A DNA stretch of 64,000 nucleotides. Source: Clostridia bacterium (GTDB lineage Bacteria; Bacillota; Clostridia; Oscillospirales; Acutalibacteraceae). This document shows, one piece after another, positions 1 through 64,000 of this stretch. A program made the translations under genes and the position numbers. The first letter of the stretch is position 1, and each line of letters starts with the position of its first letter. The notes beneath the pieces were generated by a model. The model saw only the letters and a program-made list of their open reading frames with translations, was not told the DNA's origin and searched no databases. The stretch covers positions 20,711 to 84,710 of the forward strand of contig JAFSCI010000029.1 of NCBI GenBank assembly GCA_017436815.1. The letters run 5' to 3'.

Positions 1-1
1 G

Positions 2-40
2 AGCGGTGGTGCTGGTAGTTTTCTTGGCCACAAAAAATAA
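2..40 (+). CDS. C-terminal tail of an upstream gene (partial)
   Basis: An open frame enters from the left edge and ends at TAA 38-40. Only about 12 residues are visible; they are rich in glycine and serine and end in His-Lys-Lys. Glycine-rich tails of this kind occur on several membrane-associated proteins, but nothing here identifies the family. It could also be a chance frame, since only 39 bases are available. Confidence 0.35.
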   Translation, partial: SGGAGSFLGHKK

Positions 41-56
41 AAAATAAGGTGTTTTT

Positions 57-1856
57 ATGAACAAAGCAATAAAAAACAGGTGCGAAATAGACGTGCAGGA
101 CACCTGGAATCTGGCCGATATTTTTGCTACCGATGCCGACTGGAAGGCAGAGTACGATTTATGTCTGGCCGATTTGCCTAGCTTAGAGTCCTACAAGGGC
201 AGACTAAACAGCGCCGAGAATTTGCTGGAATTTTTCAGACTTTTCGATACCGTCGACGTTCGCATTTCAAAGCTTTATTCCTATGCAAACTGCTCGAGCG
301 ACGTTGATACTACTAACGGCTTTTACCAGGATTTACGCGGTAAGGCCCTTGCTCTTGTGGCCGACGTAAACAAGGCCACCTCATTTTACAAAAACGAAAT
401 TTTAGAGCTGGACGAGAGCGAAATAGAGTCGTTTTTCTTAACCTGCGCCGAGCTTTCAGAGTATAAAACACCCATTTTCAACATAAGGCGCAAAAAGGAG
501 CATATTTTATCCGAAAAGGAAGAAAAATTGCTCGCCGCAGTGGGCATTCTGGCCGACTCGCCCGATAATATCGCAGGTGTTTTCCGCGATGCCGATTTGA
601 CCTTCCCGCCCGTTTTGGATAAAGACGGCAATTCTCATGCGTTATCACAAGGCACCTTTGTTCCGCTTTTGGAAAGCGCAGACAGGGTTTTGAGAAAAAA
701 CACCTATGATACCTACTATACCACTCTCGGCGGCTTTAAAAATACCGTTGCCGCCACCTTGGACGCTCAGTTTAAAACCATTAAATTTTATTCTGATGCG
801 CGCAGGTATAAAAACACACTTTCGGCCTCTTTAGATGCTACCCGTGTGCCCGAGACCGTCTACCATAACCTTATAGAATCGGTCCACAAAAATCTTAATA
901 AAATGTACGATTACGTGAGTTTGCGCAAAAAGGTTTTAGGTGTAGAAAGCCTTGCTATGTACGACGTTTATACTCCCATCGTGAGCGATTTTGACAGGGA
1001 AATACCGTATTCCGAAGCCAAACAGACCGTATTGGATGCTTTAAGCGTTCTGGGCGATGATTATACCGAGGTTTTAAACACCGCCTTTAATAATAGGTGG
1101 ATAGACGTGTACGAAAACAAGGGCAAGCGTTCGGGCGCATACTGCTCGTCAAACGCCCGCCCGCACCCGTACGTGCTTTTAAATCAAAAGGATAATTTAG
1201 AGAGTATGTTCACCATAGCGCACGAATTAGGTCACGCTATGCATTCGTATTTAAGCACCAAAAATCAGCCCGTTTGTACCGCAGATTACGTAATTTTCGT
1301 GGCAGAGGTTGCCTCTACCGTAAACGAGGTTTTGCTAATGCGCTATCTGCTTAAAAACGCAACCGAAAAGGCAGAAAAAGCATATCTGTTAAACCATTTT
1401 CTCGACCAGTTCAAAGGAACGCTCTTCAGACAAACAATGTTTGCCGAGTTTGAGCTTAAAATGGGCAATTTGGTTGAGAGCGGCGCAACCCTTACGGCCG
1501 ACGTTTTGTGTGAGGAGTACAGAAAATTAAACGAGCTGTATTTTGGCCCCGATATGCAAACCGATGATAATATTGCGCTCGAATGGGCCAGAATACCCCA
1601 CTTTTTCTATAATTACTACGTGTTCCAGTACGCTACAGGCTTCTCTGCCGCAGTAAAAATAGCCGATAATATTCTCAAAAACGGCGCCCGCGCGGCCGAG
1701 CAGTACAAAAAATTCTTGTCCTCCGGCGGCAGCGATGCTCCGGTAGAACTTTTAAAAATCGCAGGTGTCGATATGAGCACTCCCGAGCCCATAGACACCG
1801 CCCTGCAGCTTTTTGGCGACACCGTAAAAGAACTGGAAAAACTGATATCCGAGTAG
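57..1856 (+). CDS. pepF: Oligoendopeptidase F (M3 family zinc peptidase)
   Basis: The product is a 599-residue cytoplasmic metallopeptidase of the M3B/PepF family, which cleaves short peptides (roughly 7-17 residues) and recycles peptide fragments. The zinc-binding HExxH signature is seen as AHELGHAMH near residue 387, with the third ligand expected in the following helix (EVAST, about residue 418). The N-terminal helical domain and the length match family norms of about 600 residues. There is no signal peptide. The ATG follows an AAGGTG ribosome site at short spacing. A strong terminator overlaps the stop codon, so the gene ends its own transcription unit. The family call is firm; the exact peptide specificity is not. 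Confidence 0.95.
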   Translation: MNKAIKNRCEIDVQDTWNLADIFATDADWKAEYDLCLADLPSLESYKGRLNSAENLLEFFRLFDTVDVRISKLYSYANCSSDVDTTNGFYQDLRGKALALVADVNKATSFYKNEILELDESEIESFFLTCAELSEYKTPIFNIRRKKEHILSEKEEKLLAAVGILADSPDNIAGVFRDADLTFPPVLDKDGNSHALSQGTFVPLLESADRVLRKNTYDTYYTTLGGFKNTVAATLDAQFKTIKFYSDARRYKNTLSASLDATRVPETVYHNLIESVHKNLNKMYDYVSLRKKVLGVESLAMYDVYTPIVSDFDREIPYSEAKQTVLDALSVLGDDYTEVLNTAFNNRWIDVYENKGKRSGAYCSSNARPHPYVLLNQKDNLESMFTIAHELGHAMHSYLSTKNQPVCTADYVIFVAEVASTVNEVLLMRYLLKNATEKAEKAYLLNHFLDQFKGTLFRQTMFAEFELKMGNLVESGATLTADVLCEEYRKLNELYFGPDMQTDDNIALEWARIPHFFYNYYVFQYATGFSAAVKIADNILKNGARAAEQYKKFLSSGGSDAPVELLKIAGVDMSTPEPIDTALQLFGDTVKELEKLISE

Positions 1857-1876
1857 CGCTCGGATATCTTTTTTTT
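1844..1876 (+). terminator. Intrinsic terminator of pepF
   Basis: A perfect 10-bp stem (GATATCCGAG pairing with CTCGGATATC) with a 5-nt loop is followed by eight T residues. The stop codon of pepF lies in the loop, so coding sequence and terminator overlap. Confidence 0.92.
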
Positions 1877-1914
1877 GCATATAAATATTATTTATATATT
1901 ATTAATAAATTATG

Positions 1915-1943
1915 TTGAGAAATTTTAAAACTTGTGCTATAAT
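1915..1943 (+). promoter_or_regulatory. SigA-type promoter for the lipoprotein/two-component operon
   Basis: TTGAGA (1915-1920) is followed after 17 bp by a perfect TATAAT (1938-1943), preceded by TG at the extended -10 position. It lies about 50 bp upstream of the lipoprotein ATG and is the only strong promoter seen before the long gene run to 10.98 kb. Confidence 0.8.
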
Positions 1944-1995
1944 GTATTATGTATAGTTGTATTCTGTAATCATTATCGAAAAGGGGGAGAATTTT

Positions 1996-3315
1996 ATGAA
2001 ATGTAAGCGCTTAGCCGCCTTAATACTGTGCCTTGTTTTAGCCTTTAGCTTAACGTCCTGCCGCAGTATGAGCAGCGATATTTCTGCCTTGCTCACACCG
2101 CCCGACCCCGCAGGTGAAATGGGCCTTATTAAAAAAGCGCTCGGGGCTTATGCAAAAACGGGCTTTACACTTAAATATCCCGAAACGGGTAAATACCAGT
2201 CTCCCTTTATCGTGCAGGATATTGACTCAGATTTAATAAACGAGGCCTTCGCCTTTTACTCCACCACGACCGACAACGTTATAACACAGCATATTGCCTA
2301 TATCCGCAACGTTGACGGCAAATGGGTAACCGTGAACGATAACTCGCTTACGGCTACGGGCGTTGAGCAGATTTTGTTTTCCGATATGGATAACGACGGC
2401 ACAAGCGAAATTATAGTAGGCTGGAACGTTTTCGGCACGGCCGACAGACAGGTGGCAATTTATTCGGTATCAGACGGCACCTTAACCCAGCGTCTGTTAG
2501 AAAAATACAGCGGCTTTCTTATCTGCGATTTAGACGGTAACTCTAAAAACGAGCTGTTTATAAATTACCATAACATAGCCGAAAAAACCGCCACCGCAAA
2601 ACTTTTCTCACTAACCGAGCAGGGCGTTACCGAAATTGCAAATTGCCCGCTTGATGCAAGCGTTACTCAGCACTCACTGCCGCAAATATCAAAGGCCAAT
2701 AACCAAAGCGCCATTTTCATAGACGCCCAAAAGGGAACGGGTATGCTTACCGAGGTAATCGTGTTTAACGACTCCACCCTTAGCAGTATTTTCTACGACC
2801 CGCTCACGAAAGAAACGGCCGCCACTTACCGAAATTCAAGTATCACAAGCCGAGATTTCGACTCAGACGGCTCAATAGATATCCCCGTTATGAAGGTGCT
2901 TCCCACCGCCGAGCAGCTTACCGATTCCGAACGCGCTTATATTACCGAGTGGTCAAGCGTGGAGTCCTCTGCGCTGGTAGCAAAGGTTCGCACCATTATG
3001 AATTATACCGACGGCTACTATCTGCTGCTGCCCGATTATTTAAGTGAAGAAAATATTACCCTCACCCGCAAAATTTCATCCCGACTCAGAATTATCTATC
3101 TTTGGGATAAGCAGGATAATATGGCTCTTAACGAAATATTCCGTGTACAGCTTGTGTCCGAAACCGAGTGGGATTCACCCGATTACGACCGCGCAGGCTT
3201 TACGGAAATTACCCGTCAGGACGGTACGGTGTATACCGCATCAATAAATATAAACACCGAATACAATCCCATAACCGACGAGCATCTTAAACAAATGCTA
3301 AAGCTTATAGGCTGA
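1996..3315 (+). CDS. Lipoprotein with FG-GAP/VCBS-like calcium-loop repeats
   Basis: The start is placed at ATG 1996 because GGGGGAG sits eight bases upstream and because this start gives a clean lipoprotein signal: Lys/Arg, a hydrophobic stretch and the lipobox LTSC at residues about 16-19. The mature protein carries several DxDxDG-type loops (DMDNDGT, DLDGNSK, DFDSDGS), typical of beta-propeller FG-GAP/VCBS repeats that bind calcium. It is expected on the outer face of the membrane. It lies 16 bp upstream of a response regulator and its kinase, so it could be an accessory sensor or a target of that system; that link is inference. No enzymatic motif was recognised. Confidence 0.7.
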   Translation: MKCKRLAALILCLVLAFSLTSCRSMSSDISALLTPPDPAGEMGLIKKALGAYAKTGFTLKYPETGKYQSPFIVQDIDSDLINEAFAFYSTTTDNVITQHIAYIRNVDGKWVTVNDNSLTATGVEQILFSDMDNDGTSEIIVGWNVFGTADRQVAIYSVSDGTLTQRLLEKYSGFLICDLDGNSKNELFINYHNIAEKTATAKLFSLTEQGVTEIANCPLDASVTQHSLPQISKANNQSAIFIDAQKGTGMLTEVIVFNDSTLSSIFYDPLTKETAATYRNSSITSRDFDSDGSIDIPVMKVLPTAEQLTDSERAYITEWSSVESSALVAKVRTIMNYTDGYYLLLPDYLSEENITLTRKISSRLRIIYLWDKQDNMALNEIFRVQLVSETEWDSPDYDRAGFTEITRQDGTVYTASININTEYNPITDEHLKQMLKLIG

Positions 3316-3331
3316 TAATAAGGAGAAAATA

Positions 3332-4033
3332 ATGAAAAAAATATTACTTGTTGAAGACGAAGTTGCCATTCGCGAGTTTGAGGCAATAAACTTAAACCGC
3401 GCAGGCTATACCACAGTTCAGGCAGGCAGCGGCGAAGAGGCGCTCGATATATTTTTAAGCGCGCCCGAGAGCTTTGATATAGCTTTACTGGACGTTTCTA
3501 TGCCGGGTATGGACGGCTTTACGCTCTGCAAGGAGCTCAGAAAGGTGTCTAATACGCTGGGCATTATTATGCTTACCGCCCGCACACAAGAAATGGACAA
3601 AATAAGCGGTCTTATGATGGGCGCCGACGACTATATAACCAAGCCGTTTTCTCCCGCAGAGCTGTTAGCGAGAGTAGATTCGCTCTACCGCAGAGTCGAG
3701 GTTAATTCCGCCTCGACCCAAAATTTCGATGAAATAAAACTTGGCGAATTTACCCTTAATCTGCGCCGCCACACGCTGCTTAAGAACGATAAAAACATAG
3801 AGCTCACCCAGGTAGAGTTCCAGATTATAGAATATTTCTTCACCAATCCCGATACCGCCATTGAGCGTACCGAAATTTTGAACAAGGTATGGGGCACCAA
3901 TTACTTTGGCGAGGAAAAAATCGTAGACGTTAATATCCGCCGACTCAGAATGAAAATCGAGCAGGATCCCGGAAACCCGAAGCACCTCGTTACCGTTTGG
4001 GGTATGGGTTACAAGTGGAATACCGAGGAATAA
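3332..4033 (+). CDS. OmpR/PhoB-family response regulator
   Basis: This 233-residue two-domain regulator has a receiver domain (about 1-120) with the acidic pocket EDE at residues 8-10, the phospho-acceptor Asp54 (LLDVSMPG), a conserved Thr at TAR and the Lys of TKPF. Residues 130-230 form a winged-helix DNA-binding domain (VWG...VDVNIRRLRMKIE). It is phosphorylated by the kinase encoded 44 bp downstream and binds DNA as a dimer. The ribosome site is AAGGAGA. The regulon is not evident from sequence. Confidence 0.95.
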   Translation: MKKILLVEDEVAIREFEAINLNRAGYTTVQAGSGEEALDIFLSAPESFDIALLDVSMPGMDGFTLCKELRKVSNTLGIIMLTARTQEMDKISGLMMGADDYITKPFSPAELLARVDSLYRRVEVNSASTQNFDEIKLGEFTLNLRRHTLLKNDKNIELTQVEFQIIEYFFTNPDTAIERTEILNKVWGTNYFGEEKIVDVNIRRLRMKIEQDPGNPKHLVTVWGMGYKWNTEE

Positions 4034-4077
4034 GAGAAGTAATTTAATTTTTAAAATATAGGAAAGGAGTAGTGAAT

Positions 4078-5502
4078 ATGGAGCTTGAAATTAAGGTTAA
4101 AGGTATAACTAAGCGATGGTTTTACAGTATCTTCCTTATAATGCTTGGCGTCGTTGCCGCAATTGTGGCCGTGTCGTTGTTGCTTATACGCGCCTATTAT
4201 TACAATGCCGCTCGCAGTAAGGCCGCCGAGCTTACAAAATCGTTTACAATGCTCTCTTCTGCCACTACTCCCGAGGGTTATTATTCGCTCTCGCGTGATT
4301 ATGCTGAACAGTTCGAGCATAAAGACAAGATCGAGGTACAAATTATCGACAAAAACGGCCTTGTAATTGTAACTACGTCGGGCTTCGACCCCATTCAGAC
4401 CCATATGCCCGACTACGTCCTTGCAAAATCCTCGGCTTCGGGAGAGGGCAGCTGGCAGGGAAAAAGCACTACGGGAGAAAAAATAATGGCAGGAACCACC
4501 CTGCTTGCCGACTACGGCAACGGTATTGGCGGAGCGGTGCGCTGGGTTGTATCGCTCAGACCGGTCGACCGCCAGATATTCTTTTTAAGCATAGCCATTA
4601 TTTCGGTTGGAATTATAATAATCGTATTTGCGCTTATTTCGGGCCTTTACTTTGTTCGTTCCATTGTCCGCCCGATATCCGAGGTCAGTAACTCGGCCCG
4701 CAAAATCGCAATGGGTGACTTTAATACAACCCTGCAGGTAAAGGGCAAGAACGAAATTTCCGAGCTGTGCGACACCATAAACTATATGGCAAGCGAACTT
4801 AAAAAGGCAGAGGAAATAAAGAACGACTTTATATCGTCTGTTTCTCACGAGCTTCGCACCCCCTTAACCGCTATAAGAGGTTGGGGCGAAACCGCTAAAA
4901 TGACACTTGACGAAACCGATGATGAATTAGTCCACAAGGGACTCGACGTTATTTTAGGTGAAACCGAGCGTCTTTCGGGCCTTGTAGAAGAGCTTTTGGA
5001 CTTTTCACGTATGCAGACGGGCCGCTTAACGCTGCAGCAGCAAAACATAGACCTCTGCCGCATTTTAAACGATGCCGTAAGTATGTACGTAGAGCTCGCA
5101 AAACAGCAAAAATTAGAGCTTATTTATGCCGAGCCGAGAGTTGAGCATATCATCTACGGTGACCCTAACCGTCTAAAGCAGGTGTTCATAAATATTATTG
5201 ACAACGCCGTAAAATATACCGAAGCGGGCGGTCAGATACTTATTGAACATACACTTGAGGAAGGCTGCGTAATAATAAAAATTACCGATACCGGCGTAGG
5301 CATTCCCGAGGCCGATATTGACCACGTTAAAGAAAAATTCTACAAGGCCAATAAAACCGTTCGCGGTTCGGGCATTGGTCTTGCCATGGCCGATGAAATT
5401 ATAAAACAGCACAACGGACTATTATTTATAGAATCAACCGAGGGCGTGGGCACAACCGTTTCGGTAGCCTTGCCAATAATAGAGGATATTTCAGAGGAGT
5501 AA
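4078..5502 (+). CDS. Membrane sensor histidine kinase
   Basis: The kinase has two membrane helices (about 15-40 and 165-190) enclosing an extracytoplasmic sensor of about 120 residues. These are followed by HAMP (about 190-240), a HisKA domain with the phospho-acceptor His in SSVSHELRTPL, and a HATPase_c domain with an N-box (NIIDNAVKY), DTGVGI and GSGIGLAM. I chose ATG 4078 over an in-frame GTG at 4072 because GGAAAGGAG ends only two bases before the GTG but eight before the ATG. It pairs with the response regulator just upstream. The signal sensed is unknown. Confidence 0.93.
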   Translation: MELEIKVKGITKRWFYSIFLIMLGVVAAIVAVSLLLIRAYYYNAARSKAAELTKSFTMLSSATTPEGYYSLSRDYAEQFEHKDKIEVQIIDKNGLVIVTTSGFDPIQTHMPDYVLAKSSASGEGSWQGKSTTGEKIMAGTTLLADYGNGIGGAVRWVVSLRPVDRQIFFLSIAIISVGIIIIVFALISGLYFVRSIVRPISEVSNSARKIAMGDFNTTLQVKGKNEISELCDTINYMASELKKAEEIKNDFISSVSHELRTPLTAIRGWGETAKMTLDETDDELVHKGLDVILGETERLSGLVEELLDFSRMQTGRLTLQQQNIDLCRILNDAVSMYVELAKQQKLELIYAEPRVEHIIYGDPNRLKQVFINIIDNAVKYTEAGGQILIEHTLEEGCVIIKITDTGVGIPEADIDHVKEKFYKANKTVRGSGIGLAMADEIIKQHNGLLFIESTEGVGTTVSVALPIIEDISEE

Positions 5503-5505
5503 TCA

Positions 5506-6462
5506 ATGAGCAAAAAAACGTCAATAGGCGGTCAGGCGCTTATAGAAGGCATTTTAATGCGCGGTCCTTATAAAACCACAATGGCCGTTCGCCTGCCCGA
5601 TAAACAAATTGAAACCATAGATTTAGAGGCTAAATCTATAAAAGAAAAAGTAAAAATCTTAAAATTACCCATACTTCGCGGTGTGGTTAATATGGTAGAA
5701 AGTCTGCTTTTGGGCTATAAAGCGCTTATGCTTTCGGCCGATAAATCTGGCTTTACCGATTTGGAAGAAGAACCCAAAAAAGACAAACAGAACGACCCCA
5801 AAAAGACTTCCGTCTTAATGAACGTGGTAATGGTTGTAGGTACGGTTTTAGGACTTGCACTGTCGCTGTTTTTGTTTATGTGGGTGCCGTCGTTCTTGTT
5901 CGATTTATTATCGTCAGCCATAAAGACCGACATTTCAAACCTCAAAACCGTTTTTGAGGGAATTATAAAAATAGCAGTTTTTGTTTTGTATATTGCCCTT
6001 GTGTCTAATATGAAGGATATTAAACGTGTCTTTATGTACCACGGCGCCGAGCATAAGAGCATTTTCTGTTACGAGGCCGAAGAAGAGCTTACGGTTGAGA
6101 ATATAAGAAAGCACTCGCGTTTTCACCCGCGTTGCGGCACCTCATTTTTAATCGTAACCTTAATTGTGAGCATAGTGGTGTCGTTTGTGTTAATAACACT
6201 GTTCCCACAGTTAAAATCACCCGAGCTCAGACTCGTCTGGGTTGCCACCAAAATTTTAATCGTTCCCGTAATGCTGGGACTCAGCTACGAGCTTATAAAA
6301 ATCTGCGGCAGGTTTGATAATTTATTTACCCGCATAATTTCGGCCCCTGGTCTTTGGCTGCAACGCCTTACCGTAAAAGAGCCCGATGACGATATGATCG
6401 AAATCGCAATAGCCGCATTAAACGCAGTTATTCCCGATGACGATTCCGACAGGTGCTGCTGA
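5506..6462 (+). CDS. DUF1385 / YqhQ-like membrane protein
   Basis: This 318-residue protein starts with the conserved family signature GGQALIEGILMRGP and contains about four hydrophobic helices (around 105-130, 145-165, 210-235 and 240-265) plus the conserved HxAEHK-like segment (MYHGAEHKSIFCYE). The DUF1385/YqhQ family is widespread in Firmicutes and Actinobacteria and typically lies next to prmC, as here. Its biochemical role is not established. It starts three bases after the kinase stop and overlaps prmC by one base, so it is translationally coupled on both sides. Confidence 0.85.
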   Translation: MSKKTSIGGQALIEGILMRGPYKTTMAVRLPDKQIETIDLEAKSIKEKVKILKLPILRGVVNMVESLLLGYKALMLSADKSGFTDLEEEPKKDKQNDPKKTSVLMNVVMVVGTVLGLALSLFLFMWVPSFLFDLLSSAIKTDISNLKTVFEGIIKIAVFVLYIALVSNMKDIKRVFMYHGAEHKSIFCYEAEEELTVENIRKHSRFHPRCGTSFLIVTLIVSIVVSFVLITLFPQLKSPELRLVWVATKILIVPVMLGLSYELIKICGRFDNLFTRIISAPGLWLQRLTVKEPDDDMIEIAIAALNAVIPDDDSDRCC

Positions 6463-7295
6463 TGATTATACGAAAAGCCTACGAATACGCCAAGGTCTAT
6501 CTTAAAAATATCGAAAATGCCGAGCCCGTTTTTGAGGCAAAGCAGATAATTATGCACATAACAGGCCTTAACGCAAGTGAAATTTTATCTCAGTACGCAA
6601 ACGAATTAAGCGAAGAACAGTTTGATGCTCTCTGCGACATTTTATACAGGCGCAAAAGCGGTGAGCCGCTGCAGTATATATTCGGAGAGTGGGAGTTTTA
6701 CGGGCTTAACTTTAAGGTCGGCCAGGGAGTGCTTATCCCAAGAGCCGATACCGAAATCTTGTGCGAAAAAGCCATAGAGCATATAGCCGATAAACCCTTA
6801 AGAGTAATAGATTTGTGCTCGGGTAGCGGCTGCATTGCCTTGGCGGTTGCAAGCAAATGTAAAAATGCAAGCGTTTTCGCACTTGAAAAAGAAACTGAAG
6901 CCTACAAATATCTTTTAGAAAATATAAAGAACTTGAATTTAAACGTAACCCCCGTTTTAGATGACGTTTTTAGCTTTAAATCTGAAGAAAAGTTCGACGT
7001 GATTTTGTCTAACCCACCCTACATAAAATCAAACGATATCCCGTCTTTGCAAAAAGAGGTTTTATCAGAGCCGAAAACTGCGCTCGACGGCGGCGAGGAC
7101 GGACTCAAATTTTACAAAGCCATAGCCGCCGGCGCTAAAGAAAGATGGCTCAATGAAAATGGTAAAATCTTCTTCGAAATCGGCTTTGACCAGGCAAAAG
7201 ACGTTTCTGACGTTTTAAAGCAAAACGGCTTTAGCAATATAAAAATTATAAACGACTATAACGGCCTTAACCGCGTGGTAGAGGCTACCTTATAA
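6462..7295 (+). CDS. prmC: Peptide chain release factor N5-glutamine methyltransferase
   Basis: PrmC methylates the glutamine of the GGQ motif in release factors RF1/RF2 using S-adenosylmethionine. The protein has the helical N-terminal domain (about 1-80), a Rossmann SAM site ([13 protein letters not shown]) and the diagnostic NPPY tetrad (SNPPYIKS) that contacts the substrate glutamine. The ATG at 6462 overlaps the preceding TGA by one base (TGATG), which favours it over a GTG nine bases upstream. The length of about 277 residues is normal. Confidence 0.95.
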
Positions 7296-7318
7296 AAAAC
7301 AACACAGGAGTGATAAAT

Positions 7319-8455
7319 ATGGCAGAAAAACAAAAAGAAAAAGTATCAGACAGCAGACAAAAGGCTCTGCAAACCGCTCTTGACCAGATTGAAAAGGAAT
7401 TCGGTAAGGGTGCGGTTATGCGCCTAGGGGAAAACACCAAAATGCAGGTAGACAGTATTTCTACAGGCTCGCTTTCATTAGATATCGCTTTAGGTATAGG
7501 CGGTGTTCCAAAGGGCAGAATTATAGAAATTTACGGCCCCGAATCTTCGGGTAAAACCACCATTGCTCTGCACGTTGTTGCCGAGGCTCAAAAGACAGGC
7601 GGCACCGCCGCATTTATCGACGTTGAGCATGCGCTCGACCCCGTTTATTCGGCAAATCTGGGCGTAGATATCGACTCTTTACTCGTTTCTCAGCCCGATA
7701 CAGGCGAGCAGGCGCTCGAGATTACCGAAGCATTGGTTCGCTCGGGTGCGGTAGACGTTGTTGTAATCGACTCGGTTGCAGCCTTAGTACCCAAGGCCGA
7801 AATTGAGGGCGAGATGGGTGAATCTCACGTAGGTCTGCACGCAAGACTTATGTCGCAGTCACTAAGAAAGCTCGCAGGCGCAATTTCAAAGTCTAATTGC
7901 GTTGTAATTTTCATCAATCAGTTAAGAGAAAAAATCGGCGTTATGTACGGCTCTAACGAAACCACCACGGGCGGTAGAGCGCTTCGCTTTTACGCCAGCG
8001 TGCGCATAGATATCCGCCGCACCGAAACTTTAAAAGCAGGCGGCAAAATGATCGGCTCTCGCACCAAGGCAAAGGTTACAAAGAACAAGGTATCGCCCCC
8101 GTTCAGAGAGGCCGAGTTCGACATTATGTACGGCAAGGGTATTTCCCACGTGGGTGAAATTGTCGATATGGGTCTTGAGCACGGCATTCTTCGCCGTTCG
8201 GGCGCATGGTTTTACTACGGCGAGGACCGCATAGGTCAGGGCCGTGATAATACAAAAGCCTTCTTCGAATCCCGCCCCGAGCTTGCAAAAGAGGTTGAGC
8301 AAAAAATTGCCGAGGCTATCGAAAAGCTCAGCTTTACCCAGGCAAGCAAGTCTGAAGGCGGCATAGTTCCCACCACCGAAAATCCCGCAAGTCTGACGGA
8401 AGAAGAGCGCGCACCCAGACGTAAAATAGATATCGATATTTCGGTTGACGAATAA
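7319..8455 (+). CDS. recA: Recombinase A
   Basis: RecA is the ATP-dependent strand-exchange and SOS co-protease. Residues of the Walker A loop (GPESSGKTT, about 68-76), Walker B ([10 protein letters not shown]) and the L2 loop region ([13 protein letters not shown]) are all present, and the acidic C-terminus is intact. The start is ATG 7319, eight bases after AGGAG; an in-frame GTG nine bases upstream overlaps the ribosome site. The last base of the stop codon is the first base of recX. I saw no obvious LexA-type operator immediately upstream, and the gene is embedded in the prmC-pgsA run. Confidence 0.98.
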
Positions 8456-9078
8456 TGAAAATAATAAACGCCAAAAAGGCAAGAGGCTCGCAGGTTAAAA
8501 TTATTTTTGAGGACGAGTCCGAAATTCTTTTGGATAAAGAATATTTTTTAAACTCCACGCTCAGCATCGGCCTTGATTTAGACGAGAGCGAAATCGAAAA
8601 AATTAAGGTCGAGTCGGATTTTATCCGCGCAAAAGCCCGTGCGGTTTACTATTTATCCAACGGTGATTTAAGCAAAAAAAGTTTAACCCAAAAGCTTAAA
8701 ACGGCAGGCTTTTTAGAGCAAAACGTTCAAAAAGCGGTCGAGCGAATGGTGCAGCTCGGCTACGTGGACGATTATAAATATGCCCTGCGCCTTGCTGAGA
8801 GCTTTAAAAATCAGAACATATCGCTCTTAGAGGCAAAGCACAAAATGTACGAAAAAGGCATACCAAACGACGTTATAAATGAGGCAATAGCGTTTTACGA
8901 TGCCGACCCCGTAGAGCAAATTAAAAATATTATAGCAAAAAAATATTCCGCAAAGCTAAACACACCGGAAAACGTAAACAAGGTGTTTGCCGCCCTTGTT
9001 CGCAAGGGCTTTAGCTTTGCCGACGTTAAAACTGCCCTTAGGTTATACGCTGAGGATATTGAGTTTTCGGAGGATTAA
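8455..9078 (+). CDS. recX: RecA regulatory protein RecX
   Basis: RecX binds RecA filaments and modulates their growth. This 207-residue protein has the three-fold helical RecX repeats, including the signature segment SKKSLTQKLKTAGF and a following VQLGYVDDYKYALR. The start overlaps the recA stop by one base (TAATG). An N-terminal extension of about 60 residues before the repeats is common in Firmicutes RecX. The adjacency to recA makes the identification secure. Confidence 0.93.
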   Translation: MKIINAKKARGSQVKIIFEDESEILLDKEYFLNSTLSIGLDLDESEIEKIKVESDFIRAKARAVYYLSNGDLSKKSLTQKLKTAGFLEQNVQKAVERMVQLGYVDDYKYALRLAESFKNQNISLLEAKHKMYEKGIPNDVINEAIAFYDADPVEQIKNIIAKKYSAKLNTPENVNKVFAALVRKGFSFADVKTALRLYAEDIEFSED

Positions 9079-10407
9079 ATGCCCATTAAAGTAGCAATGG
9101 TATCGTTAGGATGCCCCAAAAACCAAATAGATGCCGAGCAGATGCTGTATTCTCTTAAACACCACGGGTGTGAGATTGTAAACGAAGAGGCAAAGGCCGA
9201 TGTAATAATCATCAACACCTGCGGCTTTATAGAGTCTGCAAAGGCCGAGGCAATAGAAAATATTTTAGAGGCCGCCCGCTATAAGCAAACGGGCAACCTT
9301 AAGGCCTTAATAGTAACAGGCTGCCTTGCCGAAAGGTATAAGGACGACATTACCGAAGAAATAAAAGAGGTAGACTTGGTAGTGGGTATCGGATCAAATA
9401 AAGATATTGCCGAGCTTGTTAAAAAAGCCGTGAAGGGCGAGTGCAAAAACTCCTACGGCCCCAAGGAAGATTTACAAATGGGCAAGGAGCGTATTTTGGG
9501 CTCATACCCGTTTTCTACCTACATAAAAATTGCCGAGGGCTGCAACAACTGCTGCACCTACTGCGCAATTCCGAAAATAAGGGGTAAAATGCGCAGCCGC
9601 ACAATAGAGGACGTTGTAAGAGAAGCCAAAGCTTTGGCTCAAAAGGGCGTTAAGGAGCTTATTGTGGTAGCGCAGGATACCACCGCCTACGGCGCCGATA
9701 TTTACGGCGAAGCAAAACTGCCCGAATTATTAAAAGAGCTTTGCAAAATAGACGGCATTCGTTGGATTCGTACCCTTTACACCTACCCCGAGCGCATAAC
9801 CGATGAGCTTTTAGAGGTTATAAATAGTGAGGAAAAATTAGTAAAATATTTGGATATACCGCTTCAGCACGTGAATGGCGATATTTTAAAGAGTATGAAC
9901 CGCCGTGGCGACTCTGAGAGCCTTGGCGAGCTTATAGACCGAATAAGAAGCAAGGTAAAGGATGTAAAAATCCGCACTACCTTTATTACCGGCTTCCCGG
10001 GAGAGAGTGATGAGCAGTTCAGCGAGCTTTGCGAGTTTGTAAAGCAGTATAAGTTCGATAAGCTCGGTTGCTTTACCTACTCTGCCGAGGAGGGCACCTT
10101 TGCCGCCGAGATGGATAATCAGATAGACGAGCAGACAAAGCAAGACCGCCTTGATATTATTATGCGCGAGCAAATGACCGTAAGCGAGCAAAAGCTTACT
10201 GAAATGCAGGGCAAAAGACTAACCGTTTTAATTGAAGGGTACGACTCGTTTATCCGTTGCTATTACGGCCGCAGCGAGTTCGATGCGCCCGAAATTGACG
10301 GCAAGGTTTTCTTTACCACACCAAAACCGCTGAAAATAGGTGATTTTGTTAAGGTCGAAATTTTCGACAGCATAGAATATGACTTATTGGGAGAGCTAGT
10401 AGAATGA
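9079..10407 (+). CDS. rimO: Ribosomal protein S12 methylthiotransferase
   Basis: RimO attaches a methylthio group to the conserved Asp of ribosomal protein S12 using two iron-sulfur clusters and radical SAM chemistry. Visible are the N-terminal UPF0004 domain with Cys ligands (VSLGCPKNQ, NTCGF, TGCLAERY), the radical-SAM CxxxCxxC loop (GCNNCCTYC, about residue 155), and a C-terminal TRAM domain (about 375-440). The opening VSLGCPKNQIDAE and SYPFSTYIKIAEG are RimO-like rather than MiaB-like. It begins immediately after the recX stop with GGAGG in the recX 3' end, and it overlaps pgsA by four bases. Confidence 0.95.
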   Translation: MPIKVAMVSLGCPKNQIDAEQMLYSLKHHGCEIVNEEAKADVIIINTCGFIESAKAEAIENILEAARYKQTGNLKALIVTGCLAERYKDDITEEIKEVDLVVGIGSNKDIAELVKKAVKGECKNSYGPKEDLQMGKERILGSYPFSTYIKIAEGCNNCCTYCAIPKIRGKMRSRTIEDVVREAKALAQKGVKELIVVAQDTTAYGADIYGEAKLPELLKELCKIDGIRWIRTLYTYPERITDELLEVINSEEKLVKYLDIPLQHVNGDILKSMNRRGDSESLGELIDRIRSKVKDVKIRTTFITGFPGESDEQFSELCEFVKQYKFDKLGCFTYSAEEGTFAAEMDNQIDEQTKQDRLDIIMREQMTVSEQKLTEMQGKRLTVLIEGYDSFIRCYYGRSEFDAPEIDGKVFFTTPKPLKIGDFVKVEIFDSIEYDLLGELVE

Positions 10408-10982
10408 ACACACCTAACAAACTTACAATTTTAAGAATTATAATGACCCCCATTTTTATGGTGACTCTGCTTGTTGATTTTAAGTTTCACTACATAGTTG
10501 CATTACTGCTTTTTATTGTGGCATCGCTTACCGATTTAATAGACGGCAAAATGGCACGCAAGCACAATTTAGTAACCGATTTCGGCAAGTTTTTAGACCC
10601 GCTTGCCGACAAAATGTTAACCACCGCCGCATTTTTGGGCTTTATTGCGCTCGATATTGGCGTGGGCTCGGTCTGGATTGCCTTTATAGTGCTGTTCAGA
10701 GAATTTATGATTTCTTCTATGCGCCTTGTAGCAGTGTCGTCGGGCGGTAAGGTAATTGCGGCAAACATTTTCGGCAAGCTAAAAACCGTAAGCCAGATGG
10801 TCGCAATTATATACGCTATAACGGTAGAAGCCTTTGCCGATTTGTTCCCCAAATTAGAGGCTCTTGCAAATATTTTCAGAATCGGCACAAGCGTACTGCT
10901 CTGGATATCTGCAATACTCTGCATAATCTCGGGCGTTATATATATGCTCGATAACAAAGAGTTTGTAGATCCATCAAAGTAA
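10404..10982 (+). CDS. pgsA: CDP-diacylglycerol-glycerol-3-phosphate 3-phosphatidyltransferase
   Basis: PgsA makes phosphatidylglycerol phosphate in the membrane, the committed step to acidic phospholipids. The CDP-alcohol phosphatidyltransferase motif DGxxARx8GxxxDxxxD is complete (DGKMARKHN...DFGKFLDPLADK, about residues 46-70). Five to six hydrophobic helices and a length of 192 are typical. It overlaps rimO by the ATGA tetranucleotide and closes the operon. An AT-rich stretch and the toxin-antitoxin promoter follow without a clear terminator. Confidence 0.94.
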   Translation: MNTPNKLTILRIIMTPIFMVTLLVDFKFHYIVALLLFIVASLTDLIDGKMARKHNLVTDFGKFLDPLADKMLTTAAFLGFIALDIGVGSVWIAFIVLFREFMISSMRLVAVSSGGKVIAANIFGKLKTVSQMVAIIYAITVEAFADLFPKLEALANIFRIGTSVLLWISAILCIISGVIYMLDNKEFVDPSK

Positions 10983-11020
10983 AAGAAAAATAAAATAAAT
11001 TAATTTTTTGAAAATTACTA

Positions 11021-11048
11021 TTGATTTTTTTAAAAAAAAACATATAAT
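11021..11048 (+). promoter_or_regulatory. Promoter of the type III antitoxin RNA
   Basis: TTGATT (11021-11026) and TATAAT (11043-11048) are separated by 16 bp in very AT-rich DNA. The predicted RNA would begin near 11055 with a small hairpin (TGTGGC/GCCACA, 11054-11068) and then run into the 37-nt repeats. Confidence 0.75.
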
Positions 11049-11113
11049 ATAAGTGTGGCGATGCCACATTTAGTGATTATAACATCCTTTTGTTATCTTC
11101 ACCCACCATTCGA

Positions 11114-11224
11114 GCGGAAATCCTATGCCGTTAAAATAGGAAATAAAAAAGCGGAAATTCTATGCCGTTAAAATGGAAAATAAAAAAGCGGAAATTCCTT
11201 GCCGTTAAGTAGGAAGTTAAAAAG
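11114..11224 (+). ncRNA. Type III antitoxin RNA: three tandem 37-nt repeats (ToxI-like)
   Basis: Three direct repeats of exactly 37 nt occupy 11114-11150, 11151-11187 and 11188-11224. Each begins GCGGAAAT and contains TGCCGTTAA followed by an A-rich end; copies 1 and 2 are nearly identical and copy 3 is more diverged. In type III toxin-antitoxin systems the antitoxin is an RNA of tandem roughly 35-45-nt repeats that is cut by the toxin, each unit folding as a pseudoknot that inhibits the toxin. The order promoter, repeats, terminator, toxin seen here is the diagnostic arrangement. Folding of the units was not computed. Confidence 0.85.
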
Positions 11225-11250
11225 GCGAAACTATTTGTTTCGCCTTTTCT
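11220..11250 (+). terminator. Leaky terminator between antitoxin repeats and toxin
   Basis: An 8-bp stem GGCGAAAC/GTTTCGCC with a 5-nt loop, extended by flanking A:T pairs and ending in TTTT, lies between repeat 3 and the toxin start. In type III systems this terminator sets the excess of antitoxin RNA over toxin mRNA. The short T-tract fits partial read-through. Confidence 0.88.
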
Positions 11251-11270
11251 CAAACAATGGAAGTGTTAAA

Positions 11271-11771
11271 GTGAAAAATTTAAAAATATATAGAGTTGAA
11301 GATAAATATATTCATTATCTTCATAATATAGACAATAAAGTTCAACACAACAAAAACGCAAAAAGACCATATGTTGGTGTTGTGTTTTCATTTGGCGGAT
11401 TTAATTATTTTGTTCCCATGGAATCTCCAAAACCGAATCATTCTAAAATCAAGGCTGGAAAACATATACTTAAACTCAAAAATGGCGAATATGGACTTTT
11501 AGGGTTTAATAATATGATACCGGTACATAGTGATGCGTTGATTGAGTTTGATATCGCAAGGGAATCAGACGAAAAGTATAGAAATCTTTTACAAAACCAA
11601 CTTCGTGTTTGCAACAGAATGAAAGCGGATATTTTAGATCATGCACAGAAAACGTATTTTGGCGTTATTGGTGGAAGCAGATTTTTAGTAAATATTTCTT
11701 GTGACTTTAAAAAATTAGAAAAAGCCTGTAAAAAATACAATCCGAATTATTGTAATAACAAAAGTAATTAA
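11271..11771 (+). CDS. toxN: Type III toxin-antitoxin endoribonuclease, ToxN/AbiQ family
   Basis: The 166-residue product matches the ToxN/AbiQ/CptN fold in pattern: an N-terminal KIYRVEDKYIHYL strand-helix, the strand PYVGVVFSFGGFNYFVPM followed by the SPK segment, then LGFNNMIPV and a C-terminal helix (YRNLLQNQLRVCNRM) typical of the family. ToxN is a sequence-specific RNase held inactive by its cognate RNA and often aborts phage infection. I start at GTG 11271, seven bases after GGAAG and beyond the terminator; a longer frame from 11199 would translate through the repeats and terminator and is rejected. Its AT-rich codon use differs from the flanking genes, suggesting transfer. Confidence 0.88.
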   Translation: MKNLKIYRVEDKYIHYLHNIDNKVQHNKNAKRPYVGVVFSFGGFNYFVPMESPKPNHSKIKAGKHILKLKNGEYGLLGFNNMIPVHSDALIEFDIARESDEKYRNLLQNQLRVCNRMKADILDHAQKTYFGVIGGSRFLVNISCDFKKLEKACKKYNPNYCNNKSN

Positions 11772-11839
11772 ATTTTATATCATTGTTTTTTGGACGGAAA
11801 TCAGCTTTATACGAGCCATTAGGCTTATAAATCAAAATT

Positions 11840-11872
11840 ATCACCCTATCGAAAAATCGGTAGGGTGATTTT
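11840..11872. terminator. Bidirectional terminator between toxN and fruK
   Basis: The stem ATCACCCTATCGA / TCGGTAGGGTGAT (one G:T pair) with an AAAA loop is flanked by T-runs on the toxN side and by A-rich sequence on the other. It separates the convergent toxN and fruK genes. The intergenic bases 11772-11839 and 11873-11922 hold nothing else recognisable. Confidence 0.85.
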
Positions 11873-11922
11873 CTTATATATGTTTTTTAAAAGTTATACG
11901 TTTAGATATAAAAACAGTTATT

Positions 11923-12810
11923 TTAATCCATACTATCCAATGCTTCATTAATTCGTTGCGCTGTCGCAAGGGCGGGGGAGAATGCCGTTGCCGAGCCGCA
12001 CGCTACGCCAAGCTTTATGGCGTACTCAAAATCTTTTTTATTTATATATCCGGCAACAAAGCCGGCAACCAATGAATCACCCGAGCCTACCGTGTTAATA
12101 ACCTCACCCTTTGGAGCGGCCACAAAAACCTCGGCTTCTTTGTTTTTAAACAAAACACCGTCTTTGCCTAACGATACCGCTACGTTTTCGGCGCCCATGT
12201 TTATAAGTTTATCGGCACACTTAGAAATATCCTCTAAGCTGCCGCAGGTGACGTTAAACAACTCCTCAACTTCCTGCTTGTTGGGCTTTATAAAGAACGG
12301 GCGGTATTTTAGAGAGTCCAGAAGATTTTTACGTGAGGTATCAACAACCGTTAAAACACCCCTGTCTGCTACTGCCTCCAACACCTTTGGTATGGCGCCT
12401 TCGGGCGCACTGCCCGATATAATAAGGGTATCACCGCTATTTAAACTATTAAGCTTTTCAAAAAGCAAATTTAAAGCCTTACTGTCAATAGTCGGGCCCT
12501 TTGCGTTAATTTCGGTCTCCTTTGTACCCATAAGCTTTACGTTTATGCGGCTGTTTTCGTTTAGGTGCACAAAGTCGGCAGTGATATTCATTTGTTTTAA
12601 ACGGCGCTCAATTTCATCGCCCACAAAGCCACCGACAAAGCCCAAAGCGGTGGATTTAAAACCTAATTCGTTTAATACTACCGACACGTTTATACCCTTG
12701 CCGCCAACGTTTATAAGCTCTTTTTGTGAGCGGTTGGTAAGCCCTGGTTCCAACGAGTCTGCCCACATACATAAATCTAAAGCGGGCGAGAAGGTTAAGG
12801 TGTAAATCAT
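11923..12810 (-). CDS. fruK: 1-phosphofructokinase / PfkB-family sugar-phosphate kinase
   Basis: This PfkB-family kinase of about 295 residues carries the N-terminal signature GGKGINVSVVLNELG and the C-terminal NTVGSGDSLVAGFVAGY, where the Asp is the catalytic base. The NTVGSGD form is characteristic of FruK/LacC-type 1-phosphofructokinases and tagatose-6-phosphate kinases. The likely reaction is fructose-1-phosphate to fructose-1,6-bisphosphate. The start is ATG 12810 with GGAGC upstream; a longer frame to 12858 runs through the jag terminator. No fructose PTS gene is adjacent, so the substrate is not certain. Confidence 0.85.
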   Translation of the reverse strand: MIYTLTFSPALDLCMWADSLEPGLTNRSQKELINVGGKGINVSVVLNELGFKSTALGFVGGFVGDEIERRLKQMNITADFVHLNENSRINVKLMGTKETEINAKGPTIDSKALNLLFEKLNSLNSGDTLIISGSAPEGAIPKVLEAVADRGVLTVVDTSRKNLLDSLKYRPFFIKPNKQEVEELFNVTCGSLEDISKCADKLINMGAENVAVSLGKDGVLFKNKEAEVFVAAPKGEVINTVGSGDSLVAGFVAGYINKKDFEYAIKLGVACGSATAFSPALATAQRINEALDSMD

Positions 12811-12822
12811 AATTTTAGCTCC

Positions 12823-12857
12823 AAAAATGGCCGAACTTAAAAATTTAAGTTCAGCCA
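12823..12857 (-). terminator. Terminator of the rpmH-jag operon
   Basis: On the minus strand a long stem (TGGCTGAACTTAAA pairing with TTTAAGTTCGGCCA, one mismatch) is followed by TTTTT. It lies seven bases after the jag stop codon and ahead of fruK. Confidence 0.85.
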
Positions 12858-12863
12858 TAAAAA

Positions 12864-13757
12864 TTACTTTATTTTGCCGTAAAGCGGAATGTTGCCTGCG
12901 TCCTTGCGCTGCTCTCTGGCAACTGCGGAAGCTTCTGCCTTTTTGGTGGGAGTAATAACAACCCTTCTTGCACTGCCTTCGCCTATAGAGTTAGACTCAA
13001 CACCGTCAATTTCCTGTACTGCGGTGTGAATAATTCTGCGCTCGTACGGATTCATCGGGTCTAAAGTGCGCTTTCTGCCGCTTTTGATAGCCTGTGCCGA
13101 CATTCTCTTTGCAAGGCTTATAAGGGTTTGCTCACGTCTTTGACGGTAGTCACCAATGTTAATGGTAACTCTGTAATAACCGTTACCCGAATTTGCTGCA
13201 AGACTTGTAAGATAGCTTACTGCCGATAAGGTTTCGCCTCTGCGACCGATAAGTGCGCCGAGTCCGTCACCCGAAACGTCAATAATTGCGCCGTTATCCT
13301 CGGGCTCTACCATAATTGCAATATTTTCGCAACCTAAAGCTGCTAAAATGTTTTCTAAATAGTTTACTGCCTTTTTTGCCGAACTGCCGTCCTCTAAAGC
13401 TGCAGGGTCAACTGCCTTTTCGGAGCTCTTGGTTACGGTAGTATCTTTCTTTGCGGGCTTTTCGGCCTTCTGAGCCTTTACGGGCTTCTCTGCCTTTTCA
13501 GCCTTTTCTTCTTTTGCAGGCTTTTCGGCCTTTTTGGGTTTGTCTGCCTGAGTCTTTTTGGCGGGTTTGGGGTCGGGCAGTTCAATATATGCCCTTACCT
13601 TTGCATCGGCTCCGCCGAATAAGCCGAGAGTTTTCTTTTTAGCGGTGCTTATAACCTCAAACTGAACGTCATCGTCAATTTTAGCGTCTAAAAGTAAAAG
13701 AGCGTTTTCTTTTGCTTCTTCAATAGTTGCACCGGTTCCAATAGCATCTTTAATCAA
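12864..13757 (-). CDS. jag: RNA-binding protein KhpB/Jag
   Basis: The 297-residue protein has the Jag N-terminal domain (about 1-52, GTGATIEEAKENAL...KKTLGLFGG), a low-complexity Lys/Ala/Pro/Glu linker (about 65-110), a KH domain (about 125-200, with the GxxG loop LIGRRGETL) and an R3H domain (about 205-285, RRIIHTAVQE). Jag/KhpB binds many small RNAs and mRNAs and influences cell division and envelope synthesis in Gram-positives. It follows yidC in the conserved rpmH-rnpA-yidD-yidC-jag order. The charged linker is likely disordered. Confidence 0.95.
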   Translation of the reverse strand: MIKDAIGTGATIEEAKENALLLLDAKIDDDVQFEVISTAKKKTLGLFGGADAKVRAYIELPDPKPAKKTQADKPKKAEKPAKEEKAEKAEKPVKAQKAEKPAKKDTTVTKSSEKAVDPAALEDGSSAKKAVNYLENILAALGCENIAIMVEPEDNGAIIDVSGDGLGALIGRRGETLSAVSYLTSLAANSGNGYYRVTINIGDYRQRREQTLISLAKRMSAQAIKSGRKRTLDPMNPYERRIIHTAVQEIDGVESNSIGEGSARRVVITPTKKAEASAVAREQRKDAGNIPLYGKIK

Positions 13758-13828
13758 GATTTATCCTCCGTTCAAACTATTCGGGGTAACGAGATAAACC
13801 GCAACGGGTTTTGATCGTTACTTTAAGT

Positions 13829-14755
13829 CTAATTTTCGTCGGCGCCGTCCTTTTTGGCTGCGCGACGGTTTTCTTCTGTGTAAAGCTTGTAGGTTTCGTT
13901 AGAACACTCTTTTGCTATTATTTGGTTAGGACCGTAGAAATACTGAAGTGCGGCCTGCAATATGCCCGAAATTAAGCTCGAGCAAGCCCAGTAAAAACCA
14001 ACTGCGCCCGGAACGCCAAATGCGATTATTAACGAAATAACCGGCATTGTGAGCATCATACCCTTCATAGAAGGAGCATCGGGGTTGTTGATTTTCTGAA
14101 CCTTCATAGAAATAAGGCTCGATGCAATTGCGGCTGCAAAAGATAACAGCGGAATTATCCAGATAAGCTGTGCGTTCGAAAAATCTAACGAAAACTTGGG
14201 TGTTTCGGTAAGTGCAATGCCAAAGAAGTTAAAGTTAATACCGCTTATGGCTTCGGTTGGAATATCGCACGAGATAGCACCCGAATTGATACTGTTGATG
14301 ATTGCAATTTCATCAACTACTTTTGTGTTGGTAACAAGACCTTTTTCTACAACCATATCCCAGGCGGCCTGTACTTTATCGTGACTGATGCCGAAAAGAT
14401 AGGTTAGAGGACTTCTGATGAGGTAGTAAATACTCATCATAATGGGCAAACGAATAAGCATAGGACCACAACCGCCTGCCATAGACACGTTCTCTTGCTG
14501 ATAAAGAGCCTGCATGGCTTCGCTTTGTTTGAGCTTATCGTCAGCGTACTTCTTTTTGATTGCGTCCATCTTAGGTTTGATCCTGATCTGCTGGACCGAA
14601 GCCTTCTGACTTTTAATTGTCAGCGGAATCATAACTATATTCATTAGTAACGTGAAAATAAAAACCGCAAGCGCAAAATTATCACCAACAAGGTTAGATA
14701 ATCCCTTTAATATAAAGGCGAGCGGAATATTTATAATGTTAAACAGTTTTTCCAT
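13829..14755 (-). CDS. yidC: Membrane protein insertase YidC/Oxa1 family
   Basis: YidC inserts membrane proteins, alone or with SecYEG. The 308-residue protein has the five-helix Oxa1 core: helix 1 near 8-35, then the cytoplasmic hairpin (SQKASVQQIRIKPKMDAIKKKY), and helices near 100-120, 195-215, 230-250 and 255-275. Unlike most Gram-positive YidC proteins it has no N-terminal lipobox cysteine. It overlaps the yidD stop by one base and precedes jag by 71 bp. The charged C-tail (RRAAKKDG) may contact ribosomes. Confidence 0.94.
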   Translation of the reverse strand: MEKLFNIINIPLAFILKGLSNLVGDNFALAVFIFTLLMNIVMIPLTIKSQKASVQQIRIKPKMDAIKKKYADDKLKQSEAMQALYQQENVSMAGGCGPMLIRLPIMMSIYYLIRSPLTYLFGISHDKVQAAWDMVVEKGLVTNTKVVDEIAIINSINSGAISCDIPTEAISGINFNFFGIALTETPKFSLDFSNAQLIWIIPLLSFAAAIASSLISMKVQKINNPDAPSMKGMMLTMPVISLIIAFGVPGAVGFYWACSSLISGILQAALQYFYGPNQIIAKECSNETYKLYTEENRRAAKKDGADEN

Positions 14756-15006
14756 TATTTTGGCTCCGTAAAATTAGTTTTTAGTGTTAAAAATCGTTCG
14801 GGAACAAGGTCAACTCCGCCCTTGCAAAGCGGGTTGCAACGTAAAATTCTGTACCCCGAAAGGATACTGCCCTTTATTGCTCCGTGACGGCTTATAGCCT
14901 CAATAGCATACGCCGAGCAGGTCGGATAAAAGCGGCAGCAGGCCACCTTTTTAGGTGAAATGTGTTTTTGATAAAATCTGATTAGCTTAATTAGTAGCTT
15001 CTTCAT
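14755..15006 (-). CDS. yidD: Membrane protein insertion efficiency factor YidD
   Basis: This small protein of about 83 residues carries the family core: [24 protein letters not shown] and [14 protein letters not shown]. YidD is a membrane-associated amphipathic protein that assists YidC-dependent insertion. I start at ATG 15006, which gives the usual [14 protein letters not shown]-terminus and overlaps the end of rnpA by 20 bases, as in many Firmicutes. It is therefore translated by coupling with rnpA. Confidence 0.94.
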
Positions 15007-15346
15007 CGGTAAAATTCCAAATACCAAACTGTACAAAGTGCTGTTTCATGGCTTTAAAAATAACCTGGCTTTTAACAAAGGGAGTTTTGCTACGGGCAAC
15101 AAAAACAATGTCATAACCGGGTGAGAGATGCTTTGCGCATTCTCTGAACGCTGCAGTTATAACCCTTTTTGAACGGTTGCGCTTTACGGCACAGCCGACC
15201 TTTTTGCCGACCGTTATACCAATGCGCAAACTGTTTTGTCGATTGGGCACAATGTAGCTTACCAACGCACCGCTGACAAAGCTTTTACCTCTGCCATAGG
15301 CGCGTCGGAATTCTTTGTTGAGTTTAAGAGTATCAAAATTATCCAT
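14987..15346 (-). CDS. rnpA: Ribonuclease P protein component
   Basis: RnpA is the 119-residue protein subunit of RNase P, which matures tRNA 5' ends. The signature RNR-like segment is visible ([22 protein letters not shown], about residues 48-70), preceded by the [14 protein letters not shown] strand. It follows rpmH with 45 bp between them containing an attenuator-like hairpin. Length and basic charge are normal. Confidence 0.95.
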
Positions 15347-15366
15347 AAATACTCACACGCCAAAAC

Positions 15367-15391
15367 TAAAAAAAGCCACAAAATGTGGCCC
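15367..15391 (-). terminator. Attenuator hairpin between rpmH and rnpA
   Basis: Immediately after the rpmH stop, on the minus strand, GCCACA/TGTGGC forms a short stem followed by seven T residues. A terminator here would give more L34 mRNA than rnpA mRNA, which suits the different amounts needed. Partial read-through is assumed because no separate strong rnpA promoter was seen. Confidence 0.75.
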
Positions 15392-15526
15392 TTAGTAAGT
15401 CAGCTGCTTTCTACCCTTTGCTCTGCGGCGGGCGAGCACCTTGCGACCGTTAGCGGTGGCCATTCTCTTTAGAAAACCGTGCTCCTTCTTACGATGAAGC
15501 TTCTTAGGTTGATAAGTTCTTTTCAT
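15392..15526 (-). CDS. rpmH: 50S ribosomal protein L34
   Basis: This 44-residue gene reads [18 protein letters not shown] onward and ends [12 protein letters not shown], which is a full-length L34. AAGGAG lies upstream of the ATG at 15526. It heads the rpmH-rnpA-yidD-yidC-jag cluster. In many bacteria dnaA and the origin lie divergently upstream; here that position is taken by a hairpin-rich repeat and unrelated genes. Confidence 0.97.
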
Positions 15527-15644
15527 GTTATTTACTCCTTTCTGTTTTTGGAGCTACACCAAGTTTTAATTAGTGTGTATTTTGCCCAAAAAGACACATA
15601 ACGGCATAGCCTATCAATTATGAATTTATACTGGTTAATGGAGG

Positions 15645-15813
15645 TCAAAACACGAGTGTTTTGACATAAAATCTTTGATTTTATGTCAAATTTCAAAAGA
15701 AATTTGCCATTACCATTGCAATGAGTGTTGTGCAAAATTAAATTGAAAATTAAATTTTGCCAGAGCCACTTAAAAGTGGCTCGTCAAAGCGCTTTTAACA
15801 CTTTGACACACAA
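15645..15813. repeat. Hairpin-array repeat, copy A
   Basis: The 367-bp gap upstream of rpmH holds a chain of short palindromes: CAAAACACGAGTGTTTTG, an 11-bp GACATAAAATC hairpin, AATTTC/GAAATT, an AATTAAATT-type hairpin, GCCACTT/AAGTGGC and a GTCAAAG/CTTTGAC pair. About 120 bp (near 15687-15806) reappears in inverted orientation at the right end of the window (63875-64000) with scattered differences. It is therefore an interspersed non-coding repeat. No ORF, DnaA-box cluster or RNA gene was seen in the remaining bases 15527-15644 and 15814-15893. Confidence 0.75.
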
Positions 15814-15893
15814 CAGTCATTATACCCCAACTATGATGCTAATGTCAACAAAAATTTATTACATATATAAATAATAAATCACAATACGCATAT

Positions 15894-17279
15894 CTAGTTG
15901 CTAAAGTAATTTTTGTAACTATATTTAGTTCCCGTTGCCGTAGGCGAGGGCTCGTTAGCGTAAGGAACGTGGTTAAGCTGACGCATTCTTTCGGTGGTCA
16001 GATTAAAATAATTGTGGTATAAAAATGCAAGCAGCGGACTGTTGGTAATAGGATCGTCAAAGGTGATGTCGCACTCGTACCATTCGTTATCGAGTTGCAC
16101 CGCATTCCATTGGTGAGCGCCGCCTGCATCGCCGCGAACAACGGTGCAGTTTATGCCCGCCATTAAGCACAAATGCTGGAATGCCTCTGAGTACGATTCG
16201 CAAACGCCTTTGCCCTTAACCAAAACGCCGTATGCGGTCCAGTCGTCAGGAACGGCGTTGGTCCAGGAGGCCGAGGTGTTATATTTTGCGTTTAGTAAAA
16301 TTTCATCGTAAATTGCCTTTTCTTTTTCAACGTCGGGCAGCGTCGGGTCAATTTTACTTAAAATGCTTTTTGTTTTTGCATCAAAAGCCGTTTTCTTGGC
16401 TAAAATTGAAGATTTCAGCGAGCTTGAAACCTCTACACAGTAGCCGTCGGCATCTTTGTTGGTGTTAGTGCCGTCGGAAAAATTAAGATACATTCCGCCT
16501 GCATTTTCCAGTCCGTCGTGCAGAATGGTGCAGCTCATAGACAGATAAAACAGATGCGGATTATCGGCAATAACTGCATCAAGCACGGCCGCAACGCTCT
16601 CAAACGTGCGCGACTGCTTGAAGGTTACCTTGTAGGTAAAACTCTCTGCCGCATTAACAATCTGGCTGTAAAGCACCTTTTCGTGCAGATCTAAAAGATT
16701 ATAACGGTAGCGCTGTTTGAAATCCAGCGGAGTATGCTCTTTTGGACCGGAATTATCACCCTGCGTTGTATCAGAGGTGGTTGTATCAGACGATGGATTG
16801 TCTGACTCAGCGGTATTATCGTTATCCGATGAACCTGTCGGTGTCGAGGTTACGGTTTCGGGCTCAACAGTGTCGGGCCCGTGCAAGTCCTCAAGGTCCT
16901 CAATGCTGGGGGGGAGCGCAGGGCCGCTGGGCTTATTATCGGAGTCGGAGGAGTCATCGTCAGACGTACCCGGCTTGCTTACGGTTATCTCAACCGCTTT
17001 CTCGCCGTCGGGAGTGGTGATCTGGCTTATTACAATGTCGGGCTTAGATACAACGCTTACCACCTTAGAGGTAGTTGTAGTCGAGGGCGTTTGTATAGGG
17101 TCAGACGTGGTATCAGACGACGGTGAGTCGCTCGATGCGGTAACGCTTTGCTCGCTCGAATCGGGCACTTCGCTCTCATTCAAAACAATACTGCCCTGGT
17201 GTGTCTGAGTTAAAAAAGTACAACCAACCGTACTGATACATAAACATAAAGCCAAACATAAAACGAGAAATTTTTTCAT
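15894..17279 (-). CDS. Lipoprotein with transglutaminase-like domain
   Basis: The start is ATG 17279, seven bases after GGAGG; an in-frame TTG at 17285 is too close to the ribosome site. The signal sequence ends in a lipobox (STVGC, residues about 18-22). A Ser/Thr/Asp/Pro-rich linker (about 25-195) leads to a globular domain with the transglutaminase-like Cys-His-Asp triad: GVCESYSEAF, AHQWNAV and YECDITFDD (about 345-410). Such domains act as cysteine peptidases or transamidases, or lack known activity, on Gram-positive surfaces. The linker probably spans the cell wall. It appears to be in an operon with the upstream zinc-ribbon protein. Confidence 0.85.
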   Translation of the reverse strand: MKKFLVLCLALCLCISTVGCTFLTQTHQGSIVLNESEVPDSSEQSVTASSDSPSSDTTSDPIQTPSTTTTSKVVSVVSKPDIVISQITTPDGEKAVEITVSKPGTSDDDSSDSDNKPSGPALPPSIEDLEDLHGPDTVEPETVTSTPTGSSDNDNTAESDNPSSDTTTSDTTQGDNSGPKEHTPLDFKQRYRYNLLDLHEKVLYSQIVNAAESFTYKVTFKQSRTFESVAAVLDAVIADNPHLFYLSMSCTILHDGLENAGGMYLNFSDGTNTNKDADGYCVEVSSSLKSSILAKKTAFDAKTKSILSKIDPTLPDVEKEKAIYDEILLNAKYNTSASWTNAVPDDWTAYGVLVKGKGVCESYSEAFQHLCLMAGINCTVVRGDAGGAHQWNAVQLDNEWYECDITFDDPITNSPLLAFLYHNYFNLTTERMRQLNHVPYANEPSPTATGTKYSYKNYFSN

Positions 17280-17311
17280 ATCCAAGCCTCCTTTTTAAAA
17301 TACGAAATTGT

Positions 17312-17620
17312 TTATTTATTTAAAGATTTTCCGCAGTCGGGGCAGGAAATACGCTTGAACGAAAATCTTGCGCCGCAAAACGGACATTCATACCCCGAAT
17401 TTAAGGTTTCGGTCTTTTTATCCTTTTCTTTTACGAACAAAAACTGTCCGTGCTCGGCCTTGTTTTTTATAAGTCTGCCGAGCATTAAAGCCAAAAACGG
17501 CACGTATACAAAACCTAAAACAACGGCCACCTGAAAGCCAACGTTAAAATATGTAAGCACTATTGCCGCAATGGGTGCAACAATAAAGAAAATGACCAGA
17601 ATTGCCTTTAGAGTTTTCAA
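17312..17620 (-). CDS. Small membrane protein with C-terminal zinc ribbon
   Basis: This 102-residue protein has two hydrophobic helices (about 5-25 and 29-50), a charged segment, and a C-terminal four-cysteine ribbon (CPFCGARFSFKRISCPDCG) that likely binds zinc. The start is TTG, preceded by AAGGGTGA. It lies 32 bp upstream of the transglutaminase-like lipoprotein and shares its promoter at 17652-17680. The function is unknown. Confidence 0.75.
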   Translation of the reverse strand: MKTLKAILVIFFIVAPIAAIVLTYFNVGFQVAVVLGFVYVPFLALMLGRLIKNKAEHGQFLFVKEKDKKTETLNSGYECPFCGARFSFKRISCPDCGKSLNK

Positions 17621-17651
17621 AAAATCACCCTTAATATTTACGTCTATTTAC

Positions 17652-17680
17652 ATAATACCATAAAAGAGCGAAGTTTTCAA
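17652..17680 (-). promoter_or_regulatory. SigA-type promoter for the zinc-ribbon/transglutaminase pair
   Basis: On the minus strand TTGAAA (17680-17675) and TATTAT (17657-17652) are spaced by 17 bp, about 30 bp ahead of the TTG start at 17620. Confidence 0.72.
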
Positions 17681-17686
17681 TAGAGC

Positions 17687-17716
17687 AAAACGGCACCCGA
17701 AAAATCGGGTGCCGTT
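17687..17716 (-). terminator. Terminator of the EF-G-like gene
   Basis: A perfect 12-bp stem (AACGGCACCCGA/TCGGGTGCCGTT) with a 4-nt loop lies 17 bp after the stop of the EF-G-like gene and ends in TTTT on the minus strand. Confidence 0.9.
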
Positions 17717-17732
17717 AACATTTAACAATAGA

Positions 17733-19787
17733 TTATTCTTTATTTGCTGCTTCAATAACCTTAGCGGCTATCATAGCAGGGGCTTCTTCGTAACGGGTAA
17801 ACTCGAACGAGAAGGTTGCGCGGCCTCTTGTTATAGAGCGCATAGAGGTCGAGAAATCACTCATCTCGCCAACGGGAACCTCTGCAACAACCTCCTGAAT
17901 ACCGTTTTGTTGCGGATTCATACCGATTACTCTGCCGCGGCGCTTGTTTATATCGCCAATAACGTCACCCAAATTATCATCAGGGATATATGCGTTAAGT
18001 GTGCCAATGGGCTCAAGTAATACGGGGTTTGCCTTCGGAATACCCTCTTTGTAAGCAATAGCAGCGGCGGTTTTGAATGCCATTTCAGACGAGTCAACAG
18101 GGTGGTACGAACCGTCTACCAATGTGGCTTTTAGTCCAACAACGGGGTAGCCTGCAAGAGTACCCTTAATAACGCTGTCTCTAAGACCCTTTTCAACTGC
18201 GGGGAAGAAGTTTTTGGGAACGGCGCCGCCGAATACCTTTTCTTCGAATATCATTTCTTCACTGTCGCAAGGCTCAAACTCGATCCAAACGTCACCGAAC
18301 TGACCGTGTCCGCCCGACTGCTTTTTATGTCTGCCCTGAACCTTAACGAACTTCTTAATGGTTTCACGGTATGCAACCTTCGGTGTCTGTAAAATAACGT
18401 CAACACCGAATTTTGCCTTTAATTTAGATACCAAAACGTCTAAGTGCTGCTCGCCGAGACCCGAGATTAACTGCTCTTTGGTTTCGTTGTTTACGGTAAA
18501 CTTAACGGTTGGGTCTTCTTCCATAAGTCTTGTAAGACCTGCGGCGATTTTTTCTTCATCACCCTTTGCCTTGGGGTAAATAGCAAGGGTTAAATTGGGT
18601 ATTGCAAACTCAGGCGGAGTGATTGTAACCTTTGCGTTTTCGGCGCATAAAGTATCACCCGTAATAACGCTCGAAAGCTTTGCAACCGAGCCGATATCAC
18701 CTGCGCAGATTTCCTTTGTTTCTTCCTGCTTTGCGCCTTTTATAAACATAATTTTGTTAAGGCGCTCTTCACTGCCTGTTCTTGAGTTTATAAGCTTAAT
18801 ATCGGCGGTTACCTTACCGCTTATAACCTTAAAGTAGGATAATTTACCAACAAACGGGTCGGCAATTGTTTTAAATACAATGGCTGCTGCGGGAGCGGAT
18901 TCATCGGTAGCGAGCATAACCTTTTCATCACCCTTAACAGCACGGTATTGGCTTTCGGCCGCAGAGGGCATAATCTTAGTTAATATCTCCAGAGTTAAAT
19001 CTACCGCTGCGCCGCTGTTACCAATGCCGCAGAATACGGGCTGAATATCGCCGTTTTTAACACCGAAAGATAATGCCTTGATAATCTCTTGTTCAGTAAA
19101 TGCCTCGCCCGAGAAATATTTTTCCATAAGCTCTTCGTCGACCGATGCAACTGCCTCAACAAAAATGTCGTGCATACCCTGAATTTCATCGTTGTAAGCG
19201 TCAAGAGGATACTCTTTTGCGTTTATGCCGTCGTAAGAATAAGCCTTACCTGTAATAAGGTTTACGTAGCAAACGGTAACGTCATGGTCAATTAAAGGCA
19301 CAACAACGGGGCAGATGCTCGCGCCGTATTTACCGACTAAAGCCGACATAACTCTGTAAAAATGCGAGTGTGTGGAATCGAGCTTATTTACAAAGAATGC
19401 AACAGGCTTGCCTAAAGCCTTTGCTTTATCAAAGCTTTGCTCTGCGCCAACCGTAAGACCCGATTTACCCGATAATACAATAAGCGCGTTATCTGCCGCG
19501 CATAAAGCCTCAGACACCGAACCTGCAAAGTCGAACAGTCCGGGAACGTCGAGAAGATTTATTTTCTTATCAAAAACTTCGATAGGGCAAACGGCTGTGC
19601 CGATAGATACCTTACGCTTTTTCTCCTCAGCGTCAAAGTCCATAAAGGTTGTTGCGTCTTCTGTAGAGCCAATGCGGTCTATAACCTTGCCGTAATACAA
19701 AAAAGCATCTGCAAGGGTAGTTTTACCCGAGCCGCCGTGGCCAAGCAGAGCTAAATTTAAAATGTTGTTTGCAGAATACTGTTTCAA
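17733..19787 (-). CDS. EF-G-like translational GTPase (FusA2 subfamily)
   Basis: The protein of about 684 residues has the full EF-G domain set: G domain with P-loop GHGGSGKTT, NKLD and G3 DVPGLFDF, domain II, and domains III-V, including the C-terminal EVPVGEMSDFSTSMRSITRGRATFSFEF typical of EF-G. The G3 box lacks the catalytic His of canonical DTPGH, and the TetM/EF-G switch I threonine context differs (TTFMDFDAEEKKRKVSI). It therefore belongs to the EF-G-like paralogue group of uncertain role rather than housekeeping FusA. I prefer TTG 19787, preceded by AAAGGGTG, over a TTG at 19805 that lies in the ribosome site. It is transcribed alone. Confidence 0.85.
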   Translation of the reverse strand: MKQYSANNILNLALLGHGGSGKTTLADAFLYYGKVIDRIGSTEDATTFMDFDAEEKKRKVSIGTAVCPIEVFDKKINLLDVPGLFDFAGSVSEALCAADNALIVLSGKSGLTVGAEQSFDKAKALGKPVAFFVNKLDSTHSHFYRVMSALVGKYGASICPVVVPLIDHDVTVCYVNLITGKAYSYDGINAKEYPLDAYNDEIQGMHDIFVEAVASVDEELMEKYFSGEAFTEQEIIKALSFGVKNGDIQPVFCGIGNSGAAVDLTLEILTKIMPSAAESQYRAVKGDEKVMLATDESAPAAAIVFKTIADPFVGKLSYFKVISGKVTADIKLINSRTGSEERLNKIMFIKGAKQEETKEICAGDIGSVAKLSSVITGDTLCAENAKVTITPPEFAIPNLTLAIYPKAKGDEEKIAAGLTRLMEEDPTVKFTVNNETKEQLISGLGEQHLDVLVSKLKAKFGVDVILQTPKVAYRETIKKFVKVQGRHKKQSGGHGQFGDVWIEFEPCDSEEMIFEEKVFGGAVPKNFFPAVEKGLRDSVIKGTLAGYPVVGLKATLVDGSYHPVDSSEMAFKTAAAIAYKEGIPKANPVLLEPIGTLNAYIPDDNLGDVIGDINKRRGRVIGMNPQQNGIQEVVAEVPVGEMSDFSTSMRSITRGRATFSFEFTRYEEAPAMIAAKVIEAANKE

Positions 19788-19860
19788 GTGGATACACCCT
19801 TTCAAATTTTAAAACCCAAAATTATGTATAACAAGGGCTTTAATTTAATATTGCCATATA

Positions 19861-19889
19861 AGTATAACACAGTTTATAGTAACTTTCAA
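19861..19889 (-). promoter_or_regulatory. SigA-type promoter of the EF-G-like gene
   Basis: On the minus strand TTGAAA (19889-19884) and TATACT (19866-19861) are spaced by 17 bp, with about 70 bp of leader before the TTG start. Confidence 0.75.
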
Positions 19890-19950
19890 CTAATTTCTTT
19901 TAACTTTTTGTATAATTTTTATGCATAATTTCTAGCAAATAGCACAAAAA

Positions 19951-19985
19951 AAGGCAAAAAAAGGGAGAATGATGGCCATTCTCCC
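19951..19985 (-). terminator. Terminator of the Nudix/esterase operon
   Basis: On the minus strand GGGAGAATG/CATTCTCCC with a 5-nt loop is followed by seven T residues, 20 bp after the esterase stop codon. Confidence 0.9.
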
Positions 19986-20005
19986 AAAAAGAACGTATAA
20001 AATTT

Positions 20006-20863
20006 TTACAGTTTAGACGAATAAGGCGCTCTGTTTATGGGAGCGTTTGCTTCGTCGGGATTATTGAATAATCGCTCGAGCCAGTTTATGCACATAGGCA
20101 TCCAGCCGTTAAAGTCGGGCTCGTTGTGACCGACCTGAGCGGTACCAAGGCTTAGTCCGTGCCAGCCGTTAGGGAATATGTGCATCTCAAACGGAATATT
20201 GTTCTCGCACAAAGCCTTGCCGAATAAAATGCTGTCCTCAACCGGAACGGCGTTATCTCTGAAGGTATGGAATATAAATGCGGGCGGATTATTTTTGTTT
20301 ACGTTTTTGTGCAGGTTAAGAGCGTGGTAAACGGTGTCGTAATCGTTGTCACCCACCAGACGCTTAGCATCGGCCTCGGAGTTTTCAAGCCAGGAGGTAG
20401 AAATTACGGGGTAGCCTAAAATAATGGCGTTTGGCTTGTTTTCTGAGTTCTCACAGCCCGATAGCTGCTGGATTTTGGGGTCAGACCAGTATGTACCAAG
20501 GCTTGCGGTTAAGTGACCGCCTGCCGAAAAGCCGCAAACTGCAATTTGGTCCTTTATAACGCCCCACTCATCTGCATTTTCTCTTATTATTTTCATAGTT
20601 TTGCACAGGTCTATGAGCGATGCGGGGAAAACCGCGGCCTCTTTAATTGAATAATAAAGCACAAAGGTGTTGTAGCCTGCAGCGGCAAAGTTCAAAGCAA
20701 CGGGGTCGGCCTCGCGCGATGAACAAAACCAGTAACCGCCACCAGGGCATACCACTACTGCGGGGCGTTTTTTAGAATATGGCATCTCATCGGACTGCTC
20801 GTATAAATATGCGTTAAAATATACCGTTTTGTCATCGTTCAAATAAATGGTTTTCGTAATCAT
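20006..20863 (-). CDS. Alpha/beta hydrolase, esterase (BD-FAE / acetyl-esterase type)
   Basis: The 285-residue cytoplasmic protein shows the oxyanion-hole segment VVCPGGGYWFCSSRE, the nucleophile elbow GFSAGGH (Ser near 110), an acid in FHTFRDNAVPVEDS and the catalytic His in PNGWHGLSLG. This pattern is that of carbohydrate acetyl-esterases and related alpha/beta hydrolases. It probably deacetylates imported oligosaccharides, but the substrate cannot be read from sequence. It starts two bases after the Nudix stop, with GGTGA inside that gene, forming a two-gene operon. Confidence 0.87.
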   Translation of the reverse strand: MITKTIYLNDDKTVYFNAYLYEQSDEMPYSKKRPAVVVCPGGGYWFCSSREADPVALNFAAAGYNTFVLYYSIKEAAVFPASLIDLCKTMKIIRENADEWGVIKDQIAVCGFSAGGHLTASLGTYWSDPKIQQLSGCENSENKPNAIILGYPVISTSWLENSEADAKRLVGDNDYDTVYHALNLHKNVNKNNPPAFIFHTFRDNAVPVEDSILFGKALCENNIPFEMHIFPNGWHGLSLGTAQVGHNEPDFNGWMPMCINWLERLFNNPDEANAPINRAPYSSKL

Positions 20864-20865
20864 TT

Positions 20866-21408
20866 TTATTCACCTTTTTCCATTAATAAGTATGCCTTTA
20901 AAATTGCGGCTTGTGTTTTAGAGTCGGCAAGCTCGTTTTTTAAAACCATATCTACCGCCGTTTTAAGCGGAATTTTTACGGGCTCTAAAAATTCGTCTTC
21001 GTCAGGGTCGGTATCACAAAACGAAAGGCCGGTTGCAAGGTACATATGTATTATCTCACCGCAGTACCCAGGCGACGGGTAAAGCTCACCCAAAAAGACG
21101 TAGTTTTGGGCAATAGCGCCAACCTCTTCTTTGAGTTCTCTTTTGCCCGCTTCTAAGGGATCTTCGCCCTTTTCGAGTTTTCCTGCGGGGATTTCGGTTA
21201 CTACCTTAAAATACGGGTAGCGAAACTGCTGCACCATATATACGTTGCCGTCGTCATCAAGCGGCACAACGCATACTCCGCCGTTGTGCTCAACAATCTC
21301 CCTGATAGCCGTTTTGCCGTTTGGAAGCAGAGCCTCATCACGCCTTAAATTTATGATTTTGCCCTTGTACATATATTCTTTTTTCAGTTGCTTTTCTTCA
21401 AGATTCAT
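20866..21408 (-). CDS. Nudix hydrolase, ADP-ribose pyrophosphatase type
   Basis: The Nudix box GKLEKGEDPLEAGKRELKEE (about residues 84-103) matches Gx5Ex7REUxEExGU, and the upstream VQQFRYP and downstream SPGYCGEIIHMYLA match ADP-ribose pyrophosphatases (NudF/YqkG). These cleave ADP-ribose to AMP and ribose-5-phosphate. I start at ATG 21408, preceded by AAGGTGG; a longer frame begins in the promoter region. It is divergent from the M14 peptidase gene, with only 56 bp between the starts. Confidence 0.88.
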   Translation of the reverse strand: MNLEEKQLKKEYMYKGKIINLRRDEALLPNGKTAIREIVEHNGGVCVVPLDDDGNVYMVQQFRYPYFKVVTEIPAGKLEKGEDPLEAGKRELKEEVGAIAQNYVFLGELYPSPGYCGEIIHMYLATGLSFCDTDPDEDEFLEPVKIPLKTAVDMVLKNELADSKTQAAILKAYLLMEKGE

Positions 21409-21464
21409 TTTATCCACCTTTTTTGACATATACATTTAATATAAAATTATTGAGGAGCATTTTT

Positions 21465-22367
21465 ATGGACGATATTGTAAATTTTAGGACAAACGACTAT
21501 AGCCAAACAAAGCAGTATATATTAAAGCTTTGCGAAAAATACCCCTTTTTAGAAAAACAGATTATCGGAAAATCTTGTATGGGACGGGATATTTATGCCC
21601 TAAAGCTTGGCCGAAGCTATGAGTACGTGCTGCTTGCCGCCGCCTTCCACGGCAGCGAGCATATAACAAGCACACTTCTGCTTAAATTTATGGAAAATTT
21701 GTGTTACGCCCTTGCAAATTGCGGCTCAATTGCGGGCTTTAACGCCCCGAGAGCTATGTACGGCCGAGCGGTTATAGTAGTGCCCCTTGTTAACCCCGAT
21801 GGCTGCGAGGTGTCTATTCACTCTGCGGCGGGAGCGGGATATATGGCACAAAAAATAGCCAGACTCTGTAAAAACGACTACGCTCACTGGAACGCAAATA
21901 TAAGGGGAGTAGATATAAACCATAATTTTGACGCCGGCTGGAGTGAACTCCACGCCCTTGAGCAAAAAAACGGTATTTTAGGCCCTGCGCCCACCCGCTA
22001 CGGCGGAGTCAAACCCCACTCCGAGCCCGAAACGGTAGCCCTTGTAGATTTATGCCATAAATACCGAATCCGTCACGTTGCGGCATTTCACTCGCAGGGC
22101 GAGGTTATATACTGGAATTACGGATCCAAAACACCCAAAAACAGCGAGAAAATGGCGCAGATAATGGCATCCTCAAGCGGATATGCCCTTGACGTGCCGA
22201 CTTCTCTTGCTACAGGCGGCGGCTTTAAGGACTGGTTTATACATACATTTAACCGACCCGGCTTTACCATAGAGGTTGGCAAAGGCGAAAACCCTTTAGA
22301 CCCGAAAATTCTGCCCGAGCTTTATAAACAAGTAGAAGAAATGATAATGCTCTGTGCCATTATGTGA
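21465..22367 (+). CDS. M14 zinc carboxypeptidase-like protein (murein peptide peptidase type)
   Basis: The product of about 300 residues has the M14 zinc site: HGSEH (His and Glu ligands, about residue 60), a substrate-binding region NPDGCEVS / GVDINHNFDAGW, the third ligand His in AAFHSQGE, and the catalytic Glu in FTIEVGKGENP. The GVDINHNF and E(V)GxGxNP patterns resemble gamma-D-glutamyl-diamino-acid peptidases (MpaA/ENP I), which cut murein peptides. No signal peptide or LysM domain is present, so a cytoplasmic recycling role is likely. The start is ATG 21465 after GAGGAG. Confidence 0.87.
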   Translation: MDDIVNFRTNDYSQTKQYILKLCEKYPFLEKQIIGKSCMGRDIYALKLGRSYEYVLLAAAFHGSEHITSTLLLKFMENLCYALANCGSIAGFNAPRAMYGRAVIVVPLVNPDGCEVSIHSAAGAGYMAQKIARLCKNDYAHWNANIRGVDINHNFDAGWSELHALEQKNGILGPAPTRYGGVKPHSEPETVALVDLCHKYRIRHVAAFHSQGEVIYWNYGSKTPKNSEKMAQIMASSSGYALDVPTSLATGGGFKDWFIHTFNRPGFTIEVGKGENPLDPKILPELYKQVEEMIMLCAIM

Positions 22368-22416
22368 TTTTAGTATATTGTACATAATTTATTTTATAAT
22401 TTCAATATAAAAATTA

Positions 22417-22438
22417 AAGCGGCAAAGCCGCTTTTTTT
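22417..22438 (+). terminator. Terminator of the M14 peptidase gene
   Basis: A 7-bp stem AAGCGGC/GCCGCTT with an AAA loop is followed by five further T residues. Confidence 0.9.
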
Positions 22439-22453
22439 GTACAAAAAAATATG

Positions 22454-22482
22454 TTGAAAAATGATTGATATAAATGTAAAAT
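22454..22482 (+). promoter_or_regulatory. SigA-type promoter of the cofE-like/guaA operon
   Basis: TTGAAA (22454-22459) and TAAAAT (22477-22482) are spaced by 17 bp. The leader of about 60 nt before the ATG at 22549 is too short for a purine riboswitch and shows no such motif. Confidence 0.7.
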
Positions 22483-22548
22483 AATATGGTAGTATATTAT
22501 TGTTAATTTTTCACTCCGGGCGTATTCGTGCGGGAAAGGATGTTTTAT

Positions 22549-23748
22549 ATGGAAAACAAACAGAGAAGAATTGGTACGGTATCTATGGGTATTCGTTGTC
22601 CGATTATCAGACAGGGCGACGACTTAGCCACCATAGTTTCCGACAGCGTGCTTGAGGCCGCTAAAGATGAAGGCTTCGCCATAAAAGAGCGCGACGTTAT
22701 AGCTTTAACCGAAAGTATAGTCGCACGCGCTCAGGGCAACTACGCAACTATTGACGATATAGCCCAAGATGTAAAAGCAAAAACGGGCGGCGGCACAGTA
22801 GGCGTAATTTTCCCGATTTTATCGCGCAACCGCTTTGCCATTGTTTTAAAGGGAATTGCAAAGGGCGTTAAAAAGGTAGTTTTAATGCTTTCCTACCCGT
22901 CAGATGAGGTTGGTAACTCCCTTGCCACACTCGATATTATTGATGAGGCAGGCATAAATCCGTATAGCGACGTTTTGACTCTTGAGCGCTACCGTGAGGT
23001 TTTCGGCGTTCAGAAGTTGGAGTTTACCGGCGTAGATTACGTAGAGTATTATCAGAATTTAATTAAAGAATGCGGCGCTGAGGTAGAAATTATATTCGCA
23101 AACCAGGCCAAAGCAATTTTAGATTATACCGATACCGTAATTGCTTGCGACATTCACACCCGCGCCCGTACCAAGCGCCTTTTATTACAAGGGGGAGCCA
23201 AAACCGTTTTAGGCCTTGACGATATTTTAAATGCACCCGTTAATAACAGCGGCTGCAACGAGAAGTACGGTCTGCTCGGCTCCAATAAATCTACCGAAGA
23301 AACCGTAAAACTGTTCCCCCGTGCCTGCCAGAACTTAGTCGAAGAAATTCAGGCTAAAATTAAAGCCGCCACAGGCAAACACGTAGAGGTTATGGTCTAC
23401 GGCGACGGCGCATTCAAAGACCCCAAGGGCAAAATCTGGGAGCTTGCTGATCCGGTTGTATCTCCCGCATTTACAAGCGGCCTGGTTGGTACTCCCAATG
23501 AGTTAAAGCTTAAATATCTTGCCGATAATGATTTTAAGGATTTAAGCGGCGACGCCCTTAAAAAAGCTATTGAAGACAGTATTAAAGCCAAAAGCGGCAG
23601 TCTGGTCGGCAATATGGCGGCTCAGGGCACAACTCCCCGCCAGCTAACCGACCTTATAGGCTCGCTCTGCGACTTAACAAGCGGCTCGGGCGATAAAGGC
23701 ACACCCGTAATTTTGGTTCAGGGTTATTTTGATAACTACACTAATTAA
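22549..23748 (+). CDS. CofE-like (F420-0:glutamate ligase fold) protein
   Basis: The 399-residue protein resembles coenzyme F420-0:gamma-glutamyl ligase (CofE/FbiB N-domain). It has an N-terminal GIRCPIIRQGDDLATIVSDSV, the ERDVIALTESIVARAQG segment, and later VMVYGDGAFKDPKGKIWELADPV and the GTPNELKLKYLAD region. In archaea and actinobacteria this fold adds glutamate to F420. F420 synthesis is not expected in this organism and no other cof gene is nearby, so the true substrate may be another gamma-glutamyl acceptor. It lies 10 bp upstream of the GMP synthase subunit. The start is ATG 22549 after AAAGGA. Confidence 0.75.
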   Translation: MENKQRRIGTVSMGIRCPIIRQGDDLATIVSDSVLEAAKDEGFAIKERDVIALTESIVARAQGNYATIDDIAQDVKAKTGGGTVGVIFPILSRNRFAIVLKGIAKGVKKVVLMLSYPSDEVGNSLATLDIIDEAGINPYSDVLTLERYREVFGVQKLEFTGVDYVEYYQNLIKECGAEVEIIFANQAKAILDYTDTVIACDIHTRARTKRLLLQGGAKTVLGLDDILNAPVNNSGCNEKYGLLGSNKSTEETVKLFPRACQNLVEEIQAKIKAATGKHVEVMVYGDGAFKDPKGKIWELADPVVSPAFTSGLVGTPNELKLKYLADNDFKDLSGDALKKAIEDSIKAKSGSLVGNMAAQGTTPRQLTDLIGSLCDLTSGSGDKGTPVILVQGYFDNYTN

Positions 23749-23758
23749 GGAGAACTCA

Positions 23759-24760
23759 ATGAGCACAAACGTAAGACCCTCAGATATGGCTCGTATAACC
23801 ACTATAGATCAGGCGAATGACTTTATAAACGAGCAGATAGAGCTGATAAAAGAACAGGTAAAAGACAAAAAAGTGCTTTTGGCACTCTCGGGCGGCGTTG
23901 ATTCGTCTGTTGTTGCAGCGCTTTTAATAAAAGCAATCGGCAAACAGCTGGTTTGCGTTCACGTAAACCACGGACTTATGCGCAAGGGCGAGAGCGAGCA
24001 GGTAATAGAGGTTTTCGGCAAGCAGCTGGATGCTAACTTAATTTACGTAGATGCATCTGAGCGTTACTTAAGCCTCTTAGCAGGCGTTGCCGACCCCGAG
24101 CAAAAGCGCAAAATTATAGGCGCCGAGTTTATAAAAATATTCGATGAAGAGGCCAAAAAGCAGGACTCGATTGAGTTTTTGGCGCAGGGCACGATTTATC
24201 CCGATATTTTAGAGTCTATAAAAGCTAAAGAGAGCGGCAAGCCCGTAAAAAGCCACCACAACGTCGGCGGTTTGCCTGAGGATATGAATTTTACCCTCGT
24301 CGAGCCCGTAAAGCTTTTGTTTAAAGATGAAGTCAGAGTTGTTGGCGAGGCCTTAGGCCTGCCTCACAGTATGGTATACCGTCAGCCGTTCCCCGGCCCT
24401 GGCCTTGGGGTAAGATGCCTTGGCGCAATTACCAAAGACAGATTAGAGGCACTAAGAGAGGCCGATGCTATCTTGCGTGAGGAGTTTGAGCTTTGCGGAC
24501 TTTCAAAACACGTGTGGCAGTATTTTATATCTATGCCCGACTTTAAAAGCGTAGGAGTAAGAAACGAGCAGCGCTACGAGGGCTGGTCGGCAATTATAAG
24601 AGCGGTAAATACTACCGACGCTATGAGCGCCACCATAGAAGAGATCCCCTATGCAGTACTGCATAAAATAACAAACAGAATAACAACCGAGGTCGAAGGC
24701 ATAAACCGTGTCCTATACGATTTAACACCAAAACCTGTTGGTACGATAGAATTCGAGTAA
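23759..24760 (+). CDS. guaA: GMP synthase ATP-pyrophosphatase subunit (no amidotransferase domain)
   Basis: The 333-residue protein contains only the ATP-pyrophosphatase and dimerisation domains of GMP synthase, which adenylate XMP and transfer ammonia to give GMP. The PP-loop LSGGVDSSV is at about residues 45-53; KSHHNVGGLPEDM, RQPFPGPGLGVRCLG and the conserved C-terminal TIEFE complete it. Bacterial GuaA usually carries an N-terminal glutamine amidotransferase of about 200 residues, which is missing here. A separate glutaminase subunit or free ammonia must supply nitrogen. ATG 23759 follows AAGGAGA. A 15-bp palindrome overlaps the stop codon. Confidence 0.9.
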   Translation: MSTNVRPSDMARITTIDQANDFINEQIELIKEQVKDKKVLLALSGGVDSSVVAALLIKAIGKQLVCVHVNHGLMRKGESEQVIEVFGKQLDANLIYVDASERYLSLLAGVADPEQKRKIIGAEFIKIFDEEAKKQDSIEFLAQGTIYPDILESIKAKESGKPVKSHHNVGGLPEDMNFTLVEPVKLLFKDEVRVVGEALGLPHSMVYRQPFPGPGLGVRCLGAITKDRLEALREADAILREEFELCGLSKHVWQYFISMPDFKSVGVRNEQRYEGWSAIIRAVNTTDAMSATIEEIPYAVLHKITNRITTEVEGINRVLYDLTPKPVGTIEFE

Positions 24761-24945
24761 GCGAAAGCTACTCGAATTCTATCAGTTATAATCGCCTTGC
24801 GGCGAGTTATGAGTTATGAACGGCTTCGCCGTGTTATGATTTGCCTGCGGCAAAGCTGCTTTAAAAAACAGGCGATTATATCATAACGCTTGCAAAGCAA
24901 GCTCATAACGGCAACGAAGTTGCCTTATAACTGAAAACTAAAACT
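24745..24945. repeat. Modular hairpin repeat, copy 1
   Basis: The 3' end of guaA (GATAGAATTCGAGTA) is mirrored by TACTCGAATTCTATC just after the stop. A chain of GC-rich mini-hairpins follows (CGCCTTGCGGCG, ACGGCTTCGCCGT, TTGCCTGCGGCAA, CTTGCAAAGCAAG, GGCAACGAAGTTGCC) separated by GTTATGA/TCATAAC spacers. A stretch of about 50 bp (near 24806-24858) is repeated almost exactly in direct orientation at 27119-27173. There is no coding potential. Confidence 0.8.
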
Positions 24946-24958
24946 TCAGGAGAGTTTT

Positions 24959-25312
24959 ATGACTGACAGTATTTTAAGAGATAAATCCAAAAACTTTGCA
25001 AAAGACATTGTGTTTCTTTGCCGAAAACTGAAGGATAATAGGGTTGAAGGCACTTTGATTAACCAACTGCTACGAAGCGGTACGTCGGTTGGCGCCAACA
25101 TTCACGAGGCTCAGTATGCACAAGGAACAAAGGATTTTATTTCTAAATTTGAAATAGCGCTCAAGGAATGCAACGAAAGCGAATATTGGTTAGAGCTTCT
25201 TTTTGAAACAAATTCTATCAACGAAGAAGAGTTTAAAAAATTTCAATACAATTGCATTGAAATTAGAAGAATGTTGGTATCGTCTGTCACAACACTAAAA
25301 AACAAAAACTAA
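24959..25312 (+). CDS. Four-helix-bundle protein (23S rRNA IVP / S23 family)
   Basis: This 117-residue helical protein has the family pattern: LRDKSKNFAKDIVFLCRKL, NQLLRSGTSVGANIHEAQYAQ, KFEIALKECNESEYWLELL and a final helix. Members (TIGR02436/PF05635) were first found in 23S rRNA intervening sequences, and relatives serve as accessory proteins of diversity-generating retroelements; most have no known function. No reverse transcriptase or rRNA is present here. A good ribosome site (CAGGAG) precedes the ATG. The gene sits between two copies of a hairpin repeat and may be mobile with them. Confidence 0.88.
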   Translation: MTDSILRDKSKNFAKDIVFLCRKLKDNRVEGTLINQLLRSGTSVGANIHEAQYAQGTKDFISKFEIALKECNESEYWLELLFETNSINEEEFKKFQYNCIEIRRMLVSSVTTLKNKN

Positions 25313-25316
25313 AAAG

Positions 25317-25349
25317 TTCAGACAAGTAAGAAATCTTGTCTGAATTTTT
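25317..25349 (+). terminator. Terminator of the four-helix-bundle gene
   Basis: A perfect 10-bp stem TTCAGACAAG/CTTGTCTGAA with an 8-nt loop is followed by TTTTT. Confidence 0.9.
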
Positions 25350-25357
25350 ATTTTGCC

Positions 25358-25386
25358 TTGCCAATCTGAAAACGGTATGTTAAAAT
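25358..25386 (+). promoter_or_regulatory. SigA-type promoter of the CAP-domain lipoprotein
   Basis: TTGCCA (25358-25363) and TAAAAT (25381-25386) are spaced by 17 bp, about 45 bp ahead of the ATG. Confidence 0.72.
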
Positions 25387-25432
25387 GAGCGTGCATATAT
25401 GCAAAAAATGTTTTTAAGGGGGAGTTGTGCGT

Positions 25433-26971
25433 ATGAAAAGACTATTAAGCGCTTTGCTGGTTTTTGTTATTATTTTCTCTTTATGCGCTTGCAAGGGTGA
25501 TAATACCGACAACCAAACCGTTAACAATTCGGAAATTACGTCTGTAGGCTCTGAAGAACAAATTTCTTCGGATATTATTATAGAAATTGCGCCTACGGGC
25601 AGTGAAACGAACAATCAGCCGCCGGTAGTGTCACAAAATACCACCGCCTCGGATAATACTAATGCCCAGCAGCACACCCACGTTTATAAAAAGGCCGTAA
25701 CCGCCAAAACCTGCGAGACCGACGGCTTTACAACCTACTTTTGTGATTGCGGCACCAGATATACCGACGATACCGTTCTTGCAACGGGCCATTCATACGG
25801 CGAGTGGCAAGAGATAACCGCCCCCACCGAGCAAGCCGCAGGCAAAGAGCAAAGAGTTTGCAAAAACTGCGAAAAATCAGAGCAACGAGAAATCCCCAAA
25901 CTCATAAAGGGGCATACGCATAAATATTCCGCCACCGTTACCAAAACTCCCACCTGCGAAAGTGATGGCGAAAAAACCTATAGCTGCACTTGTGGAGCAA
26001 GCTATACCGAGTCAATAGCCAAAACGGCGCACAACTACACAAAAACGGTGGTTAATCCCACCTGCACAACGGCAGGCTACACCAAAAACACCTGCGAATG
26101 CGGTAAAACCTATTACGACTCAAACGTTAAAGCCTTGGGACATAAATATTCCGACGCGGTTATAGCACCCACCTGCACAAGCGGCGGATATACAGAGCAT
26201 ACCTGCAGCGTGTGCTCGTATAAATTTACCGATTCCGCAACCTCTCCCACGGGTCATAAAGATATTAAAACCTCGACGGTTGATGCTACTTGTGGAACCG
26301 ATGGTATTAAAAAAGAGGTTTGTGGCGTTTGCAACGCTACTGTTAAAACAACCACCATTCCCGCAACAGGTAAGCACAATTATGTAACCAAAACTTGCAG
26401 CGAAGCTTATACCGAAGTTGTACAAAATAATCAAACGTTGTTTGTTGAAAACATTGCATCTTATCAGCATAAAACAGATTGGCTATGTAAAATCTGCAGT
26501 TCGTGTCATTTGATTAAACAAGGTAATGAAGGAGATGTGTGGTCGAAATATAGTGCAGAAGAGCAAAGTAAAATAATGCTTAATTATGTTAACGACCTTC
26601 GCAAACAGTATAAAACTGAAAATCCTGGATATTACAACGTTATAAATGATAAGGTTGAACTTGTTTACGATGCGAAGTTAACTGAGCTCGCAAATATTAG
26701 AGCGAAAGAATTATCTACCAGCTATAGTCATGACACTGGTACTAGAACTGGCGCTTCTGAATGTATTAACGAAACTCAAAACACAATTTTAAATGATTTT
26801 AACACATGGAAGGCATCTCCTGGGCACTTTGATGGAATGATTATGAAAAAAGGTGTTCGTTTTGGATACGGCCGATATGTCGATAAAAATGGAACTACGT
26901 ATAGTTGTTTGCTGATTTGGGATAAATATTGGAACGCTGACCTTTGGGAAATGACATACGGACCAAAATAA
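25433..26971 (+). CDS. CAP/SCP-domain lipoprotein with cysteine-pair repeats
   Basis: ATG 25433 follows AGGGGGAG at eight bases. The signal sequence ends in the lipobox SLCAC. Residues about 75-340 contain repeated HxY/HxH-plus-CxC units (for example CETDGFTTYFCDCGTRY) that resemble small metal-binding or disulfide modules found on other surface proteins in this window. The C-terminal domain (about 375-495) is CAP-like (LNYVNDLRKQY, LTELANIRAKELSTSYSHD, WKASPGHFDGMI). Related YkwD-type domains occur on cell surfaces, with unclear activity. Codon use becomes more AT-rich after about 26395, suggesting the domain was joined later. Confidence 0.82.
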   Translation: MKRLLSALLVFVIIFSLCACKGDNTDNQTVNNSEITSVGSEEQISSDIIIEIAPTGSETNNQPPVVSQNTTASDNTNAQQHTHVYKKAVTAKTCETDGFTTYFCDCGTRYTDDTVLATGHSYGEWQEITAPTEQAAGKEQRVCKNCEKSEQREIPKLIKGHTHKYSATVTKTPTCESDGEKTYSCTCGASYTESIAKTAHNYTKTVVNPTCTTAGYTKNTCECGKTYYDSNVKALGHKYSDAVIAPTCTSGGYTEHTCSVCSYKFTDSATSPTGHKDIKTSTVDATCGTDGIKKEVCGVCNATVKTTTIPATGKHNYVTKTCSEAYTEVVQNNQTLFVENIASYQHKTDWLCKICSSCHLIKQGNEGDVWSKYSAEEQSKIMLNYVNDLRKQYKTENPGYYNVINDKVELVYDAKLTELANIRAKELSTSYSHDTGTRTGASECINETQNTILNDFNTWKASPGHFDGMIMKKGVRFGYGRYVDKNGTTYSCLLIWDKYWNADLWEMTYGPK

Positions 26972-26988
26972 AGTGTGCTTAAGCTATT

Positions 26989-27180
26989 TGAATTCTGTCA
27001 ACTATGAGCATTTCGCACAAATGCTCATATCATAACATTTGGCGCAGCCAAATTCATAACTGAAAACTCATAACTATTCCTTCTCATATATGACGAGTTA
27101 TCAGTTATGATTGCATTTGGCAAGTTATGAACGGCTTCGCCGTGTTATGATTTGCCTGCGGCAAAGCTGCTTTTAAAATA
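26989..27180. repeat. Modular hairpin repeat, copy 2
   Basis: This copy starts with AAGCTATTTGAATTCTGTCA, close to the AAGCTACTCGAATTCTATCA start of copy 1 (24764). It continues with mini-hairpins (GAGCATTTcgcacAAATGCTC, a TTTGGCgcaGCCAAA hairpin) divided by ATAAC/GTTAT spacers, and ends with the stretch of about 50 bp shared with copy 1. The 255-bp gap 26972-27226 holds no gene. Confidence 0.78.
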
Positions 27181-27226
27181 ATCGGTTAAAATGTATTTTT
27201 TGTAACATAGAAGGAGCGTGGTGTTT

Positions 27227-28564
27227 ATGAAAACCTACACCTTTAATCCTGCAAATATTACCCTTAACGATAATTATGATATTATTGTAGTCGGCGGTGG
27301 ACCGGCCGGCTCGGCTGCGGCAATAGCTTCGGCAAGACGGGGCGCGAAAACCCTGCTTATAGAGGCAACGGGCGCATTAGGCGGAATGGCCACAAGCGGT
27401 TTGGTGCCAAGTTGGTGTCCGTTTTGGGATAAAGAAAAAATTATATATAAGGGCATTGCCGAAGAAATATTTTTAGAGAGCCGCGCTCAGCTCGATAATT
27501 ACAATGAAAATATGTACGACTGGGTGCCCATAGACCCCGAGGGGCTAAAGCTTATTTACGACAGAAAAGTAACCGAGTCGGGCGCAGACGTGCTTTTTAA
27601 CACCTGCCTTACGTACGTCGACCAAGAACAAGGCGAGGTTCAGGCAATAATCGTGTCTAACAAGGCGGGCCTTACCGCCTATAAAGCCAAGGTTTACATA
27701 GACTGCACGGGCGATGCCGATTTATGCTTCTTTGCAGGCGCTACCGTTTTGCCTAAAGATGATGAGAGCGGCTACCAGCCCGCAACACTCTGCTTTAGTC
27801 TTTCAAACGTAGATGAACAGGCCTATAAAAACGAGCAGTATTTACACCCGAATAACCCCAATAGCCCTATATATAAAATTGTGGAGTCGGGCAATTACGA
27901 TATCCCCGATACCCACGTTTGCCTAAGCCGCATATATAACGGTACTTACGGCTTTAACGCAGGGCACATCTGGGACGTTGAAAACGGCGACCCTGCTTGT
28001 GTTTCAAATGCGCTTATAAGGGGCCGAAAGCTCGCTCACGAAATTCACAGAGCCTTAAAAGATTACCAGCCAAAAGCCTTTGGCGGCTCAAAAATGGCCA
28101 ACACCGCAGCGGTTATAGGTATAAGAGAATCACGCAGAATACTGGGTGATTACGTACTTACCATTGACGATTATATGGACCGCAAAACCTTCACCGATGA
28201 AATTTGCCGCAACTGTTATTATATAGATATTCATAACTCCAAGGCCGAAATAGACGACTTTTTCGAGGGCAAACTGGAAGCTCCCGAGCGCACCCGCCGT
28301 TACGGCAAAGGCGAGTCGCACGGCATACCCTACAGGTGTTTAACACCAAAGGGACTTAAAAACGTGCTTGTTGCGGGCAGAAGCATTTCTACCGACCGCA
28401 CCGTTCAGGCAAGCACACGTGTTATGCCGGTGTGTCTTTGTATGGGCGAGGCCGCAGGCAAAGCCGCCGTTATTGCAAAAGAGTCGAAACAAATAGACGT
28501 CCACAGCATAGACGTAAGTAAGCTCAGACAATGGATAATTGAAGATAACGGATATATAAAATAA
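27227..28564 (+). CDS. FAD-dependent oxidoreductase (FAD_oxidored family)
   Basis: The protein of about 445 residues opens with a Rossmann FAD site (DIIVVGGGPAGSAAAIASARRGAKTLLIE) and has VYIDCTGDADLCFFAG in the middle and GRSISTDRTVQASTRVMPVCLCMGEAAGKAA near the C-terminus. These are hallmarks of the PF12831 family, whose members oxidise unidentified, often sugar- or polyol-derived, substrates. ATG 27227 follows AAGGAG. It is convergent with the sugar isomerase operon and may act in the same pathway, but this is inferred only from proximity and family. Confidence 0.85.
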   Translation: MKTYTFNPANITLNDNYDIIVVGGGPAGSAAAIASARRGAKTLLIEATGALGGMATSGLVPSWCPFWDKEKIIYKGIAEEIFLESRAQLDNYNENMYDWVPIDPEGLKLIYDRKVTESGADVLFNTCLTYVDQEQGEVQAIIVSNKAGLTAYKAKVYIDCTGDADLCFFAGATVLPKDDESGYQPATLCFSLSNVDEQAYKNEQYLHPNNPNSPIYKIVESGNYDIPDTHVCLSRIYNGTYGFNAGHIWDVENGDPACVSNALIRGRKLAHEIHRALKDYQPKAFGGSKMANTAAVIGIRESRRILGDYVLTIDDYMDRKTFTDEICRNCYYIDIHNSKAEIDDFFEGKLEAPERTRRYGKGESHGIPYRCLTPKGLKNVLVAGRSISTDRTVQASTRVMPVCLCMGEAAGKAAVIAKESKQIDVHSIDVSKLRQWIIEDNGYIK

Positions 28565-28605
28565 AACACACCGACCGACAGTTTTACCTGTCGGTCGGTG
28601 CTTTT
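28565..28605. terminator. Bidirectional terminator between convergent operons
   Basis: A perfect 13-bp stem CACCGACCGACAG/CTGTCGGTCGGTG with a 6-nt loop is flanked by A-rich and T-rich sides and separates the FAD oxidoreductase from the minus-strand sugar operon. Confidence 0.92.
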
Positions 28606-28618
28606 ATGTTTTACTTTT

Positions 28619-29539
28619 TTAATTTTTAACCACGAATTTGCGCATATATTCGTATGAAATTGCAATACTTTCTAAAATATGCTCGGTGCTGTCCTCATAC
28701 GCTTTGTCTTCAACCTCTACACAAGCGTAGCCGTCAAAGCCGATAGCTTTAAGAGCGGCAACAAAATCTGCCCAGTTAACGTCGCCAAGACCGGGGAGTT
28801 TCGGGCTCATGTAATCCAGCGGATACGCCATAATTCCTACGTCATCAAGCTTTTCTTTGTAGAGCTTTATATCCTTAAAATGTACGTGGAAAATTTTATC
28901 CTTAAACTCATATAGCGGCTTTATATAGTCTATTTGCTGCCATATAAAATGGCTGGGGTCGTAGTTTATACCAAAATAATCGCTCTTTATAATATCAAAG
29001 CATTCACGCCAGATTTTTGGTGTGGTAAACAGATTCTGACCGCCGGGCCATTGGTCGACACCAAATAGCATAGGGCAGTTTTCAATGGCGATTTTAACCT
29101 TTTTTTGCTCGGCAAAATTTATTATTTCGGGCCAGATTTGTTTAAACAAATCTATGTTCTGCTCCACCGTCTTGGTCTGGTCACGACCTATAAAGGTGGT
29201 TACCATATTTACGCCAAGCTTTGCGCTCATATTTATAACCTTAAAAAGATGCTCTATGTTTGCGGCACGCTTTTTAGGGTCGGGGTCCATTGTGTTGGGG
29301 TAGAATGCAAGCGATGAAATTTCGATATTTTTATTTTTACAGTACCTAAGAATATAATCTATATATTCGTTATCTGAATTATCAACGTCTATGTGGCTTA
29401 CACCTGCGTATCTGCGCTCGGCCTTGGCGTTGGGCCAACAGGCAACCTCTACACATTCATAGCCGTTTTGAGCGGCATTATCTATGGTTTCCTCAAACGT
29501 AAAGCCGTCGTAAATTGCGCTTACTATACCAAGTTTCAT
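28619..29539 (-). CDS. Sugar phosphate isomerase/epimerase (TIM barrel)
   Basis: This 306-residue AP-endonuclease-2-like TIM barrel (PF01261) has the usual metal ligands: Glu in IENCPM, Asp/His in NYDPSHF, His in HVHFKDI and Glu in CVEVEDKAY. Such enzymes isomerise or cleave oxidised sugars, for example 3-keto-glycosides or inosose. It is the last gene of the minus-strand operon and overlaps the ThuA-like gene by four bases. Confidence 0.88.
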   Translation of the reverse strand: MKLGIVSAIYDGFTFEETIDNAAQNGYECVEVACWPNAKAERRYAGVSHIDVDNSDNEYIDYILRYCKNKNIEISSLAFYPNTMDPDPKKRAANIEHLFKVINMSAKLGVNMVTTFIGRDQTKTVEQNIDLFKQIWPEIINFAEQKKVKIAIENCPMLFGVDQWPGGQNLFTTPKIWRECFDIIKSDYFGINYDPSHFIWQQIDYIKPLYEFKDKIFHVHFKDIKLYKEKLDDVGIMAYPLDYMSPKLPGLGDVNWADFVAALKAIGFDGYACVEVEDKAYEDSTEHILESIAISYEYMRKFVVKN

Positions 29540-30252
29540 AAGATTTCCTCCAGTGGTATTTGTACGTTAGGTGCGTCTAAACTGTTTGTGCGATAGATAG
29601 GTTTTGCCCAAAGCACAGCGTTTTTAATTACCTTTAAAATGTCTTTTTCATAGTAAATCGGATATGTTTCGTGACCGGGCTGGAAGTAAAACACCTTGCC
29701 CATTCCACGTTTGTAGCAGCAGCCTGCCCTGAAAACCTCGCCACCCTGGAATGAGCCTATAAACACAAGCTCGTCGGGTTCGGGTATACCAAAAGGCTCA
29801 CCGTAGGCTTCCTCGTGGTCTAATTTTATAAACCTGCCAATGCCCTGGGCTATGGGGTGCGAGGGGTTTGTTACCCATAAAAGCTCTCGGTCCCCGTTCT
29901 CACGCCAGGTTAAATTACAGGGTGTGCCCATCAATTTTTTAAACGGCTTTGAAAAATGGGCAGAGTGCAAGAAAATAATTCCCATACCCTTGTTAACGGC
30001 GTTTGCTACACGTTCGGCAATTTCGTCGCTGACCTCACCGTGCTTTACGTGTCCCCACCAAATAAGCACGTCGGTGTTATTTAGGTATTCATCGGTTAAT
30101 TTGTCTATACTCTCAAGCGTTACGGTGTCGATCTCAAACTCATCATCGGCAATACCCGCCTTTATGGCGCCGTGAATACCGTCGGGATAAATTTTCTTTA
30201 CTGTTTTCTCGGTTTGCTCGTGAAAATTTTCGTTGTAAATTGCAATTTTCAA
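29536..30252 (-). CDS. ThuA-like domain protein (trehalose-utilisation family)
   Basis: The 238-residue protein matches the ThuA family, a class-I-glutamine-amidotransferase-like fold: VLIWWGHVKHGEVSDE, GIIFLHSAHFSKPFKKLMG, VTNPSHPIAQGI and YFQPGHETYPIYY. ThuA and its Gfo/Idh partner ThuB convert trehalose and related disaccharides to 3-keto forms in rhizobia. Here it follows a Gfo/Idh oxidoreductase by 13 bp, so a similar keto-sugar role is likely. Confidence 0.88.
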   Translation of the reverse strand: MKIAIYNENFHEQTEKTVKKIYPDGIHGAIKAGIADDEFEIDTVTLESIDKLTDEYLNNTDVLIWWGHVKHGEVSDEIAERVANAVNKGMGIIFLHSAHFSKPFKKLMGTPCNLTWRENGDRELLWVTNPSHPIAQGIGRFIKLDHEEAYGEPFGIPEPDELVFIGSFQGGEVFRAGCCYKRGMGKVFYFQPGHETYPIYYEKDILKVIKNAVLWAKPIYRTNSLDAPNVQIPLEEIL

Positions 30253-30265
30253 TATAATGCACCTA

Positions 30266-31432
30266 CTAACACTTTGGAATTACAATTTCTATTTCCTTGC
30301 CCAGTTCGGCCGATTTAAATATGCCGTCAATAATGGCCTGATTATATAAAATCTGCGAGGTCCCGACAGGAGCGGGGGTGCCGTTTTTGATAGCATCTAA
30401 GAATGAGCGGATTTTAAGCTCAAATAAATCGCCCTTGGTTTTTATAATGGGAATTTCGGTTTCGGTCTGCGCGCCGCAAACCTCGTGGTATAGCTTCATA
30501 GCACCGCCAACCGAGCCGTTCCAACATTCTGTAGAGGGAATTCTTAGTCCCCCCTCGGTACCTAAAATAATGGTGTCTCCGGGAGTGTCAAGGTTCATAG
30601 CCCAGGCAATTCTGAAATCTAGTACAATATCGCCCTCAAGTCTTATAAATGCGGCGGCAAAATCGTCAACCTCAAACTTCTTTGCGTATTCGGGGTGTCC
30701 GCTTGCTACGTAGTTACTGTAGTCTGCTCTTGTGCCGAAAAAGTTAGATTTATAGCCCGAAACGGTTAAAGGCTTTGGATAACCAATTGCGTTAAGCACC
30801 ATATCTAACGAATAACAGCCAATGTCACCCAATGCGCCTAACCCTGCGGTAGCATCCTCTATAAAGGTTGTGCCAAACGGGGTGGGAATACCGCGTCTTC
30901 GGCCGCCACCGGTCTGAATGTAATAAATTTTACCAAGCTTGCCTGACTCGACAATCTTCTTTATCATCTTCATATTTTCGTCAAGTCTTGGCTGGAAGCC
31001 AACCGATACTATCTTGCCACTTTTTTTCTCGGCCTTAACAATTTCGGCTGCCTCATCAATAGTTACGCACATAGGCTTTTCAAGTAAAACGTGAATCCCT
31101 TTGTTAAGCGCATAAATAGTACATTCTGCGTGGGTGCGGTTGTAGGTGCAAACGCTTACGGCATCGAGCTGTAGCGATTCATCATCAAGCATCTCTTTAT
31201 GTGAGCGGTAGCACTTTGCCTGAATACCGTACTCCTTAAAAAATGCCTCGGCCTTGCCTTCGATAAGGTCGCAGCCTGCAACAACCTGAACGTCGGGCTG
31301 TTTTAAGTAATTTTCCATATGCGCAGCGGCTATCCAACCGGTGCCGATAATACCGATTCTTAGCTTTTTGCTTGTGTCTATAACGGTGTTAGATTGTACC
31401 TCTTTAAAAAGATCTAAATTGCTCTTTTCCAT
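30266..31432 (-). CDS. Gfo/Idh/MocA-family oxidoreductase
   Basis: This 388-residue NAD(P)-dependent sugar dehydrogenase has the Rossmann motif IGIIGTGWIAAAHMENY, the family signature LLEKPMCVTIDEA (catalytic Lys in EKP) and a C-terminal alpha/beta domain with GALGDIGCYSLDMVL. It probably oxidises or reduces a sugar at a ring carbon. AAGGAG precedes the ATG. The gene is separated from the next operon gene upstream by an inverted-repeat element (31445-31723). Confidence 0.9.
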   Translation of the reverse strand: MEKSNLDLFKEVQSNTVIDTSKKLRIGIIGTGWIAAAHMENYLKQPDVQVVAGCDLIEGKAEAFFKEYGIQAKCYRSHKEMLDDESLQLDAVSVCTYNRTHAECTIYALNKGIHVLLEKPMCVTIDEAAEIVKAEKKSGKIVSVGFQPRLDENMKMIKKIVESGKLGKIYYIQTGGGRRRGIPTPFGTTFIEDATAGLGALGDIGCYSLDMVLNAIGYPKPLTVSGYKSNFFGTRADYSNYVASGHPEYAKKFEVDDFAAAFIRLEGDIVLDFRIAWAMNLDTPGDTIILGTEGGLRIPSTECWNGSVGGAMKLYHEVCGAQTETEIPIIKTKGDLFELKIRSFLDAIKNGTPAPVGTSQILYNQAIIDGIFKSAELGKEIEIVIPKC

Positions 31433-31444
31433 TTTTATTTCTCC

Positions 31445-31723
31445 TTAGCCAAAGCATTTAACTCGAATCAGATTTTGAAACAAGGGTTTTTCGCTGTGGC
31501 TTTGTTAAAATACTCGCAAATCCGTCAGGATTTGCTGCGTTTTGTGCCTCGCACATCAAAAAATCCTTTATTCACAAAATTCTACGACCTTAAAGGAGCG
31601 CTTTTTTGAATGGATTTTGGTGAAGTGGAGCACATAAGGCTAACGCCTATGTGTGAGACTTAAGCCGAAAGACATCTAAAAACCGCCCTTTAAGGCTGGT
31701 TCGGGTTTAAATGCTTTGGCTAA
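31445..31723. repeat. MITE-like element with 23-24-bp terminal inverted repeats
   Basis: The left end (31445-31467, starting TTAGCCAAAGCATTTAA) is inverted at the right end (31700-31723) with one indel and one mismatch. Inside are further hairpins (CAAATCCgtcaGGATTTG; a CACATAAGGC/GCCTATGTG pair). The left arm starts inside the ribosome site of the Gfo/Idh gene and the right arm contains the stop codon of the isomerase gene, so the element fills the whole intergenic gap. It has no ORF. Confidence 0.7.
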
Positions 31724-32544
31724 AGCTTAATTTCATTTAATAGGTAATTTATACTGATTTCAATACATTCCAGTGGCGTTTTATTAAGACTCGGACTGTC
31801 CTGCTCAACTATGTACCACTCAGCGCCTGCTTTGTCGGCCGCATTTATAATAGATACAAAGTCGTTTAAGCCTTTACCTAGGGGTCTGAACTGAAACTCA
31901 CCGCTTGATTCTTTGCTTTTGTCCTCATCAAGACCTATTAAAGCATACATATTATCGCTCTTTTTGCCGGCAAAATCCTTTAGGTGTACGGTGGGTGTGC
32001 GACCTGAATATTTTTCAATATATTTTGCAGGATTTTCTCCGCCAACGTTAACCCAACAGGTGTCAAGCTGTGTTTGTAAAAGCTCCGGGCCAACCTCTTT
32101 GTAAAGAAGGTCTAAAGCGTATTCGCCGTTTATCTTTTCAAACTCAAAATCGTGGTTGTGATACTGCAGCACCATTCCGTTTTCTCTAAGAAGCTTGCCG
32201 AACTGATGAATTGTATTTAAAAGAAGGCCGAATTTCTCACTACCGGGTCGGTATTCCTCGGTTAAATACGGAATAACCACGTATTTGCAGCCTAAGGTTT
32301 TATAGCACTCTACAACGGCGTCCATATCTGCCAAAATATCGCTTAGCGGTACGTGTGCCGAAAGACAAACTAAGCCGAGCTGCTCGCATTTTTCTTTAAT
32401 TAGCTTCGGGTCGTTGCCGTAAAGCCCTGCAAACTCAACACCGCTATAGCCCATTTTTTTAACCTCTTCTAAAGTGCCGAAAAAGTCTGCTTGCATATCA
32501 TCCCTTACCGAATAAAGTTGAACTGCTATTTTGTTTTTGTCCAT
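31720..32544 (-). CDS. Sugar phosphate isomerase/epimerase (TIM barrel)
   Basis: This 274-residue PF01261 barrel has metal ligands visible in QLDTCW, VHLKD and VEQDS, plus the N-terminal AVQLYSVRDDM typical of keto-sugar isomerase/epimerases beside Gfo/Idh genes. It is the first gene of the minus-strand operon; GGAGG precedes its ATG. It is only about 37% of the way to its paralogue at 28619 by visible similarity, so the two likely handle successive intermediates; this is inference. Confidence 0.88.
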   Translation of the reverse strand: MDKNKIAVQLYSVRDDMQADFFGTLEEVKKMGYSGVEFAGLYGNDPKLIKEKCEQLGLVCLSAHVPLSDILADMDAVVECYKTLGCKYVVIPYLTEEYRPGSEKFGLLLNTIHQFGKLLRENGMVLQYHNHDFEFEKINGEYALDLLYKEVGPELLQTQLDTCWVNVGGENPAKYIEKYSGRTPTVHLKDFAGKKSDNMYALIGLDEDKSKESSGEFQFRPLGKGLNDFVSIINAADKAGAEWYIVEQDSPSLNKTPLECIEISINYLLNEIKL

Positions 32545-32576
32545 TTTTACCGCCTCCGTAAAAATATTTTTTTCTA

Positions 32577-32605
32577 TTTACATTGTACCGCAATTGCTGT
32601 ATAAT
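32577..32605 (+). promoter_or_regulatory. SigA-type promoter of the AraC regulator
   Basis: TTTACA (32577-32582) and TATAAT (32600-32605) are spaced by 17 bp. Two CCAAAT boxes 10 bp apart (32622 and 32632) follow, and are possible operator half-sites for the adjacent regulator in the 121-bp divergent intergenic region. Confidence 0.72.
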
Positions 32606-32665
32606 GATAGCCATACAAAAACCAAATTCAGCCAAATATTGCTATTTTAAATGGAGGAAAGTGCC

Positions 32666-33457
32666 TTGTACTACACTTTTGAAAAACGAGATGCGCCATT
32701 TGTTGCAGACCACAACCTGACCTCTCTTACCGATATTCCGCATATTCACCCCGAAATAGAGCTTATATATCTTACCAAAGGTAACGGTGTATGCATTACC
32801 GACGGCAAGGAAGAATTTTTGGATACGGGAGATTTATATATTTGCTTTCCGAACCAAATTCACTATTACAGCTCTGATGATAATCTTAAGGGCTTTCTTA
32901 TTATTGTATCGCCCGATATTTTCAGAGAGCTAAAAAGCGTGTTCTCAAAGAAAATACCGCAAAGCAACATAATAAAAAATCAAGATTTATCAAATGATAT
33001 AACGCAGCGTCTGTTTAAAATATGCAATGGTTTAAGTGAAAATAATAAGCTTAGCACTGCCGCAGCGAGCGGATATATGCAAAGCGTTTTAGCCGAGGCT
33101 CTGCAAAGAATGGAGCTTTCAGATTCGCCGATTCATAACGACGTCGTAAAGAATATACTCACCTACTGCCTCGAAAACTACACCGAGCCCATAACGCTCG
33201 AGAGTGTTGCAAGGCAGTTGTATCTTAGCCGATATTATATATCGCACATATTTACCGACCGACTGAAAATCAGCTTTCCCGAATTTATAAACGGGCTCAG
33301 AATAGAGCACGCCTGCCGCAGTCTTACGGCCGGCTGCAATATTACCGAGGTGGCATACTCCTCGGGCTTTGGCTCGGTAAGGTCGTTTAACCGCAACTTT
33401 GAATATCAAACTGGCATGACCCCCACAAAGTATATAAAAGCAAAACAAAACACATAA
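32666..33457 (+). CDS. AraC-family transcriptional regulator
   Basis: The protein has an N-terminal cupin ligand domain (HIHPEIELIYLTKGNGVCIT) and a C-terminal pair of helix-turn-helix motifs (about 165-262: ITLESVARQLYLSRYYISHIFT and ITEVAYSSGFGSVRSFNRNFEYQTGMTPTKY). I favour a TTG start at 32666 because GGAGG lies eight bases before it, whereas the ATG at 32651 has no ribosome site. It is divergent from the sugar isomerase/Gfo-Idh/ThuA operon and is the obvious candidate to control it in response to a sugar. Confidence 0.9.
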   Translation: MYYTFEKRDAPFVADHNLTSLTDIPHIHPEIELIYLTKGNGVCITDGKEEFLDTGDLYICFPNQIHYYSSDDNLKGFLIIVSPDIFRELKSVFSKKIPQSNIIKNQDLSNDITQRLFKICNGLSENNKLSTAAASGYMQSVLAEALQRMELSDSPIHNDVVKNILTYCLENYTEPITLESVARQLYLSRYYISHIFTDRLKISFPEFINGLRIEHACRSLTAGCNITEVAYSSGFGSVRSFNRNFEYQTGMTPTKYIKAKQNT

Positions 33458-33468
33458 ATCCTAAATGA

Positions 33469-33497
33469 TTGACTTTAGGGAGTATTTAATATATAAT
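33469..33497 (+). promoter_or_regulatory. SigA-type promoter of the polysaccharide export operon
   Basis: TTGACT (33469-33474) and TATAAT (33492-33497) are spaced by 17 bp, about 70 bp upstream of the permease start. Confidence 0.8.
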
Positions 33498-33568
33498 AAA
33501 TTGGATAAAATAGGTTTATTATGTAAATTTGTAATATATCAGCTAAATTTTTCTGACAGGTGAAGGCA

Positions 33569-34558
33569 ATGGACAAGGTTTTCAAAAAAATATTTGTATA
33601 CGGCAGCGGAATAATTACTGCCGTGTTCGTTTTATATTATCTGATTGGCAGATTCAATTATCCCGTGGTAGATAATCACTACACCATAAAGGCTCTGTGC
33701 CTTTTCGGAGCTGTGCTTATTTTGTTTGCGGTGTTCTGCCTTATTCAGATAAAAAAGGCCAAAAAGGGCGTGGTTACCGGCTTTAGCGAGGTAGTAAACG
33801 TATTTGTAAAATACCGCTTTTTACTCGCTCAGCTGATAGGCAAAGAGTTCAAGGTCAAATACCGCCGCTCGTATCTTGGTATTGCCTGGAGCCTTGTAAA
33901 CCCGTTTTTAATGATGATTATTGTTTCGGCGGTTTTCTCATTTGTGTTCCGCTTTAACATCGAAAATTTCCCCGCATATTTAATTTTGGGTCAGATTATG
34001 TTCAACTTCTTCTCCGAGGCCACACAGTTTTCCTTGGTTTCGGTTCTCGGTTCGGCTCAGCTTATAAAGAAGGTTTACGTGCCAAAGTATATATTCCCAA
34101 TAAGCAAAACTCTGTTTTCGGGACTGAACTTCCTTATAACCTTTATTCCGGCTTTGGCGGTTTTGTTTTATTACAGAATTTTCCCGACTGTGTCGTTTTT
34201 GTATTTACCGCTTTTCTTACTTTATCTTTTAATGTTCACTCTGGGAGTCGGCTTGATTTTAGCCGCCGCCGAGGTTTTCCTGCGTGACGTTCAGCATTTA
34301 TACGGCGTATTGCTTTTGGCGCTTAACTACGTTACTCCCATCTTCTATCCGGCCGATTCATTATCGGTGCCGATGCAGTTCGTTTTAAACTTCAACCCGC
34401 TTTACCACTATTTGCAGTATTTCAGAGATGTTATGTTCTACCACAACTGCCCGACCGTAGAGCAAAACGCAATTTGCCTTGGGCTCTCAATTTTGGTTTT
34501 GGGAATAGGCGTTGGATTCTTTGCTAAAAAGCAAAAGAAATTTATCTTATACATTTAA
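33569..34558 (+). CDS. ABC-2 polysaccharide export permease (Wzm/RgpC type)
   Basis: This 329-residue integral membrane protein has two extra N-terminal helices (about 10-28 and 40-60) before the standard ABC-2 permease, which begins with the coupling segment FKVKYRRSYLGIAWSLVNPF. Six core helices follow. It exports a lipid-linked or growing glycan with the ATPase encoded 11 bp downstream. ATG 33569 is chosen over GTG 33560, which overlaps the ribosome site AGGTG. Confidence 0.9.
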   Translation: MDKVFKKIFVYGSGIITAVFVLYYLIGRFNYPVVDNHYTIKALCLFGAVLILFAVFCLIQIKKAKKGVVTGFSEVVNVFVKYRFLLAQLIGKEFKVKYRRSYLGIAWSLVNPFLMMIIVSAVFSFVFRFNIENFPAYLILGQIMFNFFSEATQFSLVSVLGSAQLIKKVYVPKYIFPISKTLFSGLNFLITFIPALAVLFYYRIFPTVSFLYLPLFLLYLLMFTLGVGLILAAAEVFLRDVQHLYGVLLLALNYVTPIFYPADSLSVPMQFVLNFNPLYHYLQYFRDVMFYHNCPTVEQNAICLGLSILVLGIGVGFFAKKQKKFILYI

Positions 34559-34569
34559 CGGAGAGAAAA

Positions 34570-35316
34570 ATGGACCAAAAATATGCAATCGAAGTAGAAA
34601 ATGTTTCAATGCATTTTAATATGAGCTCGGAGAAAATCGAGAGCTTAAAGGAGTATTTTTTAAAGCTTGCCAAGGGCAAACTCTTTTTTAAAGATTTTGT
34701 TGCGGTATCAGACGTATCGCTTAAAATCAAAAAGGGTGAGGTATTCGGCATTGTCGGCACCAACGGCAGCGGAAAGAGTACATTACTTAAAATAATATCG
34801 GGTATTTTGACCCCAACAACAGGCAAGGTTACCATAGACGGTACCATAGCTCCGCTGATTGAACTCGGCGCGGGCTTTGACGGTGAGCTCACCGCCAGAG
34901 AAAACGTTTTCTTAAACGGTGCGGTGCTCGGCTTTGAGCGTCAGTTTTTAGAGGATAAGTTTGACGAAATTATAGATTTTGCCGAGCTTCACGACTTTTT
35001 GGATTTACCAATAAAGAACTATTCTTCGGGTATGGTGGCAAGAATTGCCTTTGCCATAGCTACGGTAGTAAAGCCCGACATTCTTATAGTCGATGAAATT
35101 TTAGCCGTTGGCGACTTTTTGTTCCAGGAAAAATGCAAAAAGCGCATACAGTCTTTAATGGAGGGCGGCACAACCGTAATTATGGTTTCACACTCTATAG
35201 AACAAATAGAGCAGATGTGCGACAGAGTTTTATGGATCGAAAAAAGCATACCTAAAATGATCGGACCTACAATGGAGGTCTGCGCAGCATATAAAGGTTT
35301 GGCAAACGGACAATGA
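34570..35316 (+). CDS. ABC polysaccharide export ATPase (Wzt/RgpD type)
   Basis: The 248-residue ATPase has Walker A GTNGSGKST, the export-subfamily Q-loop region APLIELGAGFDGELTARENV, signature YSSGMVARI, Walker B PDILIVDEIL and switch His (MVSHS). There is no C-terminal carbohydrate-binding domain, unlike O9a-type Wzt, so export is probably not gated by a terminal sugar cap. It overlaps the next gene by four bases (ATGATG/TGA). Confidence 0.93.
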   Translation: MDQKYAIEVENVSMHFNMSSEKIESLKEYFLKLAKGKLFFKDFVAVSDVSLKIKKGEVFGIVGTNGSGKSTLLKIISGILTPTTGKVTIDGTIAPLIELGAGFDGELTARENVFLNGAVLGFERQFLEDKFDEIIDFAELHDFLDLPIKNYSSGMVARIAFAIATVVKPDILIVDEILAVGDFLFQEKCKKRIQSLMEGGTTVIMVSHSIEQIEQMCDRVLWIEKSIPKMIGPTMEVCAAYKGLANGQ

Positions 35317-38156
35317 TGAAAAAAAATGAGAAGTCAGCTTCATACTCGTTCTCAAAAAGAATAATAAATGCATTTAAGCGCGATGGCTTGCGGGTAATTA
35401 CCCGCAGGCTAAAGCGCTTATTTGGTTTAAACGCTTTAGGGTATAGCGCGCTGTTCGAGCATAAGCTCGATTATGTAGATACAGACTCGTTTTATCAGGA
35501 AAATGAAGATTTTTCCGATTTTTCTACCGATATAAAAATGCTGGCCTTTTATCTGCCGCAGTTTCATACCTTTAAAGAGAACGACGAGTGGTGGGGCAAG
35601 GGCTTTACCGAGTGGACAAATACAAAAGCGGCTCAACCACGCTTTTCGGGTCACTATCAGCCGCGCACACCGCACTCCGACATAGGCTATTACGATTTAA
35701 CCGATATCGAGGTTATAAAGCGCCAGGTAGAACTGGCAAAACAACACAAAATATACGGCTTTTGCTTTTATTATTATTGGTTCTCAGGCAAGCGCTTAAT
35801 GGAAAAGCCGGTAGATTTGCTTTTAGAGCACAAGGAAATAGATTTTCCGTTTTGTCTTTGTTGGGCGAATGAGAACTTCACACGCACCTGGGACGGAAAA
35901 AACAAAAACGTGCTTATCGCACAAGATTATTCCGAAAAAGACGACGAGCAGTTTATGGTAGACCTTAAAAAGTATATCGACGATTACCGATATATTCGCA
36001 TAAACGGCAAACCCGTTGTTATAGTTTATAACCCCGGCCAGATACTAAGCTGCAAGCGCACCTTTAATAAGTGGCGAGAGGTAGCTAAAAATATAGGCAT
36101 AGGCGATATTTGTATCTTTACCTGCCGCACCTTTAATAACACCGCAAAAAAACTTGGCATAGAGCCGTTTATAGATGCCGAAATTGAGTTCCCGCCGCAT
36201 AACTTGGGTCACATAGATTTTGCCATAGGCGGTAAAACCGAAAGCTCTCAAAAAGCGCATATTTACAATTATCAAAAGGTGGTAGACGGTTATATATACG
36301 ACCGCCAAAACGGCAGAATAGCTAAATCCGATACACCGCTGCACCCAACCTGTATGCTCGGCTTTGATAACTCCGCAAGGCGCAAGCAAAACTGGACCGC
36401 ATACCATAATTTTTCACTTAGCAGTCTTTATAACTGGGTGCACACCATTTGTGATCAGGCCCGCCGTGACTTTGATGAGCAAGAGCGCTTTGTATTTATA
36501 AACGCCTGGAACGAATGGGCAGAGGGCACCTATTTAGAGCCCGATGCAAAATACGGCTATGCAAATATAAATACCGTAGCCAAGGCGCTTACTAATCAGC
36601 CAATGGAAGATAATCTGACCGTAATAAATAATGATTCCAAGGTGGCAGATTTAACGGGTAAAAACATAAAAATCGCCGTTCAGATTCATATGTTTTATAC
36701 CGAGACTTTAGATGAAACTATTCAAAACATAAACAAAATTCCCTACGATTTTGACTGTTACGTTTCTACCGATACCGACCAAAAGGCCAAAATAATAAAG
36801 GAGCGGTTAGATAAAAACTGCCGCTGCAAAACTGCCATTGTCGAGGTTTATGAGAACCGCGGCAGAGACGTTGCGCCCTTTATTTTGCAAATGCAAAACA
36901 GAATTGATAAATACGATTACGTTTGTCATATTCACTCAAAGCGCACCGTTACGGCTTCGCACGGTAACGACTGGCGTGAGTATATCTTTAAGCACCTGTT
37001 TGGCAGTGAGGAATATTTAAAGCGACTCTTTACCTTGTTCGAGAGCGAGCAAAGCATTGGCATAATGTTCCCCGAAACCTTCCCGCCGCTTGAAAATCAA
37101 ACCGAGTGGGGCGGAAATTTAGCGGGTTGTATGGCTCTGCTTTCAAAACTCGGCGCCAAGTTTTCTCCGCCGCAAACACCACTCTTCCCGGTTGGTAATA
37201 TGTTCTGGGCAAAAACTGAAGCCATAAGACAGATGTTCAGCGGTGTAATAGACGCCGAAGATTTCCCCGAGGAATCAGGACAGGTAAATGCCACAATAGC
37301 CCACTGTATAGAGCGCAGCTGGGTTTACCTTGCGGCCGATTACGGCTTTGATTGCCGCAAAATATTTAATAACGTTACTCAGACGGTCGAAATAGAAGAT
37401 AAAAAGCGCATAGCGTTTTATGCTCATTATAATAAAGACAACGTTATAAGCGATACCGATTTAGACTCACTTAAAATCTATAAAAATATATTCGATAAAA
37501 TAGTCTTTGTATCGAATTCGCCCCTAAACGATGAGCAAACCGCCATTGTAAAGACCTTTTGCGATACCGTAATATTCCGCGAAAATACAGGCTTCGACTT
37601 TGCCGCGTGGAAGCTTGGTGTAGAGCAGTTCGGCTGGGAAAACACAAAAGAATACGACTCTCTTGCTCTTATAAACAACAGCACCTTGCCGCCGATTTTC
37701 AGCCTTGATAATATGTTTTTCAAAATGGAGCAGGAAAAGGCAGATTTCTGGGGCATAACGCTTTTCCCCGAAATAAAGGGGAAAAAATACCTAAAGGCAA
37801 ACAAAATAACCGAGCATTTGCAGTCGTACTTTGTGGTGTTCGGCAAAAACGTAATAAATTCCTCTGCCTTAAAGGAGTTTTTCGATAATTTAAAGACAAG
37901 CCACGAGTTTACCGATGCCGTTTTAAACGGCGAGGTCGAGCTAACCAAATTTATGGCCAAAAAGGGCTACACCTATTCGCCGTTTATAAAAGAGTCATAT
38001 TATATGTGGCATTATCTTGGCAATTTTAAAATTCCTTACGATAAGCCTGCAACCCTAGCACTACTCGGTTGCCCGTTCGTTAAGAAAAAAGCGTATTCTT
38101 TTATGAGCGGAGCAGAGAGAATAAAGCTCGAAAGCTTTATAAATAAACTTAAATAA
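35313..38156 (+). CDS. WbsX-like glycosyl hydrolase-type domain fused to RgpF rhamnan synthesis domain
   Basis: This 947-residue protein has two parts. Residues about 70-430 match the WbsX family (GH99-like, PF14307): LAFYLPQFHTFKENDEWWGKGFTEW, CWANENFTRTWDG and FINAWNEWAEGTYLEP. Residues about 445-930 match RgpF (PF05045), with KIAVQIHMFY, GRDVAPFIL, HIHSKRT and a second NTGFDFAAWKLG block. RgpF-type proteins act in rhamnose-containing wall polysaccharide assembly. The gene follows the ABC exporter and ends with a strong terminator, making a three-gene surface-glycan operon. No sugar-nucleotide genes are adjacent. Confidence 0.88.
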   Translation: MMKKNEKSASYSFSKRIINAFKRDGLRVITRRLKRLFGLNALGYSALFEHKLDYVDTDSFYQENEDFSDFSTDIKMLAFYLPQFHTFKENDEWWGKGFTEWTNTKAAQPRFSGHYQPRTPHSDIGYYDLTDIEVIKRQVELAKQHKIYGFCFYYYWFSGKRLMEKPVDLLLEHKEIDFPFCLCWANENFTRTWDGKNKNVLIAQDYSEKDDEQFMVDLKKYIDDYRYIRINGKPVVIVYNPGQILSCKRTFNKWREVAKNIGIGDICIFTCRTFNNTAKKLGIEPFIDAEIEFPPHNLGHIDFAIGGKTESSQKAHIYNYQKVVDGYIYDRQNGRIAKSDTPLHPTCMLGFDNSARRKQNWTAYHNFSLSSLYNWVHTICDQARRDFDEQERFVFINAWNEWAEGTYLEPDAKYGYANINTVAKALTNQPMEDNLTVINNDSKVADLTGKNIKIAVQIHMFYTETLDETIQNINKIPYDFDCYVSTDTDQKAKIIKERLDKNCRCKTAIVEVYENRGRDVAPFILQMQNRIDKYDYVCHIHSKRTVTASHGNDWREYIFKHLFGSEEYLKRLFTLFESEQSIGIMFPETFPPLENQTEWGGNLAGCMALLSKLGAKFSPPQTPLFPVGNMFWAKTEAIRQMFSGVIDAEDFPEESGQVNATIAHCIERSWVYLAADYGFDCRKIFNNVTQTVEIEDKKRIAFYAHYNKDNVISDTDLDSLKIYKNIFDKIVFVSNSPLNDEQTAIVKTFCDTVIFRENTGFDFAAWKLGVEQFGWENTKEYDSLALINNSTLPPIFSLDNMFFKMEQEKADFWGITLFPEIKGKKYLKANKITEHLQSYFVVFGKNVINSSALKEFFDNLKTSHEFTDAVLNGEVELTKFMAKKGYTYSPFIKESYYMWHYLGNFKIPYDKPATLALLGCPFVKKKAYSFMSGAERIKLESFINKLK

Positions 38157-38157
38157 T

Positions 38158-38194
38158 AAAAGACGTCTTGAAAACAAAATCAAGACGTCTTTTT
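38158..38194 (+). terminator. Terminator of the polysaccharide operon
   Basis: A perfect 11-bp stem AGACGTCTTGA/TCAAGACGTCT with an 8-nt loop is followed by TTTT. Confidence 0.92.
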
Positions 38195-38206
38195 GTTGCG
38201 CGTTTC

Positions 38207-38235
38207 TTGACATTTATAGATTTCTGATTTATACT
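38207..38235 (+). promoter_or_regulatory. SigA-type promoter of the second AraC regulator
   Basis: TTGACA (38207-38212) and TATACT (38230-38235) are spaced by 17 bp, leaving a leader of about 70 nt. Confidence 0.78.
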
Positions 38236-38310
38236 GCAAATAAAAGCACAAAACAAAACGTTATTTGTTAATAGTGTTAAAATTTACTGTTTTGTGACAT
38301 AGGTGATTTT

Positions 38311-39231
38311 ATGAAAAAATATTTGGACCAGCATCGTGCAATAATGTATCTTCCCGAAAGAGAGGGGAGCTTTGGTATCACAAAATATCAAAATCGCTAC
38401 GGCTGGACCGACTGTTATATAGGAAATAAGCTTTTGTTTTCTCACCGAAAAACCGTCTACGATCTTGACGGTTTTCCCGAAACGCTTCATTCGCATACGT
38501 TTTATGAGCTCGATATATATTTGCAGGGTAATATATCTTACATTGCAGATAATAAGGAATTTACTCCCTCGCGCGATGATATTGTTTTGTTTTTGCCGGG
38601 TTCACAACATACCGCCCGTTTAATAGATGACGGTGTGTATGAAAGATACGTTTTTTATTTCAGTCCCGAGCTTTTGGATTTTTTGCACGTGGGTTATTTA
38701 GATGAGCTTTTTAAAGATAAAAAAACCGGCTGTTATTACATACAAAATCAGCGCAAGGCGGAGTTTTATTATTTTTTGGAAAATTTAAATCGTTGCCTTA
38801 AATCTAATGACGTAGCATCGGCGGCGCTTGCTATGACAAGTGTTACTCAGATTTTAATTATAGCGGCTCAACACACCGCACAAAATCTCGAGTCAATCGG
38901 ATTTATACCTCAAAATGTGCTTGATATTAAGGCTTATATAGACAAAAACTTTTTTCAGCTTAACACCGCAACCCAAATAGCAGAGCACTTTTTTTACAGT
39001 CGTGAATACGTATCAAGACTGTTTAAGCAGCACTACAATATGAATTTGTCGGAGTATCTTGTAGGTTGCAAAATACAATACGCGAAAAAACTTTTGGAAA
39101 ATGGCAGTAGCGTGCTTTATACCTGCAATACCGTTGGCTTTAAGAGCATGTCGGCCTTTATAAACGCTTTTAAAGAAAACGTTAAAATGACACCGGCCAA
39201 GTACAAAAAATTTATAAAACAAAGGTTTTAA
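38311..39231 (+). CDS. AraC-family transcriptional regulator
   Basis: The 306-residue regulator has a cupin-like sensor domain (about 60-150: LHSHTFYELDIYLQGNISYIA ... PGSQHTARL) and a C-terminal AraC DNA-binding domain (about 205-303: NTATQIAEHFFYSREYVSRLFK, TCNTVGFKSMSAFINAFKENVKMTPAKYKK). It is transcribed alone and converges on the large surface-protein gene. A TTGTGACA sequence just before its start resembles the paired TTGTGATA boxes upstream of that gene, so it may regulate it. Confidence 0.9.
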   Translation: MKKYLDQHRAIMYLPEREGSFGITKYQNRYGWTDCYIGNKLLFSHRKTVYDLDGFPETLHSHTFYELDIYLQGNISYIADNKEFTPSRDDIVLFLPGSQHTARLIDDGVYERYVFYFSPELLDFLHVGYLDELFKDKKTGCYYIQNQRKAEFYYFLENLNRCLKSNDVASAALAMTSVTQILIIAAQHTAQNLESIGFIPQNVLDIKAYIDKNFFQLNTATQIAEHFFYSREYVSRLFKQHYNMNLSEYLVGCKIQYAKKLLENGSSVLYTCNTVGFKSMSAFINAFKENVKMTPAKYKKFIKQRF

Positions 39232-39232
39232 A

Positions 39233-39269
39233 AAATATGCGGCAACCAATTTTGGTTGCCGCATATTTT
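39233..39269. terminator. Bidirectional terminator
   Basis: A nearly perfect stem of about 17 bp (AAATATGCGGCAACCAA and its complement) with a 2-nt loop separates the convergent regulator and surface-protein genes and has T-runs on both strands. Confidence 0.92.
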
Positions 39270-39286
39270 AAATATTAATCTTTAGT

Positions 39287-42200
39287 TTATTCACCAATAC
39301 AAACTAAGGTTTCATTTGTTATTCTTGCTGCAGAGGAGTGTAGATATTTGTCTACGTAACTGCCTGCGGGATAGTGAATTGTAGCAGAAGTCGGGTATGT
39401 TAGACCGGAGTTAATTCTGGTTATAGATGCGGGGAGCGTAATGCTTTTTAGTGCTGTAAAGCCGAATGCGTAGCTTGATATGTAATCTACACCTTCCTCA
39501 ACCACTACTGTTTCGAGCTTTGCACAGCCACGGAATGCATAAGCATAAATGGTCTTAACGTTGCCCGGAATTGTAACAGCAGGTAGGTTGTTACAGAACG
39601 AGAATGCGAGCTGACCGATTGTCTGTTCGCCCTTACCAAATGTAAGAACCTTTAACATATTGTTGTTTCTAAAGGACTCAACACCTATTTTTGTAATTGT
39701 ATCGGGGAATACAACCTTACCGATTCTCTGCTGGTAGAATGCGTAATCACCAATTGTCTTGGCCCTTGAGCCTGCCATAAACGAAAGAGTTGTAATACCC
39801 TTATTGTTTGCAACGTCAGATGCCTTGTAGAAAAGGTAAGCGGGAATATTCTCTGCTGTTTGGTATATTCTTGCCAAAGTAATTCCTGTGCAACCCTTAA
39901 ATGCGGGATTTTCCATACTGCCTGCTGCGCCTGAGGATAATTTAACAGGGTACCAGTCAACACGCTTGAGTTGCGCGCAGTTTAAAAATGCATGTGCGCC
40001 AAGCTCGGTAACGGTAGCAGGAATAACCACTCTGTTACCTGCCCCTGTAGAGCCAAGAGCTGCACAGTTTGCAAAAGCCGACCCTTTAATGCTCTCAATG
40101 TTTGCTAAATCAATTTCAGTTAAAGATGAACAACCGTTAAAAGCAGATACACCAATTGTTTTAAGTGTGGACGGGAATACGACCTTTGTGAGTTTTGTGC
40201 CGCCAAAGGCGTAGGTGCCAATGCTCTGTAAACCTTCGTTAAACACAATCTCTTCAAGAGCAGTGCAACCACGGAATGCGTTTTCACTTATTGTTTTAAC
40301 CGAGCCGGGTATGGTAACGCTTGTTATACTGCGGTTTAAATAAAATGAATTTTCACCTATTTGTGTTACCGGGTATCCATCGAGCTCAGCGGGAATAACA
40401 ACCTGCTTGTCTGTTCCCAAATAACCCGTAATGGTTATTTCAGAGCCGTTTTGAGTGTAAGCAAACTGTTTTGCGGGCTGGGGAGTCGGAAGAATAAATT
40501 TACCACTGCCAACCGACTCAAGTTGCTCGGGATAGGTGCCAACAAGGGTTATAACGGCGCCGTCGTTGGCTATAAGTTTGTCGAAAATATCGCTGTTTTT
40601 AAGCTCGCCCGTGCCGTTTAGGGTCAGCACCTTTGTTCCGCTTATAAGCGATGAGTTGGAAATACTTATACTTTTTGGTAAATTCAAAGGAGAGGCAAGA
40701 GTAATAATAAGATTTTCGGCAGTGCCTGACTTTGAGCGGTTTTCGGCAATGCTTTCCACCTTACCGCCTAAAATATTTACGGTTACTTGCTTTGTGTTTG
40801 CGGTATCACCCGCAATATAAAGGTTTTTAATCGTAGCGTCGTCCTTTATTGTTACAACCGAGCTTGCTCTGTCCCCTTGGGAGCTCGTTGCGGTTTCGCC
40901 CGCAATCAGACGGCTTATAAATACATTTTTACCGACCGTTACCGAGTAATTGCCAGTGCTTTGCTTTGTGGCATTAGTGGGTGAAACAAAGTCGTAAATG
41001 CCGCCAAGCAGAGTAATATCAATATCTTCGGTTGTTACGGCGTTTCGGCTACCGCCACGAACGAATATTTTGCCGCCTGAAGCGGAGCCAAAAACGTATC
41101 CGCCCGGGATGAAATTTTTAAGTTCTGTGAGGCTTTGCGGTGAGGTTGTGTTGGTGGGGTAATAATCGAGCCCCAGTTCGAACATTTTTCTTACCTGCAC
41201 CATATCGTCGGCGCCGCGTAGACATACCTTAAGACCTGCGTTGTGAGCCTTGTCTATCCAGCTCTTTGCCGTGTTGAAATTAGAATCAATATGGATATTG
41301 GTAATATTAAAGGCTATACCCGCGTTTATCTGTCCGCTTGAATTGACCATATCAGATAATTCGTTTATGGAGTTTGTGTAACCGCTGTCAGAGGTGTCAC
41401 CCCATATTAAGTGATGGAAAACATCGTTATTATAAGCGTAAGAGGTTTTAAGAGGGGCAAGACTCGTGCACGACATAACAATTTCGTCGCTCTCAAAATA
41501 CTCTAAAGCCATATCTATAGTTTTTTCGATAGTGTCTTGGCGACTGTCTTTAATTTCAATAAAGGGCTTTGCGCCGTATTGCTTTAAAATCTGCAAATAT
41601 TCTTTAAAGGTGGGTACGTATAAATCGTCACTGTCAGCAGTAGATAAATTAAAACCGTAAGCGGCAGTATCTATGCGGTACTGTAAAATTTGTTCGTAGG
41701 TCATATTCATAACGTTGCCGCTACCGTTGGTTGTGCGATCAAGCGTTGAGTCGTGTATTGTTATAAGTTCGCCATCAAGGGTCTGGTAAACGTCACACTC
41801 TACATAATCAAAGCCAAGCTGACCTGCGGCCGTGAAGGAGAGAATAGAGTTTTCGGGTCCCATGGGTTGATAACCGCGGTGAGCGCTAAGTACAATAGAT
41901 GAAATTTCTTGGTCACTGAGCGCTTCTTGCGGCGGTGTGTATGTTGATTCCCAGTTGGTATTAATTACCTTCACGCTTTCTTTAATAACCAAGTTGTTTG
42001 ATGCAAATAGCGTTAAGGAAACCGCTTCGCTCTCGCCTGAGCGGTCTATGGTGAGGTTTTCTATAACGGTAGGACCGCCAAACTGTATTCTGTGTTCATC
42101 GTTTGGCGTCAAATCTAATTTTTCCTTGGCCCAGATATGCAGTTTTGCATTATCGTCATTGCCGCTTATGGTAACCGTGCCCTTGTGTAGAATTTTACCG

Positions 42201-43765
42201 TAATAATTAAAATGCTCGTTTATTTTAAGAGTGCCGCAAATTATTATTTTGCCGCTGGCAAGGGGGTCTGTTGCAACATTAGAGTTGTTCAGCAGTAACT
42301 CATACGCTTGCTCTAAACTGCCAACCGCGCCTGCGACCGTATAGCCGTCACCCGTGCCGTTGCTTGTTACGTAAACGGTGTCCGATTTTCCGCCGCAAAG
42401 GGTGCATACGTCATTAACAAAATTGTGCCTGTAGCCTAAATCTTCGGCTTTTGTTGCAGCGCAACCCGATATATTGCAAATATATACGTCTTTTCCTTTA
42501 GTGGTGCAGTTGGGTTCAATACTGTTTTGGTTATCTTTTACCCAGTTGTGCTCGTGTACGTATACAACATTACCATCACCGCTAAAGGTGTGATTATCGC
42601 CTTCGGCCAGTTTGACCACACTGCCGCCGTCTACAATCAAAGCGGTTTCCTCGCTCAGCACCGATGTAAAAGTAACGTTGCTGTTATCGGCAACTCTCAG
42701 AGTGTTCCATACGCTGTCTACGGAAATGTCGGTGTCGTTGCAATTGCCTATAACAAGGTTCCTTTGACCCTTGAAATTTTTGCCGGAAATCGCAGCTATT
42801 AAATTTTCGGGGATAACGTAATTTTCGTTCAAAACGAGGGTAAAATCAACCGCCGTGCCCGATTTGCCTGAACGACGTGAGGACATTTTTGTAATGGTCG
42901 CATTGGCGCCGCTAATAATTACCTTTGAGTCGTTTGTAACCCCTGTGTCACCGCAAATATAAAAATCCTGTACGGTGGCAGAATCGCAAACGGTAACGGT
43001 GGAATTTTGTGTTGTGCCGCCCGCAGAGTTTGTCTGACCTGCTACCAAACGGTCAACAAGGGCGTTCCCGCCTACAGTAACAAAAAAATTGCCTGCGCTT
43101 GCCGACTCGGCGTTGGTGGGCGATACAAAAGAAAAGGTGCCCGAGTTAATGATCATAGTTGTATCCTGCTCCATAACCTTGTAGGCGTATCCGCCACGAA
43201 GATACATTTTTTTGTTGGTCAGATTCGTGTCGAATACGGCATCGTTTTCTATTGTTAGCGAGCTTGCGCCGTAAATGGTAACCGATGATTTCGTACCGCT
43301 CAAGGTTACCGTAACCTTTGTGAAAACGGTGGGGCCGCCCATACCTATTCTAAGCTCGCTTGTGGTGGGGCTTTTAAGGTTTAGCTTTGCGCCGTTTTGT
43401 GCAGCGTAGTCAATGCCGCCGTAATTTGATGTGTATATAACGGTGCCTACGTGCTCAAGTGCCGTTTGAGAGGTGTTGGCAAAATGACTGTTTTGTACCG
43501 TAACGCCGCAAACGACAATAATGCCGTTTGCATTTGCGTTTGTCTTTATACAGTCTTGCTTTGCAAGCAGTATTTCGTATGCTTTTTGCATAGATGCTAC
43601 CGCTGTGGAATAGCTTTGTCCGTCGTTCTCATCAGAACCGGAAGTGCCGTCTAAGAAAACAACCGAGGTACTGTCTTGCTCTGCAAAGGATAAAACGTCA
43701 AAATTGCTCATAAGTAAAGTTAAGCAGAGTAAAACGGAAAAGATTTTTAAAAAAGTTCGTGTCAT
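39287..43765 (-). CDS. Giant secreted protein: beta-helix modules, GDPD phosphodiesterase domain, BspA leucine-rich repeats
   Basis: The product of about 1492 residues starts with a signal peptide (RTFLKIFSVLLCLTLLMS). Two related pectate-lyase-like modules (about 34-400 and 465-1060) share the opening FLDG/VTSNGTSG...A...QKAYELLL and are separated by a cysteine-pair segment (about 410-460). A glycerophosphodiester phosphodiesterase domain (about 625-885) is inserted in the second module and keeps HRG, ECDV, HDSTLDRTTNG and EIKD. The C-terminus (about 1105-1485) is BspA-type LRR_5 repeats. No LPxTG anchor is seen. The start is ATG 43765, after AAAGGG; a GTG at 43774 overlaps the ribosome site. 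Possible roles are adhesion and phosphodiester or teichoic-acid hydrolysis. Confidence 0.85.
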   Translation of the reverse strand: MTRTFLKIFSVLLCLTLLMSNFDVLSFAEQDSTSVVFLDGTSGSDENDGQSYSTAVASMQKAYEILLAKQDCIKTNANANGIIVVCGVTVQNSHFANTSQTALEHVGTVIYTSNYGGIDYAAQNGAKLNLKSPTTSELRIGMGGPTVFTKVTVTLSGTKSSVTIYGASSLTIENDAVFDTNLTNKKMYLRGGYAYKVMEQDTTMIINSGTFSFVSPTNAESASAGNFFVTVGGNALVDRLVAGQTNSAGGTTQNSTVTVCDSATVQDFYICGDTGVTNDSKVIISGANATITKMSSRRSGKSGTAVDFTLVLNENYVIPENLIAAISGKNFKGQRNLVIGNCNDTDISVDSVWNTLRVADNSNVTFTSVLSEETALIVDGGSVVKLAEGDNHTFSGDGNVVYVHEHNWVKDNQNSIEPNCTTKGKDVYICNISGCAATKAEDLGYRHNFVNDVCTLCGGKSDTVYVTSNGTGDGYTVAGAVGSLEQAYELLLNNSNVATDPLASGKIIICGTLKINEHFNYYGKILHKGTVTISGNDDNAKLHIWAKEKLDLTPNDEHRIQFGGPTVIENLTIDRSGESEAVSLTLFASNNLVIKESVKVINTNWESTYTPPQEALSDQEISSIVLSAHRGYQPMGPENSILSFTAAGQLGFDYVECDVYQTLDGELITIHDSTLDRTTNGSGNVMNMTYEQILQYRIDTAAYGFNLSTADSDDLYVPTFKEYLQILKQYGAKPFIEIKDSRQDTIEKTIDMALEYFESDEIVMSCTSLAPLKTSYAYNNDVFHHLIWGDTSDSGYTNSINELSDMVNSSGQINAGIAFNITNIHIDSNFNTAKSWIDKAHNAGLKVCLRGADDMVQVRKMFELGLDYYPTNTTSPQSLTELKNFIPGGYVFGSASGGKIFVRGGSRNAVTTEDIDITLLGGIYDFVSPTNATKQSTGNYSVTVGKNVFISRLIAGETATSSQGDRASSVVTIKDDATIKNLYIAGDTANTKQVTVNILGGKVESIAENRSKSGTAENLIITLASPLNLPKSISISNSSLISGTKVLTLNGTGELKNSDIFDKLIANDGAVITLVGTYPEQLESVGSGKFILPTPQPAKQFAYTQNGSEITITGYLGTDKQVVIPAELDGYPVTQIGENSFYLNRSITSVTIPGSVKTISENAFRGCTALEEIVFNEGLQSIGTYAFGGTKLTKVVFPSTLKTIGVSAFNGCSSLTEIDLANIESIKGSAFANCAALGSTGAGNRVVIPATVTELGAHAFLNCAQLKRVDWYPVKLSSGAAGSMENPAFKGCTGITLARIYQTAENIPAYLFYKASDVANNKGITTLSFMAGSRAKTIGDYAFYQQRIGKVVFPDTITKIGVESFRNNNMLKVLTFGKGEQTIGQLAFSFCNNLPAVTIPGNVKTIYAYAFRGCAKLETVVVEEGVDYISSYAFGFTALKSITLPASITRINSGLTYPTSATIHYPAGSYVDKYLHSSAARITNETLVCIGE

Positions 43766-43829
43766 ATTATTCACCCTTTGTTTTTGTTTGAGTACATAAT
43801 ATCATAAACGATTTTTAAAAATTTCTAAT

Positions 43830-43859
43830 TTGTGATATAAAAAGTTCTGTATTGTGATA
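43830..43859 (-). promoter_or_regulatory. Paired TTGTGATA boxes, candidate AraC operator
   Basis: Two identical TTGTGATA octamers (43830-43837 and 43852-43859, plus-strand reading) lie 22 bp apart, two DNA turns, upstream of the surface-protein gene. AraC-family sites are typically direct repeats with about this spacing. An extended -10-like TGATATTAT lies downstream on the minus strand. Confidence 0.4.
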
Positions 43860-43861
43860 AA

Positions 43862-43890
43862 ATAAAAAGCATCCCGAAGGATGCTTTTTA
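43862..43890 (-). terminator. Terminator of spoIIE
   Basis: An 11-bp stem AAAAAGCATCC/GGATGCTTTTT with a CGAA-type tetraloop lies just after the spoIIE stop and has T-runs on both strands. Confidence 0.9.
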
Positions 43891-43893
43891 TGA

Positions 43894-46188
43894 TTATACC
43901 GCCTTGTGTAAAATGGCGGCTATAACGGTTATATCATCGTTTTTGCCACCGTGTCGGCGAAGATACGCTCCGTTTGCTATTTTTTCGCAAAGTTCATCTG
44001 CCGTGCCCTCAAAAGCCTCGAGCTCGGCGCATATCCAGTCGGTGCCGTCGCACACAACGCCGTCAGAAAGCATAAGGGTTATGTCCTTGTGTCTGAGCTT
44101 TATTGTGGCTTTATCGAACCCAATGTCCCGCAAAATGCCTGCGGGAAGGGAAGTACTCTGCGCCTTGCCGGTGCGCCCGTTTCGGCGCACTAAAGTGGGC
44201 GCCGCACCCGCCTTGTAAAGCTCGGTTCTGCCTGTAAAAAGGTCTATGCAGACGGCATCTATTGTTGCCAGAGATTCATCGGTAGATTTAAAAAGCATAG
44301 ACGAATTTAAAATTTTAAGCGCGCAGTCCCAACCGAATCCTGCTTTGATAAGTCTGGTTAAAATGTTGGTGGCCATTGCGCCGTCAACCGCGGCTCTGCT
44401 GCCGTTGCCCATTCCGTCGGATAAAAGCATTATATATCTGCCTTTGCCGTCGTAAAAACAACTGTATGAATCGCCCGAAACGGCATTGTTGTTGCTGTTT
44501 ATCTGTCGCACATAGGTGTCAAGAGTGTATACCGCTTTCTCACTCAGAGTAATTAAAACCTCTCGGTCGGTGCTGAAAATGCAGGGATTTTCAAAATCAC
44601 GCTCGCATATATCTTCTATGCGCCGTAAAATGTGAGTGCGGTTAAATACGGTGTCCTTTTTTTCTACAACACGTATTTCTATTGTCATTCGGCCGAATTT
44701 GTCGGTCCTGCAGCCGCAGTCGTTTACAATTACGCCAAGTTCCCTTAAAGCGCAGGCAATTTTATCGGCTAAAAGTGAGTCGTAAGTTTCATCGTTGCCA
44801 AACTCTTCTGAAAGTGAGCCTAACATCTCGGCCACCGCATCGAACTGGTCCTTTACCACACTTCTTACCTGCTCTAAACGGTCCTCCTCGCAGAGCTTTT
44901 TGTAAAAATCGTTGTATTTTTCCTTAAAGCAGTTTTCAAAATCGGTTCGCCTTATGCAAATATTTTTAAACTCCTCGGGCGAAATTTCGGGCAGATTCAT
45001 ATTTATGTTGGTCGCCATTTTTGCGGTATAATCTAAAGTTTGGGTGAGCTTTGAGTCCCAGCACTTGTTAAAGCTTGTACACCCTGTGCAAACAGAACTT
45101 TTGGTGCCGCAAACAATATCCTCAAAATCGGGGCAGTTTATTTTAGAAAGCTCTCTTGCCACGTTATCTACCGTTTTAGATACGTCATTTAATGCCGAGG
45201 CCGCAAAATTGAGCCGCATTGTAAGTGCGTTGCATTTGCCTGTTTGCGATGTTTTGACCGTTAGCGGAGAAAGTAAATTTGCTGCCCTTTTGCCGAGTGA
45301 CTTTGGAAGAATTAAAAAGATTGCCGCCGCAAAAACCGCCTCGCTTGAGAGAATGACCGAAATCTCACCGCCCATTGTTAAAAGGCTGAGCAAAACAAAG
45401 GTTAAAATGTAGCCCAGCGAGCAGGCAATTTTACCGAGGGAGGAAAAAATTCCCGCCATTAGTCCCGCCACACAAAAGGCCAGCGCGTGAGGGGAATATT
45501 CCAAGCTGTAAAGGGTTATACACGCCCCTACCGATATTGCCGCTACCGCCCCCATAGAAGCCTTGCCGTAGCGAGCCGCCGCAAGTAAAAAGAGCGATGC
45601 CAAAAGTCTGCCTGCCGATACGTCGAAAAACTCGACGGAAAATAGGCCCAAAAGCACTAAATTCACCGCAATTATTACACTGCAAAGCTTTAGTGAGTCT
45701 GGTGAGTGCGAGCGGTTTTTAAAAACAAAAAAAGCATCGAAAAAGAAAAAGGTTGCCGCCGCCGATAAAATACTTTCTGCCACCCCTGAAATTAAAGATA
45801 AAGCATCTCTGTTTCCAACCGTAAAGGTGGTTAAAATAAGCGCTAAAAATGAAGTAAGACACAAAAGCCACTTGCTTTTATGCAGGCTTTTTAAGGAGTA
45901 AAGCATATATTTTATTGCCGCCACAGCGCTGAGCGCGGCTATGTATTTAAGTCCGCTGAAATTACCTGAGGGAGAAAAATATCCTGCCGCCGCGCCTAAA
46001 ACTGCAGCCGGTGTAAATACCTTTGGAGCCGCCGCCGCAAAAGCTACTCCAAACGGAGCCGCCGCCGATTGCACACTTCCCCCTGCGCACACAAAGCCTA
46101 ATACTCCCGCAAAAACGTGTTGGATTACGGCTAAGAAAATATGTTTTGAGTCACTGAAATTATCGGCCGTTTTTATAGTCCTGTTCAT
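43894..46188 (-). CDS. spoIIE: Stage II sporulation protein E (SpoIIE serine phosphatase)
   Basis: SpoIIE dephosphorylates SpoIIAA in the forespore to activate sigma-F and takes part in polar septation. The 764-residue protein has about ten N-terminal membrane helices (residues about 20-310), a central regulatory region with CTGC...C cysteines (about 365-380), and a C-terminal PP2C phosphatase (about 550-760) with SGDSYSCF, LLSDGMGNGSRAAVDG, TIDAVCIDLFTG and MLSDGVVCDG providing the metal aspartates. Full length indicates a sporulating organism. AGGTGAT precedes the ATG. The promoter has Spo0A-type features. Confidence 0.95.
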   Translation of the reverse strand: MNRTIKTADNFSDSKHIFLAVIQHVFAGVLGFVCAGGSVQSAAAPFGVAFAAAAPKVFTPAAVLGAAAGYFSPSGNFSGLKYIAALSAVAAIKYMLYSLKSLHKSKWLLCLTSFLALILTTFTVGNRDALSLISGVAESILSAAATFFFFDAFFVFKNRSHSPDSLKLCSVIIAVNLVLLGLFSVEFFDVSAGRLLASLFLLAAARYGKASMGAVAAISVGACITLYSLEYSPHALAFCVAGLMAGIFSSLGKIACSLGYILTFVLLSLLTMGGEISVILSSEAVFAAAIFLILPKSLGKRAANLLSPLTVKTSQTGKCNALTMRLNFAASALNDVSKTVDNVARELSKINCPDFEDIVCGTKSSVCTGCTSFNKCWDSKLTQTLDYTAKMATNINMNLPEISPEEFKNICIRRTDFENCFKEKYNDFYKKLCEEDRLEQVRSVVKDQFDAVAEMLGSLSEEFGNDETYDSLLADKIACALRELGVIVNDCGCRTDKFGRMTIEIRVVEKKDTVFNRTHILRRIEDICERDFENPCIFSTDREVLITLSEKAVYTLDTYVRQINSNNNAVSGDSYSCFYDGKGRYIMLLSDGMGNGSRAAVDGAMATNILTRLIKAGFGWDCALKILNSSMLFKSTDESLATIDAVCIDLFTGRTELYKAGAAPTLVRRNGRTGKAQSTSLPAGILRDIGFDKATIKLRHKDITLMLSDGVVCDGTDWICAELEAFEGTADELCEKIANGAYLRRHGGKNDDITVIAAILHKAV

Positions 46189-46214
46189 TAAACATCACCT
46201 AGGGTTTTCTTTTA

Positions 46215-46247
46215 ATTATATAACCTGAGATGTCGTTTTTTTGTCAA
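46215..46247 (-). promoter_or_regulatory. spoIIE promoter with 21-bp spacer (Spo0A-type)
   Basis: On the minus strand a perfect TTGACA (46247-46242) is separated from a perfect TATAAT (46220-46215) by 21 bp, far more than the usual 17. As I recall, the Bacillus subtilis spoIIE and spoIIG promoters have 21-22-bp spacers and need Spo0A-P to work with sigma-A. TGTCGTT (46231-46237) and TTGTCAAA (46241-46248) resemble 0A boxes (TGTCGAA) and overlap the spacer and -35. Confidence 0.65.
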
Positions 46248-46323
46248 AACAAAAGCGAAAAAATAGACGTATTATGCTATTTTTTATCATCTTGTAAATT
46301 TTAGTGGCTTTAAATTTTGGTGG

Positions 46324-46352
46324 TTGATATTGCTTTTTTAGTATGTTAAAAT
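46324..46352 (+). promoter_or_regulatory. SigA-type promoter of the cotH operon
   Basis: TTGATA (46324-46329) and TAAAAT (46347-46352) are spaced by 17 bp, about 35 bp ahead of the start. It is divergent from the spoIIE promoter. Confidence 0.72.
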
Positions 46353-46388
46353 AAATATGTATATATATTGTAAAGGCAGGTGGAATTT

Positions 46389-48068
46389 TTGAGCCGAGTT
46401 AAAAGAATTCAAAGCATACTTTTAATAATAAGCATACTTTTTTTATCGGTCGTTGTTATAACCGATGCCACCGCAAAGCAGACTAAACTAAGTAATTTAA
46501 TGCTAAGTGAGGAGCATTACGAAAACATAAAAAGCGCCCGCCAAAGCACAAGCAACCAAATTATAAGGGCTGACATTAAGTTTAACGATTATCTGCTTTT
46601 TGCCGATTATAACACTAGTACATATTATTATTCGGCAATCGAAAATCACACCCTTGCATATAATCCTACCGTGTCGGTTGAAAGCGAGCAAAATATAAAA
46701 ATCGCCTTTTTAAATGCCGATATTACCGATGAAACCGTAAAAAGCGGCGAAACCGTAAAGTTCGTTTTATATACCGAGTCTGATTACGCCGAGTATAATC
46801 TTGCTGTAACTAAGCTCCCCATAATTTCCATAAATTTAGAAAACGAGCCTAAAAACAAAAGCAACCCCATTACTTCAGATAAAGAATACGTAAACGCATA
46901 CTTTAACGTGTTCGATAATTCGGCCGATGCCAACCATATAAACAGAGTAATAAACAGCTTCGGCAAAATAAGGCTCAGAGGCGCCACCAGTAAGGGCTAC
47001 GACCAAAAAAGTTACCGTTTTCAGCTTTATAACGAGTCGGTCGGCTCTTCTCTGCGCAATAACAATATAAATTTACTGGGCCTGCGCTCAGATGATGACT
47101 GGATTATTTACCCCGCTTTTAACGATCCCGAAAAGGTTCGCACCAACCTTTCACACGACGTATGGTCAGCCTTTGGCGCCACCAATAACGATTTTGGTAT
47201 GAACACCGGCACAAAAACCAAGCTGTGCGAGGTTTTAATAAACGGCAGATATTGGGGACTTTACACTTTAATGTACCCGATAGATAATAATCAGTTTAAT
47301 TTAAACGAGAACACCACCTCGGGAATGCCTGATTATTGGTACCGCGCCGTAGGCTACGAGGACGCCACCAGTAACGACTTTATGAGCGCTAAGGATGACG
47401 TGAGTCGTGTTAAAAGGTACGAAATCCGTTTCCCCACTGACCACTCGGGCCTTTACTATAAAAAATGGCAACCGCTCGATAATTTCAATAAGGTTTTAGA
47501 AACCAAGGATGACGATTATTTTGTCGAGCACCTGGAGGACCACTTAGATTTAGAAAACCAGATAGATATGTGGCTCTTTTTAAAAATAACTCAGGCGGTA
47601 GACAACTGCTCTAAGAACACAAACTTTGTGGCAAAATACCGAGACGGCAAGTATACTATTTTGGTATCTCCCTGGGATCTGGATCAAACCTGGGGACTTA
47701 GCTGGAAGACGGGCGTATTTACCAATACCGACGTTATTATAGAGCCCAACGACCCCATAAATAAGTACGATTTTGATATGATTATTTCCCGCTGCTTAGA
47801 GCTCGAGATGCCAAACATAGCAAGGCAGATTCAGGAAAGATATACAAAGATCAGAAGTGATATTTTAACCGATGCTCAGTTTGATGAGTGGTTAAATTAT
47901 TACGAGGCTAAGGTCTACTCCTCGGGAGCGGCAATACGTAACGCTGAGCGTTGGCCGCGCGCCCGCAAGGCCGAGGATATGAGTGATCTCAGGTACAGGG
48001 TAAAAGAGCACTTGAAGTTTATGGACTCTTACATTGCTACCCTTGACACAACGTTCGGGGAGGAATAA
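46389..48068 (+). CDS. CotH-family (atypical protein kinase) surface protein
   Basis: The protein of about 559 residues has an N-terminal membrane helix (about 8-27) and a CotH kinase-like domain (about 150-540). Seen are KIRLRGATSKGYDQKSYRF, an invariant DLDQTWG (SPWDLDQTWGLSW) acting as the metal-binding loop, and DDWIIYPAFNDP. CotH of Bacillus phosphorylates spore-coat proteins; many clostridial homologues are surface proteins beside VTC and DUF4956 genes, as here. I prefer TTG 46389, six bases after AGGTGG, over GTG 46380, which lies within the ribosome site. Confidence 0.85.
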   Translation: MSRVKRIQSILLIISILFLSVVVITDATAKQTKLSNLMLSEEHYENIKSARQSTSNQIIRADIKFNDYLLFADYNTSTYYYSAIENHTLAYNPTVSVESEQNIKIAFLNADITDETVKSGETVKFVLYTESDYAEYNLAVTKLPIISINLENEPKNKSNPITSDKEYVNAYFNVFDNSADANHINRVINSFGKIRLRGATSKGYDQKSYRFQLYNESVGSSLRNNNINLLGLRSDDDWIIYPAFNDPEKVRTNLSHDVWSAFGATNNDFGMNTGTKTKLCEVLINGRYWGLYTLMYPIDNNQFNLNENTTSGMPDYWYRAVGYEDATSNDFMSAKDDVSRVKRYEIRFPTDHSGLYYKKWQPLDNFNKVLETKDDDYFVEHLEDHLDLENQIDMWLFLKITQAVDNCSKNTNFVAKYRDGKYTILVSPWDLDQTWGLSWKTGVFTNTDVIIEPNDPINKYDFDMIISRCLELEMPNIARQIQERYTKIRSDILTDAQFDEWLNYYEAKVYSSGAAIRNAERWPRARKAEDMSDLRYRVKEHLKFMDSYIATLDTTFGEE

Positions 48069-48069
48069 T

Positions 48070-48759
48070 ATGGCTTTTGCAAGACATGAAAAAAAGTATA
48101 TATGTACCCCGCAGACTATAAAAATTATGCACTCACGCTTAAAGGGTTTACTTAAACCCGACCCTCACACAAATTTTGGCGCCTATACGGTTTACAGTCT
48201 TTATTTTGACAGTAATATAAATATATCGGCCGCCGAAAACGATGCAGGCGATATTAAGCGTGCAAAATACCGCATAAGGTATTACAACGCTCTCGAAGGG
48301 CTAAAGCTTGAAAAAAAGCAAAAAATAAACGGCCTTACCCAAAAAGACTCGGTGCCCATAACCCACAAACAAGCCGAGAGCTTAATTAGCGGTGACGTTG
48401 CAAAACTTCTTCATTCAAAAGAGCCGCTTTTAAAGGAAATGGCAATAAAAATCGCCACGCAGCACTTTACACCAAAGGTAATTGTGGCTTACACCCGTTA
48501 CCCGTTTGTCTGCCCGACTTCTGATATTAGAGTAACGCTCGATACTAATATTTGTTGCTCATATCAGACCGACAGATTTTTAAATCGGAGCTTTGCAAGA
48601 ATTCCGCTTGCAGCCACCGCATCTGATATTATGGAGGTAAAATTTAATCAGGTTTTACCCTCATACATAAAAATGGCGCTGTCAGACGATAGCTTAATTC
48701 AAAGCACGTTTTCAAAATACTATCTTGCCCGCAAAAGAGCGGCTGAAATTGGGAGGTAA
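48070..48759 (+). CDS. VTC-domain protein (polyphosphate polymerase family)
   Basis: The protein of about 229 residues matches the VTC catalytic tunnel domain (PF09359): RHEKKYICT, VYSLYFDS, RAKYRIRYYN, LKLEKKQK, VAYTRYPF and DIMEVKFNQ supply the basic and acidic tunnel residues. Eukaryotic VTC4 makes polyphosphate from ATP; bacterial stand-alone forms are less studied. ATG 48070 comes one base after the cotH stop, with GGGGAGG in cotH. It is in a five-gene operon. Confidence 0.88.
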   Translation: MAFARHEKKYICTPQTIKIMHSRLKGLLKPDPHTNFGAYTVYSLYFDSNINISAAENDAGDIKRAKYRIRYYNALEGLKLEKKQKINGLTQKDSVPITHKQAESLISGDVAKLLHSKEPLLKEMAIKIATQHFTPKVIVAYTRYPFVCPTSDIRVTLDTNICCSYQTDRFLNRSFARIPLAATASDIMEVKFNQVLPSYIKMALSDDSLIQSTFSKYYLARKRAAEIGR

Positions 48760-48764
48760 ATAAA

Positions 48765-49430
48765 ATGCAAAATTTTATAACTAATTTAACGTCAGGCTTT
48801 GTTAACCGAGAGGTCACTACGGCCGATATGTTAGCGGTGCTTTTAGTGGTAGCAGTAATTTCTGCTTATCAGTTTGTAATATACCGCTTTGTATCAAAAC
48901 GCAGCTTCTATTCAAAATCGTTCAATATTGCTATGAGCATAATTCCGTTTTTTGTAGCAACGATTATTATGACTCTGCAAACCAATATGGTAATAACTCT
49001 GGGTACTATAGGTGCGCTTGCAATTTTGCGCTTCAGAACCGCCGTTAAAGACCCTATGGATATGATTTATCTTTTCTGGTCGGTACATACGGGTATAGTT
49101 TGCGGCGCAGGACTATATAAGCTCGCCGTTATAACAAGCATAATTGTTACCCTCTTTATTTTGGCGGCCGAGGTTATACCGCTAGGCAAATCACCCTTCT
49201 TGCTTATAGTAAACGCCAAAGCGCAAGTAGATGAAGACAAAATCATTGCCGCCGCAACCCAGTTTTCAAGTTACCGTAAGGTAAAATCGAGAGTAATCTC
49301 AGCCGACGGACTCGATTTGGTAATTGAACTTGGCACAAAAAAGGAAGCCGAGCTTGTAAAAGCTGTGTCAGATATTGATGAGGTTAATTCGGTATCCTTA
49401 ATAGCTCACGACGGACAGGACGTGGTGTAA
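48765..49430 (+). CDS. DUF4956 membrane protein
   Basis: The 221-residue protein has four to five membrane helices (about 20-40, 55-75, 80-95, 105-120 and 125-145) and a soluble C-terminal domain with a ferredoxin-like pattern (about 150-221). The MVITLGTIGALAILRFRTAVKDPMD loop is the DUF4956 signature. This family is regularly found next to VTC and CotH genes. It lies five bases after the VTC gene with GGGAGG upstream. The function is unknown; a channel or scaffold for the VTC product is a guess. Confidence 0.85.
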   Translation: MQNFITNLTSGFVNREVTTADMLAVLLVVAVISAYQFVIYRFVSKRSFYSKSFNIAMSIIPFFVATIIMTLQTNMVITLGTIGALAILRFRTAVKDPMDMIYLFWSVHTGIVCGAGLYKLAVITSIIVTLFILAAEVIPLGKSPFLLIVNAKAQVDEDKIIAAATQFSSYRKVKSRVISADGLDLVIELGTKKEAELVKAVSDIDEVNSVSLIAHDGQDVV

Positions 49431-49431
49431 A

Positions 49432-49902
49432 ATGAAGCTCATTTTCAAACAACGTATGTTTTCGTGGTTTGACAGCTACGATATTTTCGACGAATACGGC
49501 AACGTAGCGTTCAGAGTAAAGGGTCAGCTCTCTTGGGGACATATGTTTAAAATTTATAACGCTATGGGTGACGAGGTCGGTTGCGTAAAACAAAAAATTC
49601 TTACCTTTTTACCCAGGTTCGAGATTTATTCGCGCGATAACTACGTCGGCTGCATAACCAAAGAGTTCTCTTTTTTTAAGCCTAAGTTCAGCATAGACTA
49701 TAACGGCTGGCAGGTAGAGGGCAATTTGTTCGAGTTTGACTATTTTATAAGCGACTCGTTCGGCAACAACGTAGCAAAAGTAGAAAAGCAGTTTTTTAAC
49801 TGGACCGACACCTACGAAATAAACGTTTATAACGATTCAAACGCGCTTTCGGCGCTTATGCTTGTAATAGCCATAGACGCCGAAAAATGCTCAAGAGATT
49901 AA
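49432..49902 (+). CDS. LURP-one-related (tubby-like) protein
   Basis: The 156-residue protein has the repeating strand pattern of the LURP-one-related fold (PF04525): QRMFSWFDSYDIFDEYGNVAFRVKGQ, HMFKIYNAMGDEVGCVKQK, FEIYSRDNYVGCITKEF and NVAKVEKQFFNWTDTYEI. These are beta-barrel proteins related to tubby and scramblase; they may bind lipids or ligands. It starts one base after the DUF4956 stop and lacks a signal peptide. Confidence 0.75.
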   Translation: MKLIFKQRMFSWFDSYDIFDEYGNVAFRVKGQLSWGHMFKIYNAMGDEVGCVKQKILTFLPRFEIYSRDNYVGCITKEFSFFKPKFSIDYNGWQVEGNLFEFDYFISDSFGNNVAKVEKQFFNWTDTYEINVYNDSNALSALMLVIAIDAEKCSRD

Positions 49903-49925
49903 ACAAAGATGAAAGGGATAAAGTG

Positions 49926-51017
49926 ATGAAGATTCTTATGATCGGCATGGCAAAGGTAAAATATATGCCATACCTTAACTTTTATTTAGAAAATATCCCC
50001 AAAGAGAATAACGAAATACACTTAGTTTACTGGAACAGAGATTTAAAGGATGAAGATTTATCCGCCTATACTAACATAACCTTTCACGAGTTTAGGTGTT
50101 ATCAGGAGGATGAGGTCAGCCCGTCGTCTAAAATATTCAGCTTTATAAAGTACAAAAAATTCGTGAGCCGGGTGCTTAAAAGCGAGAAGTTCGATTTTGT
50201 TATTGCCCTTCATTCTTTCCCCGGAGTTTTGAATGCAAACATTCTTACAAAGAAATTCAAGGACAAATATATATTCGACTACCGTGATTTAACCTACGAA
50301 AATTACGGCTTTTATAAAAAGATAATCAATAAACTGGCCGCAAATTCAAAGGCAACCTTTATAAGCAGCGGCGGCTTTAAGAAAAATTTCTTTAAAGAAA
50401 ATCACTCGAAGCTAATTAACTCCCACAACCTGCTTTCAGATTCTTTAAATCACCGCCGCCCACCTCACACCAGAGCCGATGATGAAAAAATAAGAATTGC
50501 CTATTGGGGACTTGCCCGCCATACTGCTCTTAATAAAAAGATAATCGACAAAATTGCCGCCGATAACAGATTTGAGCTTCACTACTACGGCCGAGAACAA
50601 AAATGCGCCTTGGATTTAAAGGAATACACAAAGCAAATAGGAGCCGATAACGTTTTCTTCCACGGCGAGTACAAGCCGGTCGACCGCTACGAGTTCAGCA
50701 AGAATGCCGATATTATACACAACGTTTTCTACAGCACCAATACAATGCTTTCTATGGCCAATAAGTATTATGACGGACTTGTATTTTGTCTGCCGCAAAT
50801 CGCCACCGAGGGCGCATTTATGGCCAAGTGCATAGAAGATGCAAAGGTTGGCATTTCCTGCAACCCGAATAATGATGACTTTTTAGATAAAATATACGAT
50901 TATTATAAGAGCATCGACCTTAACGAGTTTAATGAGAACTGTCAAAAAGAACTCGACCGCATAATAGCCGAGTATAACTACGGCTCGCAGTTTATTAAAG
51001 ATACATTTTCAAATTAA
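49926..51017 (+). CDS. Glycosyltransferase (GT-B type)
   Basis: The protein of about 363 residues has a GT-B-like layout: an N-terminal MKILMIGMAKVKYMPYLNFY Rossmann start, VIALHSFPGVLNA, and a C-terminal nucleotide-sugar domain with RIAYWGLAR, VFFHGEYKPVDRYEF and IATEGAFMAKCIEDAKVG (acceptor Glu region). ATG 49926 follows GAAAGGGA; a longer frame overlaps the previous gene. It closes the cotH operon and suggests that this gene set modifies a surface glycan. Donor and acceptor are unknown. Confidence 0.82.
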   Translation: MKILMIGMAKVKYMPYLNFYLENIPKENNEIHLVYWNRDLKDEDLSAYTNITFHEFRCYQEDEVSPSSKIFSFIKYKKFVSRVLKSEKFDFVIALHSFPGVLNANILTKKFKDKYIFDYRDLTYENYGFYKKIINKLAANSKATFISSGGFKKNFFKENHSKLINSHNLLSDSLNHRRPPHTRADDEKIRIAYWGLARHTALNKKIIDKIAADNRFELHYYGREQKCALDLKEYTKQIGADNVFFHGEYKPVDRYEFSKNADIIHNVFYSTNTMLSMANKYYDGLVFCLPQIATEGAFMAKCIEDAKVGISCNPNNDDFLDKIYDYYKSIDLNEFNENCQKELDRIIAEYNYGSQFIKDTFSN

Positions 51018-51020
51018 CAA

Positions 51021-51058
51021 AACAAATATCCACCTGCTATGCGGGTGGATATTTGTTT
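51021..51058 (+). terminator. Terminator of the cotH-glycosyltransferase operon
   Basis: A 14-bp stem AACAAATATCCACC/GGTGGATATTTGTT with a 9-nt loop. Its sequence is strikingly like the terminator at 61269-61304 at the other end of the switch island. Confidence 0.92.
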
Positions 51059-51083
51059 ATGTGCAAAATTGGAGCATTGGACT

Positions 51084-51112
51084 TTGCATGTGTATTTACC
51101 TAGAATTATAAT
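51084..51112 (+). promoter_or_regulatory. Promoter of the recombinase gene
   Basis: TTGCAT (51084-51089) and a perfect TATAAT (51107-51112) are spaced by 17 bp. The sequence from -10 to the start has a partial dyad (AATTATAATGA...TCATAATT) that might be an operator. The start codon follows 60 bp later with GGAGG. Confidence 0.7.
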
Positions 51113-51171
51113 GACGATTCACAATCATAATTTTCGGGTAAAATAAAAGAAAAAATTCGGAGGTAAATACG

Positions 51172-52017
51172 ATGAACAGAAAAAACGTAACGAAAAAACA
51201 AATTGAAATATTTGCCGCACATCTCAAAAGAGAGGAAAAGAGCGAAAATACTGTTGAAAAATATATCCGTGATGTAAGGGCATTTTTTTCCTATGTTGGC
51301 GAAACGGAGATAACAAAGGAAAGAGTGATTGCCTATAAGAGCAAATTGATTTCAGAAGGCTATGCGCCGCGCAGTATTAATTCAATGCTCGCGTCTATCA
51401 ATAGCCTGTTCTCATTTCTTGGATGGTCAGATTTGAAAGTGAAATCGATAAAACTTCAACGGCAGATCTATTGTTCTGAAGAAAAGGAGATGACAAAAGC
51501 TGAATATACGCGACTTGTAAATGCGGCTAAACAAAAAGGTAATGAGCGTTTAAATTTGTTAATACAAACAATATGTGGAACGGGCATTCGTGTTAGCGAA
51601 TTGCAATATATCACGGTTGAAGCGGTAAAGTGTGGTGAAGCGCTTGTTTCTCTCAAAGGAAAAATACGCTCGGTGTTTATTGTTAGAGAACTGCAAAAAA
51701 AATTGCTCTGCTATGCGGCAGAGCAAAAGATTACAACGGGAGCCATATTTATAACGCGGAACGGAAAGGTAATGAGCCGTACTAATATTTGGCGGGAAAT
51801 GAAAAGTTTGTGTGAACAGGCTAGAGTAAATCCAAGCAAGGTGTTCCCGCATAATCTGCGCCACTTATTTGCTCGCACTTTTTACGGCATTGAAAAGGAT
51901 ATAGTAAAACTTGCCGATATTCTTGGTCACAGCAGTATTAATACCACACGCATTTATATTATCACTACGGGTAACGAACATCGTAAGCGTATGGAAAATA
52001 TGCGGTTGATAATATAA
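51172..52017 (+). CDS. Tyrosine recombinase (DNA invertase of the adjacent switch)
   Basis: The 281-residue XerC/D-like recombinase has an N-terminal SAM-like core-binding domain (about 8-90) and a complete catalytic set: Arg140 (GTGIRVSEL), a beta-hairpin Lys (162 or 164, SLKGKIR), His227 and Arg230 (PHNLRHLFAR), His253 (LGHSS) and Tyr262 (TRIYI). The stop codon is only 27 bp from the left 19-bp inverted repeat of the invertible segment. Single-gene tyrosine recombinases beside inverted repeats commonly flip promoters of surface-protein genes. AT-rich codon use differs from upstream genes. Confidence 0.93.
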   Translation: MNRKNVTKKQIEIFAAHLKREEKSENTVEKYIRDVRAFFSYVGETEITKERVIAYKSKLISEGYAPRSINSMLASINSLFSFLGWSDLKVKSIKLQRQIYCSEEKEMTKAEYTRLVNAAKQKGNERLNLLIQTICGTGIRVSELQYITVEAVKCGEALVSLKGKIRSVFIVRELQKKLLCYAAEQKITTGAIFITRNGKVMSRTNIWREMKSLCEQARVNPSKVFPHNLRHLFARTFYGIEKDIVKLADILGHSSINTTRIYIITTGNEHRKRMENMRLII

Positions 52018-52044
52018 AAATAGTCACAAAAAATGGCGACGAGT

Positions 52045-52063
52045 ACATAATCTATATTATGTT
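52045..52063 (+). repeat. Left inverted repeat (IR-L) of the invertible segment
   Basis: The sequence ACATAATCTATATTATGTT is the exact reverse complement of 52304-52322. It is itself a near-palindrome: ACATAAT and ATTATGT arms around an asymmetric CTAT core, as expected for a tyrosine recombinase crossover site. Confidence 0.9.
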
Positions 52064-52096
52064 ATAACAGATTGGCAAAAACACTACGCCAAACCT

Positions 52097-52105
52097 ATCA
52101 TACCA
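52097..52105 (-). promoter_or_regulatory. Extended -10 promoter element facing the recombinase
   Basis: On the minus strand TGGTATGAT is a TGn-TATAAT-type extended -10 with one mismatch. No good -35 lies at 17 bp (A-rich), which extended -10 promoters tolerate. In the present orientation it points away from the surface genes; after inversion it would point into them with no terminator between. Confidence 0.5.
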
Positions 52106-52116
52106 GTTTAGTGTAT

Positions 52117-52158
52117 CACTTTTTTGTTAAAAACACAAGAGTTTTTGACAAAAAAGTG
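52117..52158. other. Palindrome with 18-bp arms inside the switch
   Basis: CACTTTTTTGTTAAAAAC and GTTTTTGACAAAAAAGTG are inverted copies with one mismatch around the loop ACAAGA. TGATTTTT follows, so it may terminate recombinase transcription; alternatively it is a protein-binding dyad, since the right arm contains TTGACA. Confidence 0.6.
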
Positions 52159-52172
52159 TGATTTTTAATAAT
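52145..52172 (+). promoter_or_regulatory. Plus-strand promoter candidate within the switch
   Basis: A perfect TTGACA (52145-52150) and AATAAT (52167-52172) are spaced by 16 bp. A start near 52180 would run straight into the terminator at 52194-52238, so in this orientation it would yield only a short RNA. Confidence 0.45.
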
Positions 52173-52193
52173 CATTCGAAATTTTCACAACAC

Positions 52194-52238
52194 AACTAAG
52201 CCTTTTTATAGTTAAAAAAAGAAAAGGCTTAGTTTTTT
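52194..52238 (+). terminator. Intrinsic terminator inside the invertible segment
   Basis: A perfect 13-bp stem AACTAAGCCTTTT/AAAAGGCTTAGTT with a 15-nt loop is followed by TTTT on the plus strand only. It stands between upstream transcription and the surface-protein genes in the present orientation. Confidence 0.85.
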
Positions 52239-52303
52239 GCACTCAATTAAGTCGATGTTGTTAAAATAATATTTACGGGCTATTTTTTTTTGCTATCGAG
52301 TAC

Positions 52304-52322
52304 AACATAATATAGATTATGT
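52304..52322 (-). repeat. Right inverted repeat (IR-R) of the invertible segment
   Basis: The sequence AACATAATATAGATTATGT is the exact reverse complement of IR-L; with the next base it is an AACATAAT/ATTATGTT palindrome around ATAG. CGAGTACA directly precedes both repeats (52040 and 52297) in the same orientation. Confidence 0.9.
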
Positions 52323-52371
52323 TGCTTCAAAATTAAAAGCAATGTAAAATTTGACCAGTGGAGGTTGTCAA

Positions 52372-55300
52372 ATGGCGAAAAAGATAATTGCGGTCGTGGT
52401 TACGGTGATATTGGTCATCGGAATATCTGTCGGAACCACATTGTTGGTGGATAAAAATGCAGTTCCGGTATCCACTACAATTGAAAACGGCTTGTCGGCA
52501 TATGAACTTGCTGTACAATACGGTTATGAAGGGACTGTACAAGAGTGGTTAAAATCTCTTGAGGGAAAATCTGCTTATCAGGTTGCCGTGGATAATGGCT
52601 ATTCGGGTACTGAATATGAGTGGATTGCTTCTCTAAAGGCAACTGCAGATAAAGCAGTAAGCATTAAAAATGCAGAATTTAATTCAAAAGGAGAATTGAT
52701 TTTAACTCTTTCCGATGACACAGTTTTGAATCTTGGTGTTGCTGTTGGTACAAATGGTGTTGATGGAAAAGATGGCACCAATGGTACGGATGGAGCCAAC
52801 GGCAAAGATGGCGTTGATGGTAAAGATGGTGCGGATGGCATCAGCATTACAACTGCAAATATCAACGCTGACGGACAACTGGTTATTGGTTTCTCCGATG
52901 GCAAAACCGTAAACCTTGATAAAGTTGTTGGCATGAACGGCAAAGACGGCGTAAGCGTTACTTCATCCAAAATTAACGCAAATGGAGAACTTGTTCTTAC
53001 ATATTCTAATGGTCAAGAAGCAAATCTTGGTGTTGTAATCGGCGCAAAAGGCGACAAAGGAGATAAAGGCGATGCAGGTGCCGATGGTAGAGATGGTACC
53101 GCAATCATCTCTACTGTTATCAATAACAATGGCGAACTTGTTATCACTTATTCCAACAACACAACAGAAAACCTTGGTGTTGTAGTTGGTCGTGATGGTG
53201 CTGATGGCAAGGATGGTCAGGACGGCACTAATGGTATTGACGGCAAAGATGGTGTTAGTGTTACCGGAGCCGAAATTACATCTAATGGCGAACTTGTTCT
53301 TACATATTCTAATAATCAGCGCTCTAACCTTGGAAAAGTTATTGGAGCTAATGGTAAAGATGGACAGAACGGTGCTGACGGCAAAGACGGTCAGGACGGC
53401 GCTAATGGAGTTGACGGTAAAACACCATACATTAAAAATGGCAATTGGTGGATCGGTGATGCTGATACCGGTGTCAAAGCCGAAGGTAAGGATGGCACCA
53501 ATGGTCAGGATGGACAAAACGGTCAAAATGGTCAAGATGGTACCGATGGCGATACACCTTATATTAAGAACGGTAACTGGTGGATTGGCGAAACTGATAC
53601 CGGTGTAAAAGCACAAGGTGTCGATGGCGCAAATGGTACAGATGGTAAAGATGGCGCTGACGGCAAAGACGGAGTTAGTGTAATTAAATCTGAAATTAAT
53701 GCCAAAGGTGAATTGGTTATTACATATTCTAATAATCAAGTAGACAATCTTGGCGTAGTTGTTGGTGTTAACGGTCAGAACGGTGCTGATGGTAAAGATG
53801 GCCAAAATGGTGTCGATGGTAAAGATGGCGTAGACGGTAAAGATGGAGTTGGTATTAAAAATATCAAAATTTCCAATACTGGTGAACTGCTTATAACGTT
53901 AACTAATGACTCTACCTTGAATCTTGGATGCATCAAAGGTGCCGACGGAAAAGATGGTGTCAATGGTAAAGACGGAGCCAACGGCAAGGATGGTATAAAC
54001 GGCACTAATGGTATTGATGGCAAGGATGGCGTAAGCGTTACCGGTGCATCTATAAATGCTGCAAACGAGTTAGTTCTTACATTCTCTAATAATACTGAGA
54101 AAAATCTTGGTGTAGTAGTTGGTGCCAACGGTGAGGATGGTAAAAACGGTGCTGACGGTAATGATGGCCGTGGCATTAAGGACACCGAAGTTAACGCTCT
54201 TGGCGAACTTGTTATCACCTATACTGATGATACAACCGATAACCTCGGTGTAATTGTAAGTGACAATGGTGGAGCCGGAACCAGTGCTAACGCTCCCCGT
54301 GTGCAGATAAATAGCACCACAAACGAGTGGGCAATTTCCACGGATGGTGGCAAGACTTGGGTTTCGACCGGAGTCAAGGCAACTGGTGAAAATGGTAAAG
54401 ATGGTGCCGACGGTGCTGATGGCGAAGACGGAACTGATGGTGTTAGCATAACAGATGCAACTATTAATGCTGATAATGAACTTGTTTTAACCTTCTCCGA
54501 TAACACACAAAAGACAGTAGGCGTAGTTGTTGGTACTGACGGCGAAGATGGTAAAGACGGTGTTGATGGATCTGATGGCCAGGACGGTAAAGATGGCGTC
54601 GATGGTGATACACCTTATATTAAAAATGGTAACTGGTGGATTAGTGATACTGACACAGGCGTAAAAGCCGAAGGCAAAGATGGTGCTAACGGTCAGAATG
54701 GCCAAAACGGTAAAGACGGTCAGAATGGCCAAGATGGTGTCGATGGCGACACACCTTATATTAAAAACGGCAACTGGTGGATCGGTGAAACTGACACCGG
54801 TGTAAAAGCAGAAGGTGCTGATGGTAAGGACGGCGTTGGTGTAAGTGGTGCTGAAATCGATGAAAATGACCATCTTATTATCAAACTTTCTAATAATACA
54901 ACAATTGATGTTGGCGTTGTAGTTGGTAAAGATGGCTCGAACGGAACTGACAGCACTAACGGCAAAGATGGAAAAGATGGCGTAGGAATCAAGGATGTTA
55001 CTGTGTCTGAAGAGGGCATTTTAACTGTCACGCTTGATAATGATACTGTTATAAACCTTGGTAATATCAAGGGTAAAGACGGTGTGGGTATTGCTAAAAC
55101 TGAAATAAATGCCGAAGGTAAGCTGGTTATTACCTATACTGATAATAATGTTGTTACTTTAGATAAGGTTGTCGGTGCTGACGGTGTTGGTATTAAATCA
55201 GTAGAACTTACCGATGATTATATGCTTAAATTAACCTTTACAGATGATGGCACTCAAACACTCGGCCCCATCAGAGGCGAAAAAGGTGCCGATGGTAAAG

Positions 55301-56298
55301 ATGGCGTAGGCATAAAGGAAGTAAGCGTTGACAATGATGGTTTTTTATATGTAACCTATACTAATAGTGATGATGCTCAAAAGATTGCTTATATAAAGGG
55401 CGATAAAGGTGACAAAGGCGATCCCGGTATAGATGGCCAAACACCGTATATTCTTAATGGTACTTGGTGGATTGGTGAAACAAACACCGGTATAAAAGCC
55501 GAAGGTAAAGACGGTATCAACGGAACAAACGGTACCAATGGTACCGACGGTAAAGATGGACAAAACGGTACTAATGGTAAAGATGGTGTGGGCATCCAAA
55601 ATGCTTATATTAATAGTGAATTGCATTTGATCATTGTTCTCACAAACGGAACAGAGATTGATGCAGGTAAAGTTGGATCTTCCGGAAGCTCTGTACCGTT
55701 AGAAAAATTTACGGTTATATTTAAAGACCATGATGGTACAGTTTTAAAGACAGAGGAAGTTGAGTCTGGCAAGGCTGCTACTGCTCCTGCAAATCCCTCG
55801 AGAGATGGCTATACATTCACAGGTTGGAATCAACCCTTTACCAATGTTCTTTCTGATATGGTTGTTGTAGCGCAATACCAAAAGATTGTAGGACCTACAA
55901 TAGTTATCAGTTCGGTTGCTGCTGATAAGGGTGAAAATATTGCTGTTACATTGACTATGGTAAATAATCCGGGCGTATTGGGAATGACTTTAGAGTTGGG
56001 ATATGATGAAAGTGCTCTAACACTTACAAGCATCGAAAAAGGCAATGCATTGAGTGAAATGACATTTACTAAACCCAAAAACTTAAAAAATGGTTGTCAA
56101 TTACCTTGGGATGCCGAAGAGGTATTACCCGAAGACGTAACAAATGGTACAATGCTCACATTGTATTTTGATGTTTCAGATAATGCAGCTTCAGGAAACT
56201 ATAACATCACACTAACTTATGATGATGGTGCTATTATTGACAATGATTTATCTCCAGTTAATATTAACGTTGTAAACGGCATTGTAACAATCAAATAA
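52372..56298 (+). CDS. Giant anchored stalk protein: Gly-X-X repeats ending in a cohesin domain
   Basis: ATG 52372 follows GGAGG by seven bases; an upstream in-frame TTG is ignored. The 1308 residues comprise an N-terminal membrane helix or uncleaved signal (4-25) and two SAYELAVxxGYxGT units (about 42-88). A long low-complexity region (about 127-1095) follows: Gly-X-X triplets rich in Asp, Lys and Asn alternate with strand units (GELVLTYSN...LGVVVG) and five TPYIKNGNWWIG-type segments. An InlB/Listeria-Bacteroides repeat (about 1110-1170) and a C-terminal cohesin-like domain (about 1174-1308, NNPGVLGMTLELGYD) end it. There is no LPxTG. It would project a cohesin at its tip. Expression is probably switched by the upstream inverton. 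Confidence 0.88.
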   Translation: MAKKIIAVVVTVILVIGISVGTTLLVDKNAVPVSTTIENGLSAYELAVQYGYEGTVQEWLKSLEGKSAYQVAVDNGYSGTEYEWIASLKATADKAVSIKNAEFNSKGELILTLSDDTVLNLGVAVGTNGVDGKDGTNGTDGANGKDGVDGKDGADGISITTANINADGQLVIGFSDGKTVNLDKVVGMNGKDGVSVTSSKINANGELVLTYSNGQEANLGVVIGAKGDKGDKGDAGADGRDGTAIISTVINNNGELVITYSNNTTENLGVVVGRDGADGKDGQDGTNGIDGKDGVSVTGAEITSNGELVLTYSNNQRSNLGKVIGANGKDGQNGADGKDGQDGANGVDGKTPYIKNGNWWIGDADTGVKAEGKDGTNGQDGQNGQNGQDGTDGDTPYIKNGNWWIGETDTGVKAQGVDGANGTDGKDGADGKDGVSVIKSEINAKGELVITYSNNQVDNLGVVVGVNGQNGADGKDGQNGVDGKDGVDGKDGVGIKNIKISNTGELLITLTNDSTLNLGCIKGADGKDGVNGKDGANGKDGINGTNGIDGKDGVSVTGASINAANELVLTFSNNTEKNLGVVVGANGEDGKNGADGNDGRGIKDTEVNALGELVITYTDDTTDNLGVIVSDNGGAGTSANAPRVQINSTTNEWAISTDGGKTWVSTGVKATGENGKDGADGADGEDGTDGVSITDATINADNELVLTFSDNTQKTVGVVVGTDGEDGKDGVDGSDGQDGKDGVDGDTPYIKNGNWWISDTDTGVKAEGKDGANGQNGQNGKDGQNGQDGVDGDTPYIKNGNWWIGETDTGVKAEGADGKDGVGVSGAEIDENDHLIIKLSNNTTIDVGVVVGKDGSNGTDSTNGKDGKDGVGIKDVTVSEEGILTVTLDNDTVINLGNIKGKDGVGIAKTEINAEGKLVITYTDNNVVTLDKVVGADGVGIKSVELTDDYMLKLTFTDDGTQTLGPIRGEKGADGKDGVGIKEVSVDNDGFLYVTYTNSDDAQKIAYIKGDKGDKGDPGIDGQTPYILNGTWWIGETNTGIKAEGKDGINGTNGTNGTDGKDGQNGTNGKDGVGIQNAYINSELHLIIVLTNGTEIDAGKVGSSGSSVPLEKFTVIFKDHDGTVLKTEEVESGKAATAPANPSRDGYTFTGWNQPFTNVLSDMVVVAQYQKIVGPTIVISSVAADKGENIAVTLTMVNNPGVLGMTLELGYDESALTLTSIEKGNALSEMTFTKPKNLKNGCQLPWDAEEVLPEDVTNGTMLTLYFDVSDNAASGNYNITLTYDDGAIIDNDLSPVNINVVNGIVTIK

Positions 56299-56311
56299 AG
56301 GAGGAAGAGAA

Positions 56312-59300
56312 GTGAGATTCAAAAAAATAATATCTGTGCTTTTGGCTGTTGTCATGATGCTATCGGTCATACCTTTAAGCTTCTTAAATGTATTCGCTAA
56401 TAGTGATTCCAGCACAGAAATATCCGTAAAAAGCACATATGCTGCAAGTGGCTCAGAGATTAATGTAGACCTTATTATCGAAAACAATCCTGGAATATTA
56501 GGTATGACATTAAATCTTGAGTATGATGATAAATTTGCAACGCTTACTTCTATTGTAAGTGGTGAAGCATTGAGTTATATGACATTTACGCCGCCAAAGA
56601 ATCTTCAAAGCGGTTGTAATTTGCCTTGGGATGCACAAGATGTTAAAGAATCAGATATTAAAGATGGTGTTATTGCTACTTTAACATTTGATGTTTCTGA
56701 AGAGGCTATCCCAGGTTATGAAATTAATATAGATTTATCATATACTACGGGTGCTATTATTGATAAAGATATGAACCCTATAAAAGTTACGGTTAATTCT
56801 GGTGTAATTAAAATCTTAGATTATACACCAGGTGATCTTAACGAAGATGGAACAATAAATACAACAGATGTTGTGTTCTTGAGAAGATATATTGCAGGTG
56901 GCTACGGTGTAACCATTAATGAGGCTGCTGCTGATGTTAATGATGATGGTGTGCTTAACACAACTGACGTTGTTTACATCCGTAGATATGTAGCTGATGA
57001 TTGCGTTACTGACCCAAATGGTTACAACATAACATTAAAACCTTCAACCCCTAAATGTAAGCACTCTATGACAGCTATACCCGCTGTTGAAGCTACATGT
57101 ACCGCAAATGGTAACGATGCATATTGGTACTGTTCGCTTTGCGAGAAATATTTCAGTGATATTGATGGTAGAGAAGAAACAACTGTAGCTGATGAAGTTA
57201 TACCTGCCGGCCATTCTTTGACACACGTAGACGCTAAAGCAGCATCTTATACTCAGGAAGGCAATATTGAACACTGGTACTGCTCGGCTTGTGAAAAGTA
57301 TTTTGCCGATTCTTCTGCAAAGAGCGAACTGAAGAAAGAGGATGTATACATTCCTGTAATAGCAAGAGAAGAATCTACCGTTGTATATAACGTGTATGGT
57401 TCCGATCCTTATCTTGAAAGTGTAGGCGTTGATAACTCTAAAAACGAGACAACTTTCTATTCGGACGAGGGTCTGGTTCTTAATGATATTGTTGCTCCTG
57501 CAGGATATATCTTTAAAGGATGGACAACAGCAGCAGGAAAACCAATAACCGAAATTGAACCTCATGCAACCTCAAGACAGATTGTATTAAACGCAAACTG
57601 GGATAAGGTTACATATACAGTAACGTTTGATTCTCCGGATGTTCCTGTTGAAGCAGTTAAGTATACTGTAGATACCGGTGCAACATTTGAAAATGCTTCT
57701 TGGTATGGATATACTTTTGTTGGCTGGTCAAACGACGACGGCTTCCTTGTTAAGAATGTTAAGCCTGGCACAACAGGAAATATTACGTTACATGCAAACT
57801 GGACATCTAACAGAAATAAAGCAACAAGTTATTCGAATTACGGAGATCCTGTTGCAATTATTGAAGATGATGCAACCGGTCAGTTCTTGTTTGTTTATAA
57901 TATCGGTAAGATTGATAATGTTCCTTTAAGTCAAATTGAGTATATTGGAAACTCTCAAACCATCAACATTAATCAAAGCTATCAGGTTACCAATACCATT
58001 ACAAAAACCGAGGCTGAAACTGTTGCCGAAATGATATCTAAAGCAACAACAGAATCTTCTGGTTGGACATTATCAAAGGATTGGAATCAGCTTTATGAAG
58101 CTGGTTCTGAGCACGATGAAACACGTGGTAAAACTCAAGAAAGAACAGACAGTCAAGGAAATGTTACCGGTGGTAATTATTATGTAAGTAACAGCCAGGG
58201 TGGCGCGAGCTTTGTGAGCACAAATTCGGGTGGTTCTTCATCCAATTCTTCCAAGGTCACCAAAGATGCATCTGTTGGTATTCATAGCAATTACAAGACC
58301 TCCACAGAAACAGATGCCAGCGTAAGCTTGGGCGTTAAGAATGAGACAGAGCTTTCTGCAGGTGTAAAATACGGTCCTGCAAGTGCCGGCGTAAAGAACA
58401 CTACCACAGTTTCGGCTGAAACAAATGCTTCCCGTAACGACAAGGAAAGCTTTGAGTTGGACACACAAAAATCCTTCGCTATCGGTACGGTTGATGAAAG
58501 CCATTCTAACTCTTACTATGACGTTTCTGTTCAAAATTCAAGCAATTGGAACACAACAAGCGGCTACGAAAAGAGCTATCAGTCTAGCCAATCTACCGCT
58601 GTTTCAAACGCTATATCCGAACAAATATCTGAAAAAACTACGCTAAATATTTCTGAATCTGTTGGCGGAGAGGTTGCAAACTCGGCGCTTTCTACCGATA
58701 CATCGGGCAAAACTAATGAGTATTCTACAGCATTTGGCTACTCTGAAGGTACCGGCGAAGTAACCACAAAAGAGGTTACTTTCTCTTCTGATCGTCCTGG
58801 CTATTATCGTCTTGTAACCGCAGGTACGGCACATGTGTTTGGTGTTGTCGGCTATGATGTGGCTACCGATTCATATTTTACCTATACTTATTCTGTACTG
58901 GACAACGAAAGACATACTTACCTTGACTACTCTAAGGCCGATCCTAACTTCAAGGATTGTCAAAATGCCGTTGTGCCTTTTGAGGTTCCTTATTATCCTA
59001 ATGAATACATTATGGCAGTCACAGGTAAGAGCGAAGGATTGCAGGTTAACTTGGATGGTTATATCACTGGATATACAGGTACAGATTCAACTGTTGTTAT
59101 TCCTCAGTATTGGCAGTCCGATAACGGTGATGGCACGTATAGCGCCATCAAGATTCGAGGAATTGCAGCAAATTACGAAGATAATAACGGCGAGTTGGTA
59201 ACTGTATTTGGTGGTAATACCAATATCGAAAAGGTTATACTTCCTAAATATGTTACCGAAATTCCTGAATCAGCTTTTGAAGGATGCACATCGTTAGAAA

Positions 59301-61261
59301 CAATATTTGCTTCAGGAGTAACTAAGATTGGTGCAAATGCATTTAAGGACTGTAGCTCATTAGCAACATTTACAATAGATGAATATGTGACATATCTGGG
59401 TGATGGAGCTTTTGAGGGTGTTAGTAAGCTTGTGGTTATGGCAGCAAATCCGAATGTGGTTGATGCTGTAATAAATAGTGGCGCTAATGACATTACACTC
59501 AATCTTTCTAAATTGAGCGGTTCTATAGATGACAAGGTTATTAAAGTATCGGGAGAAACAGGATGTTTCACATTGATTAGTAACGGATCGGTTTATAAGA
59601 ATCTGCAAATTGAGTCAAAGGCAGACGAAACGTTCCTAAGTAACTTCTCGTTGGTTGAAAACAAAGATACTCCTTTAAAGCTTGAATCTGAAAAGGTTAC
59701 GCTCAACCGTGTAACTGTACAGGATGCGCCTGGATTTGCTTTGATTCTGCCGTGTGAAAACACTGAAGTTAAGCTTTATGGTAATAACAATTTGTCTTCA
59801 AAGGGCGACAATGCAGTTTTGTGCAAGAATGTCCATCTTTCTCTTCAAAACGCTGCTATTTCAAGTAAGTTAATCGTAGACGGAGATTTGCTTTGTTGCG
59901 GAGCAATAGACGGAACGTCATTGTTGAATATCAGCGATGGTTCTGTAATTTCAATTTCTACTGAAGAATTTGAACAATATATGTCTTCGATTATTATGAC
60001 ATTCGATTCTAATGGTGGTTCAGAGATTACAACAGAGATTCGTGCATATTACGGTCAATCTTACGGCGAGTTACCGGTTCCTACACGCGCTAATCACGGA
60101 TTTGTAGGCTGGTTCACCGAAGCCGAAGGCGGTACTCAAATTACAGCTGATAGCGTTGTTTTAAATCACGTGAATCAAGTATTATATGCTCATTGGGCAC
60201 CAAATCAGTTTACGCTGACTTACAATGCTAACGGTGGTAGTTGTTCAACTGCTACTAAATCTTTGACGTTTGGCGATAGCTACGGCGATCTCCCGATTCC
60301 TACCAGAACACATTATACATTTGATGGTTGGTACACCGATGCAGTTGGCGGAACAAAGGTTTCTGCAGAGACAACACCAAGTGTGGCTGAAAATGTAACT
60401 ATTTATGCTCATTGGACGCTTGTACCTTACACTGCTTCGTGGAGCAATGGCACTGGATATACTATTTCGGTAAGCAGAACTTCTTCGCCAAATGCGAATG
60501 CAACAATAGGTACCTTAAGTAGTGGCGCAACAATATATTACGGCGATGTTTTGTCGGTTACTTATACTGCTTCTACGGGTTACTCTTTGTCAAATAAGGG
60601 TATTACATCTATAACTGTAATTAGCAATTTAACATCTTCGGATATTTATGCTACAACATCATTAAATAGCTATACCTATAATATAGTTTATAGATCAAGT
60701 AACGGAACGGCTTTGGGTAGCGCTACAGCAACTTATAAGTATGGAACAACAAATACAATTGTACCTAAATCATTCTCAGGATACACTTCACCTTCTTCAC
60801 AAAGTGTAAAATGGGATTCAACAAGCGCCAAGACAATAACGTTTACTTATGTGCCGGCATCGGTGTCAACATCTCAAAATGTTAGCAGTGGCACATGGTG
60901 GTCGAATAACGGAACTGCCGCAATTACGTATTCAGTAAAAATTGAATACAGAAATAGAACGGCAACAAGTGTTCAGGTGCGAGTTACATGGACAAATACG
61001 ATTAGAGCAAAATATTATTATGGATATTCTCAGGCATTTAATGCCTCAATTGGTGGTGTGTCTACTGGCAATTGCACTATTGCCACTTCGAGTTTGTGGA
61101 GTTCGGCCACAAATAGCGCGAGATCGACTTCTGCTACGACCGGTTGGGTTACTGTTCCTGTGAAAACGACTAGTGCGACAACAATTTCAGTCGATGGTCA
61201 TTACTGGGATGCATTGAGAAACAATTACTGGTATGGCTCTTTTGTAATTCCTGCATATTAA
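56312..61261 (+). CDS. Giant secreted protein with cohesin, dockerin, BspA and InlB-type repeats
   Basis: GTG 56312 follows GGAGG by seven bases, 13 bp after the stalk gene. The 1649 residues carry: a signal peptide (1-30); a cohesin-like domain (about 34-170) closely paralogous to that of the stalk; a type-I-like dockerin (about 174-235) with two DxNxDG calcium loops and TTDVV helices; cysteine-pair repeats (about 245-352); and Listeria-Bacteroides repeats (about 357-505). A Ser/Thr-rich beta region (about 545-900), BspA-type leucine-rich repeats (about 905-1095), two more Listeria-Bacteroides repeats (about 1227-1370) and a beta-rich C-terminus follow. It probably docks on the stalk or polymerises. 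No catalytic domain was recognised. Confidence 0.87.
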   Translation: MRFKKIISVLLAVVMMLSVIPLSFLNVFANSDSSTEISVKSTYAASGSEINVDLIIENNPGILGMTLNLEYDDKFATLTSIVSGEALSYMTFTPPKNLQSGCNLPWDAQDVKESDIKDGVIATLTFDVSEEAIPGYEINIDLSYTTGAIIDKDMNPIKVTVNSGVIKILDYTPGDLNEDGTINTTDVVFLRRYIAGGYGVTINEAAADVNDDGVLNTTDVVYIRRYVADDCVTDPNGYNITLKPSTPKCKHSMTAIPAVEATCTANGNDAYWYCSLCEKYFSDIDGREETTVADEVIPAGHSLTHVDAKAASYTQEGNIEHWYCSACEKYFADSSAKSELKKEDVYIPVIAREESTVVYNVYGSDPYLESVGVDNSKNETTFYSDEGLVLNDIVAPAGYIFKGWTTAAGKPITEIEPHATSRQIVLNANWDKVTYTVTFDSPDVPVEAVKYTVDTGATFENASWYGYTFVGWSNDDGFLVKNVKPGTTGNITLHANWTSNRNKATSYSNYGDPVAIIEDDATGQFLFVYNIGKIDNVPLSQIEYIGNSQTININQSYQVTNTITKTEAETVAEMISKATTESSGWTLSKDWNQLYEAGSEHDETRGKTQERTDSQGNVTGGNYYVSNSQGGASFVSTNSGGSSSNSSKVTKDASVGIHSNYKTSTETDASVSLGVKNETELSAGVKYGPASAGVKNTTTVSAETNASRNDKESFELDTQKSFAIGTVDESHSNSYYDVSVQNSSNWNTTSGYEKSYQSSQSTAVSNAISEQISEKTTLNISESVGGEVANSALSTDTSGKTNEYSTAFGYSEGTGEVTTKEVTFSSDRPGYYRLVTAGTAHVFGVVGYDVATDSYFTYTYSVLDNERHTYLDYSKADPNFKDCQNAVVPFEVPYYPNEYIMAVTGKSEGLQVNLDGYITGYTGTDSTVVIPQYWQSDNGDGTYSAIKIRGIAANYEDNNGELVTVFGGNTNIEKVILPKYVTEIPESAFEGCTSLETIFASGVTKIGANAFKDCSSLATFTIDEYVTYLGDGAFEGVSKLVVMAANPNVVDAVINSGANDITLNLSKLSGSIDDKVIKVSGETGCFTLISNGSVYKNLQIESKADETFLSNFSLVENKDTPLKLESEKVTLNRVTVQDAPGFALILPCENTEVKLYGNNNLSSKGDNAVLCKNVHLSLQNAAISSKLIVDGDLLCCGAIDGTSLLNISDGSVISISTEEFEQYMSSIIMTFDSNGGSEITTEIRAYYGQSYGELPVPTRANHGFVGWFTEAEGGTQITADSVVLNHVNQVLYAHWAPNQFTLTYNANGGSCSTATKSLTFGDSYGDLPIPTRTHYTFDGWYTDAVGGTKVSAETTPSVAENVTIYAHWTLVPYTASWSNGTGYTISVSRTSSPNANATIGTLSSGATIYYGDVLSVTYTASTGYSLSNKGITSITVISNLTSSDIYATTSLNSYTYNIVYRSSNGTALGSATATYKYGTTNTIVPKSFSGYTSPSSQSVKWDSTSAKTITFTYVPASVSTSQNVSSGTWWSNNGTAAITYSVKIEYRNRTATSVQVRVTWTNTIRAKYYYGYSQAFNASIGGVSTGNCTIATSSLWSSATNSARSTSATTGWVTVPVKTTSATTISVDGHYWDALRNNYWYGSFVIPAY

Positions 61262-61268
61262 AATCAAA

Positions 61269-61304
61269 AACAAATACCACCCACAATAGTGGGTGGTATT
61301 TGTT
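61269..61304. terminator. Terminator of the surface-protein operon
   Basis: A perfect 16-bp stem AACAAATACCACCCAC/GTGGGTGGTATTTGTT with a 4-nt loop lies between two convergent genes; T-rich sequence follows on both strands. Confidence 0.93.
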
Positions 61305-61307
61305 TAG

Positions 61308-62294
61308 TTAATAATTCGTAAGCGAGTCGATAAGGTCCAGCTCTTCTTTTGTAAACTTTGTGTTTTCCAGTGCCTTTAAGTTTTCGCTTATCTGCTCAAC
61401 CCTGCTTGCGCCTATAAGGGCGGTGGTGGTAATATCGTCACGCAAAATCCACGAAAGCGCCATTTGCGATAACGTTTGTCCACGCTGTGCGGCAATGTCG
61501 TTTAGCTTCTTCAGTTTTTCTAAAAGCGCAGGGTCGATTGATTTTTCTCCTCGTTTGCCTAAACGTGAATCTTTGGGCACGTCGTTTAAATATCTTGAGG
61601 TAAGCAGACCTTGCTCTAACGGGCAGAATGCCGCAATACCGATTTTTTCCTTTTCGGCTACGTCCTTTGTGCCGCGCTTTTCTATGGTGCGGTCGAGCAT
61701 AGAGTATCTTAACTGATTTATAATAAACGGTACCTTAAGCTCCTTAAGCAGCTTGGTCATTTGGTCAAACTCAGGGGCCTGGTAGTTAGAAATACCAACG
61801 TATAAGGCCTTGCCGCTTCTTACAATTTGCTCTAAGGCCAGAGCGGTCTCCATAAGAGGAGTTGTGGGGTCGTAAATATGGTGGTAAAAAATATCCACGT
61901 AGTCGGTGCCGATGCGCTTTAGGCTCTGGTCAAGACTTGCGATTAAATATTTTCTCGAGCCGTGTCTTGCGCCGTAAGGGCCCTCCCACATCTCAAAGCC
62001 TGCCTTTGTGGCAATGCAAATTTCATCACGGTAGGCTGCTAGACCGTTTTTTAGCACTCTTCCAAAGTTTTCCTCGGCCGAGCCGATGTAGGGGTAGCCG
62101 TAGTTGTTTGCAATATCAAAATAAATTATGCCGTTATCAAATGCAAAGCGACACATTTTTTCGATGTTTGCAAAATTATCGGCGTAGCCGAAATTGTGCC
62201 AAAGACCAAGAGAAATTTTCGGGAGTTTAAATCCGCTGTCACCGCATTTAACGTACGGCATTGTGCTGTAGCGGTTGGGGTCTGCTTTGTACAT
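61308..62294 (-). CDS. Aldo/keto reductase (YghZ/AKR14-like)
   Basis: This NADPH-dependent carbonyl reductase of about 328 residues has the catalytic tetrad in FDIANNYG (Asp, Tyr), IATKAG (Lys) and FYHHIYDP (His), and the cofactor segment GASRVEQISEN. The opening CGDSGFKLPKISLGLWHNFG and GPYGARHGSRKYL resemble the L-glyceraldehyde-3-phosphate reductase branch. The start is ATG 62294, with AAAGGGTG upstream. It is transcribed alone. Confidence 0.9.
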   Translation of the reverse strand: MYKADPNRYSTMPYVKCGDSGFKLPKISLGLWHNFGYADNFANIEKMCRFAFDNGIIYFDIANNYGYPYIGSAEENFGRVLKNGLAAYRDEICIATKAGFEMWEGPYGARHGSRKYLIASLDQSLKRIGTDYVDIFYHHIYDPTTPLMETALALEQIVRSGKALYVGISNYQAPEFDQMTKLLKELKVPFIINQLRYSMLDRTIEKRGTKDVAEKEKIGIAAFCPLEQGLLTSRYLNDVPKDSRLGKRGEKSIDPALLEKLKKLNDIAAQRGQTLSQMALSWILRDDITTTALIGASRVEQISENLKALENTKFTKEELDLIDSLTNY

Positions 62295-62345
62295 ATAAAT
62301 CACCCTTTGTATTATTTTTGCAAAGTGGGGAATAATAGCCTTACT

Positions 62346-62711
62346 ATGAAAAAAATAAATTTTAATAAAATAAAATTCTATTTAGGTTCGCTGAGTATTG
62401 GACTGAGCAACGCCATGTTCGGTGCGGGCGGAGGAATATTTGCGGTGTGGCTCTTAAAAGAGCTGCTTCCCGACAATAAACGCGCTCACGCGGCCGCAGT
62501 AGCGGTGGTTTTATGCGTGGCAATTATCAGCGCCGCGGGTTATTTGAAAAACGGCTACGTACAGTTTAGTGACGCTTTGTTTTTTATACCGGGCGGAGTG
62601 CTGGGCGCCATACTCGGTACCTATATATTAAATAAAATCTCGCCCAGGCTTTTAAAGAAGATATTCGGTATCTTTATGCTTTGGGCGGGAATAAGACTTA
62701 TAAGAAAGTAA
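62346..62711 (+). CDS. Half-size TauE/SafE membrane protein, first subunit
   Basis: The 121-residue protein has about four helices and a single TauE/SafE half-repeat: GLSNAMFGAGGGIFAVWLLK, PGGVLGAILGTYIL and a terminal helix FGIFMLWAGIRL. Standard family members are about 250 residues with two such halves. ATG 62346 is chosen because earlier in-frame codons lie in the minus-strand gene; the ribosome site is weak. The partner half follows 13 bp downstream. Confidence 0.82.
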   Translation: MKKINFNKIKFYLGSLSIGLSNAMFGAGGGIFAVWLLKELLPDNKRAHAAAVAVVLCVAIISAAGYLKNGYVQFSDALFFIPGGVLGAILGTYILNKISPRLLKKIFGIFMLWAGIRLIRK

Positions 62712-62724
62712 TGGGGTAAAATTT

Positions 62725-63090
62725 ATGGATATTGCTATTGCGCTTATTGCCGGAGTTCTTGCAGGGGTAACGGGCGCAATGGGACTTGGCGGCGGTACGG
62801 TTCTGCTGCTTTATTTAACGGTTTTTACACAGGTGAGCCAGCTCACCGCGCAGGGAATAAACATTCTGTTTTTTATTCCGATAGCCATTGTTGCCATTAT
62901 AGTTTATACCAAAAAGGGCCAGATAAACTGGCGGGCAATATTCCCCGTATGCATACTCGGAATGCTCGGAGCCATACTCGGCACCGTTATAATAAAATTT
63001 ATTGACCCCAAAATATTAGCAAAGTTTTTTGCCGCATTTATAATTATAATGGGGCTCAGAGAGCTTTTTTCAAAGCCGCAAAAGGATTAG
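62725..63090 (+). CDS. Half-size TauE/SafE membrane protein, second subunit
   Basis: The 121-residue protein again holds one half-repeat: GVLAGVTGAMGLGGGTVLLLYL, LGMLGAILGTVIIKFIDP and FAAFIIIMGLREL. Together with the preceding gene it would make one full TauE/SafE transporter as a heterodimer. The family exports sulfur- or carbon-containing anions; the substrate here is unknown. Its 3' end overlaps the convergent XRE gene by four bases. Confidence 0.85.
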   Translation: MDIAIALIAGVLAGVTGAMGLGGGTVLLLYLTVFTQVSQLTAQGINILFFIPIAIVAIIVYTKKGQINWRAIFPVCILGMLGAILGTVIIKFIDPKILAKFFAAFIIIMGLRELFSKPQKD

Positions 63091-63695
63091 AGATTTTTCT
63101 TTCTCTTTATTTTAGACCACAAAATAATTATAAGCTGACCGATAGCGCCAACGCCAAAAACGGTCCAGATATTTATTCCGCCAAACATAAGCAGGGTTAC
63201 GTATAGCGATGCCAGCACCGACCACATTAAAAGCGAAATAATCAAAAAGTTGCGGCGGCTGTTAAACCACACGGCGTTAAATACCAGCCATACTATAAAA
63301 GTAACCGGTATTGCGTATACAAAGGTTAAAATGTATAGATTCGTATAATTTATAATCGGGTCGAGTACTACATAAACGATGGCCGCAATGAGCCATACCA
63401 AAACCAAAGAAATTGCCGTAATAAGACCGTGGTTCTGCAGGGTTATTTTACTGCGGATTTTAAGCTTTTCTTTTTTACTCTTGTGCTCTGCGGTTACAAG
63501 GTAATCGAGCGACACCTCAAAATACTGAGCAATCTGAATAAGCACCGTAACGTCAGGCAGACTTTCGGCGCGCTCCCACTTGGAAACCGCCTTGTCCGAA
63601 TAATTAAGCGCGGCGGCTAAATCGCTCTGAGTTATATCTTTACTGTGACGCAGGTCAACAATATTTTTTGCAATAATCTGTTTTATCTGTTCCAT
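63087..63695 (-). CDS. XRE-family regulator with C-terminal membrane helices
   Basis: The N-terminal helix-turn-helix (about 1-65: NIVDLRHSKDITQSDLAAAL, SDKAVSKWERAESLPDVTVL) is followed by a basic linker and four hydrophobic helices (about 90-110, 120-140, 147-167 and 172-192). The DNA-binding domain is therefore tethered to the membrane. The start is ATG 63695, six bases after GGAGG; the GTG at 63701 is within the ribosome site. A 19-bp palindrome 31 bp upstream is a likely autoregulatory operator. Confidence 0.88.
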   Translation of the reverse strand: MEQIKQIIAKNIVDLRHSKDITQSDLAAALNYSDKAVSKWERAESLPDVTVLIQIAQYFEVSLDYLVTAEHKSKKEKLKIRSKITLQNHGLITAISLVLVWLIAAIVYVVLDPIINYTNLYILTFVYAIPVTFIVWLVFNAVWFNSRRNFLIISLLMWSVLASLYVTLLMFGGINIWTVFGVGAIGQLIIILWSKIKRKKNL

Positions 63696-63725
63696 TTTCA
63701 CCCTCCAAACAACGCTACAAAGCCA

Positions 63726-63744
63726 ATTCTACTGACAGTAGAAT
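63726..63744. promoter_or_regulatory. Palindromic operator candidate for the XRE regulator
   Basis: ATTCTACTG-A-CAGTAGAAT is a perfect 9+1+9 palindrome. Related partial copies (CTCTAC, AGTAGAAA, ACAGTAGG) occur within the next 70 bp. Confidence 0.6.
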
Positions 63745-63874
63745 GGAAAATCAGCCAACTCTACCGCGCAAAATAATAGTAGAAAAATTTAAAGCAACAG
63801 TAGGTTGAAACATGAAAAAATGTTTTATAAAATGTAGCATAGAGTTGTGTCTTCTTCTCTATAATGATTGTAGT

Positions 63875-64000
63875 TTGTCGAAACGCTTCAAAGCGCTTCG
63901 ACAAGCCACTTTTTAAGTGGCTTTAGCAAAATTAAATTACAAAATTTAATTTTGCACAACACTCATTGCAATGGTTATGGACAAATTTTTAAAGAAAATT
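63875..64000. repeat. Hairpin-array repeat, copy B (truncated by window edge)
   Basis: This stretch is the inverted counterpart of 15687-15806: GTCGAAACGCTTC-type hairpin, GCCACTTT/AAGTGGC, AATTAAATT hairpin, then TGCACAACACTCATTGCAATGG. The region 63745-63874 upstream shows a TATAAT (63860-63865) without a convincing -35 and no gene. Confidence 0.75.

Follow-up and report, generated by a model that had tools for sequence, protein, structure and literature searches.

A 64-kb stretch of Clostridia DNA (hereafter the window) contains a locus that is very probably a self-contained promoter-inversion switch, or inverton, in which an Xer-like recombinase would invert a short promoter-bearing segment and two large downstream genes would both be ON after inversion. 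The segment lies inverted between related genomes, and the centres of its two recombination sites match. Promoter inversion beside a tyrosine recombinase is a kind of switch that is known already. For the present locus we infer that the neighbouring recombinase is the actor, that transcription is turned ON and OFF, that both genes are co-transcribed and that flipping is ongoing. Such a phase switch of uncultured gut Clostridia can be recognised by sequence alone, from near-constant arms, a shared, locus-specific 6-bp centre and a narrow spacing, and the state of the switch can be proposed from an assembly.

Inverted sites and inversion between genomes

The features that define the locus are as follows.

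51172..52017, plus strand: tyrosine recombinase gene P0001, 281 aa, Xer-like, without internal stop
52045..52063, plus strand: left recombination site, ACATAA-TCTATA-TTATGTT, exact 19-bp repeat
52064..52303, no strand: invertible segment, exactly inverted in relative L009
52304..52322, minus strand: right recombination site, exact 19-bp repeat
52372..56298, plus strand: 1308-aa protein with collagen-like repeats, hydrophobic over an N-terminal stretch and with a cohesin domain at the C-terminus
56312..61261, plus strand: 1649-aa protein with an N-terminal cohesin, a dockerin I, Listeria-Bacteroides repeats and LRR_5, starting 13 bp past the preceding stop codon

The preliminary description of this DNA had reported a complete recombinase gene 27 bp before a 19-bp repeat, and an exact reverse-complement copy of that repeat 49 bp before an ATG. 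Both statements were confirmed: the open reading frame at 51172-52017 encodes 281 aa and its stop codon is separated from the left repeat by 27 bp, while each of the two repeats (52045-52063 and 52304-52322) is the exact reverse complement of the other along its 19 bp and the right one lies 49 bp before the ATG at 52372. The window therefore holds inverted repeats around a short segment, and the switch spans 278 bp with both sites included. When up to three mismatches were allowed, the site was found within the 64-kb window at the two repeat positions only (shuffle expectation 0.02), and its 18-bp form had three further matches, with three mismatches each, in the 1.33-Mb, 69% complete assembly of the window. 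An Rfam scan of the window gave no match, and a search by genus returned nothing beyond the source genome itself.

A goat colon genome (L009, JAFQQN010000005.1) carries the same recombinase and the same first downstream gene as the window. At the DNA level the recombinase regions are 80.5% identical across 961 bp and the first surface genes 89.5% across 3.66 kb, with both pairs running the same way, and the first downstream proteins are 84.8% identical over 1305 residues. Between these two regions, window positions 52045-52322, from the outer edge of one site to that of the other, align to the opposite strand of L009 with 78.8% identity over 278 bp. Alignment of the 242 bp between the 18-bp sites with the reverse complement of L009 was gapless, with 187/242 identical positions and a score of 319.0, compared to 143/216 and a score of 134.5 for the forward alignment (shuffled mean 92.7, maximum 120.5).

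Further relatives were collected by a scan of genome contigs, from which the best 80 of 243 were retained; the recombinases of these best 80 are 67-87% identical, and most are labelled as Clostridia or groups within it. Viral contigs, considered as a place where one element might occur in both orientations, yielded only six relatives. Sites were sought from 60 bp before to 1.1 kb after the end of the recombinase match with at most two arm mismatches, and two sites were found in 67/87 loci (86 fetched relatives plus the window), usually about 30 bp past the recombinase and about 240 bp apart. The orientation of the segment could be placed by profile in 59 of these 67 loci, the other eight being without a call. 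Fifty segments lie as in the window and nine are flipped, one of which (L082) was called on a weak score of 15.9 bits. Another flipped locus, L050, is inverted relative to L052; these two carry a cargo other than that of the window, a member of the SPFH cluster described below, and their downstream proteins are 86% identical. Both orientations thus exist between related genomes, and the refuting case named in the preliminary description, a single orientation in all relatives, did not arise: L009 is inverted exactly between the sites, 9/59 segments are flipped, and L050 and L052 differ from each other.

Comparison with the relatives also demonstrated that the variable centre between the nearly constant arms consists of six bases, TCTATA in the window. 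Among the 67 two-site loci there are 32 kinds of 6-bp centre, and in 66 of them the centre is the same in both repeats in inverted register; the sole exception, with unmatched centres, is the flipped locus L050. For the inner 4 bp, 66/67 loci match inverted and none direct, compared to an average of 4.2 and at most 16 in 2000 permutations. An earlier proposal of an asymmetric 4-bp core suited to inversion accordingly stands as to the inverted register and falls as to the length of the core. Tyrosine recombinases need an identical overlap sequence, and matching centres are therefore the signature expected of working inversion sites.

The same agreement was obtained from a search with the arms only. 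In 394 genomes of the order this pattern occurred at 23 places in 19 genomes, some of which are also among the scanned relatives, and the centres matched in 23/23 (the table being read by eye). A like pattern in 50 genomes known to hold the family gave 40 places with matching centres in 39; the remaining place is in the L051 genome, where there are three sites and the outer two match. Three recombination sites instead of two are likewise present at L063, with a tandem copy of the left site, and at L101, while the extra site of L051 has another centre. Matched site pairs at L098 and L106, without a recognisable family recombinase in the fetched stretch, are possible orphan switches. We also considered whether locus-specific centres insulate the cassettes of one genome from each other. 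Of 16 pairs from ten genomes that carry at least two sites or cassettes, 15 differ (the equal pair is in G075), but about 0.7 equal pairs are expected by chance, and the idea was set aside. These pairs were compared by eye, the chance figure is a hand sum from the centre counts, and G409 was treated as G050 because of agreeing coordinates.

Promoter, terminators and proposed states

Three further features of the window bear on how the switch might act.

52110..52138, minus strand: proposed invertible promoter, -35 TTGTGT (52138-52133), 17 nt, -10 TACACT (52115-52110), leftward, away from the surface gene
52013..52040, minus strand: leftward terminator-like hairpin and T run in the region from the left repeat to the recombinase stop, -5.2 kcal/mol, z -3.59
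52194..52238, plus strand: mid-segment hairpin AACTAAGCCTTTT...AAAAGGCTTAGTT and T run, -16.1 kcal/mol, z -4.34, terminator-like towards the surface gene

The leftward promoter of the window has only 7/12 consensus letters, at the place where the relatives carry their promoter. On the strand that would be directed at the gene once the segment had flipped, a promoter with at least 9/12 consensus letters is found at the proposed segment end in 48/59 loci and at the other end in 2/59, with 14.1 from shuffled sequences. At a looser threshold of 8/12 the contrast is smaller (proposed end 55/59, other end 17/59, shuffled 31.8). The position of the promoter was analysed in the 52 of 59 segments no longer than 270 bp, a set that also served for part of the work on the shared element, and in 42/52 it is centred in one same tenth of the segment (shuffled 4.1). 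The opposite strand has no strong promoter peak in the 52 loci, and its gene-proximal half has fewer hits than shuffled sequence, 3 versus about 18. Results of this positional analysis support a promoter within the invertible segment and, together with the exact inversion in L009, bear out the earlier reading of the locus as an inverton.

A leftward terminator lies between the recombinase stop and the left site in 52 of the 63 loci (out of 67) whose gap is long enough, compared to three rightward terminators and 8.7 leftward ones in shuffled sequence; 11/63 loci are without one by the test applied, and that of the window is weak, weaker than in many relatives. An antisense RNA against the recombinase, made from the OFF-facing promoter, was entertained and rejected because this terminator intervenes in the 52 loci. 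The mid-segment hairpin is terminator-like in the direction of the window in 34/59 segments and in the other direction in 28/59 (shuffled 11.5), and may therefore work both ways. An AT-rich long hairpin of 18 pairs (4 G-C) at 52117-52158 overlaps the proposed promoter and the shared element described below.

In the mechanism that we propose, the Xer-like tyrosine recombinase would recombine the two dif-like sites, CATAA-N6-TTATG, and, because their 6-bp centres match in inverted register only, the 240-bp segment between them would flip. The segment would hold a single outward-facing promoter close to one of its ends, with a hairpin mid-way. In the OFF state, most likely that of the window judging from the promoter positions, the promoter would face left and its transcription would run into the terminator that separates the left site from the recombinase gene, while transcripts reading through from that gene towards the surface genes would end at the mid-segment hairpin. 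In the ON state, as which the orientation of L009 may be read, the promoter would face the collagen/cohesin gene and then the cohesin/dockerin gene.

It is unlikely, by comparison, that the segment inverts but the window is ON through a rightward promoter. The candidate at 52145-52172 (11/12) comes closer to the sigma-70 consensus than any other in the segment, and the rightward matches at 52184-52212 and 52072-52101 (10/12 each) are also stronger than the leftward promoter. Against this reading, the hairpin and T run at 52194-52238 stand between 52145-52172 and the gene, all three rightward matches precede or overlap that hairpin, and it is the rightward strand that is without a strong peak and depleted on its gene side in the 52 loci, the clustered promoters being on the opposite strand.

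The recombinase and its role

The assignment of P0001 to the tyrosine recombinase superfamily follows from its match to Pfam Phage_integrase (80.5 bits, cut-off 27.1). Its catalytic residues are R140, K164, H227, R230, H253 and Y262, and each residue of this R-K-H-R-H-Y set is present in 79/79 aligned sequences, the window included. Eight of the 87 sequences had been excluded from that alignment beforehand: L049, L068, L084 and L086, each with a stop within the translated match, and further L088, L089, L091 and L092. P0001 remained below the curated NCBIfam cut-offs for XerD (118.4 versus 329.6 bits), XerC (112.2 versus 335.15 bits) and XerA (141.8 versus 220 bits); it is Xer-like, yet below the Xer cut-offs. 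The 1.33-Mb, 69% complete assembly holds one copy of the recombinase. In two relatives, L049 and L086, the recombinase match has a length not divisible by three and an internal stop; these broken reading frames are possible frameshifts, and the switches concerned are perhaps locked.

Proximity and co-occurrence indicate that P0001 probably flips the segment. That the host XerC/XerD does so instead, the site being dif-like, we regard as very unlikely. The arms and the 6-bp centre of the site have what we take to be a sequence resemblance to dif, and this speaks for the host enzymes. The co-occurrence data argue against them: for 21 of the 23 places found by the arms-only pattern the surrounding stretch was fetched, and 17 of these 21, the window among them, have a family recombinase in that stretch, two of them only a partial one. 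The four places without it comprise two (L112 and L113) where the contig breaks off next to the site and two (L098 and L106) that are unexplained. A central hexanucleotide is described in PMC3599477.

Likewise very unlikely is the notion that the two sites are mobile-element ends or attachment sites and the inversion incidental, for which one may cite the unlike surroundings of the module (blastn homology to L009 begins 48 bp before the recombinase start and the preceding 3.1 kb is without match) and the scatter of its relatives over many Clostridia among the best 80 of 243, but the sites enclose only about 240 bp, with neither recombinase nor cargo, and this together with the inverted-register centres favours inversion over excision.

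Shared element, downstream genes and known systems

Two copies of a short element were located in the window.

51124..51144, plus strand, upstream of the recombinase: element ATCATAATTTT (51124-51134), which differs from the family element ATCATACTTTT by one mismatch, followed by -10-like TAAAAT (51139-51144)
52152..52162, minus strand: ATCACACTTTT, a copy of the shared element that has diverged, lying upstream of the proposed invertible promoter

With at most one mismatch, ATCATACTTTT occurs upstream of the recombinase in 40/85 regions (shuffled 0.3; other strand 0/85) and on the ON strand of the segment in 29/59 (shuffled 0.7; other strand 2/59). With at most two mismatches, 42 upstream copies begin exactly 15 bp before a -10-like hexamer, while the segment copies lie 47-48 bp (22 copies) or 62 bp (8 copies) before one. 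A longer form that includes the -10 box has 23 occurrences in 21/50 genomes; 22 of these precede an ORF beginning like the family recombinase (read by eye), and at the 23rd, in L159, no ORF was found and the position fits the L010 recombinase. Co-variation of the two copies within a locus, examined in 54 segments, is modest: 25/54 own pairs score at least 12, compared to 23% when pairs are sampled across loci, 9% after shuffling and 6/54 on the opposite strand. Common descent could account for the upstream copies and less easily for the segment copy. From the shared element we infer that one factor may regulate both the recombinase promoter and the flipping promoter. A second box, resembling TTCGACAAT with at most one mismatch, is present in 27/59 segments on one strand (shuffled 2.4) and in 4/59 on the other; it may be a Spo0A-like box.

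These observations leave room for a broader proposal, which we advance tentatively and at somewhat less than even chance: the cassettes could form a widespread portable switch family, a recombinase with an insulated invertible promoter placed before unrelated genes, in which one factor acts through the common 11-bp element. Because the element is common to both promoters, a common factor of this kind would co-regulate the switching rate and the output of the ON state. As design features, the terminator facing the parked promoter and the shared element are specific enough to be tested. Neither was found described in a narrow literature search, barely aimed at the terminator and not at the element.

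Both large proteins of the window are probably surface proteins. Cohesins were located at 55900-56295, the end of the first gene, and within 56312-57100, the start of the second, which also encodes the dockerin. The 1308-aa and 1649-aa proteins may bind one another by docking, as in a small scaffold of the cellulosome type, and a docked surface complex from both genes, plausible on their domain content, is what the switch of the window would control. A first downstream ORF was assigned in 66/67 loci, some of them doubtful because they are far from the site or very short (e.g. L064, L070 and L075), and 40 of the 66 were scanned against Pfam. Linkage by blastp gave a cluster of 14 that includes the window, mostly large repeat proteins with two short ones, and a second cluster with 12 members; the one scanned among these is the Band_7/zinc-ribbon protein of L015. 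This SPFH cluster (L015 having SPFH Band_7_1 and a zinc ribbon) comprises L015, L020, L025, L028, L033, L046, L050, L051, L052, L058, L073 and the open fragment L037. The remaining ORFs form small clusters or single cases, among them the following.

L022: SNF2/PLD helicase
L013: HNH
L049: PD-(D/E)XK
L016: TIR
L066: methyltransferase, a weak match below cut-off
L056: sugar transferase, 323 bp from the site
L026 and L076: histidine kinases
L060: NRPS

The cassette family is not tied to surface proteins. Its position before quite different genes, restriction-like ones included, suggests that population bet-hedging is perhaps broader than surface variation.

The closest counterpart among known systems is inverton group 139, associated with invertase group 35, for which 33 invertons are reported, 32 of them from class Clostridia, with a tyrosine-type recombinase near nearly all and flipping seen in reads (PMC11892184, Microbiome 2025). 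This group may be the same family as the window cassette. The window has an adjacent recombinase, the record titles of its relatives suggest a host of class Clostridia, and its 278-bp switch is somewhat longer than the examples from Clostridium sp. D5 (257 bp) and Intestinimonas butyriciproducens (255 bp). Unlike group 139 as described in the available portion of PMC11892184, where neither is mentioned, the window family has a leftward terminator and a shared element.

The fimS switch of E. coli, with FimB and FimE, similarly has a promoter between two inverted repeats and recombinase genes nearby, but it employs two recombinases and a phase-variable, Rho-dependent fimE terminator, whereas the terminator-like hairpin of the window is fixed outside the segment (PMC2784873). 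In C. difficile, the cwpV switch is inverted by RecV, a tyrosine recombinase of the XerC/XerD family, at 21-bp imperfect inverted repeats that lie 195 bp apart and 57 bp before the start of a surface protein, a layout like that of the window; unlike in the window, the cwpV promoter is outside the segment, switching there is proposed to work through a terminator in the OFF transcript, and recV is away from cwpV (PMC2784873). In the mba system of Ureaplasma an XerC-type recombinase also inverts DNA at short repeats and varies a surface antigen, but the sites are different and the available portion of the source does not present the recombinase as belonging to a portable cassette (PMC3599477).

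As a minor observation on the window, similar hairpins AAACAAATA...TATTTGTTTA at 51020-51058 and about 61268-61305 flank the module of recombinase, switch and two genes.
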